From Thermoguttaceae bacterium (GTDB lineage: Bacteria; Planctomycetota; Planctomycetia; Pirellulales; Thermoguttaceae): DNA of 64,000 nt. Below are positions 1 through 64,000 of this stretch, in pieces. The notes beneath the pieces were generated by a model, which was not told the DNA's origin, did no database searches, and saw nothing but the letters and a program-made list of their open reading frames with translations. Where the stretch lies: contig JAFRFG010000020.1 of NCBI GenBank assembly GCA_017434455.1, positions 124,001-188,000 on the forward strand. Direction: 5' to 3'. Positions within the stretch are counted from its first letter, which is position 1. Each line of letters begins with the position of its first letter. The position numbers and the translations under genes are program-made.

Positions 1-2
1 GG

Positions 3-308
3 AGCTGGGACCCCAAAGAGGTCTGGGCTTTGGTCACCCTGCTGGTCTATCTGGTTGTTCTCCACCGACGGACCACCGACGGCGAGGGTTCTTCCGCGGC
101 AAACGTCTCGAAAACCGCCCGCGGCGGGATATTGGGGGCGATGGCGATTATTATGACCTGGTATGGGCTTTCCTTCGTCTTCGGCGCGGGAGGACGCCAT
201 TCCTACGCCACCGGTGAAGCGACCCGGACGATGGTGATGTATATTCTGATCGCCGTCAACCTTTTTATCGCGGTGCTGCCGACATTTAAACGCCGCCGCC
301 GAACCTAA
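3..308 (+). CDS. Cytochrome c biogenesis protein CcsA/ResC-like, C-terminal fragment
   Basis: This gene is cut off by the left edge of the window and only its last 101 residues are visible. The first complete codon is at position 3, reading SWDPKEVWALVTLLVY. This matches the conserved W-D-P-K-E-x-W-A-L segment next to the haem-handling region of the CcsA/ResC/CcmC/CcmF family, which exports haem and attaches it to c-type apocytochromes. Two more hydrophobic segments follow, with a GGRHSYA motif between them resembling the GLHSYA motif near the family's C terminus. The protein ends in a short basic tail (KRRRRT), as expected for a cytoplasmic end. A strong terminator lies just downstream. The family call is fairly secure, but the exact subgroup cannot be settled from this fragment. 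Confidence 0.75.
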   Translation, partial: SWDPKEVWALVTLLVYLVVLHRRTTDGEGSSAANVSKTARGGILGAMAIIMTWYGLSFVFGAGGRHSYATGEATRTMVMYILIAVNLFIAVLPTFKRRRRT

Positions 309-346
309 ATAAAGGTACAACCTTAAACAGCGGCGTTCTCCCCAAG

Positions 347-388
347 ACACAAGTCACCCCGCACGGCGGTGACTTGTGTTTTTTTTTT
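347..388 (+). terminator. Rho-independent terminator after the CcsA-like gene
   Basis: A perfect 12-bp stem (347-358 pairing with 368-379) encloses a 9-nt loop and is followed by an uninterrupted run of T. It ends the transcript of the CcsA-like gene and separates it from sbcDC. Confidence 0.9.
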
Positions 389-405
389 CGGAGCGGAAAA
401 TATTT

Positions 406-436
406 TTGCCCTTTTTCTCATCTTCCTCCCTACAAT
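406..436 (+). promoter_or_regulatory. Possible sigma-70 promoter for sbcDC
   Basis: TTGCCC (406-411) and TACAAT (431-436) are separated by 19 bp, which is longer than ideal. The -10 element is good. The position, about 85 bp upstream of the sbcD start and after the terminator, fits. Confidence 0.35.
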
Positions 437-520
437 AGAGATAGAGGGAAAAACAAACCGGTTCCGGCCGTCGGCTCGGAACAAATATCAACCCAGTTTT
501 TAGGAAGGATAGATTTCGCG

Positions 521-1684
521 ATGAAATTTCTCCATATCTCCGACCTTCACCTCGGCAAGAAGGTCGAGCAATACGATCTGATCAAGGACCAGGAGCATAT
601 TCTTGGTCAAATCGTCGAGATCGCCCAAGCCGAGAAACCCGATGCCATTCTCATCGCCGGCGATATCTTCGACCGAAGTGTCCCGAGTGAAGAGGCGGTT
701 CATCTTTGGGATCGATTCCTCGGTGATCTGGCCGCCGATGCGATCCCGATCTACGTCGTCCCCGGAAACCACGATTCGGCCGTACGAGTGAGCTTCGGCG
801 CGGGCCTGCTGCACAACAGCGGACTGCATATCGCGGCCCCTTGCACCGGAAGCCCCGAGGTCTTCACACTCAGCGATTCTTTCGGCGAAGTGCGGATTTA
901 CCTGCTTCCGTTCACCTCGAGGCGGGCGGCGCGCGACCTTTTCCCCGAAGAAAGTGATGAAATTAAGACCTATACAGACGCTGTGCGGCGTGTGCTCGGT
1001 ACCCATCCTCCCGATCCGGCTGTGCGCAGCGTCCTGGTCGCGCATCAGTACGTCACCGGTGACGAAGATCCGTGCCGGCGCTGTGATTCGGAAGATGTGA
1101 TCGGCGGTGTCGACAATGTCGATCTGTCGATCTTCAGCGATTTCGACTACGTCGCCCTGGGTCATCTGCATCGGCCTCAAAAGGTCGGAAACCGGCCGGA
1201 GGTTCGCTACTGCGGGACTCCTCTGAAGTACTCCCGATCGGAAAAGGACGACACCAAGTCGGTCACCGTCGTTACCCTCGCACAGAAGGGACAGGTCGAT
1301 ATCCAAACCCGGCCCCTGATCCCCCTTCACGATCGGAGGGAAATCCGAGGCCCATTCCATCAGATCCTCGACGAGGCCAAGGGTATCGACGAGGCAAGGC
1401 GCTGCGACTATGTCTATATCGTTTTGACGGACGAGATCGAACAGCCGGGGGCCATAGAACAGCTAAGGACCTGTTACCCGAATCTCGCGGGCCTGAGCTA
1501 CGACAACCAGAGGACTCGGACCGAATCGATCATTGACATTCCCGAAAATGTCCAGAGCAGGAGTATCCTGGAAATCTTCGAGGAGCTGTTCAAAACGCAA
1601 AACGGAAAAACATTCACCGATCAGCAGCGCGAGTTCCTCGAGACGCTGATCGAGGAAATGGGAAAGGAGGGAGAAACCGCATGA
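521..1684 (+). CDS. sbcD: Exonuclease subunit SbcD (Mre11-type nuclease)
   Basis: This 387-residue protein is the nuclease subunit of the SbcCD complex, which cleaves DNA hairpins and processes double-strand ends in the cytoplasm. The calcineurin-like phosphoesterase metal motifs are all present and in order: SDLHLGK near residue 7, GDIFDR near residue 47, GNHDS near residue 85, a HQY motif, and GHLH in the middle of the protein. I chose the ATG at 521 because it begins with the family's usual MKFLHISDLHLG and has AGGAAGG about 12 bp upstream; the in-frame extension to 374 is non-conserved sequence. Its stop overlaps the sbcC start (ATGA at 1681-1684), indicating translational coupling. Confidence 0.95.
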   Translation: MKFLHISDLHLGKKVEQYDLIKDQEHILGQIVEIAQAEKPDAILIAGDIFDRSVPSEEAVHLWDRFLGDLAADAIPIYVVPGNHDSAVRVSFGAGLLHNSGLHIAAPCTGSPEVFTLSDSFGEVRIYLLPFTSRRAARDLFPEESDEIKTYTDAVRRVLGTHPPDPAVRSVLVAHQYVTGDEDPCRRCDSEDVIGGVDNVDLSIFSDFDYVALGHLHRPQKVGNRPEVRYCGTPLKYSRSEKDDTKSVTVVTLAQKGQVDIQTRPLIPLHDRREIRGPFHQILDEAKGIDEARRCDYVYIVLTDEIEQPGAIEQLRTCYPNLAGLSYDNQRTRTESIIDIPENVQSRSILEIFEELFKTQNGKTFTDQQREFLETLIEEMGKEGETA

Positions 1685-4452
1685 GACCACTGCATCTGAC
1701 CATGACCGCTTTCGGTCCCTACGCCCAGCGCGAGGAGATCGATTTCACGCGACTCGGCGAGAACGGGCTGTACCTAATCACCGGCGATACCGGGGCGGGA
1801 AAAACGTTTATCTTCGACGCGATCACCTTCGCGCTGTTCGGCAAATCGACCAACAACGACCGCGACAAAGACCTTCGCTGTACGGTCGCCGATGAAGGAA
1901 CGAGAACTGAAGTTGTTTTCCGCTTTGAGCACAGGGGGAAGGAATACACCGTGACCCGCCGCCCCGCTCAGAGCGTTCCAAACAAAAAGAATCCCGATTC
2001 GATGATGGCATCCCTGGAATGCGCCGGAACCGAGATTGAGTCGAACAAGAATGTCGAGCGGAAAATCAAAGAGCTTCTGGGCGTGAGCTTTGAGCAGTTC
2101 TCGCAGATCGTGATGCTCGCCCAGGGGAAATTTCAGAAGGTGATCGAGGCCAGCTCGGTTGATCGTCAGAATCTCCTCAGCGCGATCTTCGGTACCTCAC
2201 AGATCGAGAGAATTCAAACACTTCTCAAGGATAGAGTCAAAAAGCTCAACGCAGAAAAGAAAACTCTCGACACCAAGCTCGAAACGAATGTCGCCCACAT
2301 AAGCTGCGGCGATGAGATCACCGACGAGAGTCTGCGTTCTTTGTTCGGGAAACTCCAAGAGGGAAATCTTCTTCCCGACCAGATCATCGAACTGGCCAAG
2401 GGGCTGGCCGACGCCGACCAGCTGGCTATCGGGACGATCGACAGCGAGCTGAAGACTCTTGAGACGACGATCAAAACGCTCGATGGGGAGGTTACCCGCG
2501 AAAATGACGCGCTAGCCAAGGAAAATCAGATCAAATCGAATCAAGACAATCTCCAACAGGCCCAAAAGGATCTGAAAGATGCCGAAAAGGCGCGCGATGA
2601 AGCCCATAGCAAAAAAAGTCAGGGGAATGAACTCATCGCTAAAGCCGGCGCCCTGAAAAAGACCCTCCCCGACTACGAGTCGCTGGATACAAAACGAGAG
2701 GAACTGTCCGGAGACAAGGCGTCACTCAAGGAAAAACAGGCGAAGCTGGCACAAAGCAATCAGACGATTCAGAACGAAGACAATCGACTGAATACACTCA
2801 AGGAGGATGCGAAATCACTGAGTGACACCGGCCAAAATCAAGCCGAGCTGAATGCGGCGCTGAACGATGCCACCAGACGCGCCGAGGAGGTGGAGACACT
2901 TCTGAAGGACAGCCGCGATTTGGGTCGGCAGGAGCGGGAACTCCTGCAAGCTCAGGGAGTCTTCAAAGAGGCCCAGGAGAAGGCCGAACAGGCTCGTGCC
3001 GAGCACTCGCGGCTGAACCGAACCCTCCTCAGCGCTCAGGCGGGGATCCTCGCCGAGAAACTTACCGAGGGGACCCCCTGCCCGGTCTGCGGATCGACAC
3101 ACCACCCTCAAAAGGCCGTTCGTCCTGACAACGCGCCGACGGAAGAGGAAGTGGAAACGGCTAAGGCGCGGGCCGAAAAACTCGAGAAAGACGCTCAGGT
3201 CAAGAGCGCCCAAGCCGCCGCCTGCGCCGCGAAAGTCGACGCGAAACGCGAGTCGATCAAAGAGACAGCCGCGAAGCTGTTCGGTTCGATCCCGCCCGAG
3301 CGCGCGGAGACGACCGCCGAAAGCGAACGGGAGGCGCTGCGGGAGAAGAAATCGGCTTTGAAGAAATCGATCGCCGAGGAGGCGCAGCGCGCCAAGCGCA
3401 AAACGGAGTTGGACGAGGTGATTCCGAAGCTGGAAGGGAAGATCGCGAAGGATCGAGAAAGCCAGCAAACTCTCTCCCAGGAAATCGCTGGTCTGGGATC
3501 CAAGATCCAGACCAACGAGGCGGCAATCGCGGAGCTGGCCAAAAATCTGGCGTTCCCCAGTCAGAAGGACGCCGAGAAGGAGATCTCGCGCCTGGAAGGT
3601 GAAGCGGCGGCGATCGATCGGGCGATCGAAAACGCTGACCAGAAGCGCAACGAACTGACCAACAAGATCAGCGGCTTCGAATCGGCGATTCAGACGCTGA
3701 CCGAAGAGCTGGCAAATGTCAAACGAATCGATCTCGAGGAACATAAGAAGTCCCTCGATGACGCCCATTCGCGGCAAAAAGCACTGGGTCAACGCCGAGA
3801 TGACCTCGTCACGGAAAAAAGCGCCAATCGCCGCGCGGAAAATAATATCCGCGAGATCAACGAGGAACTGACCGTCGTCCGCGAAAAACTCGCCTGGATC
3901 AAGGAACTCTCCGATACGGCAAATGGGGAACTCAGCGGCAAACCGAGAGTCCCCTTGACAACCTACTTCCTCCGCTCCCTCTTCGGCCGGGTGATTCACC
4001 GAGCCAATCGCCGACTCAATACGATGACCAAAGGGGGCTATCAGTTCACCATCCCCGAAGATCTCACCGCGAAGGGGAACTCACAGGTCGGCCTGGAGCT
4101 GAATGTGAAGGACAACTCCAACGGTACCGTCCGGAACGTGAGGACCCTCTCCGGCGGCGAGAAATTCAAGGCGTCATTGTCCCTGGCGCTGGGTTTGGCC
4201 GACGAGATCCAAGCGAACGCCGGCGGTGTTCGGCTCAACGCGCTGTTCGTCGACGAGGGGTTCGGAACACTCGACGACGAATCGCTCCAGGACGCCTACA
4301 AGGCACTGGTTCAACTCAGTGACGAGAAGGGAGAGAAGCGTCTGACCGGAATCATCTCGCATGTCGGAGAACTCAAGCGGCTCATCCCCAATCAGATCGT
4401 CGTCACAAAGGCGCACGACGGCACCAGCCGTGCCAGGATGATCACTGACTAG
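1681..4452 (+). CDS. sbcC: Exonuclease subunit SbcC (Rad50-type ATPase)
   Basis: This 923-residue protein is the SMC-like ATPase partner of SbcD. The N terminus has an AAA Walker A (GDTGAGKTFIFDAITFALFG, residues about 31-50) and a Q-loop region (QIVMLAQGKF). Long coiled coils rich in Lys, Glu and Ala flank a central zinc hook, CPVC, at about residues 467-470, through which two Rad50-like molecules dimerise. The C-terminal head carries the ABC signature LSGGEKFKASL and a Walker B ending in FVDEGFGTLDD. Length and layout match bacterial SbcC. It overlaps sbcD by 4 bp and is followed by a strong terminator, so the two genes form a self-contained operon. Confidence 0.95.
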   Translation: MRPLHLTMTAFGPYAQREEIDFTRLGENGLYLITGDTGAGKTFIFDAITFALFGKSTNNDRDKDLRCTVADEGTRTEVVFRFEHRGKEYTVTRRPAQSVPNKKNPDSMMASLECAGTEIESNKNVERKIKELLGVSFEQFSQIVMLAQGKFQKVIEASSVDRQNLLSAIFGTSQIERIQTLLKDRVKKLNAEKKTLDTKLETNVAHISCGDEITDESLRSLFGKLQEGNLLPDQIIELAKGLADADQLAIGTIDSELKTLETTIKTLDGEVTRENDALAKENQIKSNQDNLQQAQKDLKDAEKARDEAHSKKSQGNELIAKAGALKKTLPDYESLDTKREELSGDKASLKEKQAKLAQSNQTIQNEDNRLNTLKEDAKSLSDTGQNQAELNAALNDATRRAEEVETLLKDSRDLGRQERELLQAQGVFKEAQEKAEQARAEHSRLNRTLLSAQAGILAEKLTEGTPCPVCGSTHHPQKAVRPDNAPTEEEVETAKARAEKLEKDAQVKSAQAAACAAKVDAKRESIKETAAKLFGSIPPERAETTAESEREALREKKSALKKSIAEEAQRAKRKTELDEVIPKLEGKIAKDRESQQTLSQEIAGLGSKIQTNEAAIAELAKNLAFPSQKDAEKEISRLEGEAAAIDRAIENADQKRNELTNKISGFESAIQTLTEELANVKRIDLEEHKKSLDDAHSRQKALGQRRDDLVTEKSANRRAENNIREINEELTVVREKLAWIKELSDTANGELSGKPRVPLTTYFLRSLFGRVIHRANRRLNTMTKGGYQFTIPEDLTAKGNSQVGLELNVKDNSNGTVRNVRTLSGGEKFKASLSLALGLADEIQANAGGVRLNALFVDEGFGTLDDESLQDAYKALVQLSDEKGEKRLTGIISHVGELKRLIPNQIVVTKAHDGTSRARMITD

Positions 4453-4487
4453 CGCCATGAACGCGGCCGCGAAGCCGGCGGCTGAAC

Positions 4488-4524
4488 AAAAAAAGGGGGA
4501 AGCTGAAAAGCTTCCCCTTTTTTG
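4488..4524. terminator. Bidirectional intrinsic terminator after sbcC
   Basis: A run of A, a GC-rich stem of about 10 bp (4495-4504 with 4509-4518) closed by a GAAA tetraloop, and a run of T. Having A before and T after lets it work in both directions, serving sbcC and the convergent GYF_2 gene. Confidence 0.9.
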
Positions 4525-4561
4525 TTGCTGTGTCCGGCCGCGTTCGTAAAGGCAAACGTGA

Positions 4562-5440
4562 TCAGGGCTTCATCAGCCGTTTCTTGAGCTTTTTGAACCC
4601 GGTTTTAAGCGGCTCCCAAAGGAGGAGAAACATCTTTTTCGCGTTCGGGATCAGCGCGGGGATTTCGCTGCGGTGTTTCGACCAGACCGTCGCGGGGACG
4701 ACAAGCCCCACGCAGGAGACGGCCAGCAAGATCGTCATCACGGCCAGGCAGTGCAGAACACTGAGCCACTTGGGAAAGGGGAGCAGGCAGTCGATCACGA
4801 AGAGAAAGGTGGCGAACGCGGTCAAGGCAAAGAGGAAAAAAGAGGCCGCCAGCCAAGCGACAAAGACATTTGGTTCCCCCGCCGAAGAGGACTGACCGGC
4901 AAGACTAACGGTGCGATCGAACGGATCCTCCTCGTCGGACGGGGTGTTCGCCCCGGAGGAATGGTCCTTCTGTAAGGAAACCTTCTTTTGTGGGGTCTTC
5001 CCGCGCGATTCCTCCGCGTGGGGCGGCTCGGGCCGAGGGGAACGCAGCTGGGCACTGGGGGGCCAGAGGCGAGGCTGCTGCGGCATGGAGGATACCCCGT
5101 AGACATCGCCGTTCGAGCCGGAACTTTGATCGGGTTTGACCGTCCCCTCCTCCATCCGCTGGGTAGGATCGTTCCCCACGGAATCGTTCTCGGCGGCACG
5201 CTCTTCGGATTTTCGCTCGTCGGCGGCGGGATCGAACTGATCGTCAACAGCGGCGAAAGCACTCTCGGTGAAAAGTCCGCGGATCTGTTTGGCCTCGATC
5301 CATGAACCGTCGGCCAGCTCCATCGTCGTCTGTGGGAGGATGGCTCCGTCCCGAACCAGAGCCCGTATCTGGCTCATCGTCACCGGACCAAGGCGATTTC
5401 CGTCGGAATCGTAATAGTACAGCTGTGTTGCGGTCGCCAC
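4562..5440 (-). CDS. GYF_2 (DUF4339) domain membrane protein
   Basis: This protein of about 292 residues has three parts. The first 60 residues or so form a GYF_2 domain, with the LYYYDSDGNRLGPVTMSQI start, an Asp-Gly-Ser-Trp turn and a closing GLF. The middle is a hydrophilic, Pro/Ser/Glu-rich linker of about 120 residues. The C-terminal third has two long hydrophobic helices, probably membrane spans, and a basic end. GYF_2 domains are common in planctomycetes and their relatives and are thought to bind proline-rich peptides; no function is known. The longest reading starts at TTG 5443, but the GTG at 5440 is better spaced from the GAGGGAG ribosome site. It is one of three GYF_2 proteins in this window. 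Confidence 0.8.
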   Translation of the reverse strand: MATATQLYYYDSDGNRLGPVTMSQIRALVRDGAILPQTTMELADGSWIEAKQIRGLFTESAFAAVDDQFDPAADERKSEERAAENDSVGNDPTQRMEEGTVKPDQSSGSNGDVYGVSSMPQQPRLWPPSAQLRSPRPEPPHAEESRGKTPQKKVSLQKDHSSGANTPSDEEDPFDRTVSLAGQSSSAGEPNVFVAWLAASFFLFALTAFATFLFVIDCLLPFPKWLSVLHCLAVMTILLAVSCVGLVVPATVWSKHRSEIPALIPNAKKMFLLLWEPLKTGFKKLKKRLMKP

Positions 5441-5558
5441 CAATGTACTCCCTCTTTTCCCAAAAGGAACGGCTCAGTCATACGCCGCCCAACCGTGGAT
5501 TATATCGGCCCTGTCGGCAAGATAAAAGAGGCGCGATTCAATCCGTGCCCTTGGGTGT

Positions 5559-6641
5559 TTAAGACGGTTTGGGGGGTTGGGGATAATTCTCGGCGGCCGC
5601 GGTAATCTCCTCTTGAATCATCTGCCGCAGCGGTTCGGGACTAATCACGGTCGCGAAGCGCCCGAAGCTCAAAATCCAGCTTTTCAGCTCCACCGTGTAC
5701 TTGAGCTTCATCTCCATCAAGACGCTGTTATCCTCCTGCGGGGTAAATTTTTGAGATTCGTTCCAGATATGTTCCTGGACGTAGCGGACAACTTCACGCT
5801 CGAATCGGATCACCACCTTTTCGGGTTTCTGGCCGACATGATCTTTCTGATAGACCCCGAACATCTCTTGGAAATAGCGATCCTCGTTTCGGGAAAAGGC
5901 CGGCAAAACCTTGAACGTCTTGTCCGTTTTCAGCGCCGAAATCATACGATTGATCTTCCAGTGGCGGATATCTCGCGTTCGGCAGGAATAACCGACGACG
6001 TAATAAGTCCCGCGGTGATTCAAAATCTTGTAGGGATGGATGTCATAAACCCGCGGGGCATCCGCGCTTAAGGATTGATACTCAATTCGAACACAATGGT
6101 GCTTTTCGACGGCCGCCCAGATATCGTCGAGAATCTGGGCCTTGTCGGTATAGTCACTCCAGCCGATGCGGGTATTTTGGACCGATTCGAATAGGCGGTC
6201 ACAAAAAGCCGCTACCCGGGGACCGAGGGAGCGGCGGATCTTCTCCAGCGCCCGACTGGCCGCGTCCCAGATAAAGGTTCCCATCAACGGGGCGAGGAAA
6301 CGACGGCCCATGAACATCGCGGCGGCTTCGTCATAAGTGAATCGAGGCCTCGCCTCATCCTCGTCGCCATCGCTCCACATCGAACCATCGTTGACCGCCA
6401 GAACCTTCCGGCCGGAACTGTTCCTGCACTCGATGATGGGAAAACCGTGACTTTTGAGCACCTTCAGATCCCGGCGGATCGTCCGTGTGCTGACACCGAA
6501 CTCCCGCGCTAAAGTCTCTATATCGACGCCGTCGCTGTGCGCGGAGAGAAAACCTAAAACCTTCAAAAGCCGGTTGGCCGATTTGCTCTCCCGCATCCCC
6601 TCTTGCGGCAGCTGCTCCGGTGTCTTCCTTTCTTTGCGCAT
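5559..6641 (-). CDS. WYL-domain transcriptional regulator (YafY/DeoR-like HTH)
   Basis: This 360-residue regulator has an N-terminal helix-turn-helix (about residues 20-75, containing SVSTRTIRRDLKVLK-type recognition sequence) and a WYL sensor domain in the second half, where the conserved stretch HPYKILNHRGTYYVVGY and a following RHWKINRM segment can be seen. WYL domains bind small ligands or nucleic acid and are typical of one-component regulators. A C-terminal extension (WCX-like) follows. AGGAGCGG precedes the ATG. It is transcribed away from the ROK kinase gene across about 310 bp that hold a 25-bp palindrome and a strong promoter, so autoregulation or control of the kinase is a reasonable inference. 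The natural ligand is unknown. Confidence 0.88.
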   Translation of the reverse strand: MRKERKTPEQLPQEGMRESKSANRLLKVLGFLSAHSDGVDIETLAREFGVSTRTIRRDLKVLKSHGFPIIECRNSSGRKVLAVNDGSMWSDGDEDEARPRFTYDEAAAMFMGRRFLAPLMGTFIWDAASRALEKIRRSLGPRVAAFCDRLFESVQNTRIGWSDYTDKAQILDDIWAAVEKHHCVRIEYQSLSADAPRVYDIHPYKILNHRGTYYVVGYSCRTRDIRHWKINRMISALKTDKTFKVLPAFSRNEDRYFQEMFGVYQKDHVGQKPEKVVIRFEREVVRYVQEHIWNESQKFTPQEDNSVLMEMKLKYTVELKSWILSFGRFATVISPEPLRQMIQEEITAAAENYPQPPKPS

Positions 6642-6687
6642 CAGACCGCTCCTGAAACAATCTCACCGAAAATGGTTTCTCTTGCTC

Positions 6688-6712
6688 GCCGGCTCTTCCC
6701 GGAAGAGCCGGC
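6688..6712. promoter_or_regulatory. 25-bp near-perfect palindrome upstream of the WYL regulator gene
   Basis: Two 12-bp arms, GCCGGCTCTTCC and its exact reverse complement, are separated by a single C. The site lies 46-71 bp upstream of the WYL regulator start and just downstream of a possible minus-strand -10 box (ATTGTA on the plus strand, 6723-6728). No T-run follows in either direction, which argues against a terminator. An operator for the regulator is the best inference; a stable mRNA leader hairpin is the alternative. Confidence 0.55.
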
Positions 6713-6791
6713 CCCTCGGGTAATTGTAGTTAAGTCCCTCGCAAAATAATATCCCAGTTTGAGGGAAAAATCCCCGACTCCGATCCGTTTC

Positions 6792-6819
6792 TTGACAAAA
6801 AAAGACCTTTTACTATACT
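6792..6819 (+). promoter_or_regulatory. Strong sigma-70 type promoter for the ROK kinase
   Basis: TTGACA (6792-6797, perfect consensus) and TATACT (6814-6819) are separated by 16 bp. The predicted transcript starts near 6826, leaving a leader of 75-130 nt depending on which kinase start is used. Confidence 0.75.
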
Positions 6820-6955
6820 GTTTAGCGGGCTGATATTATCCATTTTGGCGCAGGCGCCGCTTTTGCGGCTGCCGATACTCTGCGAGAAAGAACATCGGCT
6901 TATGACTTTCAAGAAAACAATCTATTCCGCCGGCCGTGTCAACAAGCGGCACGAG

Positions 6956-8059
6956 ATGACCTATTATTTCGGTATCGACCTTGGTGGAACCAGTATCAAA
7001 ATCGGGTTGGTCAACAACAACGGCGAGCCGGTCTGCCTGTATACCATCCCGACACGCAGTGAGCGCGGTCCCGAAGAGGCGCTTGTCCGGATCAACAGCA
7101 TCATCGAAAGAGTCCTGGCCGATACCCTCATCGATCGTTCCAGCATTGCCGGCGTCGGCCTGGCCACTCCCGGAACGATGAATATCCCTAAGGGGATGCT
7201 TCTGGCCCCCTCCAATCTCCCCAGCTGGAAAAATTTCCCCATCCGTGACCGACTGCGTGATGTCTGCGGTTTCCCGGTCACGTTCTGCCATGACGCCTCC
7301 GCGGCCGCCTACGGGGAATATTGGCATGGGGCGGCTCAAGGCGAGGAAGGGGTTATTACCATCACCCTCGGGACAGGTATCGGCTGCGGAATTGTCCTGC
7401 GCGGGGAGGTCTGGGACGGTATCCACTGCCATGGCGGCGAGTGCGGCCATATCATTATCGATATGTCCCCCACCGCCCGCTGGTGCAACTGCGGGCAGCA
7501 GGGGCACCTCGAGGCCTACGCCAGCGCCACCGGCGTGGTGAAGCGAACCTTGGAGATGGTTCACGCCGGACTGAATACGTCGCTCTCCCAGAGAATCTAT
7601 TCGATCGAGCAGCAGCAGGAAATCCCGAAAATTCTCTTTGAAGAGGCCTCCGCCGGTGACGCCCTCTCCCTTCGGATCATCGACGAGACCGCGTTTTATC
7701 TGGCTTTAGGCCTGGTCTCCATCGTCAATACGGTCGACCCCTCCTGTATCCTTATCGGCGGGGCGATGACCTTTGGCGGCAAAGAAACCGAGCTCGGCCG
7801 CAATTTTCTCCAGACCATCGATCGTCAGTTCCGTCAGCGTACCTTCTCTTACCTGGCCGAAAGAATCCGGATCGATTACGCCCAGCTCGGCTCCGACGCG
7901 GGCTTTATCGGCGCCGCGGGATTGGCGAAGCACGAAAATGAAACGAAAACAGTGCCTGAACAGTCCCTCTCTTCGATCAAGAGAGTATCGGCCAAACCGA
8001 TCAAACAGACGAAACAGACCAAGCACCGAAAACCGAAGAGCGGCAAGAAAGCCCAGTAA
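6956..8059 (+). CDS. ROK-family sugar kinase (glucokinase-like)
   Basis: This protein of about 367 residues is a cytoplasmic ROK kinase that would phosphorylate glucose or a related hexose. It shows the phosphate-1 motif FGIDLGGTSIKIGLV at the N terminus, a catalytic Asp in FCHDASAAAYGE, the glycine-rich TITLGTGIGCGIVL segment, the ROK zinc-binding pattern CHGGECGH ... CNCGQQGHLEAYAS, and an adenosine-binding IGGAMTF segment near the C terminus. I chose the ATG at 6956 because it abuts the conserved motif; an in-frame ATG at 6902 and a TTG at 6845 are also possible, and none has a strong ribosome site. The last 45 residues or so are a Lys-rich tail outside the fold. It lies divergent to a WYL regulator, which may control it. 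Confidence 0.88.
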   Translation: MTYYFGIDLGGTSIKIGLVNNNGEPVCLYTIPTRSERGPEEALVRINSIIERVLADTLIDRSSIAGVGLATPGTMNIPKGMLLAPSNLPSWKNFPIRDRLRDVCGFPVTFCHDASAAAYGEYWHGAAQGEEGVITITLGTGIGCGIVLRGEVWDGIHCHGGECGHIIIDMSPTARWCNCGQQGHLEAYASATGVVKRTLEMVHAGLNTSLSQRIYSIEQQQEIPKILFEEASAGDALSLRIIDETAFYLALGLVSIVNTVDPSCILIGGAMTFGGKETELGRNFLQTIDRQFRQRTFSYLAERIRIDYAQLGSDAGFIGAAGLAKHENETKTVPEQSLSSIKRVSAKPIKQTKQTKHRKPKSGKKAQ

Positions 8060-8114
8060 ACAAAGACTCGCGGCGATATAACAAACCAGCTGTCAATAAT
8101 CCGAGGAGTGTCCT

Positions 8115-8810
8115 ATGTACTATGTCAGGATGAACGGAATTGCCTATGGTCCCTACACCGAGGAAACCCTTCGCGGCTACATCGCTGAGGGAAGGATCAT
8201 CCCTGAAAGCGAAATCTCTTTAGACGGTGAAAACTGGCGCAGCGCGGGCGAGGTTCCCGGGCTGTTCCCCCCTTCCGGGACGGAATTCGGCGGCTTGTCC
8301 GATACCGCCCCAAGCGGCGCCGCGCCGGGGGTTCACAAGTCCTCTTTTTTCGGTGATTACATCGGCTGCTGGAAAAAGTACGGATCCATCCGGGGACGGG
8401 CCAGGCGGCGTGAATACTTCGCCTGGTTTCTGTTCAACGCGATTATTATTTTCGTGATCCTCACGGTTTCGCTCGCGGTCGCCAAAAGAAACGGTGTCGA
8501 TATTACGGTTTTGCAGCGTATCAACGCGACCCCTGCGATCAACGCAGCCACCCCGGATGAAACAATCGAGCTCATCCGGCCGCTGGCTCCCTACTTTCTT
8601 CCGATGATGGTCTACGCGTTCCTCTCCATTCTCCCGAGTATCGCCGTGGCGGTCCGCCGCCTCCACGATATGAACTTTTCGGGCTGGTGGTACCTGCCGA
8701 TCCTGGCTTTCACGGTTGTTCCGATCGTCGGATCCATCCCGAAACTATTGCTGTTTTTCATCCCGGGAACAGCATCCGGCAATCGCTTTGGCCCCAATCC
8801 TCGCAGATAA
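8115..8810 (+). CDS. GYF_2-DUF805 membrane protein
   Basis: This 231-residue protein fuses an N-terminal GYF_2 domain (MYYVRMNGIAYGPYTEETL to PGLFPP, about 55 residues) to a DUF805 (YhaH/YhaI-like) membrane domain starting near residue 75. DUF805 is recognised by the GRARRREYFAWFLFN motif, four hydrophobic segments, and the AVRRLHDMNFSGWW motif. Its function is unknown. It follows the ROK kinase by 55 bp on the same strand with a clear GAGG ribosome site, so it may be co-transcribed. It is the second of three GYF_2 proteins in this window. Confidence 0.85.
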   Translation: MYYVRMNGIAYGPYTEETLRGYIAEGRIIPESEISLDGENWRSAGEVPGLFPPSGTEFGGLSDTAPSGAAPGVHKSSFFGDYIGCWKKYGSIRGRARRREYFAWFLFNAIIIFVILTVSLAVAKRNGVDITVLQRINATPAINAATPDETIELIRPLAPYFLPMMVYAFLSILPSIAVAVRRLHDMNFSGWWYLPILAFTVVPIVGSIPKLLLFFIPGTASGNRFGPNPRR

Positions 8811-8818
8811 GGCCTGAC

Positions 8819-10960
8819 TTACGGCGCGGGAGAGAGGTTCTCCCATCGGACGTGCCACTTTTGTGGAAATCCCGGGGCGCTTTGCCGGACGGTATCTTTC
8901 GAAGCGGCGGCCTTATCGGGACCATCATCCCAGCCGGCGCACATCATCGCCACGGCGTAGAGAAGCCCCCCGTTGCCGGGCAGGTAGGGACACGGTCCGC
9001 CGGTATTCACCCCCCGCTGGTCGTATTGATTGCGGGGAGAATCGTGGAGGAGCATCTCCACCGCCAGATCAGCCCGGCCGCAGCGCGCCGCCGCCATCGC
9101 CGCCCAGGGGAAGTCCCATCCCCAGCACTTCTCCCACTCCCAATGCTCGACGGCGTATTCCACCGTTCGAACAGCGGCCGCCCGATCGAGCCGGTCCAGC
9201 TGCAAGGGGGAGAACTGTCCCAGGGCGCCGATCTGGTCGGGATGCTCCCAGTGCTCCTCAACCCCCTCGGGCGCCCGATGATAGATGCCGTCTTCACGCA
9301 GCGGAAACGGCGCCATGTGAGCGCGAACTTCTTCCCAGCGTGAAGAGGTGGGAATACCCAGCCGCTCGTGCCAGCGGTTGGCCCAACTCAGTCCAATCTG
9401 CCAATAGGCCAAATCAAAGAAGGTATCGCGAACAATCCCCAGCTCGGAAGCGGGCATCACCGGATCGAGGTGACAGATACCATTTTCATCGGCAGTGACA
9501 TAATCGGCCATATGATCGGCGGTGCCATCGATGATATCGAGCCACTTTTCGAGTGTCTGTCGGCACGGCCGAGCGCGGTAGTCCAGCTCGGCGAAGAAGA
9601 TCGGATGGGGTTCTTTCCAAAGGAGGACCTGATTGCCGCGCCACGGGGCGGTCACCCCGTTGGGGCCCACCGACTTTTGCCACTTGTAACCGACGTACCC
9701 GAGCTGTTTGGCCAACAGCGCGGCGCCGTCCTTGAACTGTTCGTAACACCCCAAGGCGCGATCGGCGTATCTCTCCCGCTGCCAAAGAAACCAATGGGCC
9801 AAGTGCCACCAGACCATTTCCATATGGAATCGATCACACCAGCAGTCCATCGCGAGCAGACCCGCCTCGGCCGCGGGATATTCCCCGGAATCACTGATCT
9901 TCAGTTGATACTGCGACAGGACAATTCTTCGCTCCAGTTCGAACCAGCGAGGGTCCTCGGAAAGCGACAGATCGACCGCCCCTCCCTGCCGCCAAAAACT
10001 CTCCCAGCCGCTCACCGACTCGCCCCTTAAGCGATCAAAATCGGGGCGGTACTCGCCGCTGTCCCACCGGTCGGGAGACGACTGCGCGTCGGGGATAAAG
10101 GCAAAAATCAGATCCGTCCGCGGTTCGGTCAGCGGCAGACGGAAGGTATTCTCATCGACACGCTCCCAGCTTTGCCCCGCTGGTGAGAGAAGCCCAATCG
10201 AGTAGTCGCACACGCGCATGGCCGAAGCGCCAAAGCGATGTGTCAGAAGCTGGAAACCATCGCGATCGGTCAGCTCGGTCCGGTGACGATCCGACGGGCG
10301 ATAATCGCCAACCCACGGTTCATCGGTTTGGGTGGACGGATACGGAAAAGCCAGTTCCAGGACGAAGCGCCCCTCGGCCGAGGCGGACTGCTCCAACCGC
10401 AAGGCGACCGTATCACTGTTTCCGACAACCGTCTCGACCGTAAAGTCGGCCTCCCCCACACGAAATTCGGATGTCAAAAGCCCCTGCCACAGATCGAGAA
10501 AACGGCGCTTGGGAAGAATGTCCGTTTTCGCGATTTCTTTCCCATCCGCGTAGATCAAACGAACTCGGCCGAGCCCCATCTTGCGGGGATTTTCGATAAG
10601 CCACCGTTCCAGAGGGGCTTTGTCTTTAGGAAACAGATCGGGACCGGCAAGACGGCCGGTCTGAAATGTCCCGGTCGCCGGAAGATCATTTTCTGTGTAT
10701 CCTTCGGGGAGTGCCTCATAGAACCATCCCCAGTTTGACATCACGCCCCCGCCGGTCGTCTGCATCCCCGTTTCATCGGCGTTGAAACAGATACTCCCGT
10801 TCCCGACCGGAATGAGGAAGTTGTTGGCGTCTGTGTCGATGTTATGCCGACCGACGATCGCTCGGCGGTCGAGCCGCTGGGCGCAAGAGGCCGACATAGC
10901 GCCAAAGGAAAAAAGGGCAGCCGATAAAGCCAGGATGAGAAACAACTGAAATTTCGACAT
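8819..10960 (-). CDS. Exported (alpha/alpha)6-barrel glycosidase-like protein
   Basis: This 713-residue protein begins with a signal peptide (hydrophobic core at residues 6-25, ending in SASCAQ). The mature N terminus, RRAIVGRHNIDTDANNFLIP followed by VGNGSICFNADETGMQT, resembles the opening of six-hairpin glycosidases of the GH65/GH95-like clan, with a beta-sandwich half then an (alpha/alpha)6 barrel. The second half has barrel-like signatures such as WDCWCDRFHMEMVWW-type segments and WGWDFPWAAMAAARCGRADLA. It probably acts on plant or host glycans in the periplasm or outside the cell. I cannot assign a CAZy family or name catalytic acids with confidence. It ends 8 bp from the convergent GYF_2-DUF805 gene. 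Confidence 0.7.
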   Translation of the reverse strand: MSKFQLFLILALSAALFSFGAMSASCAQRLDRRAIVGRHNIDTDANNFLIPVGNGSICFNADETGMQTTGGGVMSNWGWFYEALPEGYTENDLPATGTFQTGRLAGPDLFPKDKAPLERWLIENPRKMGLGRVRLIYADGKEIAKTDILPKRRFLDLWQGLLTSEFRVGEADFTVETVVGNSDTVALRLEQSASAEGRFVLELAFPYPSTQTDEPWVGDYRPSDRHRTELTDRDGFQLLTHRFGASAMRVCDYSIGLLSPAGQSWERVDENTFRLPLTEPRTDLIFAFIPDAQSSPDRWDSGEYRPDFDRLRGESVSGWESFWRQGGAVDLSLSEDPRWFELERRIVLSQYQLKISDSGEYPAAEAGLLAMDCWCDRFHMEMVWWHLAHWFLWQRERYADRALGCYEQFKDGAALLAKQLGYVGYKWQKSVGPNGVTAPWRGNQVLLWKEPHPIFFAELDYRARPCRQTLEKWLDIIDGTADHMADYVTADENGICHLDPVMPASELGIVRDTFFDLAYWQIGLSWANRWHERLGIPTSSRWEEVRAHMAPFPLREDGIYHRAPEGVEEHWEHPDQIGALGQFSPLQLDRLDRAAAVRTVEYAVEHWEWEKCWGWDFPWAAMAAARCGRADLAVEMLLHDSPRNQYDQRGVNTGGPCPYLPGNGGLLYAVAMMCAGWDDGPDKAAASKDTVRQSAPGFPQKWHVRWENLSPAP

Positions 10961-11001
10961 CAGTCCATTCCGGGAAATACACGGTTAGGGAATGTATAAA
11001 A

Positions 11002-11032
11002 AACAATAGAGCCGCTTGGCGGCTCTATTGTT
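11002..11032 (-). terminator. Intrinsic terminator for the gene at 11046-11510
   Basis: A 14-bp perfect stem (AACAATAGAGCCGC and its complement) with a 3-nt loop, followed on the minus strand by TTTTTTATA. It would reduce read-through into the glycosidase-like gene, which would then need its own promoter or residual read-through. Confidence 0.85.
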
Positions 11033-11045
11033 CATAACCGGATGC

Positions 11046-11510
11046 TTATCGGGGCAGTTCACTCGACATGGCGTGTGACGTGCGTTCCACATAGGCGGGG
11101 AAATCTCGTGACATCACCATGGTCCCGGGGGAACCCGCGGCCGGGTAGATCACCGAGGTCTCTTGAGTGTCGCTTGTCTCTTGAGAATCGATGGTCTCTT
11201 CGGAAACCGGCTGCGTGAAAGGAACATCTTGAAAATAACTGGCCTCATCCTCTTCCTGACGACTGACAGGAATCATCACGGGAGTCGGGCCATGGGATGC
11301 CGGCAATTCGTCCCCCTCGGTCACAGAATAGACGGTATCATCCTGGACCGTCAAGGGTTCTAAATCCTCGGCAACCCCCTGTTCCAAGGTCTGATCGTTC
11401 GCCTCGGATCCACTGAGCATCAGCCACACCTTCGGGTAGCGAAGGATGTTGATCCAAAGGCAGAACAGGATCAGAAGGAACGACAGAAAAATGCCTGAAG
11501 ACTTCTTCAT
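11046..11510 (-). CDS. Small membrane-anchored protein of unknown function
   Basis: This 154-residue protein has one N-terminal hydrophobic segment (about residues 5-22, ISFLLILFCLWINILRY-like), followed by an acidic, Ser/Thr/Gln-rich extracytoplasmic tail containing the near-repeat SQETSDTQETS. I recognise no family. The context is a monocistronic unit closed by its own terminator. Codon use and composition look like the neighbours, so it is probably a real gene, but its function cannot be inferred. Confidence 0.55.
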   Translation of the reverse strand: MKKSSGIFLSFLLILFCLWINILRYPKVWLMLSGSEANDQTLEQGVAEDLEPLTVQDDTVYSVTEGDELPASHGPTPVMIPVSRQEEDEASYFQDVPFTQPVSEETIDSQETSDTQETSVIYPAAGSPGTMVMSRDFPAYVERTSHAMSSELPR

Positions 11511-11696
11511 AACCTTCTGTAGTTTTCTTCTATCCGGGGTTTCACTGCGGACCGATGTCTTGAAACACGGTCAAAACGGGACCAAACCAATGCGGATCTC
11601 AAACGATCTTACATGGGCCGCCCCCCTGTCTTTCGAGGTTAATCGTCAAATATTACCCGTCAAGAAAATTCCTCCTTCCGCCGAAGCAACATAGCT

Positions 11697-11725
11697 TTCC
11701 ATGAACCGGTTGCGCGTGTTATACT
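11697..11725 (+). promoter_or_regulatory. Possible promoter upstream of the zinc-ribbon membrane protein
   Basis: TTCCAT (11697-11702) and TATACT (11720-11725) are separated by 17 bp. The -10 is good and the -35 is weak. The rest of 11511-11786 is non-coding, and I see nothing else in it. Confidence 0.35.
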
Positions 11726-11786
11726 AATTGTACCGACTTGTTCGGCAGAATACCGACTCACTTCCCCTCCCCTGACAGGATAGTTT

Positions 11787-13376
11787 ATGGCCGATATCCC
11801 TTCCGACGACGATCTGCAGCTGACTCCCCAAGAGGAGCCCGAGCGGCCAATGGCCCCCGAGGAACCTTATCGAGCCGATATGATTCTCGTGCCGGTTTAC
11901 TGCTCCGCCTGCAGGATGCGTTACTACGCTCAAGAAAAGCATATCGGTCTTTGGTCCGCCTGTCCCGACTGCGGACGAATCAACGAGATTCGCCCCCCCG
12001 ATCCGGGACAGCGCGTGATCACGACGCAGTCATCGGCCGGGACCATCGAAATCCAAAAACTCGACGATATACGTCCCAATCCGATCCCGAGGGTGAACGT
12101 CGACTACCGCACCGTGGAAGGTTCGGTCGATAAAAACGCCGAAGTTCTCCCGATGTACGGTCTGGATGAAACCAGTGAGGATGAGCTTGAAAATTGGGTC
12201 GATCGCCTTTTGGAGAAAGACCCCAATCGGCGTCTCTCCGCCGGGGAGATCCGCTACCGGGAGCTTACCGAACAGCGACAGGCCCGCCAGCGGGAAGAAC
12301 AGACGCGCCGCCAAAAAGAGACGGCTGAGGATCATCGACAGCGTCTGGTCGAGGAGCTGCAGCGCGCCCGATCCCAAAGAGCCAAAACCCTCACTCCTCA
12401 GTCATCCGCCCCCGTCCCCGGGCGTCCCAGTGTCCCCAAGCGCCCCAGCGCCCCCAAGCGAATCCCCCCTCGGATCGAGCCCAAACCGGCATCCGCGGTA
12501 CCCTCCCCTTGGAAGTCCTTCCTCACGCCTGTACTTGATCGTTGGCAAAGGAGACGATTCGCGATCCTATTCCTGTCCGGCATTACGGCGATGATGATTT
12601 TTTCGGGGCTCGGTCAGTACCTCAAAACGGCCTTCGATCCCACGACCCCCACCTCCTATTCTTTTTTTATCTTTTGCCTCCTGTGGCTTTTGGCCGATAT
12701 TCCCCTGGCCCTTTGGATGGTGATGGTGGTCTTAAGCGGCATCACCCTCTTTGAGGCGACTAAAGATGGTGAAAACACTATCCGACGCTGGATATTATTC
12801 CGAACCGATCTGGCGATGCACTATGTCGGCTGGCTGATTGTGTTGATACTCGCCGTCCCGTTCCCCGGAGCGCTTTTCGCCGCCTTTCTGCGAATTTGCC
12901 ATCTCCCCTCCCTCATCCCCCCCGGTTCCGGACTGGAAGCGGCGCTGGTCTCCCCGTTTCGCATCTCTCCTGGTCAGATCAATATCACGGCACAGATCAT
13001 TCTGGGAGGAATAGTCAGTGCCTTTTTACTCTTTCCGGTGGTCTTCCTGTCGTTCACCTCTCAAGAGACCGATTGGAATCCCCTCGACAAACGGGTCTTC
13101 AAGAGCATCCTCCAGCGGCCTTTTCTTTGGCTTGGGTGTTATATGGCCTTTTTCCTCCTATTCGCTGTGGTATGGGGATCATGGCTCGGGACTATGGCTG
13201 TCGCTGATGAACTCACCGGTCTGTTCTTCGGGAAAAAATGGCCGGTCACCATCCTCCTCGGGGGAGTCGCGGTGACCATTATCACGGGAGCGGTTCTAAC
13301 ATTCTTTCGTCTCCTGGGCTGCTTGGCCTGGTCGGTTTTCAATGATTCCGCGAACGAGGATTCACCGGTCTCATGA
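11787..13376 (+). CDS. Zinc-ribbon plus multi-spanning membrane protein, unknown function
   Basis: This 529-residue protein opens with an acidic stretch and then a zinc ribbon (CSAC at about residue 36, CPDC about 22 residues later). A charged, Arg/Glu/Gln-rich region likely to be a coiled coil follows (about residues 150-195), then a Pro-rich linker. The C-terminal half has five or six hydrophobic segments interspersed with Trp- and Phe-rich loops. A cytoplasmic N-terminal zinc-binding and coiled-coil module tethered to a membrane domain is common among planctomycete proteins of unknown function. The ATG at 11787 follows ACAGGA. It converges on mfd with only 7 bp between stop codons. Confidence 0.7.
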   Translation: MADIPSDDDLQLTPQEEPERPMAPEEPYRADMILVPVYCSACRMRYYAQEKHIGLWSACPDCGRINEIRPPDPGQRVITTQSSAGTIEIQKLDDIRPNPIPRVNVDYRTVEGSVDKNAEVLPMYGLDETSEDELENWVDRLLEKDPNRRLSAGEIRYRELTEQRQARQREEQTRRQKETAEDHRQRLVEELQRARSQRAKTLTPQSSAPVPGRPSVPKRPSAPKRIPPRIEPKPASAVPSPWKSFLTPVLDRWQRRRFAILFLSGITAMMIFSGLGQYLKTAFDPTTPTSYSFFIFCLLWLLADIPLALWMVMVVLSGITLFEATKDGENTIRRWILFRTDLAMHYVGWLIVLILAVPFPGALFAAFLRICHLPSLIPPGSGLEAALVSPFRISPGQINITAQIILGGIVSAFLLFPVVFLSFTSQETDWNPLDKRVFKSILQRPFLWLGCYMAFFLLFAVVWGSWLGTMAVADELTGLFFGKKWPVTILLGGVAVTIITGAVLTFFRLLGCLAWSVFNDSANEDSPVS

Positions 13377-13383
13377 AGGAACC

Positions 13384-16300
13384 TCACTGTTTCTTCAGGA
13401 ATTTTGCCAGCGGCGAAGAACCTCCTTGGGAAACCGCGTTGGGGACGCTTTTCGGCTGAGGGGGCGTCAGTGCCTTCATCAGATAAGCCAGCAGCCGATC
13501 GGGATCGGGGACGTTGTCCGTTATAAACTGTTCCGGCACCGGAATATGGAGACAGCCGTCATTGGTGAATCGGATTGGGATACGGCGCGGTTCGTTGAAC
13601 CGGCGCAGTTCCTCGGCACGTCGGGGATCGAAATACCTCATCGTGATAAACTGCCCTCCCGGTCCGGTGCTCAAACAGATCGACTTGATTCGATGCTGCC
13701 AGGCCGCCAAACGGATTCGCGCCTGAAGGAGAAACCGCTCGGTTTCGATCGGCGGCTTCCCAAACCGGTCGATGATTTCACCGGAAATCGCCTCGACTTC
13801 GTCCATCGCGGTGACACGAGCCAGGCGGCGATAGATATCGATCTTCGCGCGCTGATCGCTGATATAATCCGAAGGAATCGTCGTGAGCCCCGGCAGGTCA
13901 ATCCCCACTTCGATCTTTTCACGCTGCGGTTCTTTTTTGATCGCTCGCACGGCGGCATCTAAAATATCGCAGTACATCTCGTAACCGACAACGGCGATAT
14001 GACCGCTTTGTGCCGTTCCGAGGATATTCCCCGCCCCGCGGATCTCCAGGTCGCGCATCGCCAATTGGAATCCCGCCCCGAGGTGAGAAAACTCCTCGAT
14101 CGCCCGCAGTCGTTTCACCGCGTCGGACGTGAATCGTCTCCCCTGGTTGAGGAGGAGATAGCAGTAGGCCTGATTGCGAAAACGACCGACCCGGCCGCGC
14201 AGCTGATGGAGCTCGGCCAGACCGAACCGTTCGGCATCCTCAATAAAGATCGTGTTCGCGTTGATGATATCTAACCCGCTTTCGATGATCGTCGTACAGA
14301 GGAGAACATCGATTTCGTGGCGGAAAAAATCACGCATCACCTTCTCGAGCTCATGGTTACTCATCTGCGCGTGGCCGACAGCGATCCTCGCCTCGGGGAC
14401 AACTTTGCGGAGCCAATCTAAGGTTTCATCGATGTCGTAAACTCGGTTGTGGAGGTAATAGACCTGTCCGCCGCGGCTCATCTCATGAAGAATGGCCCGG
14501 CGGATCGTCTCCTCATCGACCGGCGTCACCTTTGTGATCACGGGCAGACGATCCTGCGGGGGGGTCTGGAGTTTCGAGATACTGCGCAATTTCAGAAGCG
14601 AGAAGTGCAGCGTCCTCGGAATGGGGGTAGCGGTCATCGTCAAAATATCGACCGTACTGCGGAGTTTTTTCAGGTGCTCCTTATCGCGCACCCCGAACTT
14701 TTGTTCCTCATCAATGATCACCAGTCCCAGATTTTGGAAACGGACATCTTTTTGCACAATCCGGTGCGTCCCGATGACGATATCGATCGCGCCGTCCTCC
14801 AGCTGTTTGAGGATCTCGGTTTCCCGCTTTTTATCGACAAATCGGGAGAGAACCGCGATTTTGACCGGGAAGGATGCCATTCGTTCCGAGAAGACGCGGA
14901 AGTGCTGTTCGGCCAAAACCGTAGTCGGCACCAAAACCGCGACCTGATACCCCGCGTCGACGGCCTTAAAGGCCGCGCGGACAGCGACTTCGGTCTTTCC
15001 GAACCCAACGTCACCGCATAAAAGCCGGTCCATCGGGCAGGGCGACTCCATATCGCTTTTGATTTCATCGATAGCGATCAGCTGATCATTGGTCTCGTCG
15101 AAGGGAAAGGTCTCTTCAAAATCCCTCTGCAAATCGGAATCTTGGGGGAATCGCACTCCCTCCAGCGCGGATCGTCTGGCCTGAATATTGATAAGCTCCT
15201 CGGCCATATCAAAGACGGCGTTGCGGACCTCATCTTTTTGACGCGCCCACACGCGGCCATTCAATTTGGCAAGACCCGGGACCTTTTTCCCCGTACCGAT
15301 ATATTTCTGAACGAGGGTAATCTTCGAAACGGGAACACAGAGGGTCGTATTGTTGGCGAATTCCAGCTCGAGATTCTCCTCTTCCTGCTGGCCGCTTTTG
15401 ATCATCTTCAGCCCGCGAAAACGGGCCAATCCGTGCGCGACATGGATCACCAAGTCCCCCGGCGCCAGGTCGGTAAAGCTGTCGATCGCCGAGGAGAGAA
15501 TCGGTTTGCGCGCCCGGTGGAGCGAGGTTCGGCGGAAGATCTCGTTGCTTCCCAGGACGATTCGGCCAAACGACGGCGCGTCGAAACCGGCGCTCATCAA
15601 TCCGACTTCGTATCGGATTCTCCCCTCTTTGGCGGGGGGAGTCTCTTCCAAAAGCAAACGCATTCGGCCGGCTTCGGTCTCGGAGAGACAGAACAGATCG
15701 ATTTCGACATCGGGGGGAATGATCTGGAACTGTCCGGCGAATTCACTTCCGGTGAACCGCTCGACCGTCTGAAAATCAAACGAAAACGTCTGATCGGTCG
15801 GTTCATTCCCCGACGCAAGCGATGTGGCGAAGACCATCGGATAGGAATCAAGCGCGCGAATGATCGCCGAAAATGGGGAGTCGTCCTCGGCGTCCGTCCG
15901 ATCTTTGGCGCTGTTCTTCCCCTTGGCAAGGGATTGATAGTACAGGTCAAGATCGTTCCCCGCGCGCAGAACCGCGTCGCAGTCAAGCAGATAAACGAGC
16001 GTGTGATCGGGGAGATGGTCGTACAAAAGATGTCTCCCCTTTGAGGAGGGAAGAAGACCGGTCAAATCGACCGAGGAAAGGGACTGGAGGGAACGCTGTG
16101 TCTGAACATCGAATCGGCGGATCGAGTCGATCTCGTCCCCGAAGAACTCAATACGGACAGGCCTCTCCCAATCGGGGGCGAAGAGATCGCAGATCCCGCC
16201 GCGGATCGAGTATTCCCCCGGCAGCTCGACGCTCGTCGAACTATGAAAACCGGCTTCCTCCAGCCAGCGGACAAGTTCCTCACGGTCGATCGTCTGGCCT

Positions 16301-16839
16301 GTGTGAAGAAGACGTGTCCGCGAGATGATCTCCTCCGGCGAGGGGATCATCTGGGCAAGGGCCATAGGGGTAGTGACCAGGATCGCTTCGGAATCGGCCG
16401 TGTCCGTGCCGCCGCGCAGAAGTGTCTTGATCGCGCGCAGCCGCTGGCCGAAAAGGCGTTCGGTCGCCAGCGAGATTTCGGCCGATTCCTCCCCTTCTTC
16501 GATCAGGAATTGATCCGGGAGCGCGGGAAAAGAGACGATCGGAATATCGGTGAAGAGAGGGAGCTCATCGACCACGCGATCGACCGCGGAGGTCCCATCG
16601 GCGATGATCAGCATCGCGGGCCGGCCTCCGGCGGTCTTGTGTTTTGGGTTCGGCACGGCCAATTGGGAATCTTCCGCCAAGGCGGCGGCCAAGAGGAGAA
16701 AGGAATCGCCGACAAGGCGATCGAAGGTAACGCAGCCGCGGCGTTTTAAAATTTCACGGCCACACAGGTACGACGGCGTCTCGGCCAAACGGCCGACAAG
16801 CTCCGAGAGACGTTCAGAACGGTTGATCGCTTGCTGCAT
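13384..16839 (-). CDS. mfd: Transcription-repair coupling factor Mfd
   Basis: This 1151-residue protein removes RNA polymerase stalled at DNA lesions and recruits UvrA. The layout is that of Mfd: a UvrB-homologous N-terminal region, a CarD-like polymerase-interacting domain (containing GDLVIHVAHGLARFRGL), and a RecG-like translocase with Walker A GDVGFGKTEVAVRAAFKA, Walker B DEEQKFGV and motif III TATPIPRTL. The C-terminal TRCF domain ends it (GIDLPGLTTIPSDYI and beyond). I moved the start to the ATG at 16839 because GAAGGAGCC lies 9 bp upstream; the in-frame extension to 16953 lacks conservation or a good ribosome site. Length matches the family (about 1150 residues). Confidence 0.96.
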   Translation of the reverse strand: MQQAINRSERLSELVGRLAETPSYLCGREILKRRGCVTFDRLVGDSFLLLAAALAEDSQLAVPNPKHKTAGGRPAMLIIADGTSAVDRVVDELPLFTDIPIVSFPALPDQFLIEEGEESAEISLATERLFGQRLRAIKTLLRGGTDTADSEAILVTTPMALAQMIPSPEEIISRTRLLHTGQTIDREELVRWLEEAGFHSSTSVELPGEYSIRGGICDLFAPDWERPVRIEFFGDEIDSIRRFDVQTQRSLQSLSSVDLTGLLPSSKGRHLLYDHLPDHTLVYLLDCDAVLRAGNDLDLYYQSLAKGKNSAKDRTDAEDDSPFSAIIRALDSYPMVFATSLASGNEPTDQTFSFDFQTVERFTGSEFAGQFQIIPPDVEIDLFCLSETEAGRMRLLLEETPPAKEGRIRYEVGLMSAGFDAPSFGRIVLGSNEIFRRTSLHRARKPILSSAIDSFTDLAPGDLVIHVAHGLARFRGLKMIKSGQQEEENLELEFANNTTLCVPVSKITLVQKYIGTGKKVPGLAKLNGRVWARQKDEVRNAVFDMAEELINIQARRSALEGVRFPQDSDLQRDFEETFPFDETNDQLIAIDEIKSDMESPCPMDRLLCGDVGFGKTEVAVRAAFKAVDAGYQVAVLVPTTVLAEQHFRVFSERMASFPVKIAVLSRFVDKKRETEILKQLEDGAIDIVIGTHRIVQKDVRFQNLGLVIIDEEQKFGVRDKEHLKKLRSTVDILTMTATPIPRTLHFSLLKLRSISKLQTPPQDRLPVITKVTPVDEETIRRAILHEMSRGGQVYYLHNRVYDIDETLDWLRKVVPEARIAVGHAQMSNHELEKVMRDFFRHEIDVLLCTTIIESGLDIINANTIFIEDAERFGLAELHQLRGRVGRFRNQAYCYLLLNQGRRFTSDAVKRLRAIEEFSHLGAGFQLAMRDLEIRGAGNILGTAQSGHIAVVGYEMYCDILDAAVRAIKKEPQREKIEVGIDLPGLTTIPSDYISDQRAKIDIYRRLARVTAMDEVEAISGEIIDRFGKPPIETERFLLQARIRLAAWQHRIKSICLSTGPGGQFITMRYFDPRRAEELRRFNEPRRIPIRFTNDGCLHIPVPEQFITDNVPDPDRLLAYLMKALTPPQPKSVPNAVSQGGSSPLAKFLKKQ

Positions 16840-16998
16840 GGCGGATTCGGCTCCTTCGATACAATGCTTGACATAGATATTATAGGGAAAGATAATCATT
16901 CCCAGTAGGGAAATTTCCCCCGTTTCCGGACACAGCGTGAAAAATCGCCGCAATCACCGCGGACGTTTTTTCCCACCCAATAAGTCAAAGGCCGTAAG

Positions 16999-17472
16999 TT
17001 GGAACATCGGGGACTGGTCGCCTTAGGAGCCAATCTCGGGGATCGTGAAAAGACAATCCTCGCCGCGTGGGAGACCCTTGGCCGCGCCGAGGGGGTACGG
17101 ACCGTCTGTTTAAGTTCCCTGCGTGAGTACCCCGCGGTGAGCGACATCGTCCAGGGTGATTTTCTCAACGCTGTCGGCGTTCTTCAGACCTGCCTGGAAC
17201 CGCTTTCTCTGCTCGATCTTCTTCTTGAGATCGAACAGCGATTCGGCCGGGTCCGGCTTGTTCACTGGGGGCCGAGAACACTCGACTTGGATCTGCTTCT
17301 TTACGATGATAAGGTCATCTGTGTCGAACGCCTCACCGTCCCCCATCCACTGATGAACCAGCGTCGCTTTGTTCTGGAACCCGCCGCCGAAGTCGCTGCG
17401 GACTGGGTCCATCCAACACTCGGGCAGACGATTCGGGAACTGCTCGCACGGCTAGATCAGCCCCACCCATAA
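16999..17472 (+). CDS. folK: 2-amino-4-hydroxy-6-hydroxymethyldihydropteridine diphosphokinase
   Basis: This 157-residue enzyme transfers pyrophosphate from ATP to the pterin in folate synthesis. It shows ALGANLGDRE at the N terminus, the EYPAVSD ... FLNAV segment, the RVRLVHWGPRTLDLDLLLYDD signature with the metal-binding D-x-D, and VPHPLMNQRRFVLEPAAEV. It starts at TTG 16999 with no strong ribosome site; no ATG lies before the conserved motif. It is divergent from mfd by about 160 bp and is followed after 8 bp by an exported protein on the same strand. Confidence 0.93.
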   Translation: MEHRGLVALGANLGDREKTILAAWETLGRAEGVRTVCLSSLREYPAVSDIVQGDFLNAVGVLQTCLEPLSLLDLLLEIEQRFGRVRLVHWGPRTLDLDLLLYDDKVICVERLTVPHPLMNQRRFVLEPAAEVAADWVHPTLGQTIRELLARLDQPHP

Positions 17473-17480
17473 ACCCTATA

Positions 17481-18518
17481 GTGATTATTACAATGCCTTT
17501 ATCTTTGAAATTTCCGGTGGCTTTCTTTCTCGAACTGGCCGCGGCCGTTTTCTTTTTTTCGCCGGCTGCCCCGGGCGCCGAAAACCAGCTGCCCGACGCC
17601 GACTTTCACCGCGGTTTTACCGTGGAGCCGATCCTTCAAGTCAAAGAACCGCCCCGGCGGCTGGGGAATATCTTCTTTGACGGCGATAACCGCGCCGAAG
17701 AGAACAGCAGCACCGAAGAACCCGCCTGGATTCTCGCGCCCCACTATACCCGATATGACATCACCAAGACGGCGCTCCTGGAGGAAAACGGCTGGCTGAT
17801 TCACGGCACCCGCGGGGAGGAAATCGCCCTGCGCGAGGCAAACGGCGAAAGAATTCTCCGGCTTTCGGTCCGGACCGATCGGCAGTACGACCGGCCGCGG
17901 CGTCTCAACGAACCGTGGCCGCATCTGCTCCTGGTCCAATCGTTTCCGGCCGATCGCTTCAACGGACTCGATCATCGGTCCTTGGTTTTCTCGTTCGACG
18001 TCAAAATCGATTCCTGGGAAAACTGTATGTCTTCCGAGGAGTATGACCGTACACTTCACACCGCCCAGACGACCGCCTACTTCATCGTGAAAAACGTCCG
18101 GAAGGGTTCCCCGGATCAGAACGATTACATCTGGCTCGGCATTCCGATCTTCGATGCGCGCTATCGGGTGATTCCCCCTTACTGTGCCCTGGACGGCAAC
18201 CCGGAAGTCCTCGGGACGGGAAAGCTCATCTATACCCTTGGGGGAGAGGACGCCTATGAGTCTGTCTACGGAGGAGACAATCCGTACGACGGCCAATGGT
18301 GCCACGGGGAAATCGATCTGACCACAAAACTTAAAGAGGCGCTCGACAGGGCGAAGGAACGCGGATTCCTGACACAGACAGAGATTTCCGATCTGGCCGT
18401 GGTTCATTTTAATGTCGGCTGGGAAGTTCCCGGGACCTTTCGGGCCTCGATGGAGATCAAGAACCTCCGACTTGCCTTCGCAGAAGCCGAGAAACAGGCC
18501 CCCCGTGCCCCGCGGTAA
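17481..18518 (+). CDS. Exported protein of unknown function
   Basis: This 345-residue protein has a signal peptide (hydrophobic residues about 10-30, with cleavage likely after PGA). The mature part begins with ENQLPDADFHRGFTVEP and contains beta-rich sequence with no motif I recognise. Segments such as YFIVKNVRKGSPDQNDYIWLGIPIFD suggest a carbohydrate-binding or jelly-roll-like fold, but that is a guess. The start may be GTG 17481 or ATG 17493. It follows folK by 8 bp, which may only reflect tight packing. It ends about 60 bp before the convergent GYF_2 gene. Confidence 0.65.
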   Translation: MIITMPLSLKFPVAFFLELAAAVFFFSPAAPGAENQLPDADFHRGFTVEPILQVKEPPRRLGNIFFDGDNRAEENSSTEEPAWILAPHYTRYDITKTALLEENGWLIHGTRGEEIALREANGERILRLSVRTDRQYDRPRRLNEPWPHLLLVQSFPADRFNGLDHRSLVFSFDVKIDSWENCMSSEEYDRTLHTAQTTAYFIVKNVRKGSPDQNDYIWLGIPIFDARYRVIPPYCALDGNPEVLGTGKLIYTLGGEDAYESVYGGDNPYDGQWCHGEIDLTTKLKEALDRAKERGFLTQTEISDLAVVHFNVGWEVPGTFRASMEIKNLRLAFAEAEKQAPRAPR

Positions 18519-18580
18519 AACCGAGCGACCGCCATGAGAGCTAAAAACGACTAAAAACCGTCGTCTTCACCGGCGCCGTT

Positions 18581-19405
18581 TTATTGTTTTTCTTCTTGAG
18601 TGTCATCCGCCGGCATGACAGGGGCGGAAAGCTCCGGCTGAGCGATGATCGCCGGGGGGGCGTCTTCCGCCGGTTTGGTCGTATTTCCCTGGCTTCGAAG
18701 GATCAGCACCAAAACAACGACCAAGAAGGCGATCGCCGCCAAAAGACCGATCACCAGGACAATATCTCGGATCTGCTTTTTGCGCTGCTTCTCCGCGCGC
18801 TGACGGCGGCGCCGCAGTTCGTTTTCCTCCTCCAAAGCGGCCTGTCCCAGGGAAAACTTGGGGGCACTGCCGCCGCTCTCGCCGGCGGGACGGTTATCAC
18901 CGACACTTGCGTTCGCGGGCGCAGCCGGAGGAACAGCTCTCGGCGCGGCGGGGGGAAACATCGCGTCGATCTGGGGAAAAACCGTCCGAGCTTCGCGCCA
19001 CGATTCCCAGCCCTGTCGCCAAAGGAGCATTGTCGGACCGATCCGACGCTCTTTGATCCAATCGGCGATCACCTCTTCCGAGACCGGACCGTAATTCTGC
19101 TGTTCCCCGCTGTTGAGATACCACTGTGCCGGCGGGGCGTCGGGCTGAGGTGCCTGGACCGCCGGACTCACCGGCGGGGGAACGACAGCAGGGGCCTCAT
19201 CGGCCAAAGTGGGAATGTCGGCGGCCGCAGCCGGATCCTGCGGCTGGGGATCGGAAGAGGACTGATGCTTGTGGGAAGATTCGCGCGTACTTTGAAGAGG
19301 AATCTGAACACGGGCACCACACTCGGGACAGTAACCGGTTTTTCCCGCCAGCTCGGCCTTCACGTTAAGCTTGTGTCCCTGGGGACAGTAGAACCGAATA
19401 CCCAT
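18581..19405 (-). CDS. Zinc-ribbon, GYF_2 and single-TM protein
   Basis: This 274-residue protein starts at the ATG at 19405, which has a GGGGAG ribosome site. An open frame extends much further upstream, antisense to the phosphofructokinase gene, and is not coding. The order is: a zinc ribbon (FYCPQGHKLNVKAELAGKTG, then CPECG), a Pro/Ala-rich linker, a GYF_2 domain (WYLNSGEQQNYGPVSEEVI ... WRQGWESWREA), another linker, a basic coiled coil (LRRRRQRAEKQRKKQ) and one membrane helix (about residues 210-232), followed by a short acidic tail. It is the third GYF_2 protein in the window and has its own well-formed promoter. The function is unknown. Confidence 0.85.
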   Translation of the reverse strand: MGIRFYCPQGHKLNVKAELAGKTGYCPECGARVQIPLQSTRESSHKHQSSSDPQPQDPAAAADIPTLADEAPAVVPPPVSPAVQAPQPDAPPAQWYLNSGEQQNYGPVSEEVIADWIKERRIGPTMLLWRQGWESWREARTVFPQIDAMFPPAAPRAVPPAAPANASVGDNRPAGESGGSAPKFSLGQAALEEENELRRRRQRAEKQRKKQIRDIVLVIGLLAAIAFLVVVLVLILRSQGNTTKPAEDAPPAIIAQPELSAPVMPADDTQEEKQ

Positions 19406-19481
19406 CTTGAGTCTCCCCGCGCGCTTGGGTCCGCTGTTTCCGATGAGGCCCTTCTTCCTAAATAAGGGCCCTTTAGTCAAA

Positions 19482-19510
19482 ATTATTCCAAATAACGGAC
19501 CTCCTGTAAA
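19482..19510 (-). promoter_or_regulatory. Sigma-70 type promoter for the zinc-ribbon/GYF_2 gene
   Basis: On the minus strand, TTTACA (19510-19505) and AATAAT (19487-19482) are separated by 17 bp; both differ from consensus at one base. The predicted start, near 19475, gives a leader of about 70 nt. Confidence 0.65.
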
Positions 19511-19531
19511 GACCAACCCCCGGAAGAAAAC

Positions 19532-19560
19532 TTGCGGATTGTGACGGTGCCGGGTAAAAT
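19532..19560 (+). promoter_or_regulatory. Probable promoter for the phosphofructokinase gene
   Basis: TTGCGG (19532-19537) and TAAAAT (19555-19560) are separated by 17 bp. The same pair of hexamers occurs upstream of the DUF1559 gene (52115-52142, minus strand), which supports it as a real local promoter type. Confidence 0.5.
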
Positions 19561-19636
19561 CAACGGTGGGGGGTTTTCCTTTCGAGGAAATCCCGCCTGA
19601 AGAAAGAATCGCTGTGGTTAAACGGACGAGGAAAAA

Positions 19637-20923
19637 ATGGAGAAAAAAAATCTGGTGGTCGCCCAAAGCGGCGGACCAACCTGTGTGATCAACAGCTCGC
19701 TGCGCGGCGTGATCGACGCTGCCCGCTGCTTTGACAACATCGGCACCGTCTACGGCGCCGTCCACGGCATCGAGGGGGTACTCAAAGAGGAACTCCTCGA
19801 TCTGTCGGCTCAGGACGAGGAAGAGATCGCGCTTTTGCGTTATACACCCGTGGCCGGAAGCATCGGTACGTGCCGCTACAAGCTCAAGAGTCACCAGAAC
19901 GAGGATTTTGAGCGCGTGGTCGAAGTATTCAAGGCCCACAACGTTGGGTATTTCCTCTACAACGGAGGAAACGACTCGATGGATACCGCCAACAAGATCG
20001 CCCAGCTCGCCGCCGAGCGGGGGCTGGAACTTCAGGCGGTCGGTGTCCCCAAGACGATCGATAACGACGTCGGGGACGCTCAATTCAAGTTGATCGACCA
20101 CACCCCCGGTTACGGTTCGACCGCGCGCTACTGGATGCAGACCGTCCAGTACGCCAACGAGGAGAACAAAGGTTCCTCGCCGGCCGACCCGGTTTTGGTC
20201 CTCCAGGCGATGGGGCGTAAAATCGGCTTCATTCCCGCCGCCGCGCGGCTGGCCGATCCGGCGCGTGAGATGCCGCTGCTCATCTATATGGCCGAGTCCC
20301 CCGTCACCCTCGAAGAACTTGGCCAGCAGGTAAACGACCTTCTGCGCCGCCGCGGCCGGGCCGTGGTCGTCGTCAGCGAGGGATTCAACGTCGGCGACGT
20401 TGGGGCGGTGAAAGACTCGTTCGGGCATACCCACTTTGGAGCGAGCAAGATCACCGTCGCTCAGACGGTGGTCAACTACCTCAATCAGACCGGTCTGGCG
20501 GTCAAGGGAGCGGCGCGCTGCAACGTCGCCGGAACCGATCAGCGCCACTCCATGGCGTATGTCTCGGCGGTCGACTTGGATGAGGCGTATCGGCTTGGCC
20601 AAAAGGCGGTGGAACTGGCCGCCACCGGCCAGGGGGGGTATATGTCGACCATCCTGCGTGAAAGCGGGCCGATCTACGCCGTTCGGTACGACCGTGTGCC
20701 GCTGGAACTGGTCGCCAACAGCGAGCGGACCTTCCCGAAAGAGTGGATCTTCCCCAGCGGGAACGATGTCACCGACGACTTCATCCGCTACGCGTCCCCG
20801 TTGGTCGGGCAGGACGCCGTCACCCTCCCCATGGAGAACGGACGCGCCCGTCTGACCCGTTTCGCGGAGATCTACGCCGAGAAGACCCTCCCCGCCTACG
20901 AACTTCAGGCCGATCGCAAGTAA
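19637..20923 (+). CDS. Pyrophosphate-dependent phosphofructokinase (diphosphate-fructose-6-phosphate 1-phosphotransferase type)
   Basis: This 428-residue enzyme interconverts fructose 6-phosphate and fructose 1,6-bisphosphate in glycolysis. Two positions decide the phosphoryl donor. The donor loop reads GGNDSMDTA, with Asp where ATP enzymes have Gly (GGDGS). The catalytic loop reads GVPKTIDND, with Lys where ATP enzymes have Gly (PGTIDND). Both are the marks of the PPi-using type in the established literature on this family. The N-terminal SGGPTCVINSSLRG glycine-rich loop and the catalytic Asp of TIDND are intact. PPi use would make the step reversible and energy-sparing. It is transcribed from its own promoter, divergent from the GYF_2 gene. 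Confidence 0.9.
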   Translation: MEKKNLVVAQSGGPTCVINSSLRGVIDAARCFDNIGTVYGAVHGIEGVLKEELLDLSAQDEEEIALLRYTPVAGSIGTCRYKLKSHQNEDFERVVEVFKAHNVGYFLYNGGNDSMDTANKIAQLAAERGLELQAVGVPKTIDNDVGDAQFKLIDHTPGYGSTARYWMQTVQYANEENKGSSPADPVLVLQAMGRKIGFIPAAARLADPAREMPLLIYMAESPVTLEELGQQVNDLLRRRGRAVVVVSEGFNVGDVGAVKDSFGHTHFGASKITVAQTVVNYLNQTGLAVKGAARCNVAGTDQRHSMAYVSAVDLDEAYRLGQKAVELAATGQGGYMSTILRESGPIYAVRYDRVPLELVANSERTFPKEWIFPSGNDVTDDFIRYASPLVGQDAVTLPMENGRARLTRFAEIYAEKTLPAYELQADRK

Positions 20924-21009
20924 GTTCGATTCCTTAAGTCCCCCCTGTTTCCGTCAGGGATGTTATTGTGTTCGCTGACAGACTGTATTCCTAAACCTTC
21001 GGAGTGACT

Positions 21010-21951
21010 ATGCGTTTTCTCACCACCATCGCCGTGCTGGCCGCGTTTTTCGCGGCAGCTCTTCCCCTTTCGGCGGATAATCCGATTCTTCCGGGAGTCG
21101 CCGCCGACCCGGAAATTCTGCTTTCCGAAAATACCGGAAAATTTTACATCTACCCGACGACCATCAAAGATCAATTCAAAGTCTTCTCCTCCGATGATTT
21201 GGTTCATTGGCAGGATGAAGGGACGGTTCTGGATCTGGAAGACGTCTCTTGGGCTTCCGCCAAGGCCTGGGCGCCGTCGATTCTCGAGACGAAGATCGAC
21301 GGCCAATATCGATACTTCTTCTACTTCTGCGCGGAAGAAAAGATCGGCGTGGCTGTCGGCGACTCCCCCACCGGCCCCTTCGTCGATTCGGGGCGCTGCT
21401 TCATTCCAACCACTCCCGAAGGAGCCCACGGGGTCCAGATCGATCCGGACGTATTCACCGACCCGAAGGATGGAAAGACCTATCTTTTCTGGGGGAACAG
21501 TTATCTGGCCGTCGGTGAACTGGCCGATGATTTTATCTCCTTCAAACCGGGAACCGTCCGTCTTTTGGATGTTCCGGGGTTCTTCGAGGGTGCCCACGTG
21601 TTTGAACGCGACGGCATTTACTATCTCACTTGGTCCCAGAACCCGACCTGGTCACCCGAGTACCGCGTCCTCTACGCGATGAGCGACAGCCCCACCGGTC
21701 CGTATCGGATCCCGGAGAATAATATCATCCTCTCCAAGCGGCCCGAGAAGAATATCCTGGGACCGGGACACCACTCGGTGGTCAAACTCCCGGGAACCGA
21801 CCGCTGGCTGATCTTCTACCATCGGCTCGTTACCCCCCGAGCGGACGGCACCTGGGATCGTGAGGTCTGTATCGATGAGATGTACTTCAATCCGGACGGG
21901 ACCATCGCCGTCATCGAACCGACCCACGAGGGGGTCAAATCGATCAAATGA
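21010..21951 (+). CDS. Exported glycoside hydrolase family 43 enzyme
   Basis: This 313-residue protein has a signal peptide (TTIAVLAAFFAAALPLSA) and a five-bladed beta-propeller of the GH43 family (arabinofuranosidases, xylosidases, arabinanases). The three expected acidic residues are visible: the base Asp in GVAADPEIL, the pKa-tuning Asp in IDPDVFTDP, and the acid Glu in FEGAHVFERDGIYYL. WAPSI is the usual partner of the second blade. I chose the ATG at 21010 over the GTG at 21004 because GGAG is then well placed. It probably trims plant hemicellulose or arabinan side chains. It ends at a bidirectional terminator shared with the convergent rhamnosidase run. Confidence 0.88.
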   Translation: MRFLTTIAVLAAFFAAALPLSADNPILPGVAADPEILLSENTGKFYIYPTTIKDQFKVFSSDDLVHWQDEGTVLDLEDVSWASAKAWAPSILETKIDGQYRYFFYFCAEEKIGVAVGDSPTGPFVDSGRCFIPTTPEGAHGVQIDPDVFTDPKDGKTYLFWGNSYLAVGELADDFISFKPGTVRLLDVPGFFEGAHVFERDGIYYLTWSQNPTWSPEYRVLYAMSDSPTGPYRIPENNIILSKRPEKNILGPGHHSVVKLPGTDRWLIFYHRLVTPRADGTWDREVCIDEMYFNPDGTIAVIEPTHEGVKSIK

Positions 21952-21977
21952 AACCCGACCAAGTCCGCGGAGTGAAC

Positions 21978-22009
21978 AAAAAAACCGGTCCGAAAGGACC
22001 GGTTTTTTT
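21978..22009. terminator. Bidirectional intrinsic terminator between GH43 and GH106 genes
   Basis: An A-run, an 8-bp GC-rich stem (ACCGGTCC), a GAAA tetraloop, the complement, and a T-run. It serves both convergent transcripts. Confidence 0.93.
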
Positions 22010-22035
22010 GTCTGATTACCTCTAATGCCTCCCTG

Positions 22036-25000
22036 TTACCTGCGCGCTTTGACCTCGACCGGACCGAGCAGGCCGGAGCTCTTCAGCGGAGATTCGGGGG
22101 TGTAGTTGTTAACCGGAGCCCAGGTCTTGCGCTGTTCCTCGGGGAGAGCCGCGTCGCCGACAAGGCGGTTTACCCAAGTATTGACGACATCGATCCGAAC
22201 GGTATTGTCCCCATCCTTCACGGCTTCGGTCACATCCAGTTCGTACGGATCGGTCCAGACCCCGCCGACGTACTGGTCGTTAAGATAGACCTTCGCCATT
22301 TCGGCGACCTTTCCCAGCGAGAGAATTACTCGTTTGTCGAATTTCGGCAGGGTGAAGCTCTTCGTGTAGCTGGCCGTGCCGCTGTAGAACTTCACGGCCG
22401 GGTCATCCGAAAGCGACCAATCGGTCAGCGTGTCGAACACGACCGGCTCTTTGGGACCGCGGGCGACCTCGCCACTATCGAAGGAAACCGTCCAGCCGCT
22501 GTCGAGGGAAAGAAGGACCTCATCGGCGGCGGCCTCTTCCCCGGCGGCTGCTTGGTTCTCGGCAGACGGATTCTCGGCATCAAACACGATAAAGGTCGAC
22601 TCTCGCGGGGCGAGCTTCACGGGAATCTCGGTTCGGCCCTCGGCCGCTTTCCAGCCGACAACCGGCTTGACCTTTCCGGTGGTGGGATCCCAGAAACTCG
22701 GAACTCCCTCAGCGCAGCGGAACGAGACCGAAGCGGCGACCGGGTCGGCGCTTTGATTGGCCAGGAAGTAGATCTGCGAGTGATCCAGCGTCCGGTGGCA
22801 ATAGACCAGCGGAAGCGACGCGTCGAAAGAGCAGTCCGGCCCATCGGTGACCAGGTCTAAGACCGTATCGAGCGTACCGACTCCCAGGAACCCTTTGCCG
22901 TAGGTCTTCCCCAGAACATTCTTTCCGTCGACCCCCTTCCAAAGGCGCTCGGCGATCTGGCGAACCTCCTCATCGGCGGCGGGCTGATTCTGGTTGCTTG
23001 GCGAGCGGACAGGAGCCGGACCGATGACCGTGGCGCCGTCTTGGACGAGCTGCTCGATTTTCTTAAGAATCTCCGGACGCATCGTATCGAGTTTGGGAAG
23101 AACCAGGACCGCGTACTGCGTCCCGTGCGGGAGAGTGATCATTCCGTCTCGGACAAAGGCGGAATGTTCTAGGACTTCGGCATTGATAAAGTCATACTGG
23201 TACCCCGCGGGAAGCGGCGGATCGACCGCGCCGGTCATCTTGGGGGCATCCTCACCGATGAAGTAGGCGACATCGGCGACATTGATCCCCTGCTGGAGAA
23301 GGTAGTTGCACCGCTTCAGATAGGTGATAAACAGATCCAGCTGGGAGAACCACGTGTTATGGCGATTGAACTCATTGCCAAACCAGGCATTCATCCCGGG
23401 GAGACGCTCATCGGGCTGCTGGATATAAAGATGCAGGAGCGACTGATTGATCCCCTCGCTGAAGAAACGATCGGTTCGGATCTTCATATCGATCGGACTG
23501 CGCCCGAACGGGTTTCCCCCGCAGGTATTCGATTCGGACCAGATTCGGCGCTTGCCGTAAATGTGGCCGCAGGAGGAAGCGATCCGGTTCTCGATATCGC
23601 CCAGGGTCCCTTCACTCCAATATTCTCCGGCGACTTCGTCGGATTGTCCCCCGTAAAGGAGGAACTCGCCCGGGAACCCCCAATGGCCGTAGCATTCCAG
23701 CCAGGTCGTCAGACCATATTCGTTGGAGATATCGCGCAGACCGCCAACGTAACTGTAGGCGACCTCATCGGCGATATAGCGGCGCAAATCCCAGAGGAAA
23801 CGCTCCGTTGTCTTCACGTCGCCGACCACGTAACCGAACCAAGCGGGGAGGAACGGGGTCGGGTCGTAGCCATATCGGGCGGCAAAATCACGGAGCATCC
23901 CGTCGGTAAAATTCTGTCCCCCAACCTCGTAACTGTCCTGAACGACGATCCGGAACGACTTGCGGTCTTCCTCGGGAATACGGCGGAGAATCTCTCCCAT
24001 CATCGAGTCGAAATGGTGGAAGATATGTTCCCGACTCATCTTATCGGTCTCGTAACCGGTCGCTTCAGGGACGGCCGGGGCGTTTTTAGCGCCGGTCGGC
24101 ACCATGCCGGTCCAGAAGACAAGCCATTGGCCTTCGGGGACTTCCCAGCGGAGATTTTTATTCTCGTCTATCAGATCGGTCAGGTCCTTCAGCTCGGACG
24201 GGTCGAGAATGGTCTTAAGATCGTCGATTTCCGTCGGAAGCGGCCACTGGTAGTCACTCCAAAGCGGATGAGGCGTCTGGTGCATCTTCGCCAAGGTCTT
24301 CTCGGGATAGAAGTCCATGCGCGGAGCGAGTTCCAGATAGGCCGACTTTAACCCAACCCCGTCCCGGTCGGAAGAGACGACCAAACGGAAACCATCGGCT
24401 TCCACCGCGGGGAACGAGACGACCACCGGCGCGTAGGGGATAAAACCGACGTCCAGCGCCGAGTTATAGCGGCTGATCGGGAACTCTTTGATCGTCTGGT
24501 ACTTGCCGTCTATCTTCGCCTCGAGCCGACCGGTTCCATTGATCGGCGTTTCCGCGGTCTGTACCGTCAAACTCCGTGCCGTAAAGGGCTCCGACGGGGT
24601 GATCTCCACCACCGCCTCGGCACCTTTGTTGGCGACGAACCCCTCGGGAATCGTAAAGTCCAGACGCGCGTTCTTCGGCTTCGGGAAGGCGATCACTCGG
24701 ACATCCTGGAACTCATCGCTTCGCCGGGGATACTTCAGCGTCACGGTATCGGGACCGGAAACCTCTTGGATACTCCCGGTCAAATACCGCATCGTGCGGG
24801 AGGAATCGATCCAAGGTCCCCCCGACTGACTCCAACCGGGGCAATTAAAAATACCGATCTCCACTCCGCACTCGGTGGCGGTCTTCAGGGCCGTGTGGAT
24901 CGCTTCCCACCACTGGGGACTGAAGGTTCGGATCGCGCCGCGCTCGATTCCGTCGACACCGATATCACCGATCTGCGCACGGTCAATTCCGACCGACTTC

Positions 25001-25257
25001 ATCGCTCGGATATCTTTTTCGATCCCTTCGCACGACGCGTTCCCCGAAATCCAATACCAGTAGACCGCCGTTTGAATGTAGGGGACCGGATCGAGGAAAC
25101 GGTCCTTCATTTCATCGATACTCGGCTCAAGCGGCGCTTGATTCGTCTCGACGGGCATCGTGTGCGGAAAATCGGGCGCGGGGGCATCCTCGGCCCGCGC
25201 GCTTAAGCACAGGACAAAGCATCCCAGCAGGAAAGACAGTGTGGTACGGTTCATCAT
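22036..25257 (-). CDS. Exported GH106-type alpha-L-rhamnosidase
   Basis: This protein of about 1073 residues has a signal peptide (SFLLGCFVLCLSARA) and the features of GH106 rhamnosidases. These include an N-terminal barrel with PYIQTAVYWYWISGNASCEG and the FNCPGWSQSGGPWI segment, a middle region with VQDSYEVGGQNFTD and TTWLECYGHWGFPGEFLLYG, and a C-terminal galactose-binding-like module (KVYLNDQYVGGVWTDPYELD). It would release L-rhamnose from pectic side chains (rhamnogalacturonan). The ATG at 25257 is 8 bp from AAGGGG; the first ATG, at 25263, is too close to that site. It is the last gene of a minus-strand run behind four phosphoesterases, suggesting joint expression. Confidence 0.88.
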   Translation of the reverse strand: MMNRTTLSFLLGCFVLCLSARAEDAPAPDFPHTMPVETNQAPLEPSIDEMKDRFLDPVPYIQTAVYWYWISGNASCEGIEKDIRAMKSVGIDRAQIGDIGVDGIERGAIRTFSPQWWEAIHTALKTATECGVEIGIFNCPGWSQSGGPWIDSSRTMRYLTGSIQEVSGPDTVTLKYPRRSDEFQDVRVIAFPKPKNARLDFTIPEGFVANKGAEAVVEITPSEPFTARSLTVQTAETPINGTGRLEAKIDGKYQTIKEFPISRYNSALDVGFIPYAPVVVSFPAVEADGFRLVVSSDRDGVGLKSAYLELAPRMDFYPEKTLAKMHQTPHPLWSDYQWPLPTEIDDLKTILDPSELKDLTDLIDENKNLRWEVPEGQWLVFWTGMVPTGAKNAPAVPEATGYETDKMSREHIFHHFDSMMGEILRRIPEEDRKSFRIVVQDSYEVGGQNFTDGMLRDFAARYGYDPTPFLPAWFGYVVGDVKTTERFLWDLRRYIADEVAYSYVGGLRDISNEYGLTTWLECYGHWGFPGEFLLYGGQSDEVAGEYWSEGTLGDIENRIASSCGHIYGKRRIWSESNTCGGNPFGRSPIDMKIRTDRFFSEGINQSLLHLYIQQPDERLPGMNAWFGNEFNRHNTWFSQLDLFITYLKRCNYLLQQGINVADVAYFIGEDAPKMTGAVDPPLPAGYQYDFINAEVLEHSAFVRDGMITLPHGTQYAVLVLPKLDTMRPEILKKIEQLVQDGATVIGPAPVRSPSNQNQPAADEEVRQIAERLWKGVDGKNVLGKTYGKGFLGVGTLDTVLDLVTDGPDCSFDASLPLVYCHRTLDHSQIYFLANQSADPVAASVSFRCAEGVPSFWDPTTGKVKPVVGWKAAEGRTEIPVKLAPRESTFIVFDAENPSAENQAAAGEEAAADEVLLSLDSGWTVSFDSGEVARGPKEPVVFDTLTDWSLSDDPAVKFYSGTASYTKSFTLPKFDKRVILSLGKVAEMAKVYLNDQYVGGVWTDPYELDVTEAVKDGDNTVRIDVVNTWVNRLVGDAALPEEQRKTWAPVNNYTPESPLKSSGLLGPVEVKARR

Positions 25258-25298
25258 ATTCATATCCCCTTGTAAGTGAGGTGTTTGGGGTGAGTTGT

Positions 25299-26210
25299 TT
25301 ATCGTTTAGTCAGTGGAATAATAAACGCCTCGTCGCTCTTGGCGCGGATCTCCTCGAGCCATTCCGGTTTGCGCTCGACCTTCGGATCGGCATCCTTCCC
25401 CTCCTCGGCACGGAAGCAATCGTACAGGTGAAGCTTAAAGATCGCCTCGTCTGCGACAAAGCGCAAAGTGGTGAACCCAATATTTCCCCAATAGCCGGTC
25501 GAGGGAAGCATCAGCTGGTGCAGACCGTTGTCGACGAAATGCCGCCAGTAATGAACATGGCCGTTAATATATCCGGCCACGGTCGGGGCGGCCAGGAGTA
25601 TCTCCTCAAGATGAGTCTGATAGATCGGATGGTGAGCCCCGACAAAGACCGGCTTGGTGTACGAGGCCAAAGTCGCTTCCAGCCAGGCGCGCTGCTCCTC
25701 GTCGATCTTTCCTTGAACTTCCCCTTCCACCAGGGAATCGAGCAAAATGAAGTCGGCCCGAGGGGTCTCGACGATCGAGACGTATTTTCCCGGGACATTG
25801 GGGGTCGACTGAACACGTTCGGGGAACGCCTCGAAGAATTCCTTGCGGCGGTCATGATTGCCGAACGCCAGATCCCACCGGATACCCGCTTCCTCAACCG
25901 GCCGCATCAGTTCACGAAGATACGCGTAATCCTCCGGCTTTCCCCACAGATAGGCAAAGTCCCCGTAGATGAGCAGATGTCTCGGACGGGGATTCATCCC
26001 CAGCAGGGTCTCTAAGCGGCTGACAAGCGCCCCATCGGTATGAAACCCCTTTTTGACGTGCGTGTCCGAAAACAGAACAATCAGATCCTCATCGAAGGGG
26101 ATATCGTCACTGGCCGGTGACTGGTCGGCGCGAACGGAAGATTTCGATCCCGATATCAGCGCCGTGCCGCCGGCCGCCCAGAGGGCCTTAAAGAAGTCGC
26201 GTCGCAGCAT
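25299..26210 (-). CDS. Tat-exported metallophosphoesterase, copy 1 of 4
   Basis: This 303-residue protein starts with a twin-arginine signal (LRRDFFKALWAAGGTALISG). The calcineurin-like phosphoesterase metal motifs are all present: SDTHV, YGDFAYLWG, FGNHDRR, VGAHHP and the GHVH pair. The fold binds two metal ions and cleaves phosphoester bonds, probably in the periplasm after export in folded form. The substrate is unknown. It is the most diverged of four tandem copies (its C-terminal part, from NGHVHYWRHFVDN, differs most) and is next to the rhamnosidase, with 35 bp between the two genes. Confidence 0.9.
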   Translation of the reverse strand: MLRRDFFKALWAAGGTALISGSKSSVRADQSPASDDIPFDEDLIVLFSDTHVKKGFHTDGALVSRLETLLGMNPRPRHLLIYGDFAYLWGKPEDYAYLRELMRPVEEAGIRWDLAFGNHDRRKEFFEAFPERVQSTPNVPGKYVSIVETPRADFILLDSLVEGEVQGKIDEEQRAWLEATLASYTKPVFVGAHHPIYQTHLEEILLAAPTVAGYINGHVHYWRHFVDNGLHQLMLPSTGYWGNIGFTTLRFVADEAIFKLHLYDCFRAEEGKDADPKVERKPEWLEEIRAKSDEAFIIPLTKR

Positions 26211-26258
26211 GGATATTTCCTTAAAATGTTAACGGCTAATTATTGGCTGATCGAGAAA

Positions 26259-27158
26259 TTACCCCCTGTGAAGCGGGATAATGAACGCGTCGCCGGTCTT
26301 TTCACGGACCACCTTTTGCCACTCCGGCTTGCGCTCCTGCGAAAGATCCGCGTGATCGGCGAAATGATCGAGCATCTGGAGCTTGAAGATCGCTTCATCA
26401 CCGATAAAGCGCAGGACGGTAAACCCGATGTCCCCCCAAAAACCGGCCGAGGGGAGCGTCAGGCGAGGCAGGCCGTCGACCACCGTGTGGAACCATTGAT
26501 GGTGATGGCCGAAAATATATCCGGCCACCGCGGGGCTGTCGGTGAGCATCTGGGCCAAACCGGTCTCTTTCAGCGGGTGATGAGCCCCGACAAAGACCGG
26601 TTTGGAATAACCGGCCAAGATCTTTTCCAGCCAGGCGCGCTGATCATCGTCGATCGCCCCCGGAACTTCTCCTTCCACCAGGGAGTCGAGCATAACGAAG
26701 TCGGCCCGAGGGGTCTCGACGATCGAGACATATCTGCCCGGTACGTTCGGGGTCGACTGGACCCGTTCGGGAAAGACCTCGAAGAAGGGATCGCGGCGGT
26801 CATGGTTCCCGAAAGCCAGATCCCACTGGATACCCGCTTCCTCAACCGGCCGCATCAATTCACGCAGATTGGCGTAATCCTCCGGCTTTCCCCACAGATA
26901 GGCAAAATCCCCGTAGATGAGCAGATGCCTCGGACGGGGATTCATCCCCAGGAGCGCCTCCAAACGCTTGGCAAACGCCTCGTCGGTGTAGAACCCTTTC
27001 TGGACGTGCGTGTCCGAAAACAGGACTATCAGGTCTTCGTCAAACGGGATATCCTCTTTCGCCGACGACTGGTCGGCACGAACGGAGAGTCTCGATCCCG
27101 ACATCAGCACCGTGCCGCCGGCCACGCTAAGGGCCTTAAAGAAGTCACGTCGCAGCAT
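26259..27158 (-). CDS. Tat-exported metallophosphoesterase, copy 2 of 4
   Basis: This 299-residue protein has the Tat signal LRRDFFKALSVAGGTVLMSG and intact metal motifs (SDTHVQ, YGDFAYLWG, FGNHDRR, VGAHHP, FGHHHQW). I chose the ATG at 27158 because AAGGAGA sits upstream; a frame extends seven codons further without a site. It is very similar to copy 1 in the first 200 residues and to copy 3 in the last 100 residues (GHHHQWFHTVVDGLPRLTLPS shared with copy 3), which suggests exchange between copies. Confidence 0.9.
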   Translation of the reverse strand: MLRRDFFKALSVAGGTVLMSGSRLSVRADQSSAKEDIPFDEDLIVLFSDTHVQKGFYTDEAFAKRLEALLGMNPRPRHLLIYGDFAYLWGKPEDYANLRELMRPVEEAGIQWDLAFGNHDRRDPFFEVFPERVQSTPNVPGRYVSIVETPRADFVMLDSLVEGEVPGAIDDDQRAWLEKILAGYSKPVFVGAHHPLKETGLAQMLTDSPAVAGYIFGHHHQWFHTVVDGLPRLTLPSAGFWGDIGFTVLRFIGDEAIFKLQMLDHFADHADLSQERKPEWQKVVREKTGDAFIIPLHRG

Positions 27159-27215
27159 AGGTATCTCCTTTAGATGCAATAATTATCGATTGACCGCGCG
27201 GTTCCTCGCGCGGAA

Positions 27216-28127
27216 TTACCCCCTGTGAAGCGGAACAACGAACGCGTCGCCGGTCTTTTCGCGGATGATCTTTTGCCACTCCGGCTCACGCTGCTGCGGT
27301 ATATCCGCGTCCTTGCCCGGATCGGCGAAATGATCGATCATCCTGAGCTTGAAGATCGCCTCCTCACCGACAAAATGCAGGACGGTAAACCCGATATCCC
27401 CCCAATAGCCGACCGAGGGGAGCGTCAGCCGAGGCAGGCCGTCGACCACCGTGTGGAACCACTGATGGTGGTGCCCAAAGATATACCCCGCCACCGCGGG
27501 ACTGTCGGCGAGCATCTGGGCCAGTCCAATCTCTTTCACCGAATGGTGAGCCCCGACAAAGACCGGTTTGGAGTACCCGGCCAGGGTCTTTTCCAGCCAG
27601 GCACGCTGCTGTTCATCGACCGCTCCGCCCCCTTCCCCCTCAACAAGGGTATCGAGGAGGATAAAGTCGGCCCGCGGGGTCTCGACGATCGAGACATATT
27701 TACCCGGGACATTGGGGGCCGCCTGAACCCGTTCGGGAAAGACTTCGAAGAAAGCGGCGCGGCGATCGTGGTTCCCGAAAGCCAGGTCCCACTGGATACC
27801 GGCTTCCTCTATCGGCCGCATCATTTCGCGCAGGATGAGATAATCTTCCTTCTTTCCGTAGAATTGGGAGAAATCGCCGTAGATGAGGAGGTGCCTGGGC
27901 CGCGGATTCATCGCCAAAAGCGCCTCGATCCGGGAGGCGAAGGCCTCGACCGTCCGAAACTCGGGCCGAACATGAATATCGGAAAAAAGAACAACCAATT
28001 CCTCATCGAACGGAACATTCTCATTCGACGCCGTTTCATCGGCCAGACCAGAGCCCCCCGGATCGGAAAGCAGCGCCGCGGCGCCGCCGGCCGCGCAGAG
28101 GGTTTTGAGGAAATCTCGTCGGAACAT
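27216..28127 (-). CDS. Tat-exported metallophosphoesterase, copy 3 of 4
   Basis: This 303-residue protein has the Tat signal FRRDFLKTLCAAGGAAALL and intact metal motifs (SDIHVR, YGDFSQFYG, FGNHDRR, VGAHHS, FGHHHQW). I chose the ATG at 28127, which follows CAGGAGA; the open frame reaching 28334 runs into the next copy and is not translated. Copy 3 resembles copy 4 in its N-terminal half (EFRTVEAFASRIEALL, YGKKEDYLILREM) and copy 2 in its C-terminal half. Confidence 0.9.
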   Translation of the reverse strand: MFRRDFLKTLCAAGGAAALLSDPGGSGLADETASNENVPFDEELVVLFSDIHVRPEFRTVEAFASRIEALLAMNPRPRHLLIYGDFSQFYGKKEDYLILREMMRPIEEAGIQWDLAFGNHDRRAAFFEVFPERVQAAPNVPGKYVSIVETPRADFILLDTLVEGEGGGAVDEQQRAWLEKTLAGYSKPVFVGAHHSVKEIGLAQMLADSPAVAGYIFGHHHQWFHTVVDGLPRLTLPSVGYWGDIGFTVLHFVGEEAIFKLRMIDHFADPGKDADIPQQREPEWQKIIREKTGDAFVVPLHRG

Positions 28128-28155
28128 GGCTGTCTCCTGAAATCGATTCGCTGAA

Positions 28156-29058
28156 TTACACCCTGTGAAGCGGAACGATGAACGCGTCGCCGGTTTTTCT
28201 GTGGACCACATCAAGCCATTTAGCCTGAGGTTCTTCCGGAGGATTAGCGTCCTTCCCCGCTCCCAGGTCGGGGAAGTGATCGACGATTTTAAGTTCGAAG
28301 ACCGCCTCCTCACCGATAAAGCGCAGGACGACATACCCGAAATCCCAAAAATAACCGGCCGAGGGGAGTGTCAGCCGAGGCAGACCGTCGGCGACAACGT
28401 GAAGCCAGTTATGATGATGCCCAAAGATATAACCCGCCACCACCGGGGAAGCGGCCAGCATCTCGGCCAGTCCGGTCTCTTCCACCGGATGGTGAGCCCC
28501 GACAAAGACCGGTTTAGAATACCCGGCCAAGGTCTTTTCCAGCCAGGCGCGCTGTACCTCGTCGACCGCCCCGTCCCCCTCCCCCTCGACGAGGGTATCG
28601 AGGAGGATAAAGTCGGCCCGCGGGGTCTCGACGATCGAGACATATTTGCCCGGGACATTCGGGGTCGACTGGACCCGTTCGGGAAAGACCTCGAAGAAAG
28701 CAGCACGGCGATCATGATTGCCGAAAGCCAGATCCCACTGGATGCCGGCTTCCTCGACCGGCCGTATCATTTCGCGCAGGACAAGGTAGTCTTCCTTTTT
28801 TCCCCAGAATTGGGACAGGTCGCCGTAGATGAGGAGGTGCCGGGGACGCGGATTCATCGACAGAAGTGTCTCGATTCGGGAGGCGAAGGCATCGACCGTC
28901 CGAAACCCGGGGCGAATGTGAACGTCGGACAGCAGGAAGACCAACTCATCGTCAAACGGCACCTCACCGCTCGTCTGAGAGACACCCATACTCGGCGCGG
29001 CAAGCACGGCGGTACCTGCCGCGCCGCACGCTTTGAGAAAATCTCTTCGCCGCATCAT
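28156..29058 (-). CDS. Tat-exported metallophosphoesterase, copy 4 of 4
   Basis: This protein of about 300 residues has the Tat signal RRRDFLKACGAAGTAVLAAP and intact metal motifs (SDVHIR, YGDLSQFWG, FGNHDRR, VGAHHP, FGHHHNW). The start is ATG 29058 or 29055, just after AAGGGGAG; the upstream ATG at 29082 would place a charged stretch before the Tat motif. It is the first of the four phosphoesterases to be transcribed and lies 64 bp downstream of the thioredoxin gene. Confidence 0.9.
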   Translation of the reverse strand: MMRRRDFLKACGAAGTAVLAAPSMGVSQTSGEVPFDDELVFLLSDVHIRPGFRTVDAFASRIETLLSMNPRPRHLLIYGDLSQFWGKKEDYLVLREMIRPVEEAGIQWDLAFGNHDRRAAFFEVFPERVQSTPNVPGKYVSIVETPRADFILLDTLVEGEGDGAVDEVQRAWLEKTLAGYSKPVFVGAHHPVEETGLAEMLAASPVVAGYIFGHHHNWLHVVADGLPRLTLPSAGYFWDFGYVVLRFIGEEAVFELKIVDHFPDLGAGKDANPPEEPQAKWLDVVHRKTGDAFIVPLHRV

Positions 29059-29122
29059 ACTCCCCTTCCCCTGAGAAAGCATCTCTTTAAACCGATTCGG
29101 CAGCGCGCCGCCGGCCCGGCGA

Positions 29123-29443
29123 TCAGAGCTGACTTTCGATCAGGGCCTTGACTTTCTCTTTGTTCTGCGGACCGGTCAGTCGGCCGGTCTCGGTACCGGA
29201 TTTCATCATCACGAGGGTCGGAAGGGCCTCGACCGCTAGTTTTCCGGCCACAGCGACATTCTCGAACACATTGACCTTAAAAATCTTGACCTTATCGGCG
29301 TATTCATCGGCCAACTGATCGAGAACCGGCGCCAGCGCGCGGCACGGTCCACAGGTCGGCGAACCAAAATCGATCAGCACGGGAAGATCGGACTTCAGAA
29401 CGAGTTCGTCATAATCGGCATCAGCCAGTTCCATAGCTTTCAC
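29123..29443 (-). CDS. Thioredoxin with atypical active-site surroundings
   Basis: This 106-residue protein is a cytoplasmic thioredoxin (no signal peptide). It has the CGPC redox motif at about residue 31 and the cis-proline loop EALPTLVMMKSG opposite it. The Trp normally found before CGPC is Thr here (SPTCGPC), and the preceding FxAxW pattern is FGSP. These changes may tune redox potential or partner choice. It starts at GTG 29443, preceded by AAAGGATGG; an ATG at 29434 is also possible. It heads the phosphoesterase-rhamnosidase run, and its link to those exported enzymes is unclear. Confidence 0.88.
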   Translation of the reverse strand: MKAMELADADYDELVLKSDLPVLIDFGSPTCGPCRALAPVLDQLADEYADKVKIFKVNVFENVAVAGKLAVEALPTLVMMKSGTETGRLTGPQNKEKVKALIESQL

Positions 29444-29575
29444 GGTAACTAGACCATCCTTTCTTGTGGAAGAATACCCTTCATAAAACCGACAAAGACA
29501 GCCCGCACAAAACAGAACTGTGGAGCTGTCTTCATCTGGAAAAAACGTCTCGCGGCGATCAGAAGCGAAGAAACG

Positions 29576-30850
29576 TTACTTCTGCTTCTTGTAATCGCCG
29601 ATCATCGGAACCGACTTATGGGTATCGGGACCGAAGAAACGCAGACCGACCAGCGGCTCTTTGCCGGTGTTGACGATCTCGAACCCCTTCTTCGCGGCGG
29701 TGGCCGTAATGAAGACCTCGTCGTCCGGCTCTTCGCCGAAGTGAATCATATTCGGAGACTCGATCGACAGTTTCCCCATCGTTCCGCGGCCCTGAACGGT
29801 GATCCAGCCGCTGGCGCCGCCGTCCTGAACGGTGCAGCGGGCACCCGGCATGACCGTCAGCTCTTTGGCGGAGATCCGCTGCTGACCGTCGATCAGACCG
29901 TAGACGATCCACTTATCGACGTAACCTGCCTCGCAGTCGGACTTCTCCGGATCGACAATCGGCTCGAGGTAGTTATGTTCCTTGAAGTACGGGTCGACGT
30001 TCTTTTCCCAGTCGAGCTGCTCGACGATGAAGTCGAGGTCGTTTTTCTTGTCATCCGGGACGTTCTTGACCAGAAGATCCCACGAGATGGCGTCCTTGTC
30101 GGTCAGGGACTGGAACATACCGAAGACGTCGGAACCCCACTGCGGCTCATAGGTGCAGACCGAACCGGGAGCGTGGAGAACGCCGGCGGGGACAAGCCAG
30201 CCGGTTCCCGGCTTGAGACGATAGGCCTTGGCCAGATCGAGGATCCCGTTGTCTCCCTTATTCCAGTCTTCGAGACACTTGCGGACCTGCGCCTTGGTCG
30301 TACCCGGTTCCAGCCCCATGAAGGTGTAGTCAAACCGGTTCTCGGCGGCGTTCAGCTGCGGCGGATAGTAGTACGCCTCGGGTTTGCCGTCCTGACCGGT
30401 CAGGTTAGCGTCTTTGTCCATCTGGTGCATGTGGTGCGGCAGGGGGCCGAGATTATCGAAGAATTTCGAGAAGACCGGCCAGCGATGATACTTTTCCCAG
30501 ATCGCGTCGCCAACGACCGCGCCCTTACCCTCTTCGACGGCGTCGCGAAGGAGAAACTTCTTGCCGTTGAAGCGGATATAGCTCAGCCCCTCATCATCGG
30601 CGCGGCCGGCGTTATCGGCTTCGGTCGTACTGGCGAACCACCGCTCATCGATTCCGCCGCGATCCAGCCCCAGGGCATACCAGTCGGTCGGAGCCAGCTT
30701 GATACGGCGGCCCGGCTTGCAGAAGACACGCGGAACCCAGTTCGGGGTCAGGTAAAGAAGACCGTCATTGGCTTCCATCGCCTGGGCGAGAAGGGCAGCG
30801 ACCTCCTCACGTTTGGCTTTCTCGGACGTACGAAAACGGCAGCAGCTCAT
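29576..30850 (-). CDS. Class I mannose-6-phosphate isomerase-like cupin protein
   Basis: This 424-residue cytoplasmic protein resembles type I phosphomannose isomerases or related sugar isomerases. Metal-binding-like segments are visible: PLPHHMHQMD, then KPEAYYYPPQ, and later LKPGTGWLVPAGVLHAPGS. The C-terminal third looks like a second cupin barrel. It lacks the close similarity that would allow a confident manA name, so the exact sugar is open. I placed the start at ATG 30850 because AAGGAG sits directly upstream, inside the longer frame that begins at 30895. It has a strong promoter and a 118-nt leader containing two hairpins. Confidence 0.75.
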   Translation of the reverse strand: MSCCRFRTSEKAKREEVAALLAQAMEANDGLLYLTPNWVPRVFCKPGRRIKLAPTDWYALGLDRGGIDERWFASTTEADNAGRADDEGLSYIRFNGKKFLLRDAVEEGKGAVVGDAIWEKYHRWPVFSKFFDNLGPLPHHMHQMDKDANLTGQDGKPEAYYYPPQLNAAENRFDYTFMGLEPGTTKAQVRKCLEDWNKGDNGILDLAKAYRLKPGTGWLVPAGVLHAPGSVCTYEPQWGSDVFGMFQSLTDKDAISWDLLVKNVPDDKKNDLDFIVEQLDWEKNVDPYFKEHNYLEPIVDPEKSDCEAGYVDKWIVYGLIDGQQRISAKELTVMPGARCTVQDGGASGWITVQGRGTMGKLSIESPNMIHFGEEPDDEVFITATAAKKGFEIVNTGKEPLVGLRFFGPDTHKSVPMIGDYKKQK

Positions 30851-30877
30851 AAGATACTCCTTCATGTTTTTGTCTTG

Positions 30878-30947
30878 GACTGTACGGACAGTCAAATGTA
30901 ACCAAAGGGGGCAGCCAACCGTTTTCTCCTGTTTTTCTCAGGAGAAA
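30878..30947 (-). promoter_or_regulatory. Leader region with two hairpins upstream of the cupin isomerase gene
   Basis: Between the promoter at 30975-31003 and the start codon lie two inverted repeats. One pairs TTTCTCCTG (30923-30931) with CAGGAGAAA (30939-30947). The other pairs GACTGT (30878-30883) with ACAGTC (30888-30893). Neither has a terminator T-run. They could be protein-binding sites or leader structures controlling this gene. Confidence 0.4.
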
Positions 30948-30974
30948 GGAGTTAAAAGAAGCCCCCGATCAATC

Positions 30975-31003
30975 ATTATCTTCTTTGAAAAATGGGAAGT
31001 CAA
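30975..31003 (-). promoter_or_regulatory. Strong sigma-70 promoter for the cupin isomerase gene
   Basis: On the minus strand, TTGACT (31003-30998) and GATAAT (30980-30975) are separated by 17 bp, each one base from consensus. The transcript should start near 30968. Confidence 0.75.
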
Positions 31004-31009
31004 GAGAAA

Positions 31010-31028
31010 CAAGCCCGCCAGGGGCTTG
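31010..31028 (-). terminator. Intrinsic terminator of the YhcH-family gene
   Basis: CAAGCCC (31010-31016) pairs with GGGCTTG (31022-31028) around a 5-nt loop. On the minus strand it is followed by a T-rich stretch, TTTCTCTT. It lies just downstream of the stop codon at 31061. Confidence 0.7.
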
Positions 31029-31060
31029 AAAAATCTCGATATGTTCCCTCCCGCGGGGAC

Positions 31061-31669
31061 TCATTCAGCGCAGAGGCACTTGACCACGATTTTACGGACC
31101 TTTTCGGGTTGGCCGGCAGCCAGCCCCGGAGCGTGAGCGTCGCTGGGGGTAAAGATCACGCATTGGCCGGGCCCCAGAATCAGGCGGCCGGGATGCTCCG
31201 CGCCTTGTTTGAGGAAAGGCATCGCGACCGGATCGAAAAGGAGGTAGTCGTCCTTGTCGCTGTAGGGGGTGGTCACCGGCAGATCATCGGAAACGGGAAT
31301 CACGCCGAGGATCTCCTTCCCAAAGACCAGCATCTGGATGTCGATATAGCGGCGATGGGCTTCGATTCCAAAGGTCTCTTTCGTCTCGTACTCCTGAACG
31401 TTGGCATAGACTTTGTCGCCGTCTATCTCTTGGCGTCCCAAGGGGAGCGCGACCAAATCGGTCGATTGGAGCCACTCGATCCCACGGCGGACGGTTTCGG
31501 GATAGGAGGCAAGAACGGGGCCGTTGATATCGAGCTGGGCGAGGTTATAGACAACAGGGAGCGTCATCGATTCTTCCTTTCCGGTCGGATTGTTTTGATC
31601 AGCGGAGGCGCTCCTCCCCAGGATGGGGAAAACAGCCAGCAGCAAACAGGTCAGCAGCGCACGGTTCAT
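31061..31669 (-). CDS. YhcH/YjgK/YiaL (DUF386) family protein with a possible signal peptide
   Basis: The core of this protein, from about residue 35 of the longest form, is a DUF386 cupin domain (EAHRRYIDIQMLVFGKEILGV, YLLFDPVAMPFLKQGAEHPG, IFTPSDAHAPGLA). The family is linked to sugar anomerisation or lyase chemistry, such as NanQ for sialic acid. It is usually cytoplasmic, yet here the longest reading (202 residues, ATG 31669) starts with a clear signal peptide (NRALLTCLLLAVFPILGRSASA). A second in-frame ATG at 31567 begins exactly at the usual family start and has a much better ribosome site (AAGGAAGAA). Either the protein is exported, or two forms are made, or only the short one is. It lies upstream of the isomerase on the same strand. 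Confidence 0.8.
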   Translation of the reverse strand: MNRALLTCLLLAVFPILGRSASADQNNPTGKEESMTLPVVYNLAQLDINGPVLASYPETVRRGIEWLQSTDLVALPLGRQEIDGDKVYANVQEYETKETFGIEAHRRYIDIQMLVFGKEILGVIPVSDDLPVTTPYSDKDDYLLFDPVAMPFLKQGAEHPGRLILGPGQCVIFTPSDAHAPGLAAGQPEKVRKIVVKCLCAE

Positions 31670-32000
31670 CGCGTCGGTCTCGCATACGGGGTGGTCAGAT
31701 CATTGACAGCCATTCGGCCTTTCGCTCCATTATATGAGACTGGCCACCGGGAGTAAAGCTTTTTTTCGTCCTTGAGTTTCCCCCAACGCCAAATTCAGGT
31801 CCTGACGGTTTTAATCATTTTAACGGGCATATTCGAGAAATGCTTAAAAATTTCCTATTTAACATTAAGAAAACAGATTTCTCTGTTCGGGGAGGCAAGA
31901 TAAGATATAGGCGAGTTCCCACCGCCTGTAGGAGGATCGCTCAGAATTGTGAACCGAGGCAGTGGTAACCGGTGGCCGGTACAAACCAGTGGGGTCCGCT
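31670..32000. other. Intergenic region before the sigma factor gene
   Basis: About 330 bp, AT-rich in the middle, with no plausible gene. A small inverted repeat (ACAGA / TCTGT near 31873-31886) is visible. I cannot pick a convincing -35/-10 pair here, although a promoter for the sigma gene should lie in this stretch. Confidence 0.4.
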
Positions 32001-33515
32001 ATGACTTACTATGAGGATTTCGAGGAAATCAGGGATCGAAACGAGGCCAGATCGCGAGATGACCAGATCAGCGATGATCCGGTTCGGCAATATCTCCTTC
32101 AGATGGGCGACATCCCAATGATGTCCCACCAGGAGGAGCTCTTCGCGGCCGTGCGGATCGTCAGGACGCGCCAAGGTTTTCACGAAGCGATGTTCTCGCT
32201 CGATCCGGTCTTGCGCAAGGTCCTCAAGACGCTCAACAGAATCCTCAGCAAAGATGTCCGGCTGGATCGTACGCTCAATGTGTCGGTGACCAACGCGACG
32301 CTGAAGAGGCGGTTCAATACCCTTCTCCCCCCCAATATCGCCACCTTAACCTCGATCCTGAAGCGCAATCGCAGGGATGTGCGCCTCTTGATGAGCCGTT
32401 CGACACCGAAAGCGATCAAGCATAGGACCATTCGTCAGCTGCGCCTTCGCCGCGTACACGCCGCGCGGCTGATTGACGAGCTGGCGCTGCGGACCCAATG
32501 TATTCGCAAATTTCTCCCCGCGTTGGAAAAAACCGCCGAGGATATGTCCCGGCTGCTTCAGCAGCTGGACACTCTTCGCCAGCGCTTAAGAGACGATTCC
32601 CTTTCGCAAGAGAATCGAGCAAAACTCACCGCGCAGCTGGCTTGCTTGCGCCATGATCTTGGGATCATGGTTCTTCGTACCGGTGAGACTCCCGGCACGC
32701 TTAGCAAAAAGCTTGCCCGGGTCAAGGAGCGATATGATCTGTTTGTCCACGAGAAGCAGGATTTCTCGTCCAGGAATCTTCGTTTGGTGGTTGCGATTGC
32801 CAAACAATACAAGAACCGCGGTCTCGGTTTCCAAGATCTGATTCAAGAGGGAAATACCGGGTTGATGCGGGCGGTCGATAAGTTCGAACCGGGACGAGGA
32901 TTCAAATTCTCCACCTACGCCACGTGGTGGATCAGACAGGCGATCATCCACGCCATCGCCAATCAAGGCGGAATTGTCCGTGTGCCGGTTCAAACGCTGG
33001 AGACGATCAACACCATTCGAACAATCTCCCACGATCTGTTGATCCGAAACGGACGGGCGGCAACCTTGGCCGAGGTCTCTGAGGAGTCGGGGATTCCCAC
33101 CGGTGAGATTTCACGTCTGTTCCAAACGGTTCGTCAGCCGCTGTCTCTCGATAACCCGGTCCGGGAAGAGGATGAGACCGGCTACAACGACCTTTTGGCG
33201 GATCCTCGACAGGCCGACCCCAAGCTCGAAATCAGCCGAACAGAGTTGCGGCAAAAGATCGAGTCGGTCATTTCCGCTCTCACGCCGCGAGAGCAGAAAA
33301 TTATTCGCCTCCGGTTCGGGCTCGAGAACAAGGAAGACGGCTCCTCCTACACCCTTGAGGAAGTCGGCCGTATCTTCAAAGTGACCCGCGAGCGTGTTCG
33401 GCAGATTGAGGCCAACGCCGTGAGAAAGCTTCAGCACCCGGTTCGTTCCAGCCAGCTGAGCAGTTTCTTCCAGGCGCTCTCCTCGGCCTCCAGTCCGTCT
33501 ATCCAGATCTTTTAA
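32001..33515 (+). CDS. RNA polymerase sigma-70 family factor (RpoD-like, group 1 or 2)
   Basis: This 504-residue sigma factor has region 1.2 ([16 protein letters not shown]), then about 200 residues of basic helical non-conserved region, and region 2 from about residue 257 ([48 protein letters not shown]). Region 3 and region 4 follow, the latter with the helix-turn-helix [20 protein letters not shown]. Region 1.1 is nearly absent. In region 2.4 the residue matching Thr440 of E. coli sigma-70, which helps read the -10 box, appears to be Ile ([11 protein letters not shown]), while the -35-reading region 4.2 is close to consensus. I chose the ATG at 32001 over an upstream start at 31962. It may be the primary sigma or a stress/group 2 factor. 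Confidence 0.88.
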
Positions 33516-33548
33516 CCCCCCATAACACCAATACCAGAGGCACCGTCG

Positions 33549-34487
33549 GTGAGTGTGGTCTATTTCGTCGGAACCGACGAGGCCGGTTATGGTCCCAACT
33601 TAGGCCCGCTGGTCGTCTCGGGAACGCTGTGGAAGTGGGAGGTCGACTCGATCCCCGTTTCCACAGCGTCTGTTTTAGAACAGTTCAATAGTGTTCTGGA
33701 ACCGGTCTGCTGCCGCGCCGGTGCGTTCCCCGTCTTCGATTCCAAGAAGCTCTATCGCAGCGGGCATCTGGCGCCGCTGGAGCGGTCGTTTCTCCTCGCG
33801 ATGGGGCTGCTGGGGATTGAAGCCGCTTCCTTTCACGATCTTTTGGCCGTCCTGGCCCCTTCCTCCGATCCCCTTCCCCCCTGGGAAGAGGGGCAAGAGG
33901 GGGAAGCATCCCTTCCCGAACCTGTCGATTCCAGCGCTGCCGCGCGAATGCTATCGCAGCGGGGCGTTTCGCTTCTGGCGGCCCAAAGCCGCCGAATTCA
34001 CCCGGAAAGATTTAACCTGCTTCTTAAGTCCGGCTATCTAAAAAGCGATATTCTCGGCGAAGCCACCCTAGGGCTTGCGTCGCTCTTGGCACGCCGGGCT
34101 CAAGAGGAAAATCACCGGGCACCTGTCTTCGTCCTGTGCGATAAACTCGGGGGGCGGAATCGTTACCTTACCCTCCTGCAGCGATTCTTTATGGACGAAT
34201 GGTTCACCGCCATCGAGGAAGGATCTTCCCTGAGCCGCTATCAAACCGGGCAGCTTCAGATTCAGTTCCAGGTCAAGGGAGAATCGAACCGTCCCACGGC
34301 GCTGGCGTCGATCATCAGCAAATACCTTCGAGAGCGCTCGATGGAGCTGTTTAACCGCTACTGGATCAAACGTTACCCCAACTTAGCCCCAACGGCCGGT
34401 TATCCCGAGGACGCCAAGCGATTCGCCGCCGAAATCGATCCGAACCACTTCGGTGTGGCGATGGATCAGTTGTGGCGCGATAAGTAG
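33549..34487 (+). CDS. Divergent RNase HII-like protein
   Basis: This 312-residue protein has an RNase H-like fold most similar by eye to RNase HII: GTDEAGYGPNLGPLVV at the N terminus (family GIDEAGRGP), VFDSKKLY, a later LCDKLGGRNRY with an Asp, and LASIISKYLRERSM (family ASIIAKVTRDRxM). Two key positions differ. The GRG motif that recognises the RNA-DNA junction is GYG, and the last catalytic Asp (RD) is Glu (RE). It also has an extra 100 residues or so between the second and third motifs. It may be a planctomycete-specific nuclease with another substrate. It begins at GTG 33549, 33 bp after the sigma gene on the same strand. Confidence 0.7.
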   Translation: MSVVYFVGTDEAGYGPNLGPLVVSGTLWKWEVDSIPVSTASVLEQFNSVLEPVCCRAGAFPVFDSKKLYRSGHLAPLERSFLLAMGLLGIEAASFHDLLAVLAPSSDPLPPWEEGQEGEASLPEPVDSSAAARMLSQRGVSLLAAQSRRIHPERFNLLLKSGYLKSDILGEATLGLASLLARRAQEENHRAPVFVLCDKLGGRNRYLTLLQRFFMDEWFTAIEEGSSLSRYQTGQLQIQFQVKGESNRPTALASIISKYLRERSMELFNRYWIKRYPNLAPTAGYPEDAKRFAAEIDPNHFGVAMDQLWRDK

Positions 34488-34491
34488 CGCC

Positions 34492-35151
34492 TCACTGCCG
34501 CGATTGTATCAGCCGATACATTTTCTCAACCACTTCGTCCACGCTCATCTCGGTGCTGTCGATCACCATCGCGCCGTCGGGAACGCGCAATGGGCCAACC
34601 TCTCGCTGAGAGTCTCGCTGATCGCGAAGAAGAATCTGCTGCCGGAGCTGCTCGATATCGGGGTTTTCCCCGCGCGCGCGAAGCTCTTCGGCCCGGCGGC
34701 GGGCCCGTTCTTCGGCAGAAGCGGTCAGATAAAACTTTCGATAAGCGTCGGGGAAGACCACACTCCCCTGATCGCGTCCCTCGGTCACCAAAGAACGACC
34801 GACGGCGCATTGGCGCTGAAGCGCCACCATTATCTCTCGAATCCCCGGATTATCGGCGGCGAAGTGCGTCAGCCCGGTCACCTCGCCGGTTCGAATCGCC
34901 TGGGAGACATCCTCACCGTCAAGGGTGGTCTTCCCGAATCGATTGACGATCTGGTGCCCCTGGACCAGGCGGACCAGCGCTTGGGGATCGTTCCAGTCCG
35001 CTTTGCGGCGCAGTCCCAACAGCGCGGCGGCGCGGTACATCGCCCCGGTATCGAGAAAATCGACCCCCAGCCGCTTCGCCAGCAGCCGTGCCACGGTACT
35101 CTTCCCGCTGCCGGCCGGCCCGTCGATGGTGATCACGTGTGTGTTGTTCAT
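34492..35151 (-). CDS. cmk: Cytidylate kinase
   Basis: This 219-residue enzyme phosphorylates CMP and dCMP with ATP. It shows a P-loop (TIDGPAGSGKSTVARLLA), the CMP-binding FLDTGAMYRA segment, the VTEGRDQGSVVFPDA motif (family GRDxGTVVFPDA), and a lid region with FYLTASAEERARRR. The length is normal. It stands alone on the minus strand, converging on the RNase HII-like gene with 4 bp between stops. Confidence 0.95.
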   Translation of the reverse strand: MNNTHVITIDGPAGSGKSTVARLLAKRLGVDFLDTGAMYRAAALLGLRRKADWNDPQALVRLVQGHQIVNRFGKTTLDGEDVSQAIRTGEVTGLTHFAADNPGIREIMVALQRQCAVGRSLVTEGRDQGSVVFPDAYRKFYLTASAEERARRRAEELRARGENPDIEQLRQQILLRDQRDSQREVGPLRVPDGAMVIDSTEMSVDEVVEKMYRLIQSRQ

Positions 35152-35257
35152 GGAATTCCCCTCGAGTATTGTCCTGAATCGCTGTAGATTTCGCTTATCT
35201 TCGGTACCCCGCCGGCGGTGAGGATGGGAGAATTTTTTCTCCCGTGCCCAAATACTA

Positions 35258-35287
35258 TTGAAATTCCCCCCCAGGCGCAGTTATAAT
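35258..35287 (+). promoter_or_regulatory. Sigma-70 promoter of the oxidoreductase-HEAT-DUF1080 operon
   Basis: TTGAAA (35258-35263) and a perfect TATAAT (35282-35287) are separated by 18 bp. The predicted start is near 35294, about 60 nt before the first gene. Confidence 0.75.
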
Positions 35288-35355
35288 CTAATTCCTATAG
35301 TTTATGAAGTAACTTCCCCCCTCCACATTTCGAAACAACAGGAGTGATTTTAACG

Positions 35356-36639
35356 ATGAAGTTAACGCGACGTGGCTTTATGAAGGCAGGTCTGCTCGGT
35401 GCCGCTGCGGTGGCGTCCCCCTGCCTGATCTCCGCTCGGGTTCTTGGCCTCGACGGAAACGTTTCCCCCAGCAACACCGTGAACCTCGGCGGAATCGGCT
35501 GCCGCTCCCGCGGTGGTGAGGACATGAGAATCTTCCTCGACCGCGCCGACATTCGTCTGCGGGCCATCTGCGATATTCGCAAAGATCAGCGTGACCGCTG
35601 GCAGGCGGAGACCGAAAAGCGCTACAACGACAAACCGTGTGACGCCTATCGCGATATGGAGGATCTTCTGGCCCGGGACGACATCGATGCCGTCCTGATC
35701 GCCACCGGTGACCGCTGGCACACCATGGCGTCGATCACCGCCGCTCGCTATGGGAAAGATATCTACTGTGAAAAGCCGCTTTCGCTGACGATCGCCGAAT
35801 CGATCGCCCTGGCCGACGCCGTCAGCCGCTACGGTGTGGTCTATCAGGCGGGTACCCAGCGCCGCAATATCGGGAACTTCCAGCTGGCCGCCAAGATCGT
35901 CCAGTCCGGGAAGCTCGGGAAACTTCTGGAAGTTCACGCCAATACCCTCTGGCCGGCCACCGACCAGGCGTGGCTCCCCGCCGAGCCCCAGCCGGGTATC
36001 GAGGAGTGCGACTGGGATCGCTGGCTCGGTCCGTGCCCGTGGCGTCCGTACAACCACGCGTACGTCGACGGCAGTTGGCGCGGTCACTACGACTTCCACG
36101 GCGGCGGAATCTTGGAATGGGGTTCCCACACTGTTGACCTGTGCCAGTGGGCCGCTCAAAAAGACGATACCACGCCGGTTCGCTTCGAGCCGCAATTCAA
36201 CGAAGACGGTTCGATCAATGACCAGGTCCATGCCTGGTACGCCGACGGCGTGAAACTGGTGATGCGCAGCTCCGGCTGGGTCGGTCTGGGGACCTGCTCG
36301 GCCCGTTACGTCGGTGAGGAGGGCTGGATCGAAACCGGTGACTCGGGGCGTATGGCGGTCTCGAACGACGCCCTGCGCGGGGAGCTGAAGTTCTTCGGTA
36401 TCCTCGGAACCGACCCGATCAACCATATCGCCGAGTTCGTCGAATGTGTCAAGACCCGCCGCAACCCGTCGGCCAACGCCAACGTCGCCGCTCAGTCGCA
36501 TATCGCCAGTCACTGCGCCTATATCGCCTGGCAGCTGCGTCGTCCCGTCGATTACGATCCGGCGAAGAACGAGTTCCTCAACGATCCGGAAGCCAACCGT
36601 ATGCGAACCCGCGCACAGCGTGCCCCGTACACACTGTGA
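35356..36639 (+). CDS. Tat-exported Gfo/Idh/MocA family oxidoreductase
   Basis: This 427-residue protein has a twin-arginine signal (KLTRRGFMKAGLLGAAAVAS) and then a Rossmann dehydrogenase of the Gfo/Idh/MocA family: GGIGCRSRGGEDM nucleotide-binding loop, RAICDIRKD, VLIATGDRWHT, the EKP catalytic lysine motif (CEKPLSL), and a substrate domain with a GGGILEWGSHTVDL motif. Such exported enzymes are expanded in planctomycetes and oxidise or reduce sugars with tightly bound NAD(P). The ATG at 35356 has GGAG 9 bp upstream. It leads an operon with a HEAT protein and a DUF1080 enzyme. Confidence 0.92.
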   Translation: MKLTRRGFMKAGLLGAAAVASPCLISARVLGLDGNVSPSNTVNLGGIGCRSRGGEDMRIFLDRADIRLRAICDIRKDQRDRWQAETEKRYNDKPCDAYRDMEDLLARDDIDAVLIATGDRWHTMASITAARYGKDIYCEKPLSLTIAESIALADAVSRYGVVYQAGTQRRNIGNFQLAAKIVQSGKLGKLLEVHANTLWPATDQAWLPAEPQPGIEECDWDRWLGPCPWRPYNHAYVDGSWRGHYDFHGGGILEWGSHTVDLCQWAAQKDDTTPVRFEPQFNEDGSINDQVHAWYADGVKLVMRSSGWVGLGTCSARYVGEEGWIETGDSGRMAVSNDALRGELKFFGILGTDPINHIAEFVECVKTRRNPSANANVAAQSHIASHCAYIAWQLRRPVDYDPAKNEFLNDPEANRMRTRAQRAPYTL

Positions 36640-36721
36640 TCGGTTCGGTTTCGCACCGGTTGCCCATTCATCCAACTTACTTAAAAGCACAGACAAAAGA
36701 TATTAAGTATACAGGAATCCC

Positions 36722-38731
36722 ATGAAAAACACATTCCTTCGAACCCTTTGCGCTTTCGCGGTTTTGGCCGCGGCGCTGTGTGCCCGGTTTGCCGCGGCGC
36801 AAGACTGGCAGGCCCTCTACAACAGTGACGACGAGGCGACCCTCATCGGCGCGCTGGAGAATCGCGGTCAAACCCCCGACGATACCTTCATCACCAACAT
36901 CGTCTGCAAAAAGCTCGCCCGTATCGGCACCGACGCGGCGATCCCGGCGCTGGTGAATCTGCTCCCCAACGAGGCGCTGAGCTTCAACGCCCGTTTCGCT
37001 CTTGAGGCGATGACCACCGACGCCTCGGCCGAGGCACTGATTAAGGCGGCTCCCGAGCTGACCGGCGCCGAGCAGGTCGGCGTGGTGAACTCCATCGGCG
37101 TCCGCAAGCTCGCCGGGGCGGTCGCCCCCCTCAAGGAACTTCTGGCCGGTGCAGAAACCCCCGAGCTGAAAGTCGCCATCTACAAGGCCCTCGGGAAGAT
37201 CGGCGGTGACGACGCGCTGGCTGTTCTTCAAGAGGAACTCGCCAAGCCACTGGCCGAGGAGCTCTCGGTCAAGAAAGGGCTGGCCGACAGTCTCTTCGAT
37301 CTGGCGGAGGATTGCTCCGATCAGGCGAAGACCCTCGAAGTCTACGACGCTCTCTACGCCAACGAGGCGATGCCGCTGTTCGTCCGCAAAGCCGCGGCCT
37401 ACCACGCTTTGCTTCTGCGCGGCGGCGACGGAATCGATACCCTCCGTGAAAAACTTCTCTCCGAGCAAGCGGCCTGCTTCAGCGTCGGTCTTAAGACGCT
37501 GCGTGAGTTCGGGCCCGATGTCCAGCCGGCGGTCTTCCAGATGCTCATGGACATCTACGGTCAGCTTCCGGCCGATCGTCAGGCGAAGATCCTCCTGACC
37601 GCCTGCCAGCTCAAGGACGACAACCTCAAAAAGGAACTCCTGCCGCATCTTCTCCAGCTGGTCGACAGCGACAACGCTGAGGTCAAGACGGCCGCGATCC
37701 GTGCCCTGGGGAATGTCGGTTCGGTTGATCCGGCCGCCGTGGTCGAGAAACTTCGCCCCGCCGCCGTTGACGACGCCTTTGTCGAGACGATCACCAATAC
37801 CCTCGTCGCCCTTCCCGAGGGCCAGGCCGATCAGTGCTACGAAAAGCTCGCCTGGCCGGAAGACGCCGCCTCGCTCGACGACCAGCAGGCCAAAGCCCTG
37901 GTTAACGACATGAAGGTCGTGGAGCTGCGCCGTATTTCGTCGCTTTGCCCCACGCTGGCGAAGATCGCCTCGACCCCCAATCTTCGTGAGGATGTTCTCA
38001 AGGGGGCGCTTTCGGCCCTTTCGGAATCGGTCACCATCGATCATATGGAAGACCTCCTCAGTGTCGCCGGCGACAATCCCGAAAACGAAGATGCCGCCTG
38101 GCTTCTGAAGGCCGCCTGCACCCGTCTGCCCCAATCGGCCAGTGCCCAGCGGATCGCCTCTCGCTTCGACGCGGCTGATCCGGCCGCTAAGGTCGGTTAT
38201 ATGTACCTCCTGCGCCACATCGGCGGCCCCGAGGCCCTGGCCAAAGTGGAAGAAGCGTGCTACAACAAGGACACGGCCGACAAGGCGACCGAGATTCTCG
38301 GCAAGTGGGACACCCCGGACGACCTGACGATCCTCGGCGACGCTTGTCTGAAGCTCGCCAAAGAGGGGATCTCCAACAAGTACCGGATCCGCGGTATCCG
38401 CAGCTACATCCGTATCCCGCGCCAGTTCGATATCGGTGAGGACGCTCGTATCGCGATGTGCAACACCGCCTTCGCAACCGCGGACCGTGATGAGGACAAG
38501 CTCCTGGTCTTCGATGTCTTCAAGAGAATCATCACCGGGAAGAGCGCCCTGGCCGCGCTGGAATTTGCCAAGGATCCCAAGTTTAAGGATGCCGCCTGCG
38601 AAACCGCGGTGGCGATCGCCGAGAAATACCAAGGCACGACCGACCAGCTGAACGAGGCGATGGACAAGGTCATCGAACTGACCGACAGCGAGGATCTGAA
38701 GGCCCGCGCCGAAGAGCAGAAGAAGATGTAG
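36722..38731 (+). CDS. Exported HEAT-repeat protein
   Basis: This 669-residue protein has a signal peptide (LCAFAVLAAALCARFAAA) and then consists almost wholly of HEAT/ARM-like helical repeats. Examples are VKTAAIRALGNVGSVDPAAVV-like units and LKVAIYKALGKIGGDDALAVL. It would form an elongated scaffold in the periplasm; no catalytic motif is visible. It lies 82 bp after the oxidoreductase and 52 bp before the DUF1080 gene, so the three are probably co-transcribed and may work on the same sugar substrate. Confidence 0.85.
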   Translation: MKNTFLRTLCAFAVLAAALCARFAAAQDWQALYNSDDEATLIGALENRGQTPDDTFITNIVCKKLARIGTDAAIPALVNLLPNEALSFNARFALEAMTTDASAEALIKAAPELTGAEQVGVVNSIGVRKLAGAVAPLKELLAGAETPELKVAIYKALGKIGGDDALAVLQEELAKPLAEELSVKKGLADSLFDLAEDCSDQAKTLEVYDALYANEAMPLFVRKAAAYHALLLRGGDGIDTLREKLLSEQAACFSVGLKTLREFGPDVQPAVFQMLMDIYGQLPADRQAKILLTACQLKDDNLKKELLPHLLQLVDSDNAEVKTAAIRALGNVGSVDPAAVVEKLRPAAVDDAFVETITNTLVALPEGQADQCYEKLAWPEDAASLDDQQAKALVNDMKVVELRRISSLCPTLAKIASTPNLREDVLKGALSALSESVTIDHMEDLLSVAGDNPENEDAAWLLKAACTRLPQSASAQRIASRFDAADPAAKVGYMYLLRHIGGPEALAKVEEACYNKDTADKATEILGKWDTPDDLTILGDACLKLAKEGISNKYRIRGIRSYIRIPRQFDIGEDARIAMCNTAFATADRDEDKLLVFDVFKRIITGKSALAALEFAKDPKFKDAACETAVAIAEKYQGTTDQLNEAMDKVIELTDSEDLKARAEEQKKM

Positions 38732-38783
38732 TCCATCTGAAAAAGGTAGTTTCCATCAACCAACAGGATAAGAGGTTTGTACC

Positions 38784-39440
38784 ATGAAAAAAATGATCGC
38801 GTTTTTGGCCTGCGCCGCGCTGGCCCTTGGCGCCGCCTGCGCTGTCGCGAGCGAAAACACCTGTGCCGAAGAAAAGGCCGAGGGTTTCGTTCAGCTCTTT
38901 GCCGGTGAAGACGCCCTTTCCACCGACCTGTGGACCGGTGATATCGACGGTTACCCGATCGAAGACGGTCTGATCGTCTGCCGCAAGGGCGGCAAGCTTC
39001 TGACGAAAGATGAGTACTCCGATTTCGTCTTCCGCTTCGAATTCAAGCTCCCTCCGCGCGGGAACAATGGTGTCGGCATTCGCTGCCCCATCGAGGGTGA
39101 CGCCGCCTACCAGGGGATGGAGATTCAGATTCTCTCCGACGCCTATACCGAAGCCCAGCCGTGGCAGAAGCACGGCTCAATCTACGGCGTTGTCCCGGCC
39201 AAGACCGGCGCTCTGAAGCCGGATGGCGAGTGGAACTGCGAAGAGATCCGCGCCGTCGGTCCCAAGATCACCGTCACGGTCAACGGTCAGGTGATTGTCG
39301 ACGCCGATATCACCGACGTCAAGCCGATTCACGACGCTGAGCACCCCGGCCTCCACAACAAGACCGGTCACATCGGCTTTTTGGGTCACGGCGATCCGGT
39401 GATGTTCCGCAACGTCCGCGTGAAGTCGCTGGCCGAGTAA
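38784..39440 (+). CDS. Exported DUF1080 protein (3-keto-disaccharide hydrolase type)
   Basis: This 218-residue protein has a signal peptide and one DUF1080 domain, a concanavalin-like beta-sandwich. The family signatures are present: GFVQLFAGEDALSTDLW, NNGVGIRCPIEGD, GMEIQILSD, GSIYGVVPAKTG, and the closing HIGFLGHGDPVMFRNVRVK. Members of this family hydrolyse 3-keto-glycosides made by Gfo/Idh/MocA oxidoreductases in Bacteroidota. The presence of such an oxidoreductase in the same operon makes an oxidise-then-cleave pathway likely here too. Confidence 0.9.
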   Translation: MKKMIAFLACAALALGAACAVASENTCAEEKAEGFVQLFAGEDALSTDLWTGDIDGYPIEDGLIVCRKGGKLLTKDEYSDFVFRFEFKLPPRGNNGVGIRCPIEGDAAYQGMEIQILSDAYTEAQPWQKHGSIYGVVPAKTGALKPDGEWNCEEIRAVGPKITVTVNGQVIVDADITDVKPIHDAEHPGLHNKTGHIGFLGHGDPVMFRNVRVKSLAE

Positions 39441-39455
39441 GACGGCCCTATTACA

Positions 39456-39495
39456 AAAGGGAGGGACCGGCTAACAGCCGGGACCTCCTTTTTTT
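39456..39495 (+). terminator. Intrinsic terminator after the DUF1080 gene
   Basis: Two 5-bp stems (GGAGG/CCTCC and CCGGC/GCCGG), separated by a tandem G-A mismatch and a 5-nt loop, are followed by a T-run. It closes the oxidoreductase-HEAT-DUF1080 operon. Confidence 0.85.
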
Positions 39496-39537
39496 ATGAT
39501 TTTTGGCTCATCAAAAGAAGAAAAAGGGGAATTTCTT

Positions 39538-40443
39538 ATGAAGGGGATTATCTTAGCCGGCGGAAGCGGAACTCGTCTGCATCCGATCACCATCGCGGTG
39601 AGCAAGCAGCTTTTGCCTATCTACGATAAGCCGATGATCTACTATCCCTTGAGCGTTTTGATGCTGGCGGGGATTCGAGAGATTCTGCTGATTTCCACCC
39701 CGCATGATCTCCCCCTGTATAGGAAGCTTCTCGGCGACGGTTCCCGATGGGGACTCGAGATCCAGTACGCCGAACAGCCCCATCCCGACGGACTGGCGCA
39801 GGCGTTTCTCATTGGCGAGGAATTCTTAAACGGTTCCCCCGCCTGTCTGATTCTCGGGGACAATATCTTCTACGGCACCGGTATGACCCCGCTTTTGATG
39901 TCGGCCCGAGAAACCGCCAGCAAAGAGGGGGCGATGGTTTTCGGTTACCGCGTCAGTGACCCGGAGCGCTTCGGTGTCCTTCAGTTCGACGAGGACCAAA
40001 AGGTGATCGGGATTGAGGAAAAGCCGAAAGTCCCCAAATCGTCCTACGCTGTCGTCGGGCTGTATTTTTACGATAAAAACGTCTGCCGCTACGCGCGGCG
40101 CCTGGTGCCGTCGGCGCGCGGTGAGCTGGAGATCACCGATCTGAACCGCCTCTATATGGAGGATGGTCTGCTGCGCTGCGAGATCTTCGGCCGCGGTGTC
40201 GCCTGGCTCGATACGGGAACCCCCCGATCGATGGCCGAGGCCTCTTCGTTTATCGAGGTGCTCGAGAAGCGTCAGGGACTTAAGGTCGCCTGCCTGGAAG
40301 AGATCGCGATGCTCAAGGGTTTCGTCACGCCGCAGTTCGTTTTAGAGCAGATCAAAGACGAGAACGGCAGCTACTTTAAGTACGTCCGCGAAATCGCGCA
40401 GAGCCGAATCGAACTGGGACACAAATACCGCGCCCCGCTCTAA
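39538..40443 (+). CDS. rfbA: Glucose-1-phosphate thymidylyltransferase
   Basis: This 301-residue enzyme makes dTDP-glucose, the first step to dTDP-rhamnose and other deoxysugars. It begins with the nucleotide-binding motif [15 protein letters not shown] and shows [26 protein letters not shown], and the [10 protein letters not shown] segment. The ATG at 39538 has AAGGGGA upstream; a longer frame starting at 39496 begins inside the preceding terminator. Its stop overlaps by 4 bp the stop of the convergent gene at 40440. rfbB is close by on the other strand; rfbC and rfbD are not in this window. Confidence 0.95.
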
Positions 40444-40883
40444 CGATTCGGGACGTGGTACTCGATCCGATCGGTCACTTTCCAGTTGTTCCGGTCGTCT
40501 TTAATCAGCTCAATCTGGTCAAAGACGACAATAAACGATGAGACCGTTCCAAACCGGTTCTCCCGCACGGTACAGCCGCAGTTAAACGAGACGACCGCCG
40601 TCGGCGGCGAGGTGAACTTATTGATGCTTTTGACCCGGAATTGACTTATCCGGACCCGCTGGACGGTCGCCAGCGCCGCGTAATGGCGGTACTGGTCCGC
40701 GCACGAGACCGCCTGAGGATCGAAGAACGACAGCGCGCGATCAATGTCGTTCGCGGCGATCGCCTCGGTTAAATCGCGAAACATCCGGTGAATGCGCCGG
40801 CTTTCGGTCGGCCGCGTGAAGAACCAGACCACCGGGGCAACGGTGGCGATGATCACGACGGCCATCCAAAGCTTAACGTTCAT
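40440..40883 (-). CDS. Membrane-anchored NTF2-like protein, unknown function
   Basis: This 147-residue protein has one N-terminal hydrophobic helix ([17 protein letters not shown]) and then a small alpha-beta domain. The pattern of an [19 protein letters not shown]-like helix followed by beta strands resembles the NTF2/SnoaL fold; this is a weak inference. No active-site residues are evident. It lies between rfbA and rfbB, on the rfbB strand, 32 bp downstream of it. Confidence 0.6.
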
Positions 40884-40915
40884 CGGGCAAATGAGTTCCT
40901 TTTTGTGAGGTTGGG

Positions 40916-41965
40916 TTATTTCCCCAGCCGCTGGCCGGCGTATTTATTCTCACGAATCGGCCGCCACCACCAGTCGTTGTCAAGATACCAGCGAACGGTC
41001 TTTCGCAAGCCGGTCTGGAAGTTTTCCTGCGCCCTCCAGCCAAGCTCGCTTTCCAGGCGGGTCGCGTCGATGGCGTAGCGCAGATCGTGGCCGGGGCGAT
41101 CGGTCACGAAGGTGATCAGTTCGCTGTATTTTTGCCCGCCGCCGCGCGGAACAAATTCGTCGAGCAGCGCGCAGATTTCGGTCACCACGTCAATATTCTT
41201 GAGCTCGTTGCGCCCCCCGATATTGTAGGTTCGTCCCGGTTTCCCCCGGGTGACCACGGTGGTCAAGGCGCGGGCATGGTCCTCGACATAGAGCCAGTCG
41301 CGGATATTCTCCCCCTTGCCGTAGACCGGCAGCGGCTTGCCGTCGAGGGCATTGAGAATCGTCAGCGGGATGAGCTTTTCCGGAAAATGATACGGCCCGT
41401 AGTTATTGGAGCAGTTCGTGACCAAGGTGGGGAGACCGAAGGTATGGAACCAGGCACGGACCAGATGGTCGCTGGAGGCCTTGGAGGCAGAATAGGGACT
41501 GCGCGGGTCGTACGGCGTATTTTCCGTGAAGAGCCCCTCGGCCCCCAAAGAACCGTAGACCTCGTCGGTGGAGATATGGTGAAACCTAAAGGCATCACGC
41601 TCCCTGGAAGGAAGCGTCAGCCAATACTCGCGCGCCGCCGTCAGCAAAGAGCCGGTTCCCAGAACATTGGTTCGGATAAATTCACCCGGCCCGTCGATAC
41701 TACGGTCGACGTGCGACTCGGCCGCCAGATGCATCACGGCATCGGGACGAAACGACTCGAAGGCGCCGCGCATCGCCGGGGTATCGCAGATATCCGCTTT
41801 CAGGAACAAATAGCGCGGGTCGTTCTCGACATCACGAAGCGAGGTAAGGTTCCCCGCGTAGGTGAGTTTGTCGATATTCAGCACGGTCCATCCCAAAGAA
41901 CCGACGGCGTAACGAATGACCGCCGAACCGATGAACCCTGCCCCGCCGGTGACAATAACGCGCAT
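40916..41965 (-). CDS. rfbB: dTDP-glucose 4,6-dehydratase
   Basis: This 349-residue enzyme converts dTDP-glucose to dTDP-4-keto-6-deoxyglucose. It shows the [10 protein letters not shown] Rossmann loop, [12 protein letters not shown], the [11 protein letters not shown] segment with the catalytic Asp-Glu pair, the [15 protein letters not shown] catalytic Tyr-x3-Lys, and [18 protein letters not shown]. The ATG at 41965 has AGGGAGA about 9 bp upstream; a frame extending to 42181 is not supported. With rfbA it supplies an intermediate for rhamnose or another deoxysugar in surface glycans. Confidence 0.95.
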
Positions 41966-42185
41966 AGTGTTTTTTCTCCCTTGCTGGCCAAAGTATACCC
42001 GTTCCCTTTTAAAGGTACAATTGGGGAACCTTCCCCTAAAAGCGGCAGCACTTTCGTCTTGATAATCCATCGGTACTGTGATATATAAAGGACGGGAGTT
42101 GACCCTCAGCGCGGGGGAATGCTTATCCCTAAGGGAATCATTGCGCGAAACAGCAATCCAATATCGTATCGGGAGCCGCAAAAAG

Positions 42186-42956
42186 ATGTTTCAGCTGGGA
42201 ATCGAGGGAAAACGTGTTCTCGTCGCCGGGGCCAGTCGGGGAATCGGCCGGGCAGCCGCCCTGGCTTTTGCCGAAGAGCGATGCCACGTCGTCGCCGCCG
42301 CGCGGTCGGGGGCACTCTTGCGTGATCTGGTCGAAGAGATGAAAGGCCTCTCCCCCAATACCGAGATGGCATACGAAGAGGTTGATCTGCTTGAATCGGT
42401 CCGCCCGAGCGACTTTGCCGAGACGCTCCTGAAGCGATATGGCACTTTCGACATTGTCGTTCACGCCATTGGCGGTTCCCTGGTCGGTTCCCGATCGGCG
42501 ACCGCCCCGTTGGAAGACTGGCAAAAATCGTGGATGTTCAACTGTGGTATCGCCATCGGAATGAACGAAAAGCTGATCCCCCCCATGCAGCGGCAGCGGT
42601 GGGGGCGGGTGATCCACATCTCCAGTATTTCGGCAGTGATGCTCCGCGGCTCGGCGTCATACGCGTCGTCAAAGGCTTACCTAAACGCCTATACCACCAC
42701 CATCGGCCGCGCGCTGGCGCAAGATGGGGTTGTCGTTTCGGCTGTTATGCCAGGTGCTGTTGCCTTCGAGGGGAGTTACTGGGATAAATTCGTCAAAGAG
42801 GGGCATCCTCGGGTTAACGACTTCTTATCACACCATCAGGCGGCAGGCCGTTTCGGTACTCCGGAAGAGATCGCCCCGTTTATCTTGCTTTTGGCCTCGG
42901 ATAAGGCCAGTTTCGCCCAGGGGGGGCTTTACCCGGTCGATGGCGGCAACATGTAG
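42186..42956 (+). CDS. Short-chain dehydrogenase/reductase
   Basis: This 256-residue classical SDR has the cofactor motif [19 protein letters not shown], the NAG-equivalent HAIGGSL, the catalytic Ser (HISSIS), Tyr-x3-Lys in YASSKAY, and the closing [12 protein letters not shown]. It probably reduces or oxidises a sugar or a lipid precursor. The ATG at 42186 follows GGGAG; the longer frame to 42078 has no site. It is the first gene of a plus-strand series that continues through the sugar transferase, transketolase pair and ATP-grasp protein. Confidence 0.88.
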
Positions 42957-42981
42957 TTCAAAAACAGTAAGCGTATTTCGT

Positions 42982-43704
42982 ATGACCGATTTTCTTCGAC
43001 GCCTGTTCGAGATTATTTTCTCGATTGTCGTTTTGGTCCTTTTCTCTCCCTTCTGGCTGTTGATAGCTCTGGGGATCCGCCTGACCAGCCCCGGTGAGAT
43101 CATCTACAAGAGCCGGCGCTTCGGTAAGGGATGCCGCCCTTTTAACCTCTACAAATTCCGCTCAATGGTCACCAACGCCGATCACCTCGGGTCGATGAAC
43201 GTTGGGGACACCGACAGCCGAGTCACCAAGATCGGCCGCATTTTGCGAATCACCCGTCTGGACGAATTCCCCCAGTTCGTCAACGTCCTCCTCGGTCAGA
43301 TCGGCCTGGTCGGCCCCCGCCCTGATATTGAATATTACGTTCGTCTTTACACCGAAGAGCAAAAGAAGATTATCTTCGCCATCAAGCCGGGGATCACCGA
43401 CTGGGCGTCGCTCTCAAATTTTGAGCAGTACCGTGATTTCGCCCGTGCCGCCGACCCTGACCATTTCTTTGAAGAGGTTATCCGGCCGCTGAAGGTCGAC
43501 CTGCAGCTGTACTACTGTACCCACCGAAGTTTGATCGGTGACCTATACATCATTCTTTGCACGGCGATGCGGATCGTCAAAGTGAAACTCCCCCTCCCCA
43601 GGGAGGTTCGTGAAATCATCGCCAAGCATCACGCGATCATCGCCGACAAAGGTGTAGCCGAGGAGGAAACGATCCTCAGCCAGCCAAATGGGACTGGTCA
43701 ATAA
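42982..43704 (+). CDS. Initiating sugar-phosphate transferase (polyprenyl-phosphate, PglC/WcaJ-type)
   Basis: This 240-residue protein is a bacterial sugar transferase (PF02397 type). It transfers a sugar 1-phosphate to undecaprenyl phosphate to start a surface glycan. One N-terminal hydrophobic hairpin (IIFSIVVLVLFSPFWLLIAL) anchors it in the membrane. The family motifs follow: SPGEIIYKSRRFGK, NLYKFRSM, LRITRLDEFPQFVNVLLGQ and LVGPRPD. The Asp-Glu pair in RLDEFP is catalytic in the family. The ATG at 42982 is 25 bp after the SDR stop; the longer frame overlaps the SDR gene and is rejected. Confidence 0.93.
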   Translation: MTDFLRRLFEIIFSIVVLVLFSPFWLLIALGIRLTSPGEIIYKSRRFGKGCRPFNLYKFRSMVTNADHLGSMNVGDTDSRVTKIGRILRITRLDEFPQFVNVLLGQIGLVGPRPDIEYYVRLYTEEQKKIIFAIKPGITDWASLSNFEQYRDFARAADPDHFFEEVIRPLKVDLQLYYCTHRSLIGDLYIILCTAMRIVKVKLPLPREVREIIAKHHAIIADKGVAEEETILSQPNGTGQ

Positions 43705-43723
43705 AGTGGGAGAATTGTATAAT
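43695..43723 (+). promoter_or_regulatory. Probable promoter of the transketolase pair
   Basis: TGGTCA (43695-43700) and TATAAT (43718-43723) are separated by 17 bp, just at the end of the sugar transferase gene. The -10 is perfect and the -35 matches four of six bases. Confidence 0.5.
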
Positions 43724-43772
43724 TTCACCACCAGGGTGGAATGGTTAAACCCTTTTTTCCGGCGATTCAGTC

Positions 43773-44633
43773 ATGACATCACCAAAGAATCAACGATTAT
43801 CAGCGGATCGGCGCGAGGCGATTGAGCGGCTTGCTCAGTCGGTCCGAATCAAAACCACTGAAATGATCTCGCGGGCGCGCAGTTCCCACATCGGCGGCAA
43901 CTTTTCGATGGCCGAGATCGTCGCCGTTCTCTATGACGAAATCCTCAATATCTCCCCGAAGCACCTGGATGCCCCCGACCGCGATCGGTTCATTCTCTCC
44001 AAGGGTCACGCCGCGGCGGCTTATTACAGTATCCTGGCGCTAAAGGGGTTTTTCCCCATGGATTGGCTCGACACCTTCTACCTCAACGGCGGTCACCTGG
44101 CCGGACACGCCACCCGGAGTGTCCCGGGAGTCGAGGTCTCCTCCGGTTCCCTGGGGCACGGACTCCCCATGGCGGTGGGGATGGCCAAGGCCGCGAAGAT
44201 CGATCAGCGCCCCTATCGTGTCTTCGCCCTTCTTTCCGACGGCGAGTGCCAAGAGGGCTCGGTCTGGGAAGCCGCGATGCTGGCCGCTCACCATCGGCTC
44301 GACAACCTGACGGTCATCGTCGACTACAACAAGATTCAAGCGCTCGGTCAGACCCGCGAAATCTGTGACTTGGAACCGTTCGCCGAGAAGTGGAACGCCT
44401 TCGGCTGGACGGTGCGGCAGGTCGACGGACACAGCGTCGACGAACTGTACGGCGCGCTGTCTGTTCTCCCCTTCACCAGCGAAAAGCCCAGCTGTGTCAT
44501 CGCCCACACCGTCAAAGGAAAAGGGGTCAGTTTCATGGAGGATAAGCTCCTGTGGCACTACCGCACGCCGGTCGGCGAGGAATTCGACGCGGCGATGTCC
44601 GAACTGTGCTCCCTCCCTCACTTAAACCGCTAA
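43773..44633 (+). CDS. Transketolase, N-terminal (TPP-binding) subunit
   Basis: This 286-residue protein is the thiamine-diphosphate-binding half of a split transketolase. It shows ARSSHIGGNFSMAEI, the SKGHAAAAYYSILA segment, the GSLGHGLPMAVGMAKAA loop, and the metal-binding SDGECQEGSVWEAAM with Asn at VDYNKIQ. Split transketolases in polysaccharide loci are thought to add two-carbon units or recycle sugar phosphates for unusual sugars. The partner subunit follows after 21 bp. Confidence 0.9.
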   Translation: MTSPKNQRLSADRREAIERLAQSVRIKTTEMISRARSSHIGGNFSMAEIVAVLYDEILNISPKHLDAPDRDRFILSKGHAAAAYYSILALKGFFPMDWLDTFYLNGGHLAGHATRSVPGVEVSSGSLGHGLPMAVGMAKAAKIDQRPYRVFALLSDGECQEGSVWEAAMLAAHHRLDNLTVIVDYNKIQALGQTREICDLEPFAEKWNAFGWTVRQVDGHSVDELYGALSVLPFTSEKPSCVIAHTVKGKGVSFMEDKLLWHYRTPVGEEFDAAMSELCSLPHLNR

Positions 44634-44654
44634 TCTCTCTCGGAGCCTAATTCA

Positions 44655-45593
44655 ATGAGAACGGCCTTCATCAATAAACTCACCGAACTGGCGGAAAAAG
44701 ACCGCCGGATCATGCTTTTGGTCGGCGATCTCGGCTTCGGGGTGGTAGTCGATTTCGCCAAGCGTCTCCCCGATCAGTTCATCAATATCGGGGTGGCCGA
44801 GCAAAATATGGCGGGGGTCGCCACCGGGCTGGCATTGGCCGGAAAGATCGTCTTCACCTACTCGATCGCCAATTTCCCGATCCTCCGCTGCCTGGAGCAG
44901 ATCCGCAACGACGCCTGTTACCATAAGGCCAACGTGATCGCTGTCTCGGTCGGCGCGGGGGTTGCCTACGGTTCGCTGGGGATGACCCACCAGGCGCTTG
45001 AGGATATCGCCATTATGCGCGCTGTGCCGAATTTATCGCTCATCGCCCCGGGCGACCCTTTAGAGACAGCCCAGGCGGTTGATTACTTAGCCCAGGGCCA
45101 CGGCCCGGCCTACCTGCGGCTGGGGCGCGCCGGAGAGCCGACCGTCCACAAAAATCCGATCAGCTGGCAATTTGGCCGGGCCATCGAGGTTCTCCCAGGA
45201 AACGACCTGACCTTAATCGCCACCGGGACGATGCTCCAAACGGCGGTTGCCGCCGCCGAGAAGCTCCAAACCCAAAACGGCCTCAGCGCTCGGGTTCTCA
45301 GCATGCACACCGTCAAGCCGATCGACGAAGAGGCGATCCGCAAAGCCGCCGCCGAAACGCGGCGAATCGTCACCCTTGAGGAGCACAGCGTCGCCGGTGG
45401 TCTCGGTTCGGCGGTCGCCGAGGTTCTGGCGGAATCGGGAATCAACACCCGTTTCCTGCGGATCGGCTTCCCCCCAGTCTTCGTTCATGAGGTCGGTAAT
45501 CAAGACTACATCAAAAAATGCTATGGTCTTGATGTCGATTCTGTCGTCGAGCGCCTAACGGGGTTTCTGCGGTTACACGCGCAAGAACGTTAG
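44655..45593 (+). CDS. Transketolase, C-terminal subunit
   Basis: This 312-residue protein completes the split transketolase. The pyrimidine-binding domain has NIGVAEQNMAGVATGLALAGK with the catalytic Glu, TYSIANFPILRCLEQIRND, and the GMTHQALEDIAIMRAVPN segment; the C-terminal domain ends the protein. It is coupled to the N-terminal subunit and followed after about 60 bp by the ATP-grasp gene. Confidence 0.9.
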   Translation: MRTAFINKLTELAEKDRRIMLLVGDLGFGVVVDFAKRLPDQFINIGVAEQNMAGVATGLALAGKIVFTYSIANFPILRCLEQIRNDACYHKANVIAVSVGAGVAYGSLGMTHQALEDIAIMRAVPNLSLIAPGDPLETAQAVDYLAQGHGPAYLRLGRAGEPTVHKNPISWQFGRAIEVLPGNDLTLIATGTMLQTAVAAAEKLQTQNGLSARVLSMHTVKPIDEEAIRKAAAETRRIVTLEEHSVAGGLGSAVAEVLAESGINTRFLRIGFPPVFVHEVGNQDYIKKCYGLDVDSVVERLTGFLRLHAQER

Positions 45594-45654
45594 TTTTTTC
45601 TAACACCAAGGGAATACACATTTTGGTGAAGACCACCAGATTAAAGGTTTGATG

Positions 45655-46716
45655 ATGAGAATTGCCATCCAAAAACACGGGGAATTCGTTCACAGCAGTA
45701 CTGACCAGAAGGCCTACATTGACTATTGTGAACAGAACCATATTGATTACGAGCTGGTCGACGCGTTTCAGCCCGATATCCTCAGTAAGCTCAAGAATTT
45801 CGATATCTTCCTCTGGGAACAGAGCATCCACAGCTATTCAAACCAGATCATCGGCCGCTCGCTCCTTAACGCGGTCGAGTCACTCGGAATCAAAGTCTTC
45901 CCGAATTTTCAGTCCTTTTGGCATTTCGACAATAAAATCGCCGAGTCGTACTACCTCGAGGCCGTTGGAGCCCCTATCCCCAAATATTGGGCCATTTTCG
46001 ACAAAAAAGACGCCCTCGACTGGCTTAAAGAAAAAGCGGTTTTTCCCATCGTCGCCAAACTCAAAGCGGGGGCCGGAGGAAATAACGTCCGTTTGATTCG
46101 TGGTCTCTCCGAAGGGAAGCGTTACATCAAGCGGATGTTCGGCCGCGGATTCTCGCCCGCCCCAAAGCTTCTTTTCAAGGTCGCCTCACAATACAAATCG
46201 TCCCGCGGCAATTGGGAAAAGATGAAATCACGCATCGCCCGCGCGCCGGAGTTCTTCCACAATTACTTCGACGCCCAGCGTTTTCCTAACGAGACCGGAT
46301 ATGTCTACTTCCAAGAGTTTATCCCAAATGACGGGTTCGACATCAAAGTGATCGTCGTCAATAAAAAGATCTCGTACATTATCCGCGGTAACCGCCAGAA
46401 CGACTTCCGGGCATCCGGAAGCGGGTATCTCGAATATACCCGGGAAAAGGTTCCGATGAATGTCCTCATCTCGGCCCGCGACACCGCCGAGAAGATGAAC
46501 ATCCCCAAAGTTGGTTTCGATTACGTGATCGACAATCGAACCGGTGAGGGAAAAATCGTCGAAATGTGCTGCGGTTACGTCGCCCACGCAACAGACGCGG
46601 CCGGTGGTTACTGGGACTACGATCTGAACTGGCACGAGAACGACGGTGTTCTTAATTCGGTTAAGGAGCTGCTCGACCTAATGACCGCGCAGGTTCGCGC
46701 CGAAAAGGGGTGGTAA
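45655..46716 (+). CDS. ATP-grasp domain ligase in the polysaccharide locus
   Basis: This protein of about 353 residues has an ATP-grasp fold similar to RimK-type ligases. The P-loop-like segment FPIVAKLKAGAGGNNVRLI, then VYFQEFIPNDGFDIKVIVVN, and a later metal-binding region around FDYVIDNRTGEGKIVEMCCGY are visible. ATP-grasp enzymes couple ATP hydrolysis to forming an amide or ester bond, and here the substrate may be a sugar or an amino-sugar of the surface glycan. No close relative can be named. Start candidates are ATG 45652 and 45655; the latter is better spaced from AAAGG. Confidence 0.75.
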   Translation: MRIAIQKHGEFVHSSTDQKAYIDYCEQNHIDYELVDAFQPDILSKLKNFDIFLWEQSIHSYSNQIIGRSLLNAVESLGIKVFPNFQSFWHFDNKIAESYYLEAVGAPIPKYWAIFDKKDALDWLKEKAVFPIVAKLKAGAGGNNVRLIRGLSEGKRYIKRMFGRGFSPAPKLLFKVASQYKSSRGNWEKMKSRIARAPEFFHNYFDAQRFPNETGYVYFQEFIPNDGFDIKVIVVNKKISYIIRGNRQNDFRASGSGYLEYTREKVPMNVLISARDTAEKMNIPKVGFDYVIDNRTGEGKIVEMCCGYVAHATDAAGGYWDYDLNWHENDGVLNSVKELLDLMTAQVRAEKGW

Positions 46717-46722
46717 TAGACT

Positions 46723-47643
46723 TTACCGATCGGCCGCGTTATCCGGCAGCCCCGGGACGTGAACCGCCCGGACGGCGGTGACCATCGTTTCAAACCGCTG
46801 ACGCAGCTCGTCGGAGACGATGCTTTTCTTGCCGCTGTTTCGGATCTTCATCCGGAGCTTTTGAATCCGCAACAGGTGCATCATCAGTTTCGTCCCCCAG
46901 TTGAGATAGTTCACGAACAGGAGCGTATAGTGTTCGGCCATCGAACCGATCAGCTTGCCACGGTATCGGCTATAGATCCGATAGGCGCAGATGATGGCCC
47001 ATTTCAACTTTGGAAACGACGTGCAGCTCGATTCCTCACAGGCGGCGTAGAGCGGCTCGTTGATCAGGGTGATCTTCAGATCATCGTCCAACGCCGCCCG
47101 GCACCAGAGCTCGGCGTCTTCCGCACCAAAAAAACTCTCATCGTACGGATGACGCAGGAACCATGCCTTTCGGCCGAGCACGGCTGCATGACAGATTCCC
47201 GACTTCCCCAGACCGACCCTTCGTTTGGTGATTTCCGGCACATTGAGATTTCGGGCCGAGTAGAAGTTGAATTTCGAATCGTAGGCGAACATCCCGGCCG
47301 AGACCAGATCAATATCGGGCCGCTCCTCGAGAAGGCGCATCTGTTTTTCGATCCGATCCGGGGCCATCAGATCGTCGGCATCCATGCGGGCCAGATAATC
47401 GTAGCGCGCTTCCCGAGCTATTTGATTCAGCCGGGCCGGCAAACGGAGATTCTTCCCATCGGAAATAACACGAACCCGAGGATCATCGACCGAGCGGGCA
47501 ATCTCGAGCGACCGATCGGTGGAACCGTCGTCAACAAGGATCAACTCCCAGTACGGGTAGGTCTGGGCGAATACCGCGCGAATAGCATCGGCAAGCGTTT
47601 TTTCGGCGTTATAAAACGGGATACCTATGGTCACATAGTTCAT
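46723..47643 (-). CDS. Family 2 glycosyltransferase
   Basis: This 306-residue GT-A fold enzyme transfers a sugar from a nucleotide donor during surface-glycan synthesis. It shows VTIGIPFYNAEKTLADAIRA, the VDDGSTDRS nucleotide motif, MDADD as the DxD-like metal site, and an AEDAELWCRA motif. No membrane helices are visible. It converges with the ATP-grasp gene, 6 bp from its end, and stands at the right edge of the polysaccharide cluster. Confidence 0.9.
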   Translation of the reverse strand: MNYVTIGIPFYNAEKTLADAIRAVFAQTYPYWELILVDDGSTDRSLEIARSVDDPRVRVISDGKNLRLPARLNQIAREARYDYLARMDADDLMAPDRIEKQMRLLEERPDIDLVSAGMFAYDSKFNFYSARNLNVPEITKRRVGLGKSGICHAAVLGRKAWFLRHPYDESFFGAEDAELWCRAALDDDLKITLINEPLYAACEESSCTSFPKLKWAIICAYRIYSRYRGKLIGSMAEHYTLLFVNYLNWGTKLMMHLLRIQKLRMKIRNSGKKSIVSDELRQRFETMVTAVRAVHVPGLPDNAADR

Positions 47644-47990
47644 CGTCGTTACCCAGCAGAAACTATCTGTATTTGTCTTGACGGTTTTTGATCTCGTTAA
47701 GCGGCTTCTTCAGCGCACTATTTTCCCATCCTCACATAAAGCCCATCGGCATTGTCGTGATGTACAACACCTGAGGCGCCAAAAAAACCTCAGGCGAGTA
47801 GGGAAATTATATCCCCTATCCCCTCTTGGGCAAGGGTTTGGAAAGAGGTGTTAGGGGGAGTACGTTTATTAAAACTTGCTGAAAATCAACTCCCCCTGGT
47901 GACTGTCACCCCCCGGTTCGGCAGGTAAAATAGGACCGGTGGCTGTTTTATCCACCGGTTCCCCAACCCTTTCGCGCGGAGTTTCTCCCT
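47644..47990. other. Intergenic region between GT2 and nadE
   Basis: About 350 bp with no gene. It holds a 7-bp inverted repeat (CCTGAGG / CCTCAGG, about 47770-47794) whose loop is A-rich, a promoter for nadE (47903-47931), and an 8-bp hairpin ACCGGTGG / CCACCGGT (47935-47959) that would sit at the very start of the nadE transcript. Confidence 0.5.
47903..47931 (+). promoter_or_regulatory. Probable promoter of nadE
   Basis: CTGTCA (47903-47908) and TAAAAT (47926-47931) are separated by 17 bp. The -10 matches five of six and the -35 four of six bases. Confidence 0.45.
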
Positions 47991-49742
47991 ATGTCCAGCC
48001 CATTTTCGATGAATCCCCTGCCCGTGGCGGCGGCGCTGAACCTTTCCCCGTTGGACTTTTCGGGGAACGCCCGGCGGGTGGGGGAGCTGCTTCGGCAGGT
48101 TCGGGCCGAAGCTGCTTCTTCAATTCGGCCGATTGTTGTTCTTCCCGGGGAGACAGTATCCGGGCAGGCCGGGGACTTTGCCGGGGCTTCGTGGATTCGA
48201 CAGCGGGCGATAAAGGCGCTGGAAGAGATACTTCCCGCTTCCGGCGGGCTTTCGGCGTTGGTTTCCCTGCCGCACACCCGCGGCGAGGAGCTTTGGATTG
48301 TGGCCGACAGAGGGGCACGGCCGGTACCGCTCGACGAGCGGGGATGCTTCGCGGTTGACGGCGTGAGGATCGCGACCCGACCGGAAGGGGCGAAGGACGC
48401 CGATTGGCTCGTTTTGCGGGACGCTCGGCCGGTTCGCTTTGGCAGTCAGCGGGCGTTTATCGAGCGGGCCTGCCGTTTGAGCGAAAACGGGCCGTTGGTT
48501 GTCGCCGCCGATTGTTTGGGGACTCAGGGGGAACCGGATATCTTCGCCGGCGGGGCGCTGATTGCCTCCGACGGGAAAGTTTTGGCGCGCACGCGGCGCT
48601 TCTCTTATCGCGACGGGCTTTGGTGTGCCCCGGCGCCGGAGGTTCAAACCGCTTCCCTTCCCTGGGACGCGGCCGACCTGGCCGATCGTGAGGAAGAAAG
48701 TTATGAGGAATTCGCCCGGGCGATCTCTTTGGCGCTTCTGGACTATATGCGCAAATGCCATGCGCGAGGTTTTACGCTGTCGCTCTCCGGAGGAGCCGAT
48801 TCAGCCGCGGTCGCGGTGCTGGTGCTGCTGGGCCGTATCTTCGGCATCGAGGAGTTGGGGGAAAGCGGGCTGAAAGAACGTCTTGCGTCCCTCACGCGGC
48901 AAAATGACGAGCAAAGTGACCTGGCGTCGGAACTGCTTACCACCGTCTATCAGGCGACCGCCAACAGCGGGGAGGTCACCCGCTCGGCGGCCGAGCGGGT
49001 CGCCCGCGCCGTCGGGAGCCGACATTTTGAGTTTTCGATCGATCCGATCGTTGAAAGCTATAAGGCACTCATTGCCGAGGCCATCGGCCGACCCTTGACA
49101 TGGGACAAGGACGATCTGCCGCTGCAGAATATCCAAGCCCGCACCCGCGCTCCGGGGGTCTGGCTGCTGGCCAATCTCAGTGATTCCCTCCTCCTGTCGA
49201 CAGGGAACCGCAGCGAGGCGTCGGTCGGTTATATGACGATGGATGGTGACTCGTGCGGGGCGCTCTCACCCATCGCCGCGGTGAGCAAGGTATTTATCCG
49301 AAAATGGCTCCTTTGGATGGAGAAAACCGGCGTTTTTCTGCGGCACGCCGACGGAAGTGGCGAGCGTTTCACTGTTCCGGCCCTGGCGGCGATCAACGAT
49401 CAGCAGCCGACCGCCGAACTGCGTCCCCCCGAAGCCGGACAGACCGACGAGGGGGACCTGATGCCCTACTCGGTCCTGAATATCATCGAAGAGGGTGTTG
49501 TTCGGCGGCTCGGCGGTGAGGAGCTCCTCGACTTCGTCCGGGAAAAAGCGGCCGCGGTGCCGGAGCTTTGCGGTGCCGACCGCGGGATGTTCGAGGCGTG
49601 GATCGCGAGATTCTGCCGTATGTTCCCGCGCGCCGCGTGGAAACGGCGCCGAACCGCCCCGGGGTTCAATATCGACCGATACTCCCTGGCGCCCGGTCAG
49701 GGAAACGATCTGCCGCTGTTGGTCGGGGACTTCGGCCAATAG
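47991..49742 (+). CDS. nadE: NAD synthetase with a degenerate-looking glutaminase domain
   Basis: This 583-residue protein makes NAD from deamido-NAD. The C-terminal half is an intact NadE: PP-loop LSGGADSAA, NIQARTRAPGVWLLAN, and LLLSTGNRSEASVGYMT. The N-terminal half aligns in layout with the nitrilase-type glutaminase domain (IVVLPGETVSG carries the Glu). However, the expected Lys and the catalytic Cys (family motif CED-W) do not appear at the corresponding places, where DGVRIATRPEGAKDA is read instead. It may therefore use free ammonia or depend on a partner for ammonia. It has its own promoter. Confidence 0.88.
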   Translation: MSSPFSMNPLPVAAALNLSPLDFSGNARRVGELLRQVRAEAASSIRPIVVLPGETVSGQAGDFAGASWIRQRAIKALEEILPASGGLSALVSLPHTRGEELWIVADRGARPVPLDERGCFAVDGVRIATRPEGAKDADWLVLRDARPVRFGSQRAFIERACRLSENGPLVVAADCLGTQGEPDIFAGGALIASDGKVLARTRRFSYRDGLWCAPAPEVQTASLPWDAADLADREEESYEEFARAISLALLDYMRKCHARGFTLSLSGGADSAAVAVLVLLGRIFGIEELGESGLKERLASLTRQNDEQSDLASELLTTVYQATANSGEVTRSAAERVARAVGSRHFEFSIDPIVESYKALIAEAIGRPLTWDKDDLPLQNIQARTRAPGVWLLANLSDSLLLSTGNRSEASVGYMTMDGDSCGALSPIAAVSKVFIRKWLLWMEKTGVFLRHADGSGERFTVPALAAINDQQPTAELRPPEAGQTDEGDLMPYSVLNIIEEGVVRRLGGEELLDFVREKAAAVPELCGADRGMFEAWIARFCRMFPRAAWKRRRTAPGFNIDRYSLAPGQGNDLPLLVGDFGQ

Positions 49743-49846
49743 TAACTAAGAAAAAAAGCGCCGCGGCATCCGTTTTCCCTTCACTGTCGTTAGGGGAAAA
49801 CGTTATCCGCGGCGCCGGAGCGATGTATTCTCTCCGCTGGGATAGA

Positions 49847-50803
49847 TCAAAGAGCCTCAGACGCGATCTTGAAGACGAACGGAGCCGTTTGGGGGGACTT
49901 GATGAGCGGACGGCGGGAGAAGACGGCACCCGGACCGGATTCGGCCTCCTGCCCCTCGGCGGCATCGGCGGCCGCGGGCGTACCCGCCCTTCTCGCGGCC
50001 TTCATCCGCTCGGAGATATCATTGATATCCCCGGCGCTGGTAGCGAGGTAAAGTCCCACGACAACGCAGCGCTTTCCCTCCTCAGAGTATTTTTCGAGCA
50101 GCGGGCGAACCGTCTCGTTATACGACTGCCCCATCTCGCAGTAGGCCCAGTTCCCTTCCGAAAAACCGTAGCGGCCGCAGGCACTGGTGCAGAGCTTCTT
50201 CATCACCGGATTGATCAGTCCGGCGTGGTCCCCATCACCGTGGGCGATGATCAGAAGAACCTCCTCGGCGCTGTTGGTCGAATTCGACTCGATCTCCTCG
50301 GCGATGTACTTCGCCAGAAGATCCCCCTCGCTGAGGGTCTGCGTCATCGTGATAGGGACTTTCGGACGGGCGGCGCGTCCTCCCTCTTCCTCCAGCGTGG
50401 CCCGCGTGGAGGGAGACGAGTACAGTCCCAAGACGGTGGGAACATCGAAATGGCTGTGCGACGTCGGGAAGATGAACGCCGGAACAACAATGATCCGGTC
50501 ACATCCGGCGTTCTCCAGACGCTCGATCCCTTCGGTGGTATCGGGCTGAGCGAACTCCATATTCGCCCACTCGATCGCCGCGAAGCGACCGTCGTTCAGC
50601 GAACGAACCTCCTCGGCCAGCTGAGTGATCGACTCGTTCCATCTCGGCGAGGGGGAACCGTGTGTGAGAATCAGCAGACCGACTTTCTCCTCCTCTGCCT
50701 GGCAGAAAAGGGAGGCACCGACGGTCAAAATGATCGTCAGGACGGCGGCAAGCGGCGCGAAGCCGATCAATGGGAAACAAACGTTACGATTCTTCAGGGT
50801 CAT
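49847..50803 (-). CDS. Exported CbiX-like sirohydrochlorin chelatase
   Basis: This 318-residue protein has a signal peptide or N-terminal anchor (LAAVLTIILTVGASLFCQA), followed by a class II chelatase fold of the CbiX/SirB type: LLILTHGSPSPRWNESI with the metal-binding His, and IFPTSHSHFDVPTV with a second His. Such enzymes insert cobalt or iron into sirohydrochlorin and are normally cytoplasmic, though exported CbiK forms are known in sulfate reducers. No other cobalamin or sirohaem genes are nearby, so its role is uncertain. It starts at ATG 50803. Confidence 0.75.
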   Translation of the reverse strand: MTLKNRNVCFPLIGFAPLAAVLTIILTVGASLFCQAEEEKVGLLILTHGSPSPRWNESITQLAEEVRSLNDGRFAAIEWANMEFAQPDTTEGIERLENAGCDRIIVVPAFIFPTSHSHFDVPTVLGLYSSPSTRATLEEEGGRAARPKVPITMTQTLSEGDLLAKYIAEEIESNSTNSAEEVLLIIAHGDGDHAGLINPVMKKLCTSACGRYGFSEGNWAYCEMGQSYNETVRPLLEKYSEEGKRCVVVGLYLATSAGDINDISERMKAARRAGTPAAADAAEGQEAESGPGAVFSRRPLIKSPQTAPFVFKIASEAL

Positions 50804-50879
50804 CGATAGGGTCTTTCTGTTTAAAATTTTCTTAGGTGCGGCTAATATTGTCGGGAAAAATTTTTGGCGATTTAAGTGC

Positions 50880-51980
50880 TCACAGCGTACTGGACTCTCC
50901 CCCGGCAATCGTCGCGGAGGCACGCCAGGGTTTCTTATCCACGCCGTCCGAAATCGGGTGAACGCTTCCGTCAACGTACAGCGCGTTGACGATCCCCGGG
51001 TGGGAGCTTCGGGCCGAGAAGAATCCGATCGACATACTCACCATGTCGTGGAATTTGCTGTTCGGTGTCAGATAGGTCGAAAAAGTACTGGCGTACGGCT
51101 TGCCGACCATCCACGCCCCCCCCCGTTCCCCGGTGAAGGAAGAACTGGCCGTTACCCAAGAGGACATCTCCTCATCGGTCGGATCCGACAGACCGCGGAG
51201 CCCCTGCTGTCCGGTGACCGGAACAAACATCCTGCTCAGCGACAAGGTCTGGCGCTTGGGGTTCCCTTCCGGACCGGGAACAACCGCGTCATCACCGCAG
51301 CCGCGCAGCGTTTCGGAAAAATAGAGGGTGTTCGAGGTTCCATCGGTGATCGAACCGAACGTCGTTTTGCAGTTATAGTAGATCATTCCATCGGTCCTGT
51401 AACGGCAATCGTAATTCACCCCCGTCCCCGAACCGATGCAGGTGACATAGTTGGTCCCGGCGCAGTTTTTAATCTCCCCCACCTTATCTTCCGACAGCTG
51501 GAAACCGTCCTTCCCCCCGTCGCTCGGGCAGGTGACCATCGGCAGACGCAGCTGGATAGTATCTTCATAGATCGGATTGATCGTCAGGTCACGCATCGCC
51601 GAACCGACAAAGAGGGGCTCATCCAGGTCGATCAGCTCGCGCACTTGGGTCTGCTCGACGTAAGGAAGAATCTGCGCGATCGGCGAGTAACAGTAATTCG
51701 ACGATTCAGCCAGCGTCGGGAAACAGTTATGAGTGTCGTGGAAATTGTGCACCGCCAGGCCGATCTGCTTGAGGTTATTCGTGCACTTCACGCGTCGGGC
51801 GGCCTCACGGGCGGCCTGGACTGCCGGAAGAAGAAGCCCGATCAGAATGCCGATGATCGCGATCACCACCAGCAGTTCCACCAAGGTGAATCCTCGACGG
51901 GGCCGGGGGAAACGGACACTGTCGCGGTGACGGTGGACAACAGCACTCAGGGAACGAGGAAGAACCATACGACGAAACAT
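50880..51980 (-). CDS. DUF1559 pseudopilin-like protein
   Basis: This 366-residue protein is a hallmark of planctomycetes. It has a prepilin-type cleavage motif ([20 protein letters not shown]), then the family start [20 protein letters not shown], the [14 protein letters not shown] segment, and near the C terminus the H-X9-DG motif ([12 protein letters not shown]). It is processed by a prepilin peptidase and assembled in or on the envelope; the function is unknown. Its promoter overlaps a palindrome, implying tight control. Confidence 0.93.
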
Positions 51981-52114
51981 AGAGACACGCTCCTTTTCTT
52001 TGGTGTATCTAAAGAATGAACGACCGATTGAATTGTTTTTGCTTCTCTTGTTCTTACAGAACCTTCGGTTATATGCTTGTATGAATCACAGGCTTAGCCG
52101 CGTCTAATATCAGT

Positions 52115-52142
52115 ATTTTAGCCAAAGCTAAAATTTCCGCAA
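52115..52142 (-). promoter_or_regulatory. Promoter of the DUF1559 gene with an overlapping operator-like palindrome
   Basis: On the minus strand TTGCGG (52142-52137) and TAAAAT (52120-52115) are separated by 16 bp. The perfect inverted repeat ATTTTAGC-CAAA-GCTAAAAT (52115-52134) covers the -10 box and most of the spacer, the usual place for a repressor to act. Confidence 0.5.
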
Positions 52143-52192
52143 TAGGGGGTCCAAGAAATAATTATTTTTGCCGAGTGAATTGATTGTTTTTC

Positions 52193-52206
52193 TTAGCTTA
52201 AGCTAA
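52193..52206. promoter_or_regulatory. 14-bp perfect palindrome TTAGCTTAAGCTAA
   Basis: Fully self-complementary, with the same TTAGC/GCTAA half-sites as the palindrome at 52115-52134, 60 bp away. It could be a second site for the same regulator. It is not part of the FabI-gene terminator, which lies at 52225-52258. Confidence 0.4.
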
Positions 52207-52224
52207 TTATATAGACAAAAAGAT

Positions 52225-52258
52225 CCCCGCGCGGAGCGTGGAAACGTCACGGGCGGGG
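52225..52258 (-). terminator. Intrinsic terminator of the FabI-like gene
   Basis: CCCCGC (52225-52230) pairs with GCGGGG (52253-52258). An inner CGTG/CACG pairing is possible, and on the minus strand ATCTTTTTG follows. Confidence 0.7.
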
Positions 52259-52281
52259 GTAAAAGGGATTTATCACGAGGG

Positions 52282-53085
52282 CTACTCAACCACCTTTTTG
52301 ATGATCGCCGCGTCGAAAAAGTTGATCCCCATCCCGGCATCGACGATTACCTTTTGAGCGGTGATACCGCTCGATCGCGGCGAGAGGAGAAAGACCGCGG
52401 CGGAGGCGGCCTCATCGGTACTCAGCGCCCGATGACGGGGAATCACCTGTTCGGCGAAAAGGTAACTGTCCATATACCCGGGAATCCCCGCCGAAGCGCT
52501 GGTCTTTAGCAGCGACGGCGCCACGGCGTTGAACCGGACCTCGGAGAAGGACGAAAACGACTTCGTCAGGAACGCCAGCGTCGAATCGAGCGCGGCTTTG
52601 ATCGGCGCCATATAGCCGTAGTTCTCGCTTGCCATCCGGGTGGTGGAGATCGAGACGGTCACCACCGAGGCGGTTTCGGTCAGAAGACCCTTAAAGGCGT
52701 TGGCGATCTCCACCAGCGAGAAGCAAGAAATATCGAGCGCCTGCAAAAAGGCCTCTTTTCGTGTCTCGTGAAAGGGACGAACCCCGTCGGAGTAATCGGC
52801 GAAAGCGATCGAATGAAGCAGACCGTCGAAAGGTCCGAGCCGGTCGGCGGTGATTTTTTCGGCCAGGGCGGTAATCGCCTCGGAATTTTCAACATCGCAG
52901 CAGTAAACCGGCGCGTCGGAAAAGAGCGTCTTTACCCGAGTCAAAAGTGTCTCGTCACGGACGACGAAGACACACTCGGCCCCCTCGCCGCGAAGCATCG
53001 AGGCGACGGCATAGGCAACGCTCTTTTTGTTGGCGACACCGAAGAGCAGAAACTTCCTGCCGCTGAGCTGTAAAAAATCGGCCAT
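52282..53085 (-). CDS. FabI-like enoyl-ACP reductase (SDR superfamily)
   Basis: This 267-residue protein resembles FabI, which reduces enoyl-ACP in fatty acid synthesis. It has LLFGVANKKSVAYAVASML (family GIANxxSIA), FDGLLHSIAFAD, the Tyr-x6-Lys motif in ENYGYMAPIKAALD, and a C-terminal SSGITAQKVIVDAGMG. The second active-site Tyr of FabI (Tyr146 in E. coli, LSYLGAERA) reads as Ile here (VSISTTRMA). It may be the true reductase or a diverged paralogue. It starts at ATG 53085 and lies 40 bp downstream of pheT. Confidence 0.8.
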   Translation of the reverse strand: MADFLQLSGRKFLLFGVANKKSVAYAVASMLRGEGAECVFVVRDETLLTRVKTLFSDAPVYCCDVENSEAITALAEKITADRLGPFDGLLHSIAFADYSDGVRPFHETRKEAFLQALDISCFSLVEIANAFKGLLTETASVVTVSISTTRMASENYGYMAPIKAALDSTLAFLTKSFSSFSEVRFNAVAPSLLKTSASAGIPGYMDSYLFAEQVIPRHRALSTDEAASAAVFLLSPRSSGITAQKVIVDAGMGINFFDAAIIKKVVE

Positions 53086-53125
53086 CGGGCAAACTCCCTT
53101 CCGGGTACGTTTTCAGCGGTTCATT

Positions 53126-55573
53126 TCAGCGGATCGCGATCCCCGCGTCTTTGAGGAAACCAAGCATCTTGTTGTGGAAGCCGTCGATCTCCTCTCCCGA
53201 AAGGGTATGGTCCTTGGCGCCGATAAGGAATCGGAACGAGTAGCTCGCCATCCCCGGTTCCATCCCCTTCCCCTTATAGGAGGTGAGGAACTCACGCGAC
53301 AGAAGCAGTGGGTCGCTGAACTGGTCGAGTTTGGCGGCGAGTTTCTCGTATCCGTCGGCCAGCGGCCAGACCAGCGAGAAATCCTGCCACGATCCGGGGA
53401 ACCGCGGAAGATCACGCAGATGAACCTCGGGATAGAGATCCCCCCGGAACTGATCGAGCGCCAGCTCGAACCAGACGATCATCCCCCCCTCGGGAATCAG
53501 GGCGCTGAGGAGCTCTTTGCCGGCTACCCCCAGGGCGCCGATGACCTTCCCCTCTTGGCGGATCTCGACCCATTCCCCTTCACGCTGCCAGGGCGTCGGC
53601 TCGCCGCGGCCGGCGGCAAACTCGATCGGCGCGGTATCGCGGGCGTAAAGGGCGCCGAGGTCCTCGATCGCCGCCTTAATTTCAAGGTAGTGCTCCTCCG
53701 GGGTACGGCCCGAAGCCAGATAGCTCACGCCGGCTAAGCGGGGGAGTTCCAGGCACTTATCGGCACTGTCCTGGCAGGGGGTCTTGTCGTCGATATCCCC
53801 CTTCGGGAGATAGACCCTCCCCAGCTCAAAACAGCGGAAGGCGTCCATCAGCGGACGATTCTTCGGAACCAAGGCCAAAAGATTCGGAATCAAGGTGATC
53901 CGAAGCCGCGACTCCGGCTGCGCCGCCGGGTTGGCGAGTGTCAGGGTCGGACCCGGCTCGTAACCGATCTTCTTGAGGAAAATGTCGTTGAACCAGCCGT
54001 AGTTGTGAACCTCGCAGAAACCGTAGGCGGCGGCCAGAAGACGACGGGCTTTGTGCTCCATCCGAATCGATTTCTCGACGAAGAGAGGCCGCATCGGCAT
54101 GGCGGGCATCACCGGCGGGACATTATCGAACCCGTAAAGACGCATCACCTCTTCGACGATATCTTCGGGGATCGAAATATCCTTGGCGCTGCGGAACGGA
54201 GGAACACCGACCGTCAGGACACCGTCAGCGTCGAAGTCGGCCTGAAAACCGATGGAACGGAGGATCGAGGTGACCGTATCGTTCGAGTAATCGATCCCCG
54301 CCAGGGCGTTGAGCCGCCCGGGAGGAAGGGTGATCGTCCGGATCGAGTCGGCCAAATCCCCCGCCATCGAGAAGCGGGACTCAACGTGAAAAACGGTCCC
54401 CGAATCGGCCAGAAGCCGGAGAATACGTCGTGTGGCGACTTTGACGTTTGCCGGCGGCTGACTCTTCTCGTAACGCTGCGAGGCGTCGGTTCGAAGATCG
54501 AGCCGCTGGGCGGTCTGTCGGATGCGAAGCGCCGTGAAATTCGCCGACTCCAAGACGATCCGGGTCGTCGTGTCGGTCACCTCGGTCGCCAGCCCCCCCA
54601 TGATCCCCGCGATAGCGACCGGCACGCGGGTACCGTCGGGGCGGTCGTCGCAGATCATCATATCTTCGGGGATCATCTTTCGCTCGACCGAATCTAAGGT
54701 GACGAACGTCCCCTCTTTGCCCATCGGCGCGACGCAAATCCCCGAGACGGTGTCGGCGTCGAAAGCGTGGGTCGGCTGGCCGAGTTCCAAACTGACGTAG
54801 TTCGTCAGGTCGACCAGCAGGTTGTACGTTCTTTGTCCCAGGGCGTGCAGACGCCGCTGCATCACCACCGGCGAGGGGATATTCACACTGCCGGCCGTCA
54901 CGCCGAAGCGCAGCGCCGAGTAGCAGAGGCAGTTGGCGTCTTCAATCTTGACGGGATAAAGGGGAAGCGATCCGAACTGATCGACGTCGTAAAGCGGCAG
55001 TTCCTTAAGGGGACGGCCGAAGATCGCCGACAGCTCACGTGCGAAACCGTAATGCCCCCACAGGTCGGGACGGTGGGTGAGAGACTTATTGTCGATCTCG
55101 ATGAGCGTATCGGTCTCGGGAATCAGATCCGAAAGCGGGGTACCCGCGGGAACATCGGTCGGGAGCTCGAAGAGGATCTCGTGCCAGGCCGAAAGTCCCA
55201 GCTCAGCGGCGCTGCAGAGGATTCCCTCGCTCGGATGGCCGGCCATAGTGGTCGACTCAATTTTTTTATCCCCCAACGTGGTTCCGGCCGGCGCGAAGAC
55301 AACCGTCTTTCCGAGCGCGGCGTTCGCAGCGCCGCAGACGGTCGGATAGGTTCGGTTCCCGCAGTCGACCACACAGCGCGTGAGCGTCTTTTCACCGGAA
55401 GTGATCTTTTCGGCCTCGATAATTTTGCCGACCAGCGGTCCGTTGACGAAACGGTGAATCGTCTCAAACCCTTCCACTTCCGCCGTTGCCATAGTGAGGC
55501 GATCGGCAATCACCGCGGGATCAAGCCCGCTGAGGTCAACAAAATCGGAAATCCAATCGAGTGAAATAAACAC
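53126..55573 (-). CDS. pheT: Phenylalanyl-tRNA synthetase beta subunit
   Basis: This 815-residue protein pairs with PheS to charge tRNA-Phe. It has the N-terminal SLDWISDFVDLS start, an OB-fold EMAP-like domain, the B3/B4 editing region, the B5 motif, and a C-terminal anticodon-binding FDX-ACB domain (LRDLPRFPGSWQDFSLVWPL). The start is GTG 55573 with GAGGA upstream. Unusually it is not next to pheS: a 3.6-kb gene and a strong terminator lie between them. Confidence 0.95.
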   Translation of the reverse strand: MFISLDWISDFVDLSGLDPAVIADRLTMATAEVEGFETIHRFVNGPLVGKIIEAEKITSGEKTLTRCVVDCGNRTYPTVCGAANAALGKTVVFAPAGTTLGDKKIESTTMAGHPSEGILCSAAELGLSAWHEILFELPTDVPAGTPLSDLIPETDTLIEIDNKSLTHRPDLWGHYGFARELSAIFGRPLKELPLYDVDQFGSLPLYPVKIEDANCLCYSALRFGVTAGSVNIPSPVVMQRRLHALGQRTYNLLVDLTNYVSLELGQPTHAFDADTVSGICVAPMGKEGTFVTLDSVERKMIPEDMMICDDRPDGTRVPVAIAGIMGGLATEVTDTTTRIVLESANFTALRIRQTAQRLDLRTDASQRYEKSQPPANVKVATRRILRLLADSGTVFHVESRFSMAGDLADSIRTITLPPGRLNALAGIDYSNDTVTSILRSIGFQADFDADGVLTVGVPPFRSAKDISIPEDIVEEVMRLYGFDNVPPVMPAMPMRPLFVEKSIRMEHKARRLLAAAYGFCEVHNYGWFNDIFLKKIGYEPGPTLTLANPAAQPESRLRITLIPNLLALVPKNRPLMDAFRCFELGRVYLPKGDIDDKTPCQDSADKCLELPRLAGVSYLASGRTPEEHYLEIKAAIEDLGALYARDTAPIEFAAGRGEPTPWQREGEWVEIRQEGKVIGALGVAGKELLSALIPEGGMIVWFELALDQFRGDLYPEVHLRDLPRFPGSWQDFSLVWPLADGYEKLAAKLDQFSDPLLLSREFLTSYKGKGMEPGMASYSFRFLIGAKDHTLSGEEIDGFHNKMLGFLKDAGIAIR

Positions 55574-55613
55574 GGAATCCTCAGTTCTTTAATTTCATTC
55601 CTAAATAAACAAA

Positions 55614-55657
55614 CTTATTCCGCCCCAAACCCAACGAGAGATTTGGGGAGGAATAAG
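55614..55657 (-). terminator. Intrinsic terminator of the giant repeat gene
   Basis: A two-part stem (CTTATTCC + CCCCAAA with TTTGGGG + GGAATAAG) with a 12-nt loop. On the minus strand it is followed by TTTGTTTATTT. It lies between the repeat gene and pheT, so pheT depends on read-through or a separate promoter. Confidence 0.75.
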
Positions 55658-55704
55658 TCTTGGTCTTTCATTGTACTGCGGGGATAAAAACCCTCCAGAC
55701 GGGC

Positions 55705-58700
55705 TTAGCGATGTCCGCCGCCGTGACCACCGGGGCCGCCGCTATGGCCGCCGGGACCTCCCATCGGGCGACCGCCGCCGGGACCACCAGGGCCCCCCAT
55801 CGGGCGACCGCCGCCGGGACCGCCGGGTCCGCCCATCGACCGACCACCGCCGGGACCACCCATACTGCCGCCCATCGGGGGACGGCCGCCGCCCATGGAA
55901 CCCATCGAACGGCCGCCGCCGGGACCACTGGGACCACCCATACTGCCGCTCATCGGGGGACGGCCGCCGCCCATGGAACCCATCGAACGGCCGCCGCCCA
56001 TTGAATCGATCGAGGGGCCTCTGCCCATCGAACCCATCGAACGGCCGCCGCCCATTGAATCGATCGAGGGGCCCCTGCCCATCGAACCCATTGAACGGCC
56101 GCCGCCCATTGAATCGATCGAGGGCCCCCTGCCCATCGAACCCATCGAACGGCCGCCATTGATCGAATCAACCGAGGGGCCGCTGACCATCGAATCTATC
56201 GGGCGGCTGCGCCACACTGGGCGGCCGGAATTCGTCGAACCGCCGAGCATCCCGCGCGAGAGGGATCCGGTATCACTTGGACGGCTGACCGACATCGCTC
56301 GGTTGCTCCCTGAGCTGCCTGCGCTGAACCGGTCACCGGTGAAGGAATCCCCGCCGAGGGAGCGGAAGGTCGCGCCGCCGTCAGTGATCGATGCCGAAGC
56401 GCCGTCGGGCCTTCCGTGGCCGGTGCCACCGCGCGGAGCGCCGTTAACACGGCCCGGGCTGCCACCTGGCCGCTGGCCGCCGACAGGGCCGCCCGAACCG
56501 GTGCGAGAATGTCCCCGTTCCATCGCGCCGCCCGGGTTACCGCCACTTCTGCCGCTTTTGATATGACCGGGATCGCCCAAGCGCTGACTACCGGCAGGAC
56601 CGTCTGAGCCGGTACGCGGACGGGGACCACGAATCAAGCCGTCTGAATTACCGCCGCTGCGGCCGCTTTTGATACGACCGGGGTTATCGCGCTGCCCACC
56701 GACAGGACTGTCCGAACCGGTGCGCGGACGAGCTTCTCCCATCTTGCCGGCCGGATTTTCACCACCGCGGCCACTTCTAATACGGCCGGGATTATCTCCC
56801 GAGGGCTTAGCATCGGTCGTGTTCCCCAGATCGGTACGAGACCGGGGCCCCTCGATCTTGCCGGCCGAAAGATCTCCACCGCCGCCGTTGATACGGCCCG
56901 GGTTGTCGCCGAGAGCCGCTTTGCCGCGCGAGGCGCCGTTGCTGCCGGGACGTTTAGTCGTTCCGCCGCCGCGGTGAGTCGAGATACCCGGACGAGAGGG
57001 GACAGAACCGTCCGATCCGCCGATCTTCGTATCGCCGCGAGCACCGCCAGGACGATTCCCCGGACCAAAGTTCCCGGTACCTTTACCGCGGGGACGACTG
57101 CCCGGAGCAAAGCTCCCGCCCCCCTTTCCATCGGGACGATAGCCACCGGGGATATAACGGCCGTTGGAATCACGCCCGCCGGGCCTGGCGCCGGGCCCCT
57201 TATCGGCCCCCTTGCTATCGAGCCCTTTGCCGGGTTCCTTATCGGAGTCGCTTCCGCCGGGGCCTTTGCCGGAACCAGCACCGGGACCAGCGGGGCCTTT
57301 GCCAGTATCACCGGGGCCTTTGCCTGGGTCAGCACCGGGACCATCAGGGCTTTTCCCTGGACCGCCGGGTCTTTTGCCGGGGCCAAAACCGGGAACACCG
57401 GGGCGTTTGCCAGGACCGGCGCCGGAACCACCAGGTCTCTTGCCGGGATCGCCGGAGCCTTTATCTAAATCTGTGCCGGGACCATCAGGGCCTTTCCCGG
57501 GATCACTGGGTCTTTTGCCAGGGCCAAAACCGGGACCACCGGGGCGTTTGCCGGGATCATTGGGTCTTTTGCCAGGGCCAAAACCGGGACCACCGGGGCG
57601 TTTGCCGGAATCAGCGGGTCTTTTGTCAGGGCCAAAACCGGGACCACCGGGGCGTTTGCCGGGACCGACGCCGGGACCACCAGGGCGTTTGCCGGGATCA
57701 ACACCGGGACCGCCGGGTCCCTTGCCAGGACCAGCACTGGGACCGCTAGGTCCCTTACCGGGCAGAATACTGTTCCGGCTGGGTCCCTTACTGGGGCCAA
57801 CACCAGGATAACGACCGGGACCATCAGGCCTGCCGTAACCACCGGGGCCGCCGCGATGGCCCGGTGCGGGACCGTGGTGAGGCATTCGGTAGATTCGGTC
57901 ATGGTATCCGCCGTGATCCCAACCGCGATGGGACCAGGGGTGGCGATACCAGGGACGATCCCAATGTCGGTACCACGGACGGAAGTCGTAACCGATATGC
58001 AGACCGATTCCGAACCCGACGGCTAACCCAAGGTGGAAACCGTACCAGGGGCGGTTCCAGTAGGGTACATAGGGACCATAGCCGTAGTACCAGGGGTCGA
58101 AGTACGGATACGGGACGAACCAGGTGACACCGCAGCCATACCATGGACGGTAGTACCAGCAGCGGGGGTAGAAAAGCCGCCAGCAGGGGACATAGGGATC
58201 GATCGTCATGTAGTAGGGAGCGATGTACTGGCAGCAGGTGCAGCCGCCATCAGCCATTTCGGACTGTTCGATGTACTCAACAATCCGCTCTTCGGGGAGC
58301 GGATCGGTCACTTCGCTTTCGACGATCACCGTCGATTTTTCACGCTTCGCCTTGACATCCTTCGGAATTTCCTTGAGAAATTCCTTCTGGAGAGGATGCT
58401 CCCCGAGCCAATGGACACGGCCGGAAACATTGTCAACCATCGCCGCGACCAACTTGAGCTGTTTGTTCCTGATCAGGTCACAGGCGGCATCAGACTCACT
58501 GAGGATCGTCTCGACCGACTGCCAGGCGATCGCTTCGGAGACAACTGTGATCATGTCGTCATCGGACATGTCGGGATTAGCCGCCTTGGCACGAGCCACC
58601 GCCGGACCAACCAGCGTGTAAAGAAGGACATCGTCATCGACGGGTCTGTTGTTGGTGAATGTCTTAGGCGGGTTTTTCTTAGCGGCGGCGAGCTGTTTTT

Positions 58701-59316
58701 CGGCGATCCCCTTGAGACGGTCGTAGTTCTCGACCATGTATCGGACGTCGGGATTCGGATAATCGGTCAGAATCACCGCCAGAGGGGTCCGAAGATTGAC
58801 AATGCCGTACTCAAAATCGTCCATCTCTTCGGCGGTACAGACACCGGCACGCAGAGGAACCTGATAGACATCCCCCTCGTCCAAACCGAAGATATCGGTC
58901 GGAAGGGAGGCACCGTCGGAGTAGAGAACCGTCACCGCGGGGAAACGATCGTCGTCGGTCGACAGAACCGGGAGATCGTCGGCTTCGGCCGCATCGCCGA
59001 TCACCTCGGCGTTTCCGGCGGCCAGCAGGCGAAGAACCGATTCGGGTGTCAGAACCGACGGCACTGCCGCGGCCGCGTCATCCGAAGAACGCTTGATCGT
59101 AACTGTCTTGGTGGAAGGGATCGGATCCTCGGTGGAGAGAATCTGTCTGGAGTCCGTCCCACTGGCCGGAACGGTACTGCTTTCGGAAAACGGCATCGTC
59201 AGAAGGATTTCGTCGTCGGCGAGCGCCGCCGCGAAGGGGATGAACAAAACGAACATCCCGAGTAACCAACGAAACCCCTCACGTCGGAAGAACCCATCGC
59301 GTCGGAAGATCTTCAT
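55705..59316 (-). CDS. Secreted carbonic-anhydrase-like pseudoenzyme with long Gly/Pro repeats
   Basis: This 1203-residue protein begins with a signal peptide (residues 1-33). Residues about 92-306 read as a beta-carbonic anhydrase: SVLRLLAAGN, VLYSDGASLPTDIFGLDEGD (family CSDSRVPPExIFxxxxGD), FEYGIVNLRTPLAVIL, GPAVARAKAANP and VSGRVHWLGEHP. All three zinc ligands are changed: Cys to Tyr132, His to Asp185, Cys to Asn188. Residues 358-480 are rich in Trp, Tyr, Cys and Pro. The rest is repeats: GPGKRPGGPG units (about 500-700), five units of about 37 residues (about 780-970), 18-residue MGSMGRGPSIDSMGG units (about 1040-1110), and a Gly-rich tail. ATG 59316 has a perfect AAGGAGG. It is probably an extracellular or envelope structural protein. 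Confidence 0.8.
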   Translation of the reverse strand: MKIFRRDGFFRREGFRWLLGMFVLFIPFAAALADDEILLTMPFSESSTVPASGTDSRQILSTEDPIPSTKTVTIKRSSDDAAAAVPSVLTPESVLRLLAAGNAEVIGDAAEADDLPVLSTDDDRFPAVTVLYSDGASLPTDIFGLDEGDVYQVPLRAGVCTAEEMDDFEYGIVNLRTPLAVILTDYPNPDVRYMVENYDRLKGIAEKQLAAAKKNPPKTFTNNRPVDDDVLLYTLVGPAVARAKAANPDMSDDDMITVVSEAIAWQSVETILSESDAACDLIRNKQLKLVAAMVDNVSGRVHWLGEHPLQKEFLKEIPKDVKAKREKSTVIVESEVTDPLPEERIVEYIEQSEMADGGCTCCQYIAPYYMTIDPYVPCWRLFYPRCWYYRPWYGCGVTWFVPYPYFDPWYYGYGPYVPYWNRPWYGFHLGLAVGFGIGLHIGYDFRPWYRHWDRPWYRHPWSHRGWDHGGYHDRIYRMPHHGPAPGHRGGPGGYGRPDGPGRYPGVGPSKGPSRNSILPGKGPSGPSAGPGKGPGGPGVDPGKRPGGPGVGPGKRPGGPGFGPDKRPADSGKRPGGPGFGPGKRPNDPGKRPGGPGFGPGKRPSDPGKGPDGPGTDLDKGSGDPGKRPGGSGAGPGKRPGVPGFGPGKRPGGPGKSPDGPGADPGKGPGDTGKGPAGPGAGSGKGPGGSDSDKEPGKGLDSKGADKGPGARPGGRDSNGRYIPGGYRPDGKGGGSFAPGSRPRGKGTGNFGPGNRPGGARGDTKIGGSDGSVPSRPGISTHRGGGTTKRPGSNGASRGKAALGDNPGRINGGGGDLSAGKIEGPRSRTDLGNTTDAKPSGDNPGRIRSGRGGENPAGKMGEARPRTGSDSPVGGQRDNPGRIKSGRSGGNSDGLIRGPRPRTGSDGPAGSQRLGDPGHIKSGRSGGNPGGAMERGHSRTGSGGPVGGQRPGGSPGRVNGAPRGGTGHGRPDGASASITDGGATFRSLGGDSFTGDRFSAGSSGSNRAMSVSRPSDTGSLSRGMLGGSTNSGRPVWRSRPIDSMVSGPSVDSINGGRSMGSMGRGPSIDSMGGGRSMGSMGRGPSIDSMGGGRSMGSMGRGPSIDSMGGGRSMGSMGGGRPPMSGSMGGPSGPGGGRSMGSMGGGRPPMGGSMGGPGGGRSMGGPGGPGGGRPMGGPGGPGGGRPMGGPGGHSGGPGGHGGGHR
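55985..56200 (-). repeat. 54-bp in-frame tandem repeat within the giant gene
   Basis: Copies start at 55985, 56039, 56093 and 56147 on the plus strand, exactly 54 bp apart. The first three are almost identical and the fourth is diverged. The unit encodes 18 residues (GRSMGSMGRGPSIDSMGG on the minus strand), so length changes keep the frame. Not a CRISPR array: there are no spacers. Confidence 0.9.
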
Positions 59317-59579
59317 TTTGTCCTCCTTTATACTTCTATTGCCTTTCGTTCCGCGGAAATGCCCCAAATGCTTCCCACACGAAAAGCGGCTGTTTCCCTT
59401 CTGCCGCCGGGCGGGATAACCCCTGTTGTGTCAGGTATATGTTTCCCGCCGGGCATCTTCAGTTATCATCAAATACGCCTCTTCCCGAAAAATTTCGCTT
59501 TTCCCGCGGCGAAAACACCCTGAAAAACAGGCCATTCTTACGCCGCGGCTCCAAGTCCTCCCCGGAAGAAACGCTATGA

Positions 59580-60593
59580 CTAAAGCACGGCGAACTGCTT
59601 ATTGAAGCGCAAATCGCCGGCGTTGAGTGTTCGGATATCACGGATCCCGTACTTCATCATCGCCAGGCGCGTCAGGCCGATGCCAAACGCGAACCCGCTG
59701 TATTTTGCCGGGTCGATCCCGCCGTGACGCAGTACCTCGGGGTGAACCAATCCGCAGGGGATCAGCTCGATCCAGCCGTCGCCGCAGGTCGAGCACCCCT
59801 TCCCTCCGCACAGGAGGCAATTCAAATCGAGCTCAAAGCCCGGTTCGACGAAGGGGAAGAACCCCGGACGCAGACGAACCTTCACGTCGCGTCGGAAGAC
59901 CTCGCTTAAAAGGGTCTTCATCACGGCAATGAGGTTGGCCACCGAGATGTTTTCATCGACCACCAATCCCTCGCACTGATAGAAGGTGTTCTCGTGGCTT
60001 GGGTCAACCGCCTCGTAACGGAAGCAGCGCCCGGGGAAGACCGCCCGGATCGGCGCGCCGAAGCGCAGAAGCGTTCGAACCTGGTTGGCGGAGGTGTGGG
60101 TCCGGAGGATCAGGTTGTTCTTCAGCCAGAAGGTATCCTGCATGTCACGCGCCGGGTGATCGTGCGGGATATTCAGCGCCTCGAAACAAAAATACTCCGA
60201 CTCGACCTCGGGCCCGGCCAGTACCGAGAACCCCATCCCCTGAAAGATATCTTCCAGTTCCATCTGGGTGAGCGTGATCGGGTGCAGCGCCCCCAGGCGG
60301 CGTCCGGCCCCCGGAGCGGTGAGATCCAGCGCGGACGCCTTCTTCTTTGGCGCCGCGGCGCCGGCTTGCTGACTCGCCTTTTGAATCGCCTCCGTGGCGA
60401 AATTCTTCAGCTGGTTGAGCCGGATCCCGAACTGTTTTTTCTCTTCGGGCGAAAAACGGCTAAAGTCGGTCCCCTTGGCCAGCGTGGTGATACACCCCTT
60501 GCGGCCGAGATACTGGACACGGATCTGCTCAACGTCGGCCGCGCTCTTGGCATTGGCTAAGTCACGTTCCAACCGTTCTTTGATTTCCTGCAC
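59580..60593 (-). CDS. pheS: Phenylalanyl-tRNA synthetase alpha subunit
   Basis: This 337-residue catalytic subunit shows the N-terminal coiled coil, motif 1 (GSVLA-like GFSVLAGPEVESEYFCF), DHPARDMQDTFWL, motif 2 (RTHTSANQVR, then FRYEAVDPSHENTFYQCEG), and motif 3 GFAFGIGLTRLAMMKYGI. An inserted CLLCGGKGCSTCG knuckle near residue 260 is a feature of some PheS. The start is GTG 60593 after TGGAGAAAG. It leads the minus-strand block, followed after about 260 bp by the giant repeat gene instead of pheT. Confidence 0.95.
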   Translation of the reverse strand: MQEIKERLERDLANAKSAADVEQIRVQYLGRKGCITTLAKGTDFSRFSPEEKKQFGIRLNQLKNFATEAIQKASQQAGAAAPKKKASALDLTAPGAGRRLGALHPITLTQMELEDIFQGMGFSVLAGPEVESEYFCFEALNIPHDHPARDMQDTFWLKNNLILRTHTSANQVRTLLRFGAPIRAVFPGRCFRYEAVDPSHENTFYQCEGLVVDENISVANLIAVMKTLLSEVFRRDVKVRLRPGFFPFVEPGFELDLNCLLCGGKGCSTCGDGWIELIPCGLVHPEVLRHGGIDPAKYSGFAFGIGLTRLAMMKYGIRDIRTLNAGDLRFNKQFAVL

Positions 60594-60606
60594 TGTCTTT
60601 CTCCAA

Positions 60607-60634
60607 AGCTTCCCGCGATGAACACGGGGAAGCT
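60607..60634 (-). promoter_or_regulatory. Leader hairpin upstream of pheS
   Basis: AGCTTCCC and its complement GGGAAGCT form an 8-bp stem with a 12-nt loop just before the pheS ribosome site. I see no Phe-rich leader peptide or T-box, so its role in regulation is unproven. Confidence 0.35.
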
Positions 60635-60734
60635 CTCATAGTCTTTCGAGTCCTTTTGCCCGCCGACCGCCGCCGAAAGATACCCCGACGGCGCCGAAAG
60701 GCGGCTTCTTAGAACAAATCCCCCTACCGTAAGG

Positions 60735-60743
60735 ATTATACCA
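60735..60743 (-). promoter_or_regulatory. Extended -10 promoter element for pheS
   Basis: On the minus strand the sequence reads TGGTATAAT, a perfect extended -10 element (TGn plus TATAAT). No clear -35 box lies upstream, as is common for such promoters. The leader would be about 135 nt. Confidence 0.6.
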
Positions 60744-60917
60744 CGTCCCCCTTAATTTATAGTCTGGGCAGAGGGAAAAAGCCCCGGAAAATAACGAAAA
60801 ACCGGCCGAGTTCCTCTTGATTTATTTCTCCCTTTTCGCCAAAGTAACAAAGGAACAAATCCGTGGGTGTTCCGCGCATTTTTAGAGAGATCAAACGCCG
60901 TAAAAGTTTCCCCAACG

Positions 60918-62168
60918 ATGAAAATCATCGATCGATATCTCGTCCGCCGGTTTGTGACCTGGCTGTTTCTTTGGACCTGTGTGATCGGCGGTCTGTATGT
61001 CATCGCCGACCTGACGACCAACCAGGATTACCTCTCCGTCAAAGGAGATCGCCCGGCCTGGTCGGTTCTTTCGGAGTATTACCTCTACCGAGGCGCCGCC
61101 GGAATCGATATGCTCCTTCCGATGCTGGTTTTGATCTCGACGATGATGGTCATCAGCTCGATGATCCGCAAAAACGAGCTGATTGCCCTCCAGGCGATGG
61201 GGGTCCCGTTCCGCCGTTTGATGACTCCCATACTCATCGTCGGGCTGGTCCTTTGCGGTTTCGCCTTTTGGACCAGAGAGTTTTACGTTCCCGCCCACGC
61301 CGTCCAGATCATTCAGACCCCGCAGGGATTGGCGGAAAACCGAACGGAATACCCCGTCTTTAAGATGGCCGACAGTTTGACCCACATTAAGATTGACGGT
61401 CAGACCATCCTCCCCAACAAAGGAATCATCAATGAGCCGGTCATCTCGCTCCCGGCACTGCTGTCGCGCTACGGCAGTGAATTAACCGCCGAAAGCGCCC
61501 AGTGGCACCCCAAGGACGACACCCTTCCCAACGGTTACCTTCTGCATAACGTCCGCCGTCCCAAAGAGATCCTCTCCTCCCCGTCGCTCGATCTGCTCGG
61601 CAAGGCGCGCTCCAGTACACCGATCGCCCCCCAAGAGCCGTCGACGCCCGACGGAGAGGACCGTCAGGAAAAACCGACCGACTCCGCGCAGACCATCATT
61701 CTCTATTCCCCCAGCGACACCCCCTCCCTGGAACCGACCGACTGTTTCATCGTCACCGGGCTCCCCCCAATGATCTTAGCCGCCGGCGATAACTGGAAGT
61801 TCAACGCCTCGACCGCCCAACTGATCGCCGCCGTGGGAAATCCGTCGATCACCGCCAACGCGGCCCAGGACATCGCCTCGAAGGCGGCTAGGGACCTAAA
61901 GTTTCGTGTACATCAGCGAATTTTAAGGCCTGTTTTCGATATTCTCCCGCTGCTGCTCGGGCTTCCGATACTCTTCCTTTCGGCGAACAAAAAGCCGCTG
62001 GCGGGGATCGCCAACGGTCTGCTGGCCGCGGGCCTGTTTATGGGTACGACTTTCGCCGGCGCCTATTTTGGCTCCCGCTCGGGTTCCCCCATCCTCGGGG
62101 CGTGGATTCCGCTGTTTCTCTTTGTCCCGGTGGCGGTCAACCTTATGTCCGACTTAAGACGCGGCTAG
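60918..62168 (+). CDS. LptF/LptG-family lipopolysaccharide export permease
   Basis: This 416-residue inner-membrane protein belongs to the YjgP/YjgQ family, part of the Lpt transporter that moves lipopolysaccharide to the outer membrane. It has IDRYLVRRFVTWLFLWT at the start, MLVLISTMMVISSMIRKNELIALQAMGVPFRRLM (the cytoplasmic coupling region), a large periplasmic beta-jellyroll domain, and C-terminal helices. The ATG at 60918 begins the conserved region. No lptA/B/C is nearby. LptF and LptG cannot be told apart here. Confidence 0.88.
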   Translation: MKIIDRYLVRRFVTWLFLWTCVIGGLYVIADLTTNQDYLSVKGDRPAWSVLSEYYLYRGAAGIDMLLPMLVLISTMMVISSMIRKNELIALQAMGVPFRRLMTPILIVGLVLCGFAFWTREFYVPAHAVQIIQTPQGLAENRTEYPVFKMADSLTHIKIDGQTILPNKGIINEPVISLPALLSRYGSELTAESAQWHPKDDTLPNGYLLHNVRRPKEILSSPSLDLLGKARSSTPIAPQEPSTPDGEDRQEKPTDSAQTIILYSPSDTPSLEPTDCFIVTGLPPMILAAGDNWKFNASTAQLIAAVGNPSITANAAQDIASKAARDLKFRVHQRILRPVFDILPLLLGLPILFLSANKKPLAGIANGLLAAGLFMGTTFAGAYFGSRSGSPILGAWIPLFLFVPVAVNLMSDLRRG

Positions 62169-62297
62169 CGCGGGGACCGGCCCGCTTACCTAGAAACAAA
62201 CGACGGAACGGTTATAATTTTCGCCGATAGTATTTTTACGCTCGCCCGCGGTAAGCGACAGCCATACCGGGGCAAACCTATTTTCTAGGGTCAAACG

Positions 62298-63377
62298 GTG
62301 GCAGAGGCGATAGTACTGTTCTCGGGCGGACTGGATTCGATTCTGGCGGTCCGTATTCTTCAGGCGCAGGACATCGGCGTCACGGGGCTGAACATCGTCA
62401 CCCCTTTCCACGACAATTCCGAGGAATCATGCCGGCTCGGCCGCGATCTCGGCATCGAGGTGCTGGTCGAAACGCTCGCCAACGACTACACGGCGATGCT
62501 GAAAAAACCGCGCTGGGGATTCGGCAAAGCGGTGAATCCCTGTATCGATTGCCGAACGATGATGCTTCAGCGTGCCGGTGAGGTAATGATTCGCCGCGGC
62601 GCCGATTTTGTCGCCACCGGTGAGGTGGTCGGTCAGCGTCCTCACAGTCAGATGATGCACCAGCTGGCGCTCATCGCCAGTCAGTCGGGCCTGGCCGGCA
62701 AGCTCCTGCGCCCGTTAAGCGCCAAGGTTCTCCCGATCACCGAACCGGAACAGTCCGGTTTGGTCTGCCGAGAGCGCCTTTTTTCCTGCACCGGGCGGGG
62801 GCGAAGCGGCCTCATCGCTCTGGCCCGCAGCCGCTTTGGGGTCGAGAAAATCCCGCAGCCGTCCACCGGCTGTCAGCTGTGCGAGCAATCGTTCGCCCCG
62901 CGCGTACGCGATATGCTCAAATACACCGAAAAACCGACCCTCTGGGACGCCCATGTACTCGCTTACGGCCGACATTTTCGGATCAGTCCCTCATGGAAGG
63001 CGGCGGTCGCCCGCCGTTTGGCCGACTGTCAGGCGCTCGTGGCACTGTTTGGGCGCGAAGACCGAACCGATTCCTTCCTTCTGGTCCCCGAAAACTTCAA
63101 CGGGCCGGCGGTTCTGGCCGTCAACGACGGTCCGCAGCGGGAGCCGAGCGACCGTATCCGAGCCATCTGCGCCGGTTTGCTGCTGCGGTTCGTCCGGGCC
63201 GATAAGCTCCCGGCCGAGGAACCGACCGCGACGCTCTTCGACTCCCCCGGTCACGGGACGATCATCACCTTAAAGCGTGACAGTGCGGCCGATGAATTGC
63301 CGATGATCGAACAGCGGCGCAAAAACCGACCGTCCCAAGATGCCGCGGACAACGAAACAAGCAACAACGAAACCTAA
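62298..63377 (+). CDS. PP-loop tRNA-thiolation-like protein (ThiI/MnmA-related)
   Basis: This 359-residue protein has an N-terminal PP-loop ATPase domain (IVLFSGGLDSILAVRIL) as in ThiI and MnmA, with a CxxC pair (NPCIDCRTMM) and ATGEVVGQRPHSQ in the middle. A second Cys pair (TGCQLCEQSF) follows, then a C-terminal region resembling the NFACT-R-type RNA-binding module. It probably adenylates a uridine in tRNA for sulfur insertion, but the exact modification cannot be told. The four Cys could hold a metal or iron-sulfur cluster. It starts at GTG 62298 and is followed after 33 bp by purD. Confidence 0.75.
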   Translation: MAEAIVLFSGGLDSILAVRILQAQDIGVTGLNIVTPFHDNSEESCRLGRDLGIEVLVETLANDYTAMLKKPRWGFGKAVNPCIDCRTMMLQRAGEVMIRRGADFVATGEVVGQRPHSQMMHQLALIASQSGLAGKLLRPLSAKVLPITEPEQSGLVCRERLFSCTGRGRSGLIALARSRFGVEKIPQPSTGCQLCEQSFAPRVRDMLKYTEKPTLWDAHVLAYGRHFRISPSWKAAVARRLADCQALVALFGREDRTDSFLLVPENFNGPAVLAVNDGPQREPSDRIRAICAGLLLRFVRADKLPAEEPTATLFDSPGHGTIITLKRDSAADELPMIEQRRKNRPSQDAADNETSNNET

Positions 63378-63410
63378 GTTTTACAAAAACCATTTCGACG
63401 GAGAGTAACG

Positions 63411-64000
63411 ATGAACGTTCTGGTTATCGGAAGCGGCGGGCGTGAACACGCGCTGTGCTGGAAAATTGCCCAAAGTCCGAAGGTCGACAAAGTCTACGTC
63501 GCCCCGGGGAACGCCGGTACGGCGATCGACGCCGTGAACGTTCCGATCAAAGAGACCGACTTCGACGCGCTGATCCAATTCGCCAAGCAGAACAATGTCG
63601 GGCTGACGGTCGTCGGTCCCGAGGTTCCCCTGACACTGGGAATCGTCGACGCCTTCGAGAAAGAGAGTCTGCGAATCTTCGGACCGAACGCCCAGGCCGC
63701 TCAGATGGAGGGAAGCAAGAGTTTCTGCAAGAAGATCCTTCAATCCGGCAAGGTTCCCACCGCCTCTTATGCCGAGTTCACCGATGCCGACGCCGCGATC
63801 CACTGGCTGCGATCCGGCGACGACGCCCCGGCGGTCGTCAAAGCCGATGGGCTGGCCGCCGGAAAGGGGGTGATCGTCTGCGCGAATCGCCAAGAGGCGA
63901 TCGATGCGGTCCGACGGATATCGGAGGACAGAGCGTTCGGCGACGCCGGTCGGCGCTTCATCATTGAGGATCTCCTCGTCGGTCAAGAGGCCTCGGTCCT
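63411..64000 (+). CDS. purD: Phosphoribosylamine-glycine ligase, N-terminal part
   Basis: The first 196 or so residues of PurD run to the right edge of the window and continue beyond it. This purine-synthesis enzyme joins glycine to phosphoribosylamine. It shows VIGSGGREHALCWKIAQSP, VYVAPGNAGTA, VVGPEVPLTLGIVDAF, GSKSFCKKIL and the ATP-grasp VVKADGLAAGKGVIV. The ATG at 63411 follows GGAGAG. Confidence 0.95.
   Translation, partial: MNVLVIGSGGREHALCWKIAQSPKVDKVYVAPGNAGTAIDAVNVPIKETDFDALIQFAKQNNVGLTVVGPEVPLTLGIVDAFEKESLRIFGPNAQAAQMEGSKSFCKKILQSGKVPTASYAEFTDADAAIHWLRSGDDAPAVVKADGLAAGKGVIVCANRQEAIDAVRRISEDRAFGDAGRRFIIEDLLVGQEASV

Follow-up and report, generated by a model that had tools for sequence, protein, structure and literature searches.

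Beta-carbonic anhydrases (beta-CAs) are dimers or higher oligomers, and COS and CS2 hydrolases arose within their fold. In cyanobacteria, the protein CcmM organises Rubisco. Carbonic anhydrase (CA) domains without activity are already known in the alpha class, with the dead CA domain of vertebrate CA VIII (PMC13253706), in the gamma class, with the gamma-CA-like domain of CcmM that is inactive in some cyanobacteria (PMC12646314), and in one half of CsoSCA. In this last protein, found in the alpha-carboxysome, the C-terminal half is a dead beta-CA domain whose zinc site is lost and which lies beside a regulatory RuBP site (PMC11086599). The nacrein-like shell proteins join a CA domain to low-complexity Gly-X-Asn repeats, and are reported to keep their activity (PMC4066178, PMC3439604). 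A search of the open-access literature found no description of a stand-alone or secreted beta-CA pseudoenzyme family, and nothing on catalytically inactive carbonic anhydrases in planctomycetes.

The gene described here lies in a 64,000-nucleotide stretch of DNA from a Thermoguttaceae bacterium, the whole of which is called the window. Its protein is predicted to consist of a signal peptide, a linker, a pseudo-carbonic-anhydrase (pseudo-CA) domain, a Trp/Tyr-rich domain and a long repetitive tail, arranged as follows:

55705..59316, minus strand: whole gene, 1203 amino acids, ATG start at 59316, stop included; orthologues are intact
59218..59316, minus strand: putative signal peptide, residues 1-33, with a basic N-region, hydrophobic WLLGMFVLFIPFAAALA and a likely cut between ALA and DD, as read from the sequence
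58363..59061, minus strand: pseudo-beta-carbonic-anhydrase domain, residues 86-318 (about 235 residues), placed by homology and model
58909..58923, minus strand: former CSDSR motif, Tyr132-Ser-Asp134-Gly-Ala136, with the Cys column deleted, the Asp kept and the Arg lost
58753..58764, minus strand: former HxxC motif, Asp185-Tyr-Pro-Asn188 replacing His-x-x-Cys in the alignment
58642..58719, minus strand: clade-specific insertion after the HxxC helix, about residues 200-225, absent from catalytic relatives in the alignment
57844..58242, minus strand: Trp/Tyr/Pro-rich domain, residues 359-491 (about 130 residues), found only in the pseudo-CA protein family
55708..57843, minus strand: Gly/Pro/Ser/Arg low-complexity tail with tandem repeats, residues 492-1203 (712 residues)

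The Sec-type, signal-peptide-like N-terminus predicts that the protein is probably exported, and the N-termini of the orthologues read in the same way. We favour, with moderate confidence, a secreted and non-enzymatic protein in which the dead beta-CA fold acts as the oligomerising or binding head of an envelope or matrix protein. Like CsoSCA, it would then hold a beta-CA domain that has no zinc site and is kept for another role. In CsoSCA, however, a live catalytic domain is part of the same chain, and the protein lies in the cytosolic carboxysome. The window protein has a single beta-CA-like domain and the window's genome has no PF00484 match, so this is not a fusion of the CsoSCA type. CcmM is an analogue as a scaffold, with an inactive N-terminal CA domain and a repetitive C-terminal part, but it belongs to the gamma class, which has another fold, carries Rubisco-binding repeats and is cytosolic. 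Instead of the gamma-CA left-handed beta-helix and Rubisco-small-subunit-like repeats of that type, homology and model give a beta-CA domain. The nacrein-like proteins and CA VIII differ more, being animal proteins of the alpha class with no homology to the window protein.

The initial annotation had proposed a beta-CA resemblance along 58399-59043 of the minus strand (residues 92-306 of the 1203). In this region the window protein has LRLLAAGN at residue 95, YSDGA at 132, DYPN at 185 and, at the end, WLGEHP at 303. Sequence comparison bears the proposal out, confirming that the domain descends from the beta-CAs (PF00484), with a resemblance far beyond chance. With residues 1-355 as the query, phmmer retrieves catalytic CSDSR/HTxCGAV beta-CAs of the same bacterial family: L010 (E 4.2e-26), L017 (2.4e-15), L011 (1.6e-13) and others more weakly. 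These three planctomycete proteins are secreted catalytic beta-CAs with CSDSR and GHTxCGAV motifs, homologous over the whole domain and also starting with signal-peptide-like N-termini. Aligned by hhalign, a profile of 21 relatives matches a profile of 19 catalytic beta-CAs with an E-value of 1.6e-38 over 209 columns, and 19 of the 21 family members match PF00484 (best 2.5e-9). In the PDB, the family profile reaches Mycobacterium tuberculosis Rv3588c (2a5v/1ym3) at 1.7e-5; this nearest PDB relative has the same fold as the model described below. The window protein alone has no carbonic-anhydrase match in Pfam, NCBIfam or PDB sequences, and beta-CA descent explains a gene left blank by Pfam and NCBIfam in the window's genome. 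A weak DUF592 match (E 0.065) was rejected, as it misses its cut-off and falls outside the core of the domain; apart from it, the remainder of the chain is without a Pfam match.

Structure prediction, which the initial annotation had suggested as a check along with profile comparison, gives the same answer. An AlphaFold2 model (m7f064faf8c41) was built from the window domain, its copy in RUG14274 and five catalytic beta-CAs from viral contigs. With these enzyme rows, its pLDDT is 78 and its pTM 0.77, and the structural matches listed for it are beta-CAs and the related COS hydrolase (3vqj), with Z-scores up to 21.8 (2a5v, over 188 residues). Built from the window protein and its near-copy alone, the model fails, at a pLDDT of 39. 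The predicted beta-CA fold is supported mainly by homology, and the model agrees while leaning on the catalytic rows.

The active site was compared in an alignment of 54 domains, from 22 pseudo-CA orthologues and 32 catalytic relatives. All 32 relatives have Cys, Asp, Arg, His and Cys at the five key positions, whereas both zinc Cys and the catalytic Arg are absent from all 22 orthologues. The first Cys position holds Ser, Ala or Asn, except that the window protein and its near-copy have a deletion there. The Arg position has Pro, Thr, Lys or Ala (Ala136 in the window protein), and the second Cys position Ser or Asn (Asn188). The Asp of the Asp-Arg pair, Asp134 in the window protein, is kept in 21 of the 22 and is Glu in the other. 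The zinc His is kept in 16; it is replaced by Asp, Gln, Arg or Val (Asp185 in the window protein) in the window's genus and in a neighbour, G057, with which the genus groups in the tree. The loss of the zinc ligands claimed in the initial annotation thus stands for Asp185 in place of His, Asn188 in place of Cys, Ala136 in place of Arg and the lack of any Cys. Tyr132, however, is probably not the equivalent of the first Cys as had been thought, since it aligns with the residue that precedes it, where 95% of the pseudo-CA clade has Tyr in the 54-sequence alignment. At the Cys column the window protein has a deletion of one residue; the placement of this gap is uncertain by one residue, but in neither case is a Cys present. 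Losses fall within or next to the active-site motifs (Cys, Ser, Arg, Phe-Asp, Gly-Asn, Cys-Gly-Ala and the Asn at 263), whereas most of the positions that the two groups share lie away from the active site (Leu98, Gly101, Asn102, Glu169, Pro238, Ser275, Asp295 and Gly299). Outside the clade, partial loss of zinc ligands was sought in the order and phylum samples, where every other aligned beta-CA keeps C-D-R-H-C. Because 16 of the 22 retain the His while the window's genus and G057 lack it, decay appears to have been stepwise, with the alignment and tree indicating that the His was lost later than the Cys and Arg, in the window's lineage.

A domain that lacks the zinc ligands and the Arg partner of the catalytic Asp cannot function as an ordinary beta-CA, and it would have neither CO2-hydrating activity nor zinc at the old site. 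An enzyme using an altered metal site, in which other residues bind the metal and act on CO2 or another substrate, is very improbable: a COS hydrolase is among the fold matches of the model, but no member retains either Cys or the Arg, and the domain shows no conserved set of Cys or His residues that would take their place. The main rival to a structural or polymer-binding envelope role is the binding of a ligand in the remodelled pocket, with its Tyr before the Cys position, its Asp134 and its Tyr-Pro-Ser/Asn replacing HxxC. The domain might then be a binding or sensing module for an anion such as bicarbonate, a sugar or another small ligand. This would fit the near-invariant, clade-specific Tyr132, Asn174, Tyr186 and Pro187, which are in or beside the former active-site motifs, as well as the conservation of the Asp. 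Residual ligand or anion binding is also possible because the zinc His and Asp remain in 16 of the 22 members. The Arg and the zinc ligands are nevertheless lost, including the His in the window's lineage, and no recognisable signalling domain is attached, so we consider this reading unlikely and retain that of an envelope or matrix protein.

Orthologues are present in 5 of the 7 genomes of the window's genus, 13 of the 20 of a second genus and all 4 of a third. Where genomes of the second and third genera are at least 90% complete with low contamination, the pseudo-CA is found every time (6/6). No orthologue was found outside the three genera in samples of 119 genomes of the family, 396 of the order and 392 of the phylum, and in these samples the clade scores at least 320 bits versus at most 75 bits for the rest. 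A scan of genome contigs gave a sole match, a near-identical copy of the window protein in the planctomycete MAG RUG14274 (L019). The 22 orthologues form one clade on a long branch, with a support of 100/100. Their frames are open and free of stops in 22 genomes, and dN/dS values of 0.009-0.215 in 11 orthologue pairs indicate that the family is under purifying selection and is being maintained. A decaying pseudogene or an assembly artefact is hardly credible in this light: missing catalytic residues are what decay typically produces, and the contigs of many relatives seem to be broken at the repetitive tail, but the open frames, the dN/dS well below 1, the constant architecture and the single clade across three genera largely refute it. 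The earlier suggestion that the beta-CA fold is kept finds its support here in the purifying selection, the constant architecture and the 22 orthologues, in addition to homology and a model that includes enzyme rows.

Taken with the tree, the alignment indicates an origin from a secreted beta-CA. In the simplest history, the two zinc Cys and the Arg disappeared a single time, in the common ancestor of the three planctomycete genera. The same lineage gained the insertion after the HxxC helix, the conserved Trp/Tyr-rich domain on the C-terminal side and a Gly/Pro/Arg tail of low complexity that is mostly basic. With the lost Cys, His and Arg, these gains set the window protein apart from catalytic beta-CAs. 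With one step removing the catalytic Cys and Arg, a second removing the His inside the clade, and live catalytic cousins in the same bacterial family, this would be a clean case of an enzyme turned structural or binding module.

The pseudo-CA might also be a regulator, either as a dead subunit in mixed oligomers with an active beta-CA or by regulating that enzyme or another periplasmic partner. This is a common pseudoenzyme logic, and in CsoSCA the dead half near the RuBP site regulates the live half (PMC11086599). Six genomes with the pseudo-CA do carry a catalytic PF00484 gene as well. However, a PF00484 gene is found in none of the seven genomes of the window's genus, five of which have the pseudo-CA. 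Across the family, 16 of the 22 pseudo-CA genomes, most of them incomplete, show no catalytic PF00484 gene, so mixed oligomers with an active beta-CA are unlikely to be the usual arrangement. These searches covered PF00484 and, in the window's genome, alpha-CAs, of which there is none. We therefore judge a regulatory role quite improbable, and the envelope or matrix protein remains the preferred reading.

As the initial annotation had suggested verifying in planctomycete genomes, the two domains do go together: the Trp/Tyr-rich domain follows the pseudo-CA domain in all 22 orthologues, and a search for it in the 119 family genomes returned the same 22 genes and no others. A 246-genome sample of the phylum gave only the window gene, and neither Pfam nor the PDB sequences gave a match. 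The tails vary in sequence but are alike in being rich in Gly, Pro and Arg; all are net basic except one, which is cut at a contig end. Many orthologues lie near contig ends (L064, L065, L066, L069, L070, L073 and L075-L080), which would be expected if the repetitive Gly/Pro tail interrupts metagenome assemblies, and the tail lengths at such ends are lower bounds.

A model can be proposed in which the beta-CA fold is kept for dimerising or oligomerising and for carrying the Trp/Tyr-rich domain and tail. The protein would then act as a multivalent head, placed either in the periplasm or at the outer surface, where the Trp/Tyr-rich domain and the flexible basic tail might contact envelope or extracellular polymers such as polysaccharide, peptidoglycan or other matrix proteins. 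More tentatively, these exported stand-alone pseudoenzymes could form the oligomeric, folded centre of an envelope or matrix polymer of planctomycetes that has not been described so far.

The genes pheS and pheT are usually adjacent. In the window, the pseudo-CA gene sits between pheS (59580-60593) and pheT (53126-55573), and the same order is found in G003 and G006 (L061, L062). A gene for an LptF/LptG-type permease adjoins the pseudo-CA gene in the window's genus; in the second genus, the neighbours, identified by eye, are a phosphomutase-like gene and leuS. The surroundings point to no operon or functional partner, since no neighbouring gene was seen to recur from one genus to another. Further along the window (62298-63377, plus strand), a gene resembles by eye a ThiI/MnmA-type tRNA-modifying enzyme and has a sub-threshold NFACT-R_2 match.

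Other beta-CA architectures were seen among the relatives. In G034 (L081:1907-3652), a 582-residue open frame read by eye encodes a catalytic secreted beta-CA followed in frame by an apparent alkaline-phosphatase/nucleotide-pyrophosphatase-type domain. Secreted tandem beta-CAs, with two catalytic-type domains per chain and intact CxDSR motifs in both, are encoded in G508 (L058:1429-2709, minus frame) and G525 (L100:1293-3200). Finally, a 1062-residue open frame in G584 (L085:1641-4826), also read by eye, fuses a secreted catalytic beta-CA to a part resembling a methyl-accepting chemotaxis receptor, a possible CO2/bicarbonate sensor.
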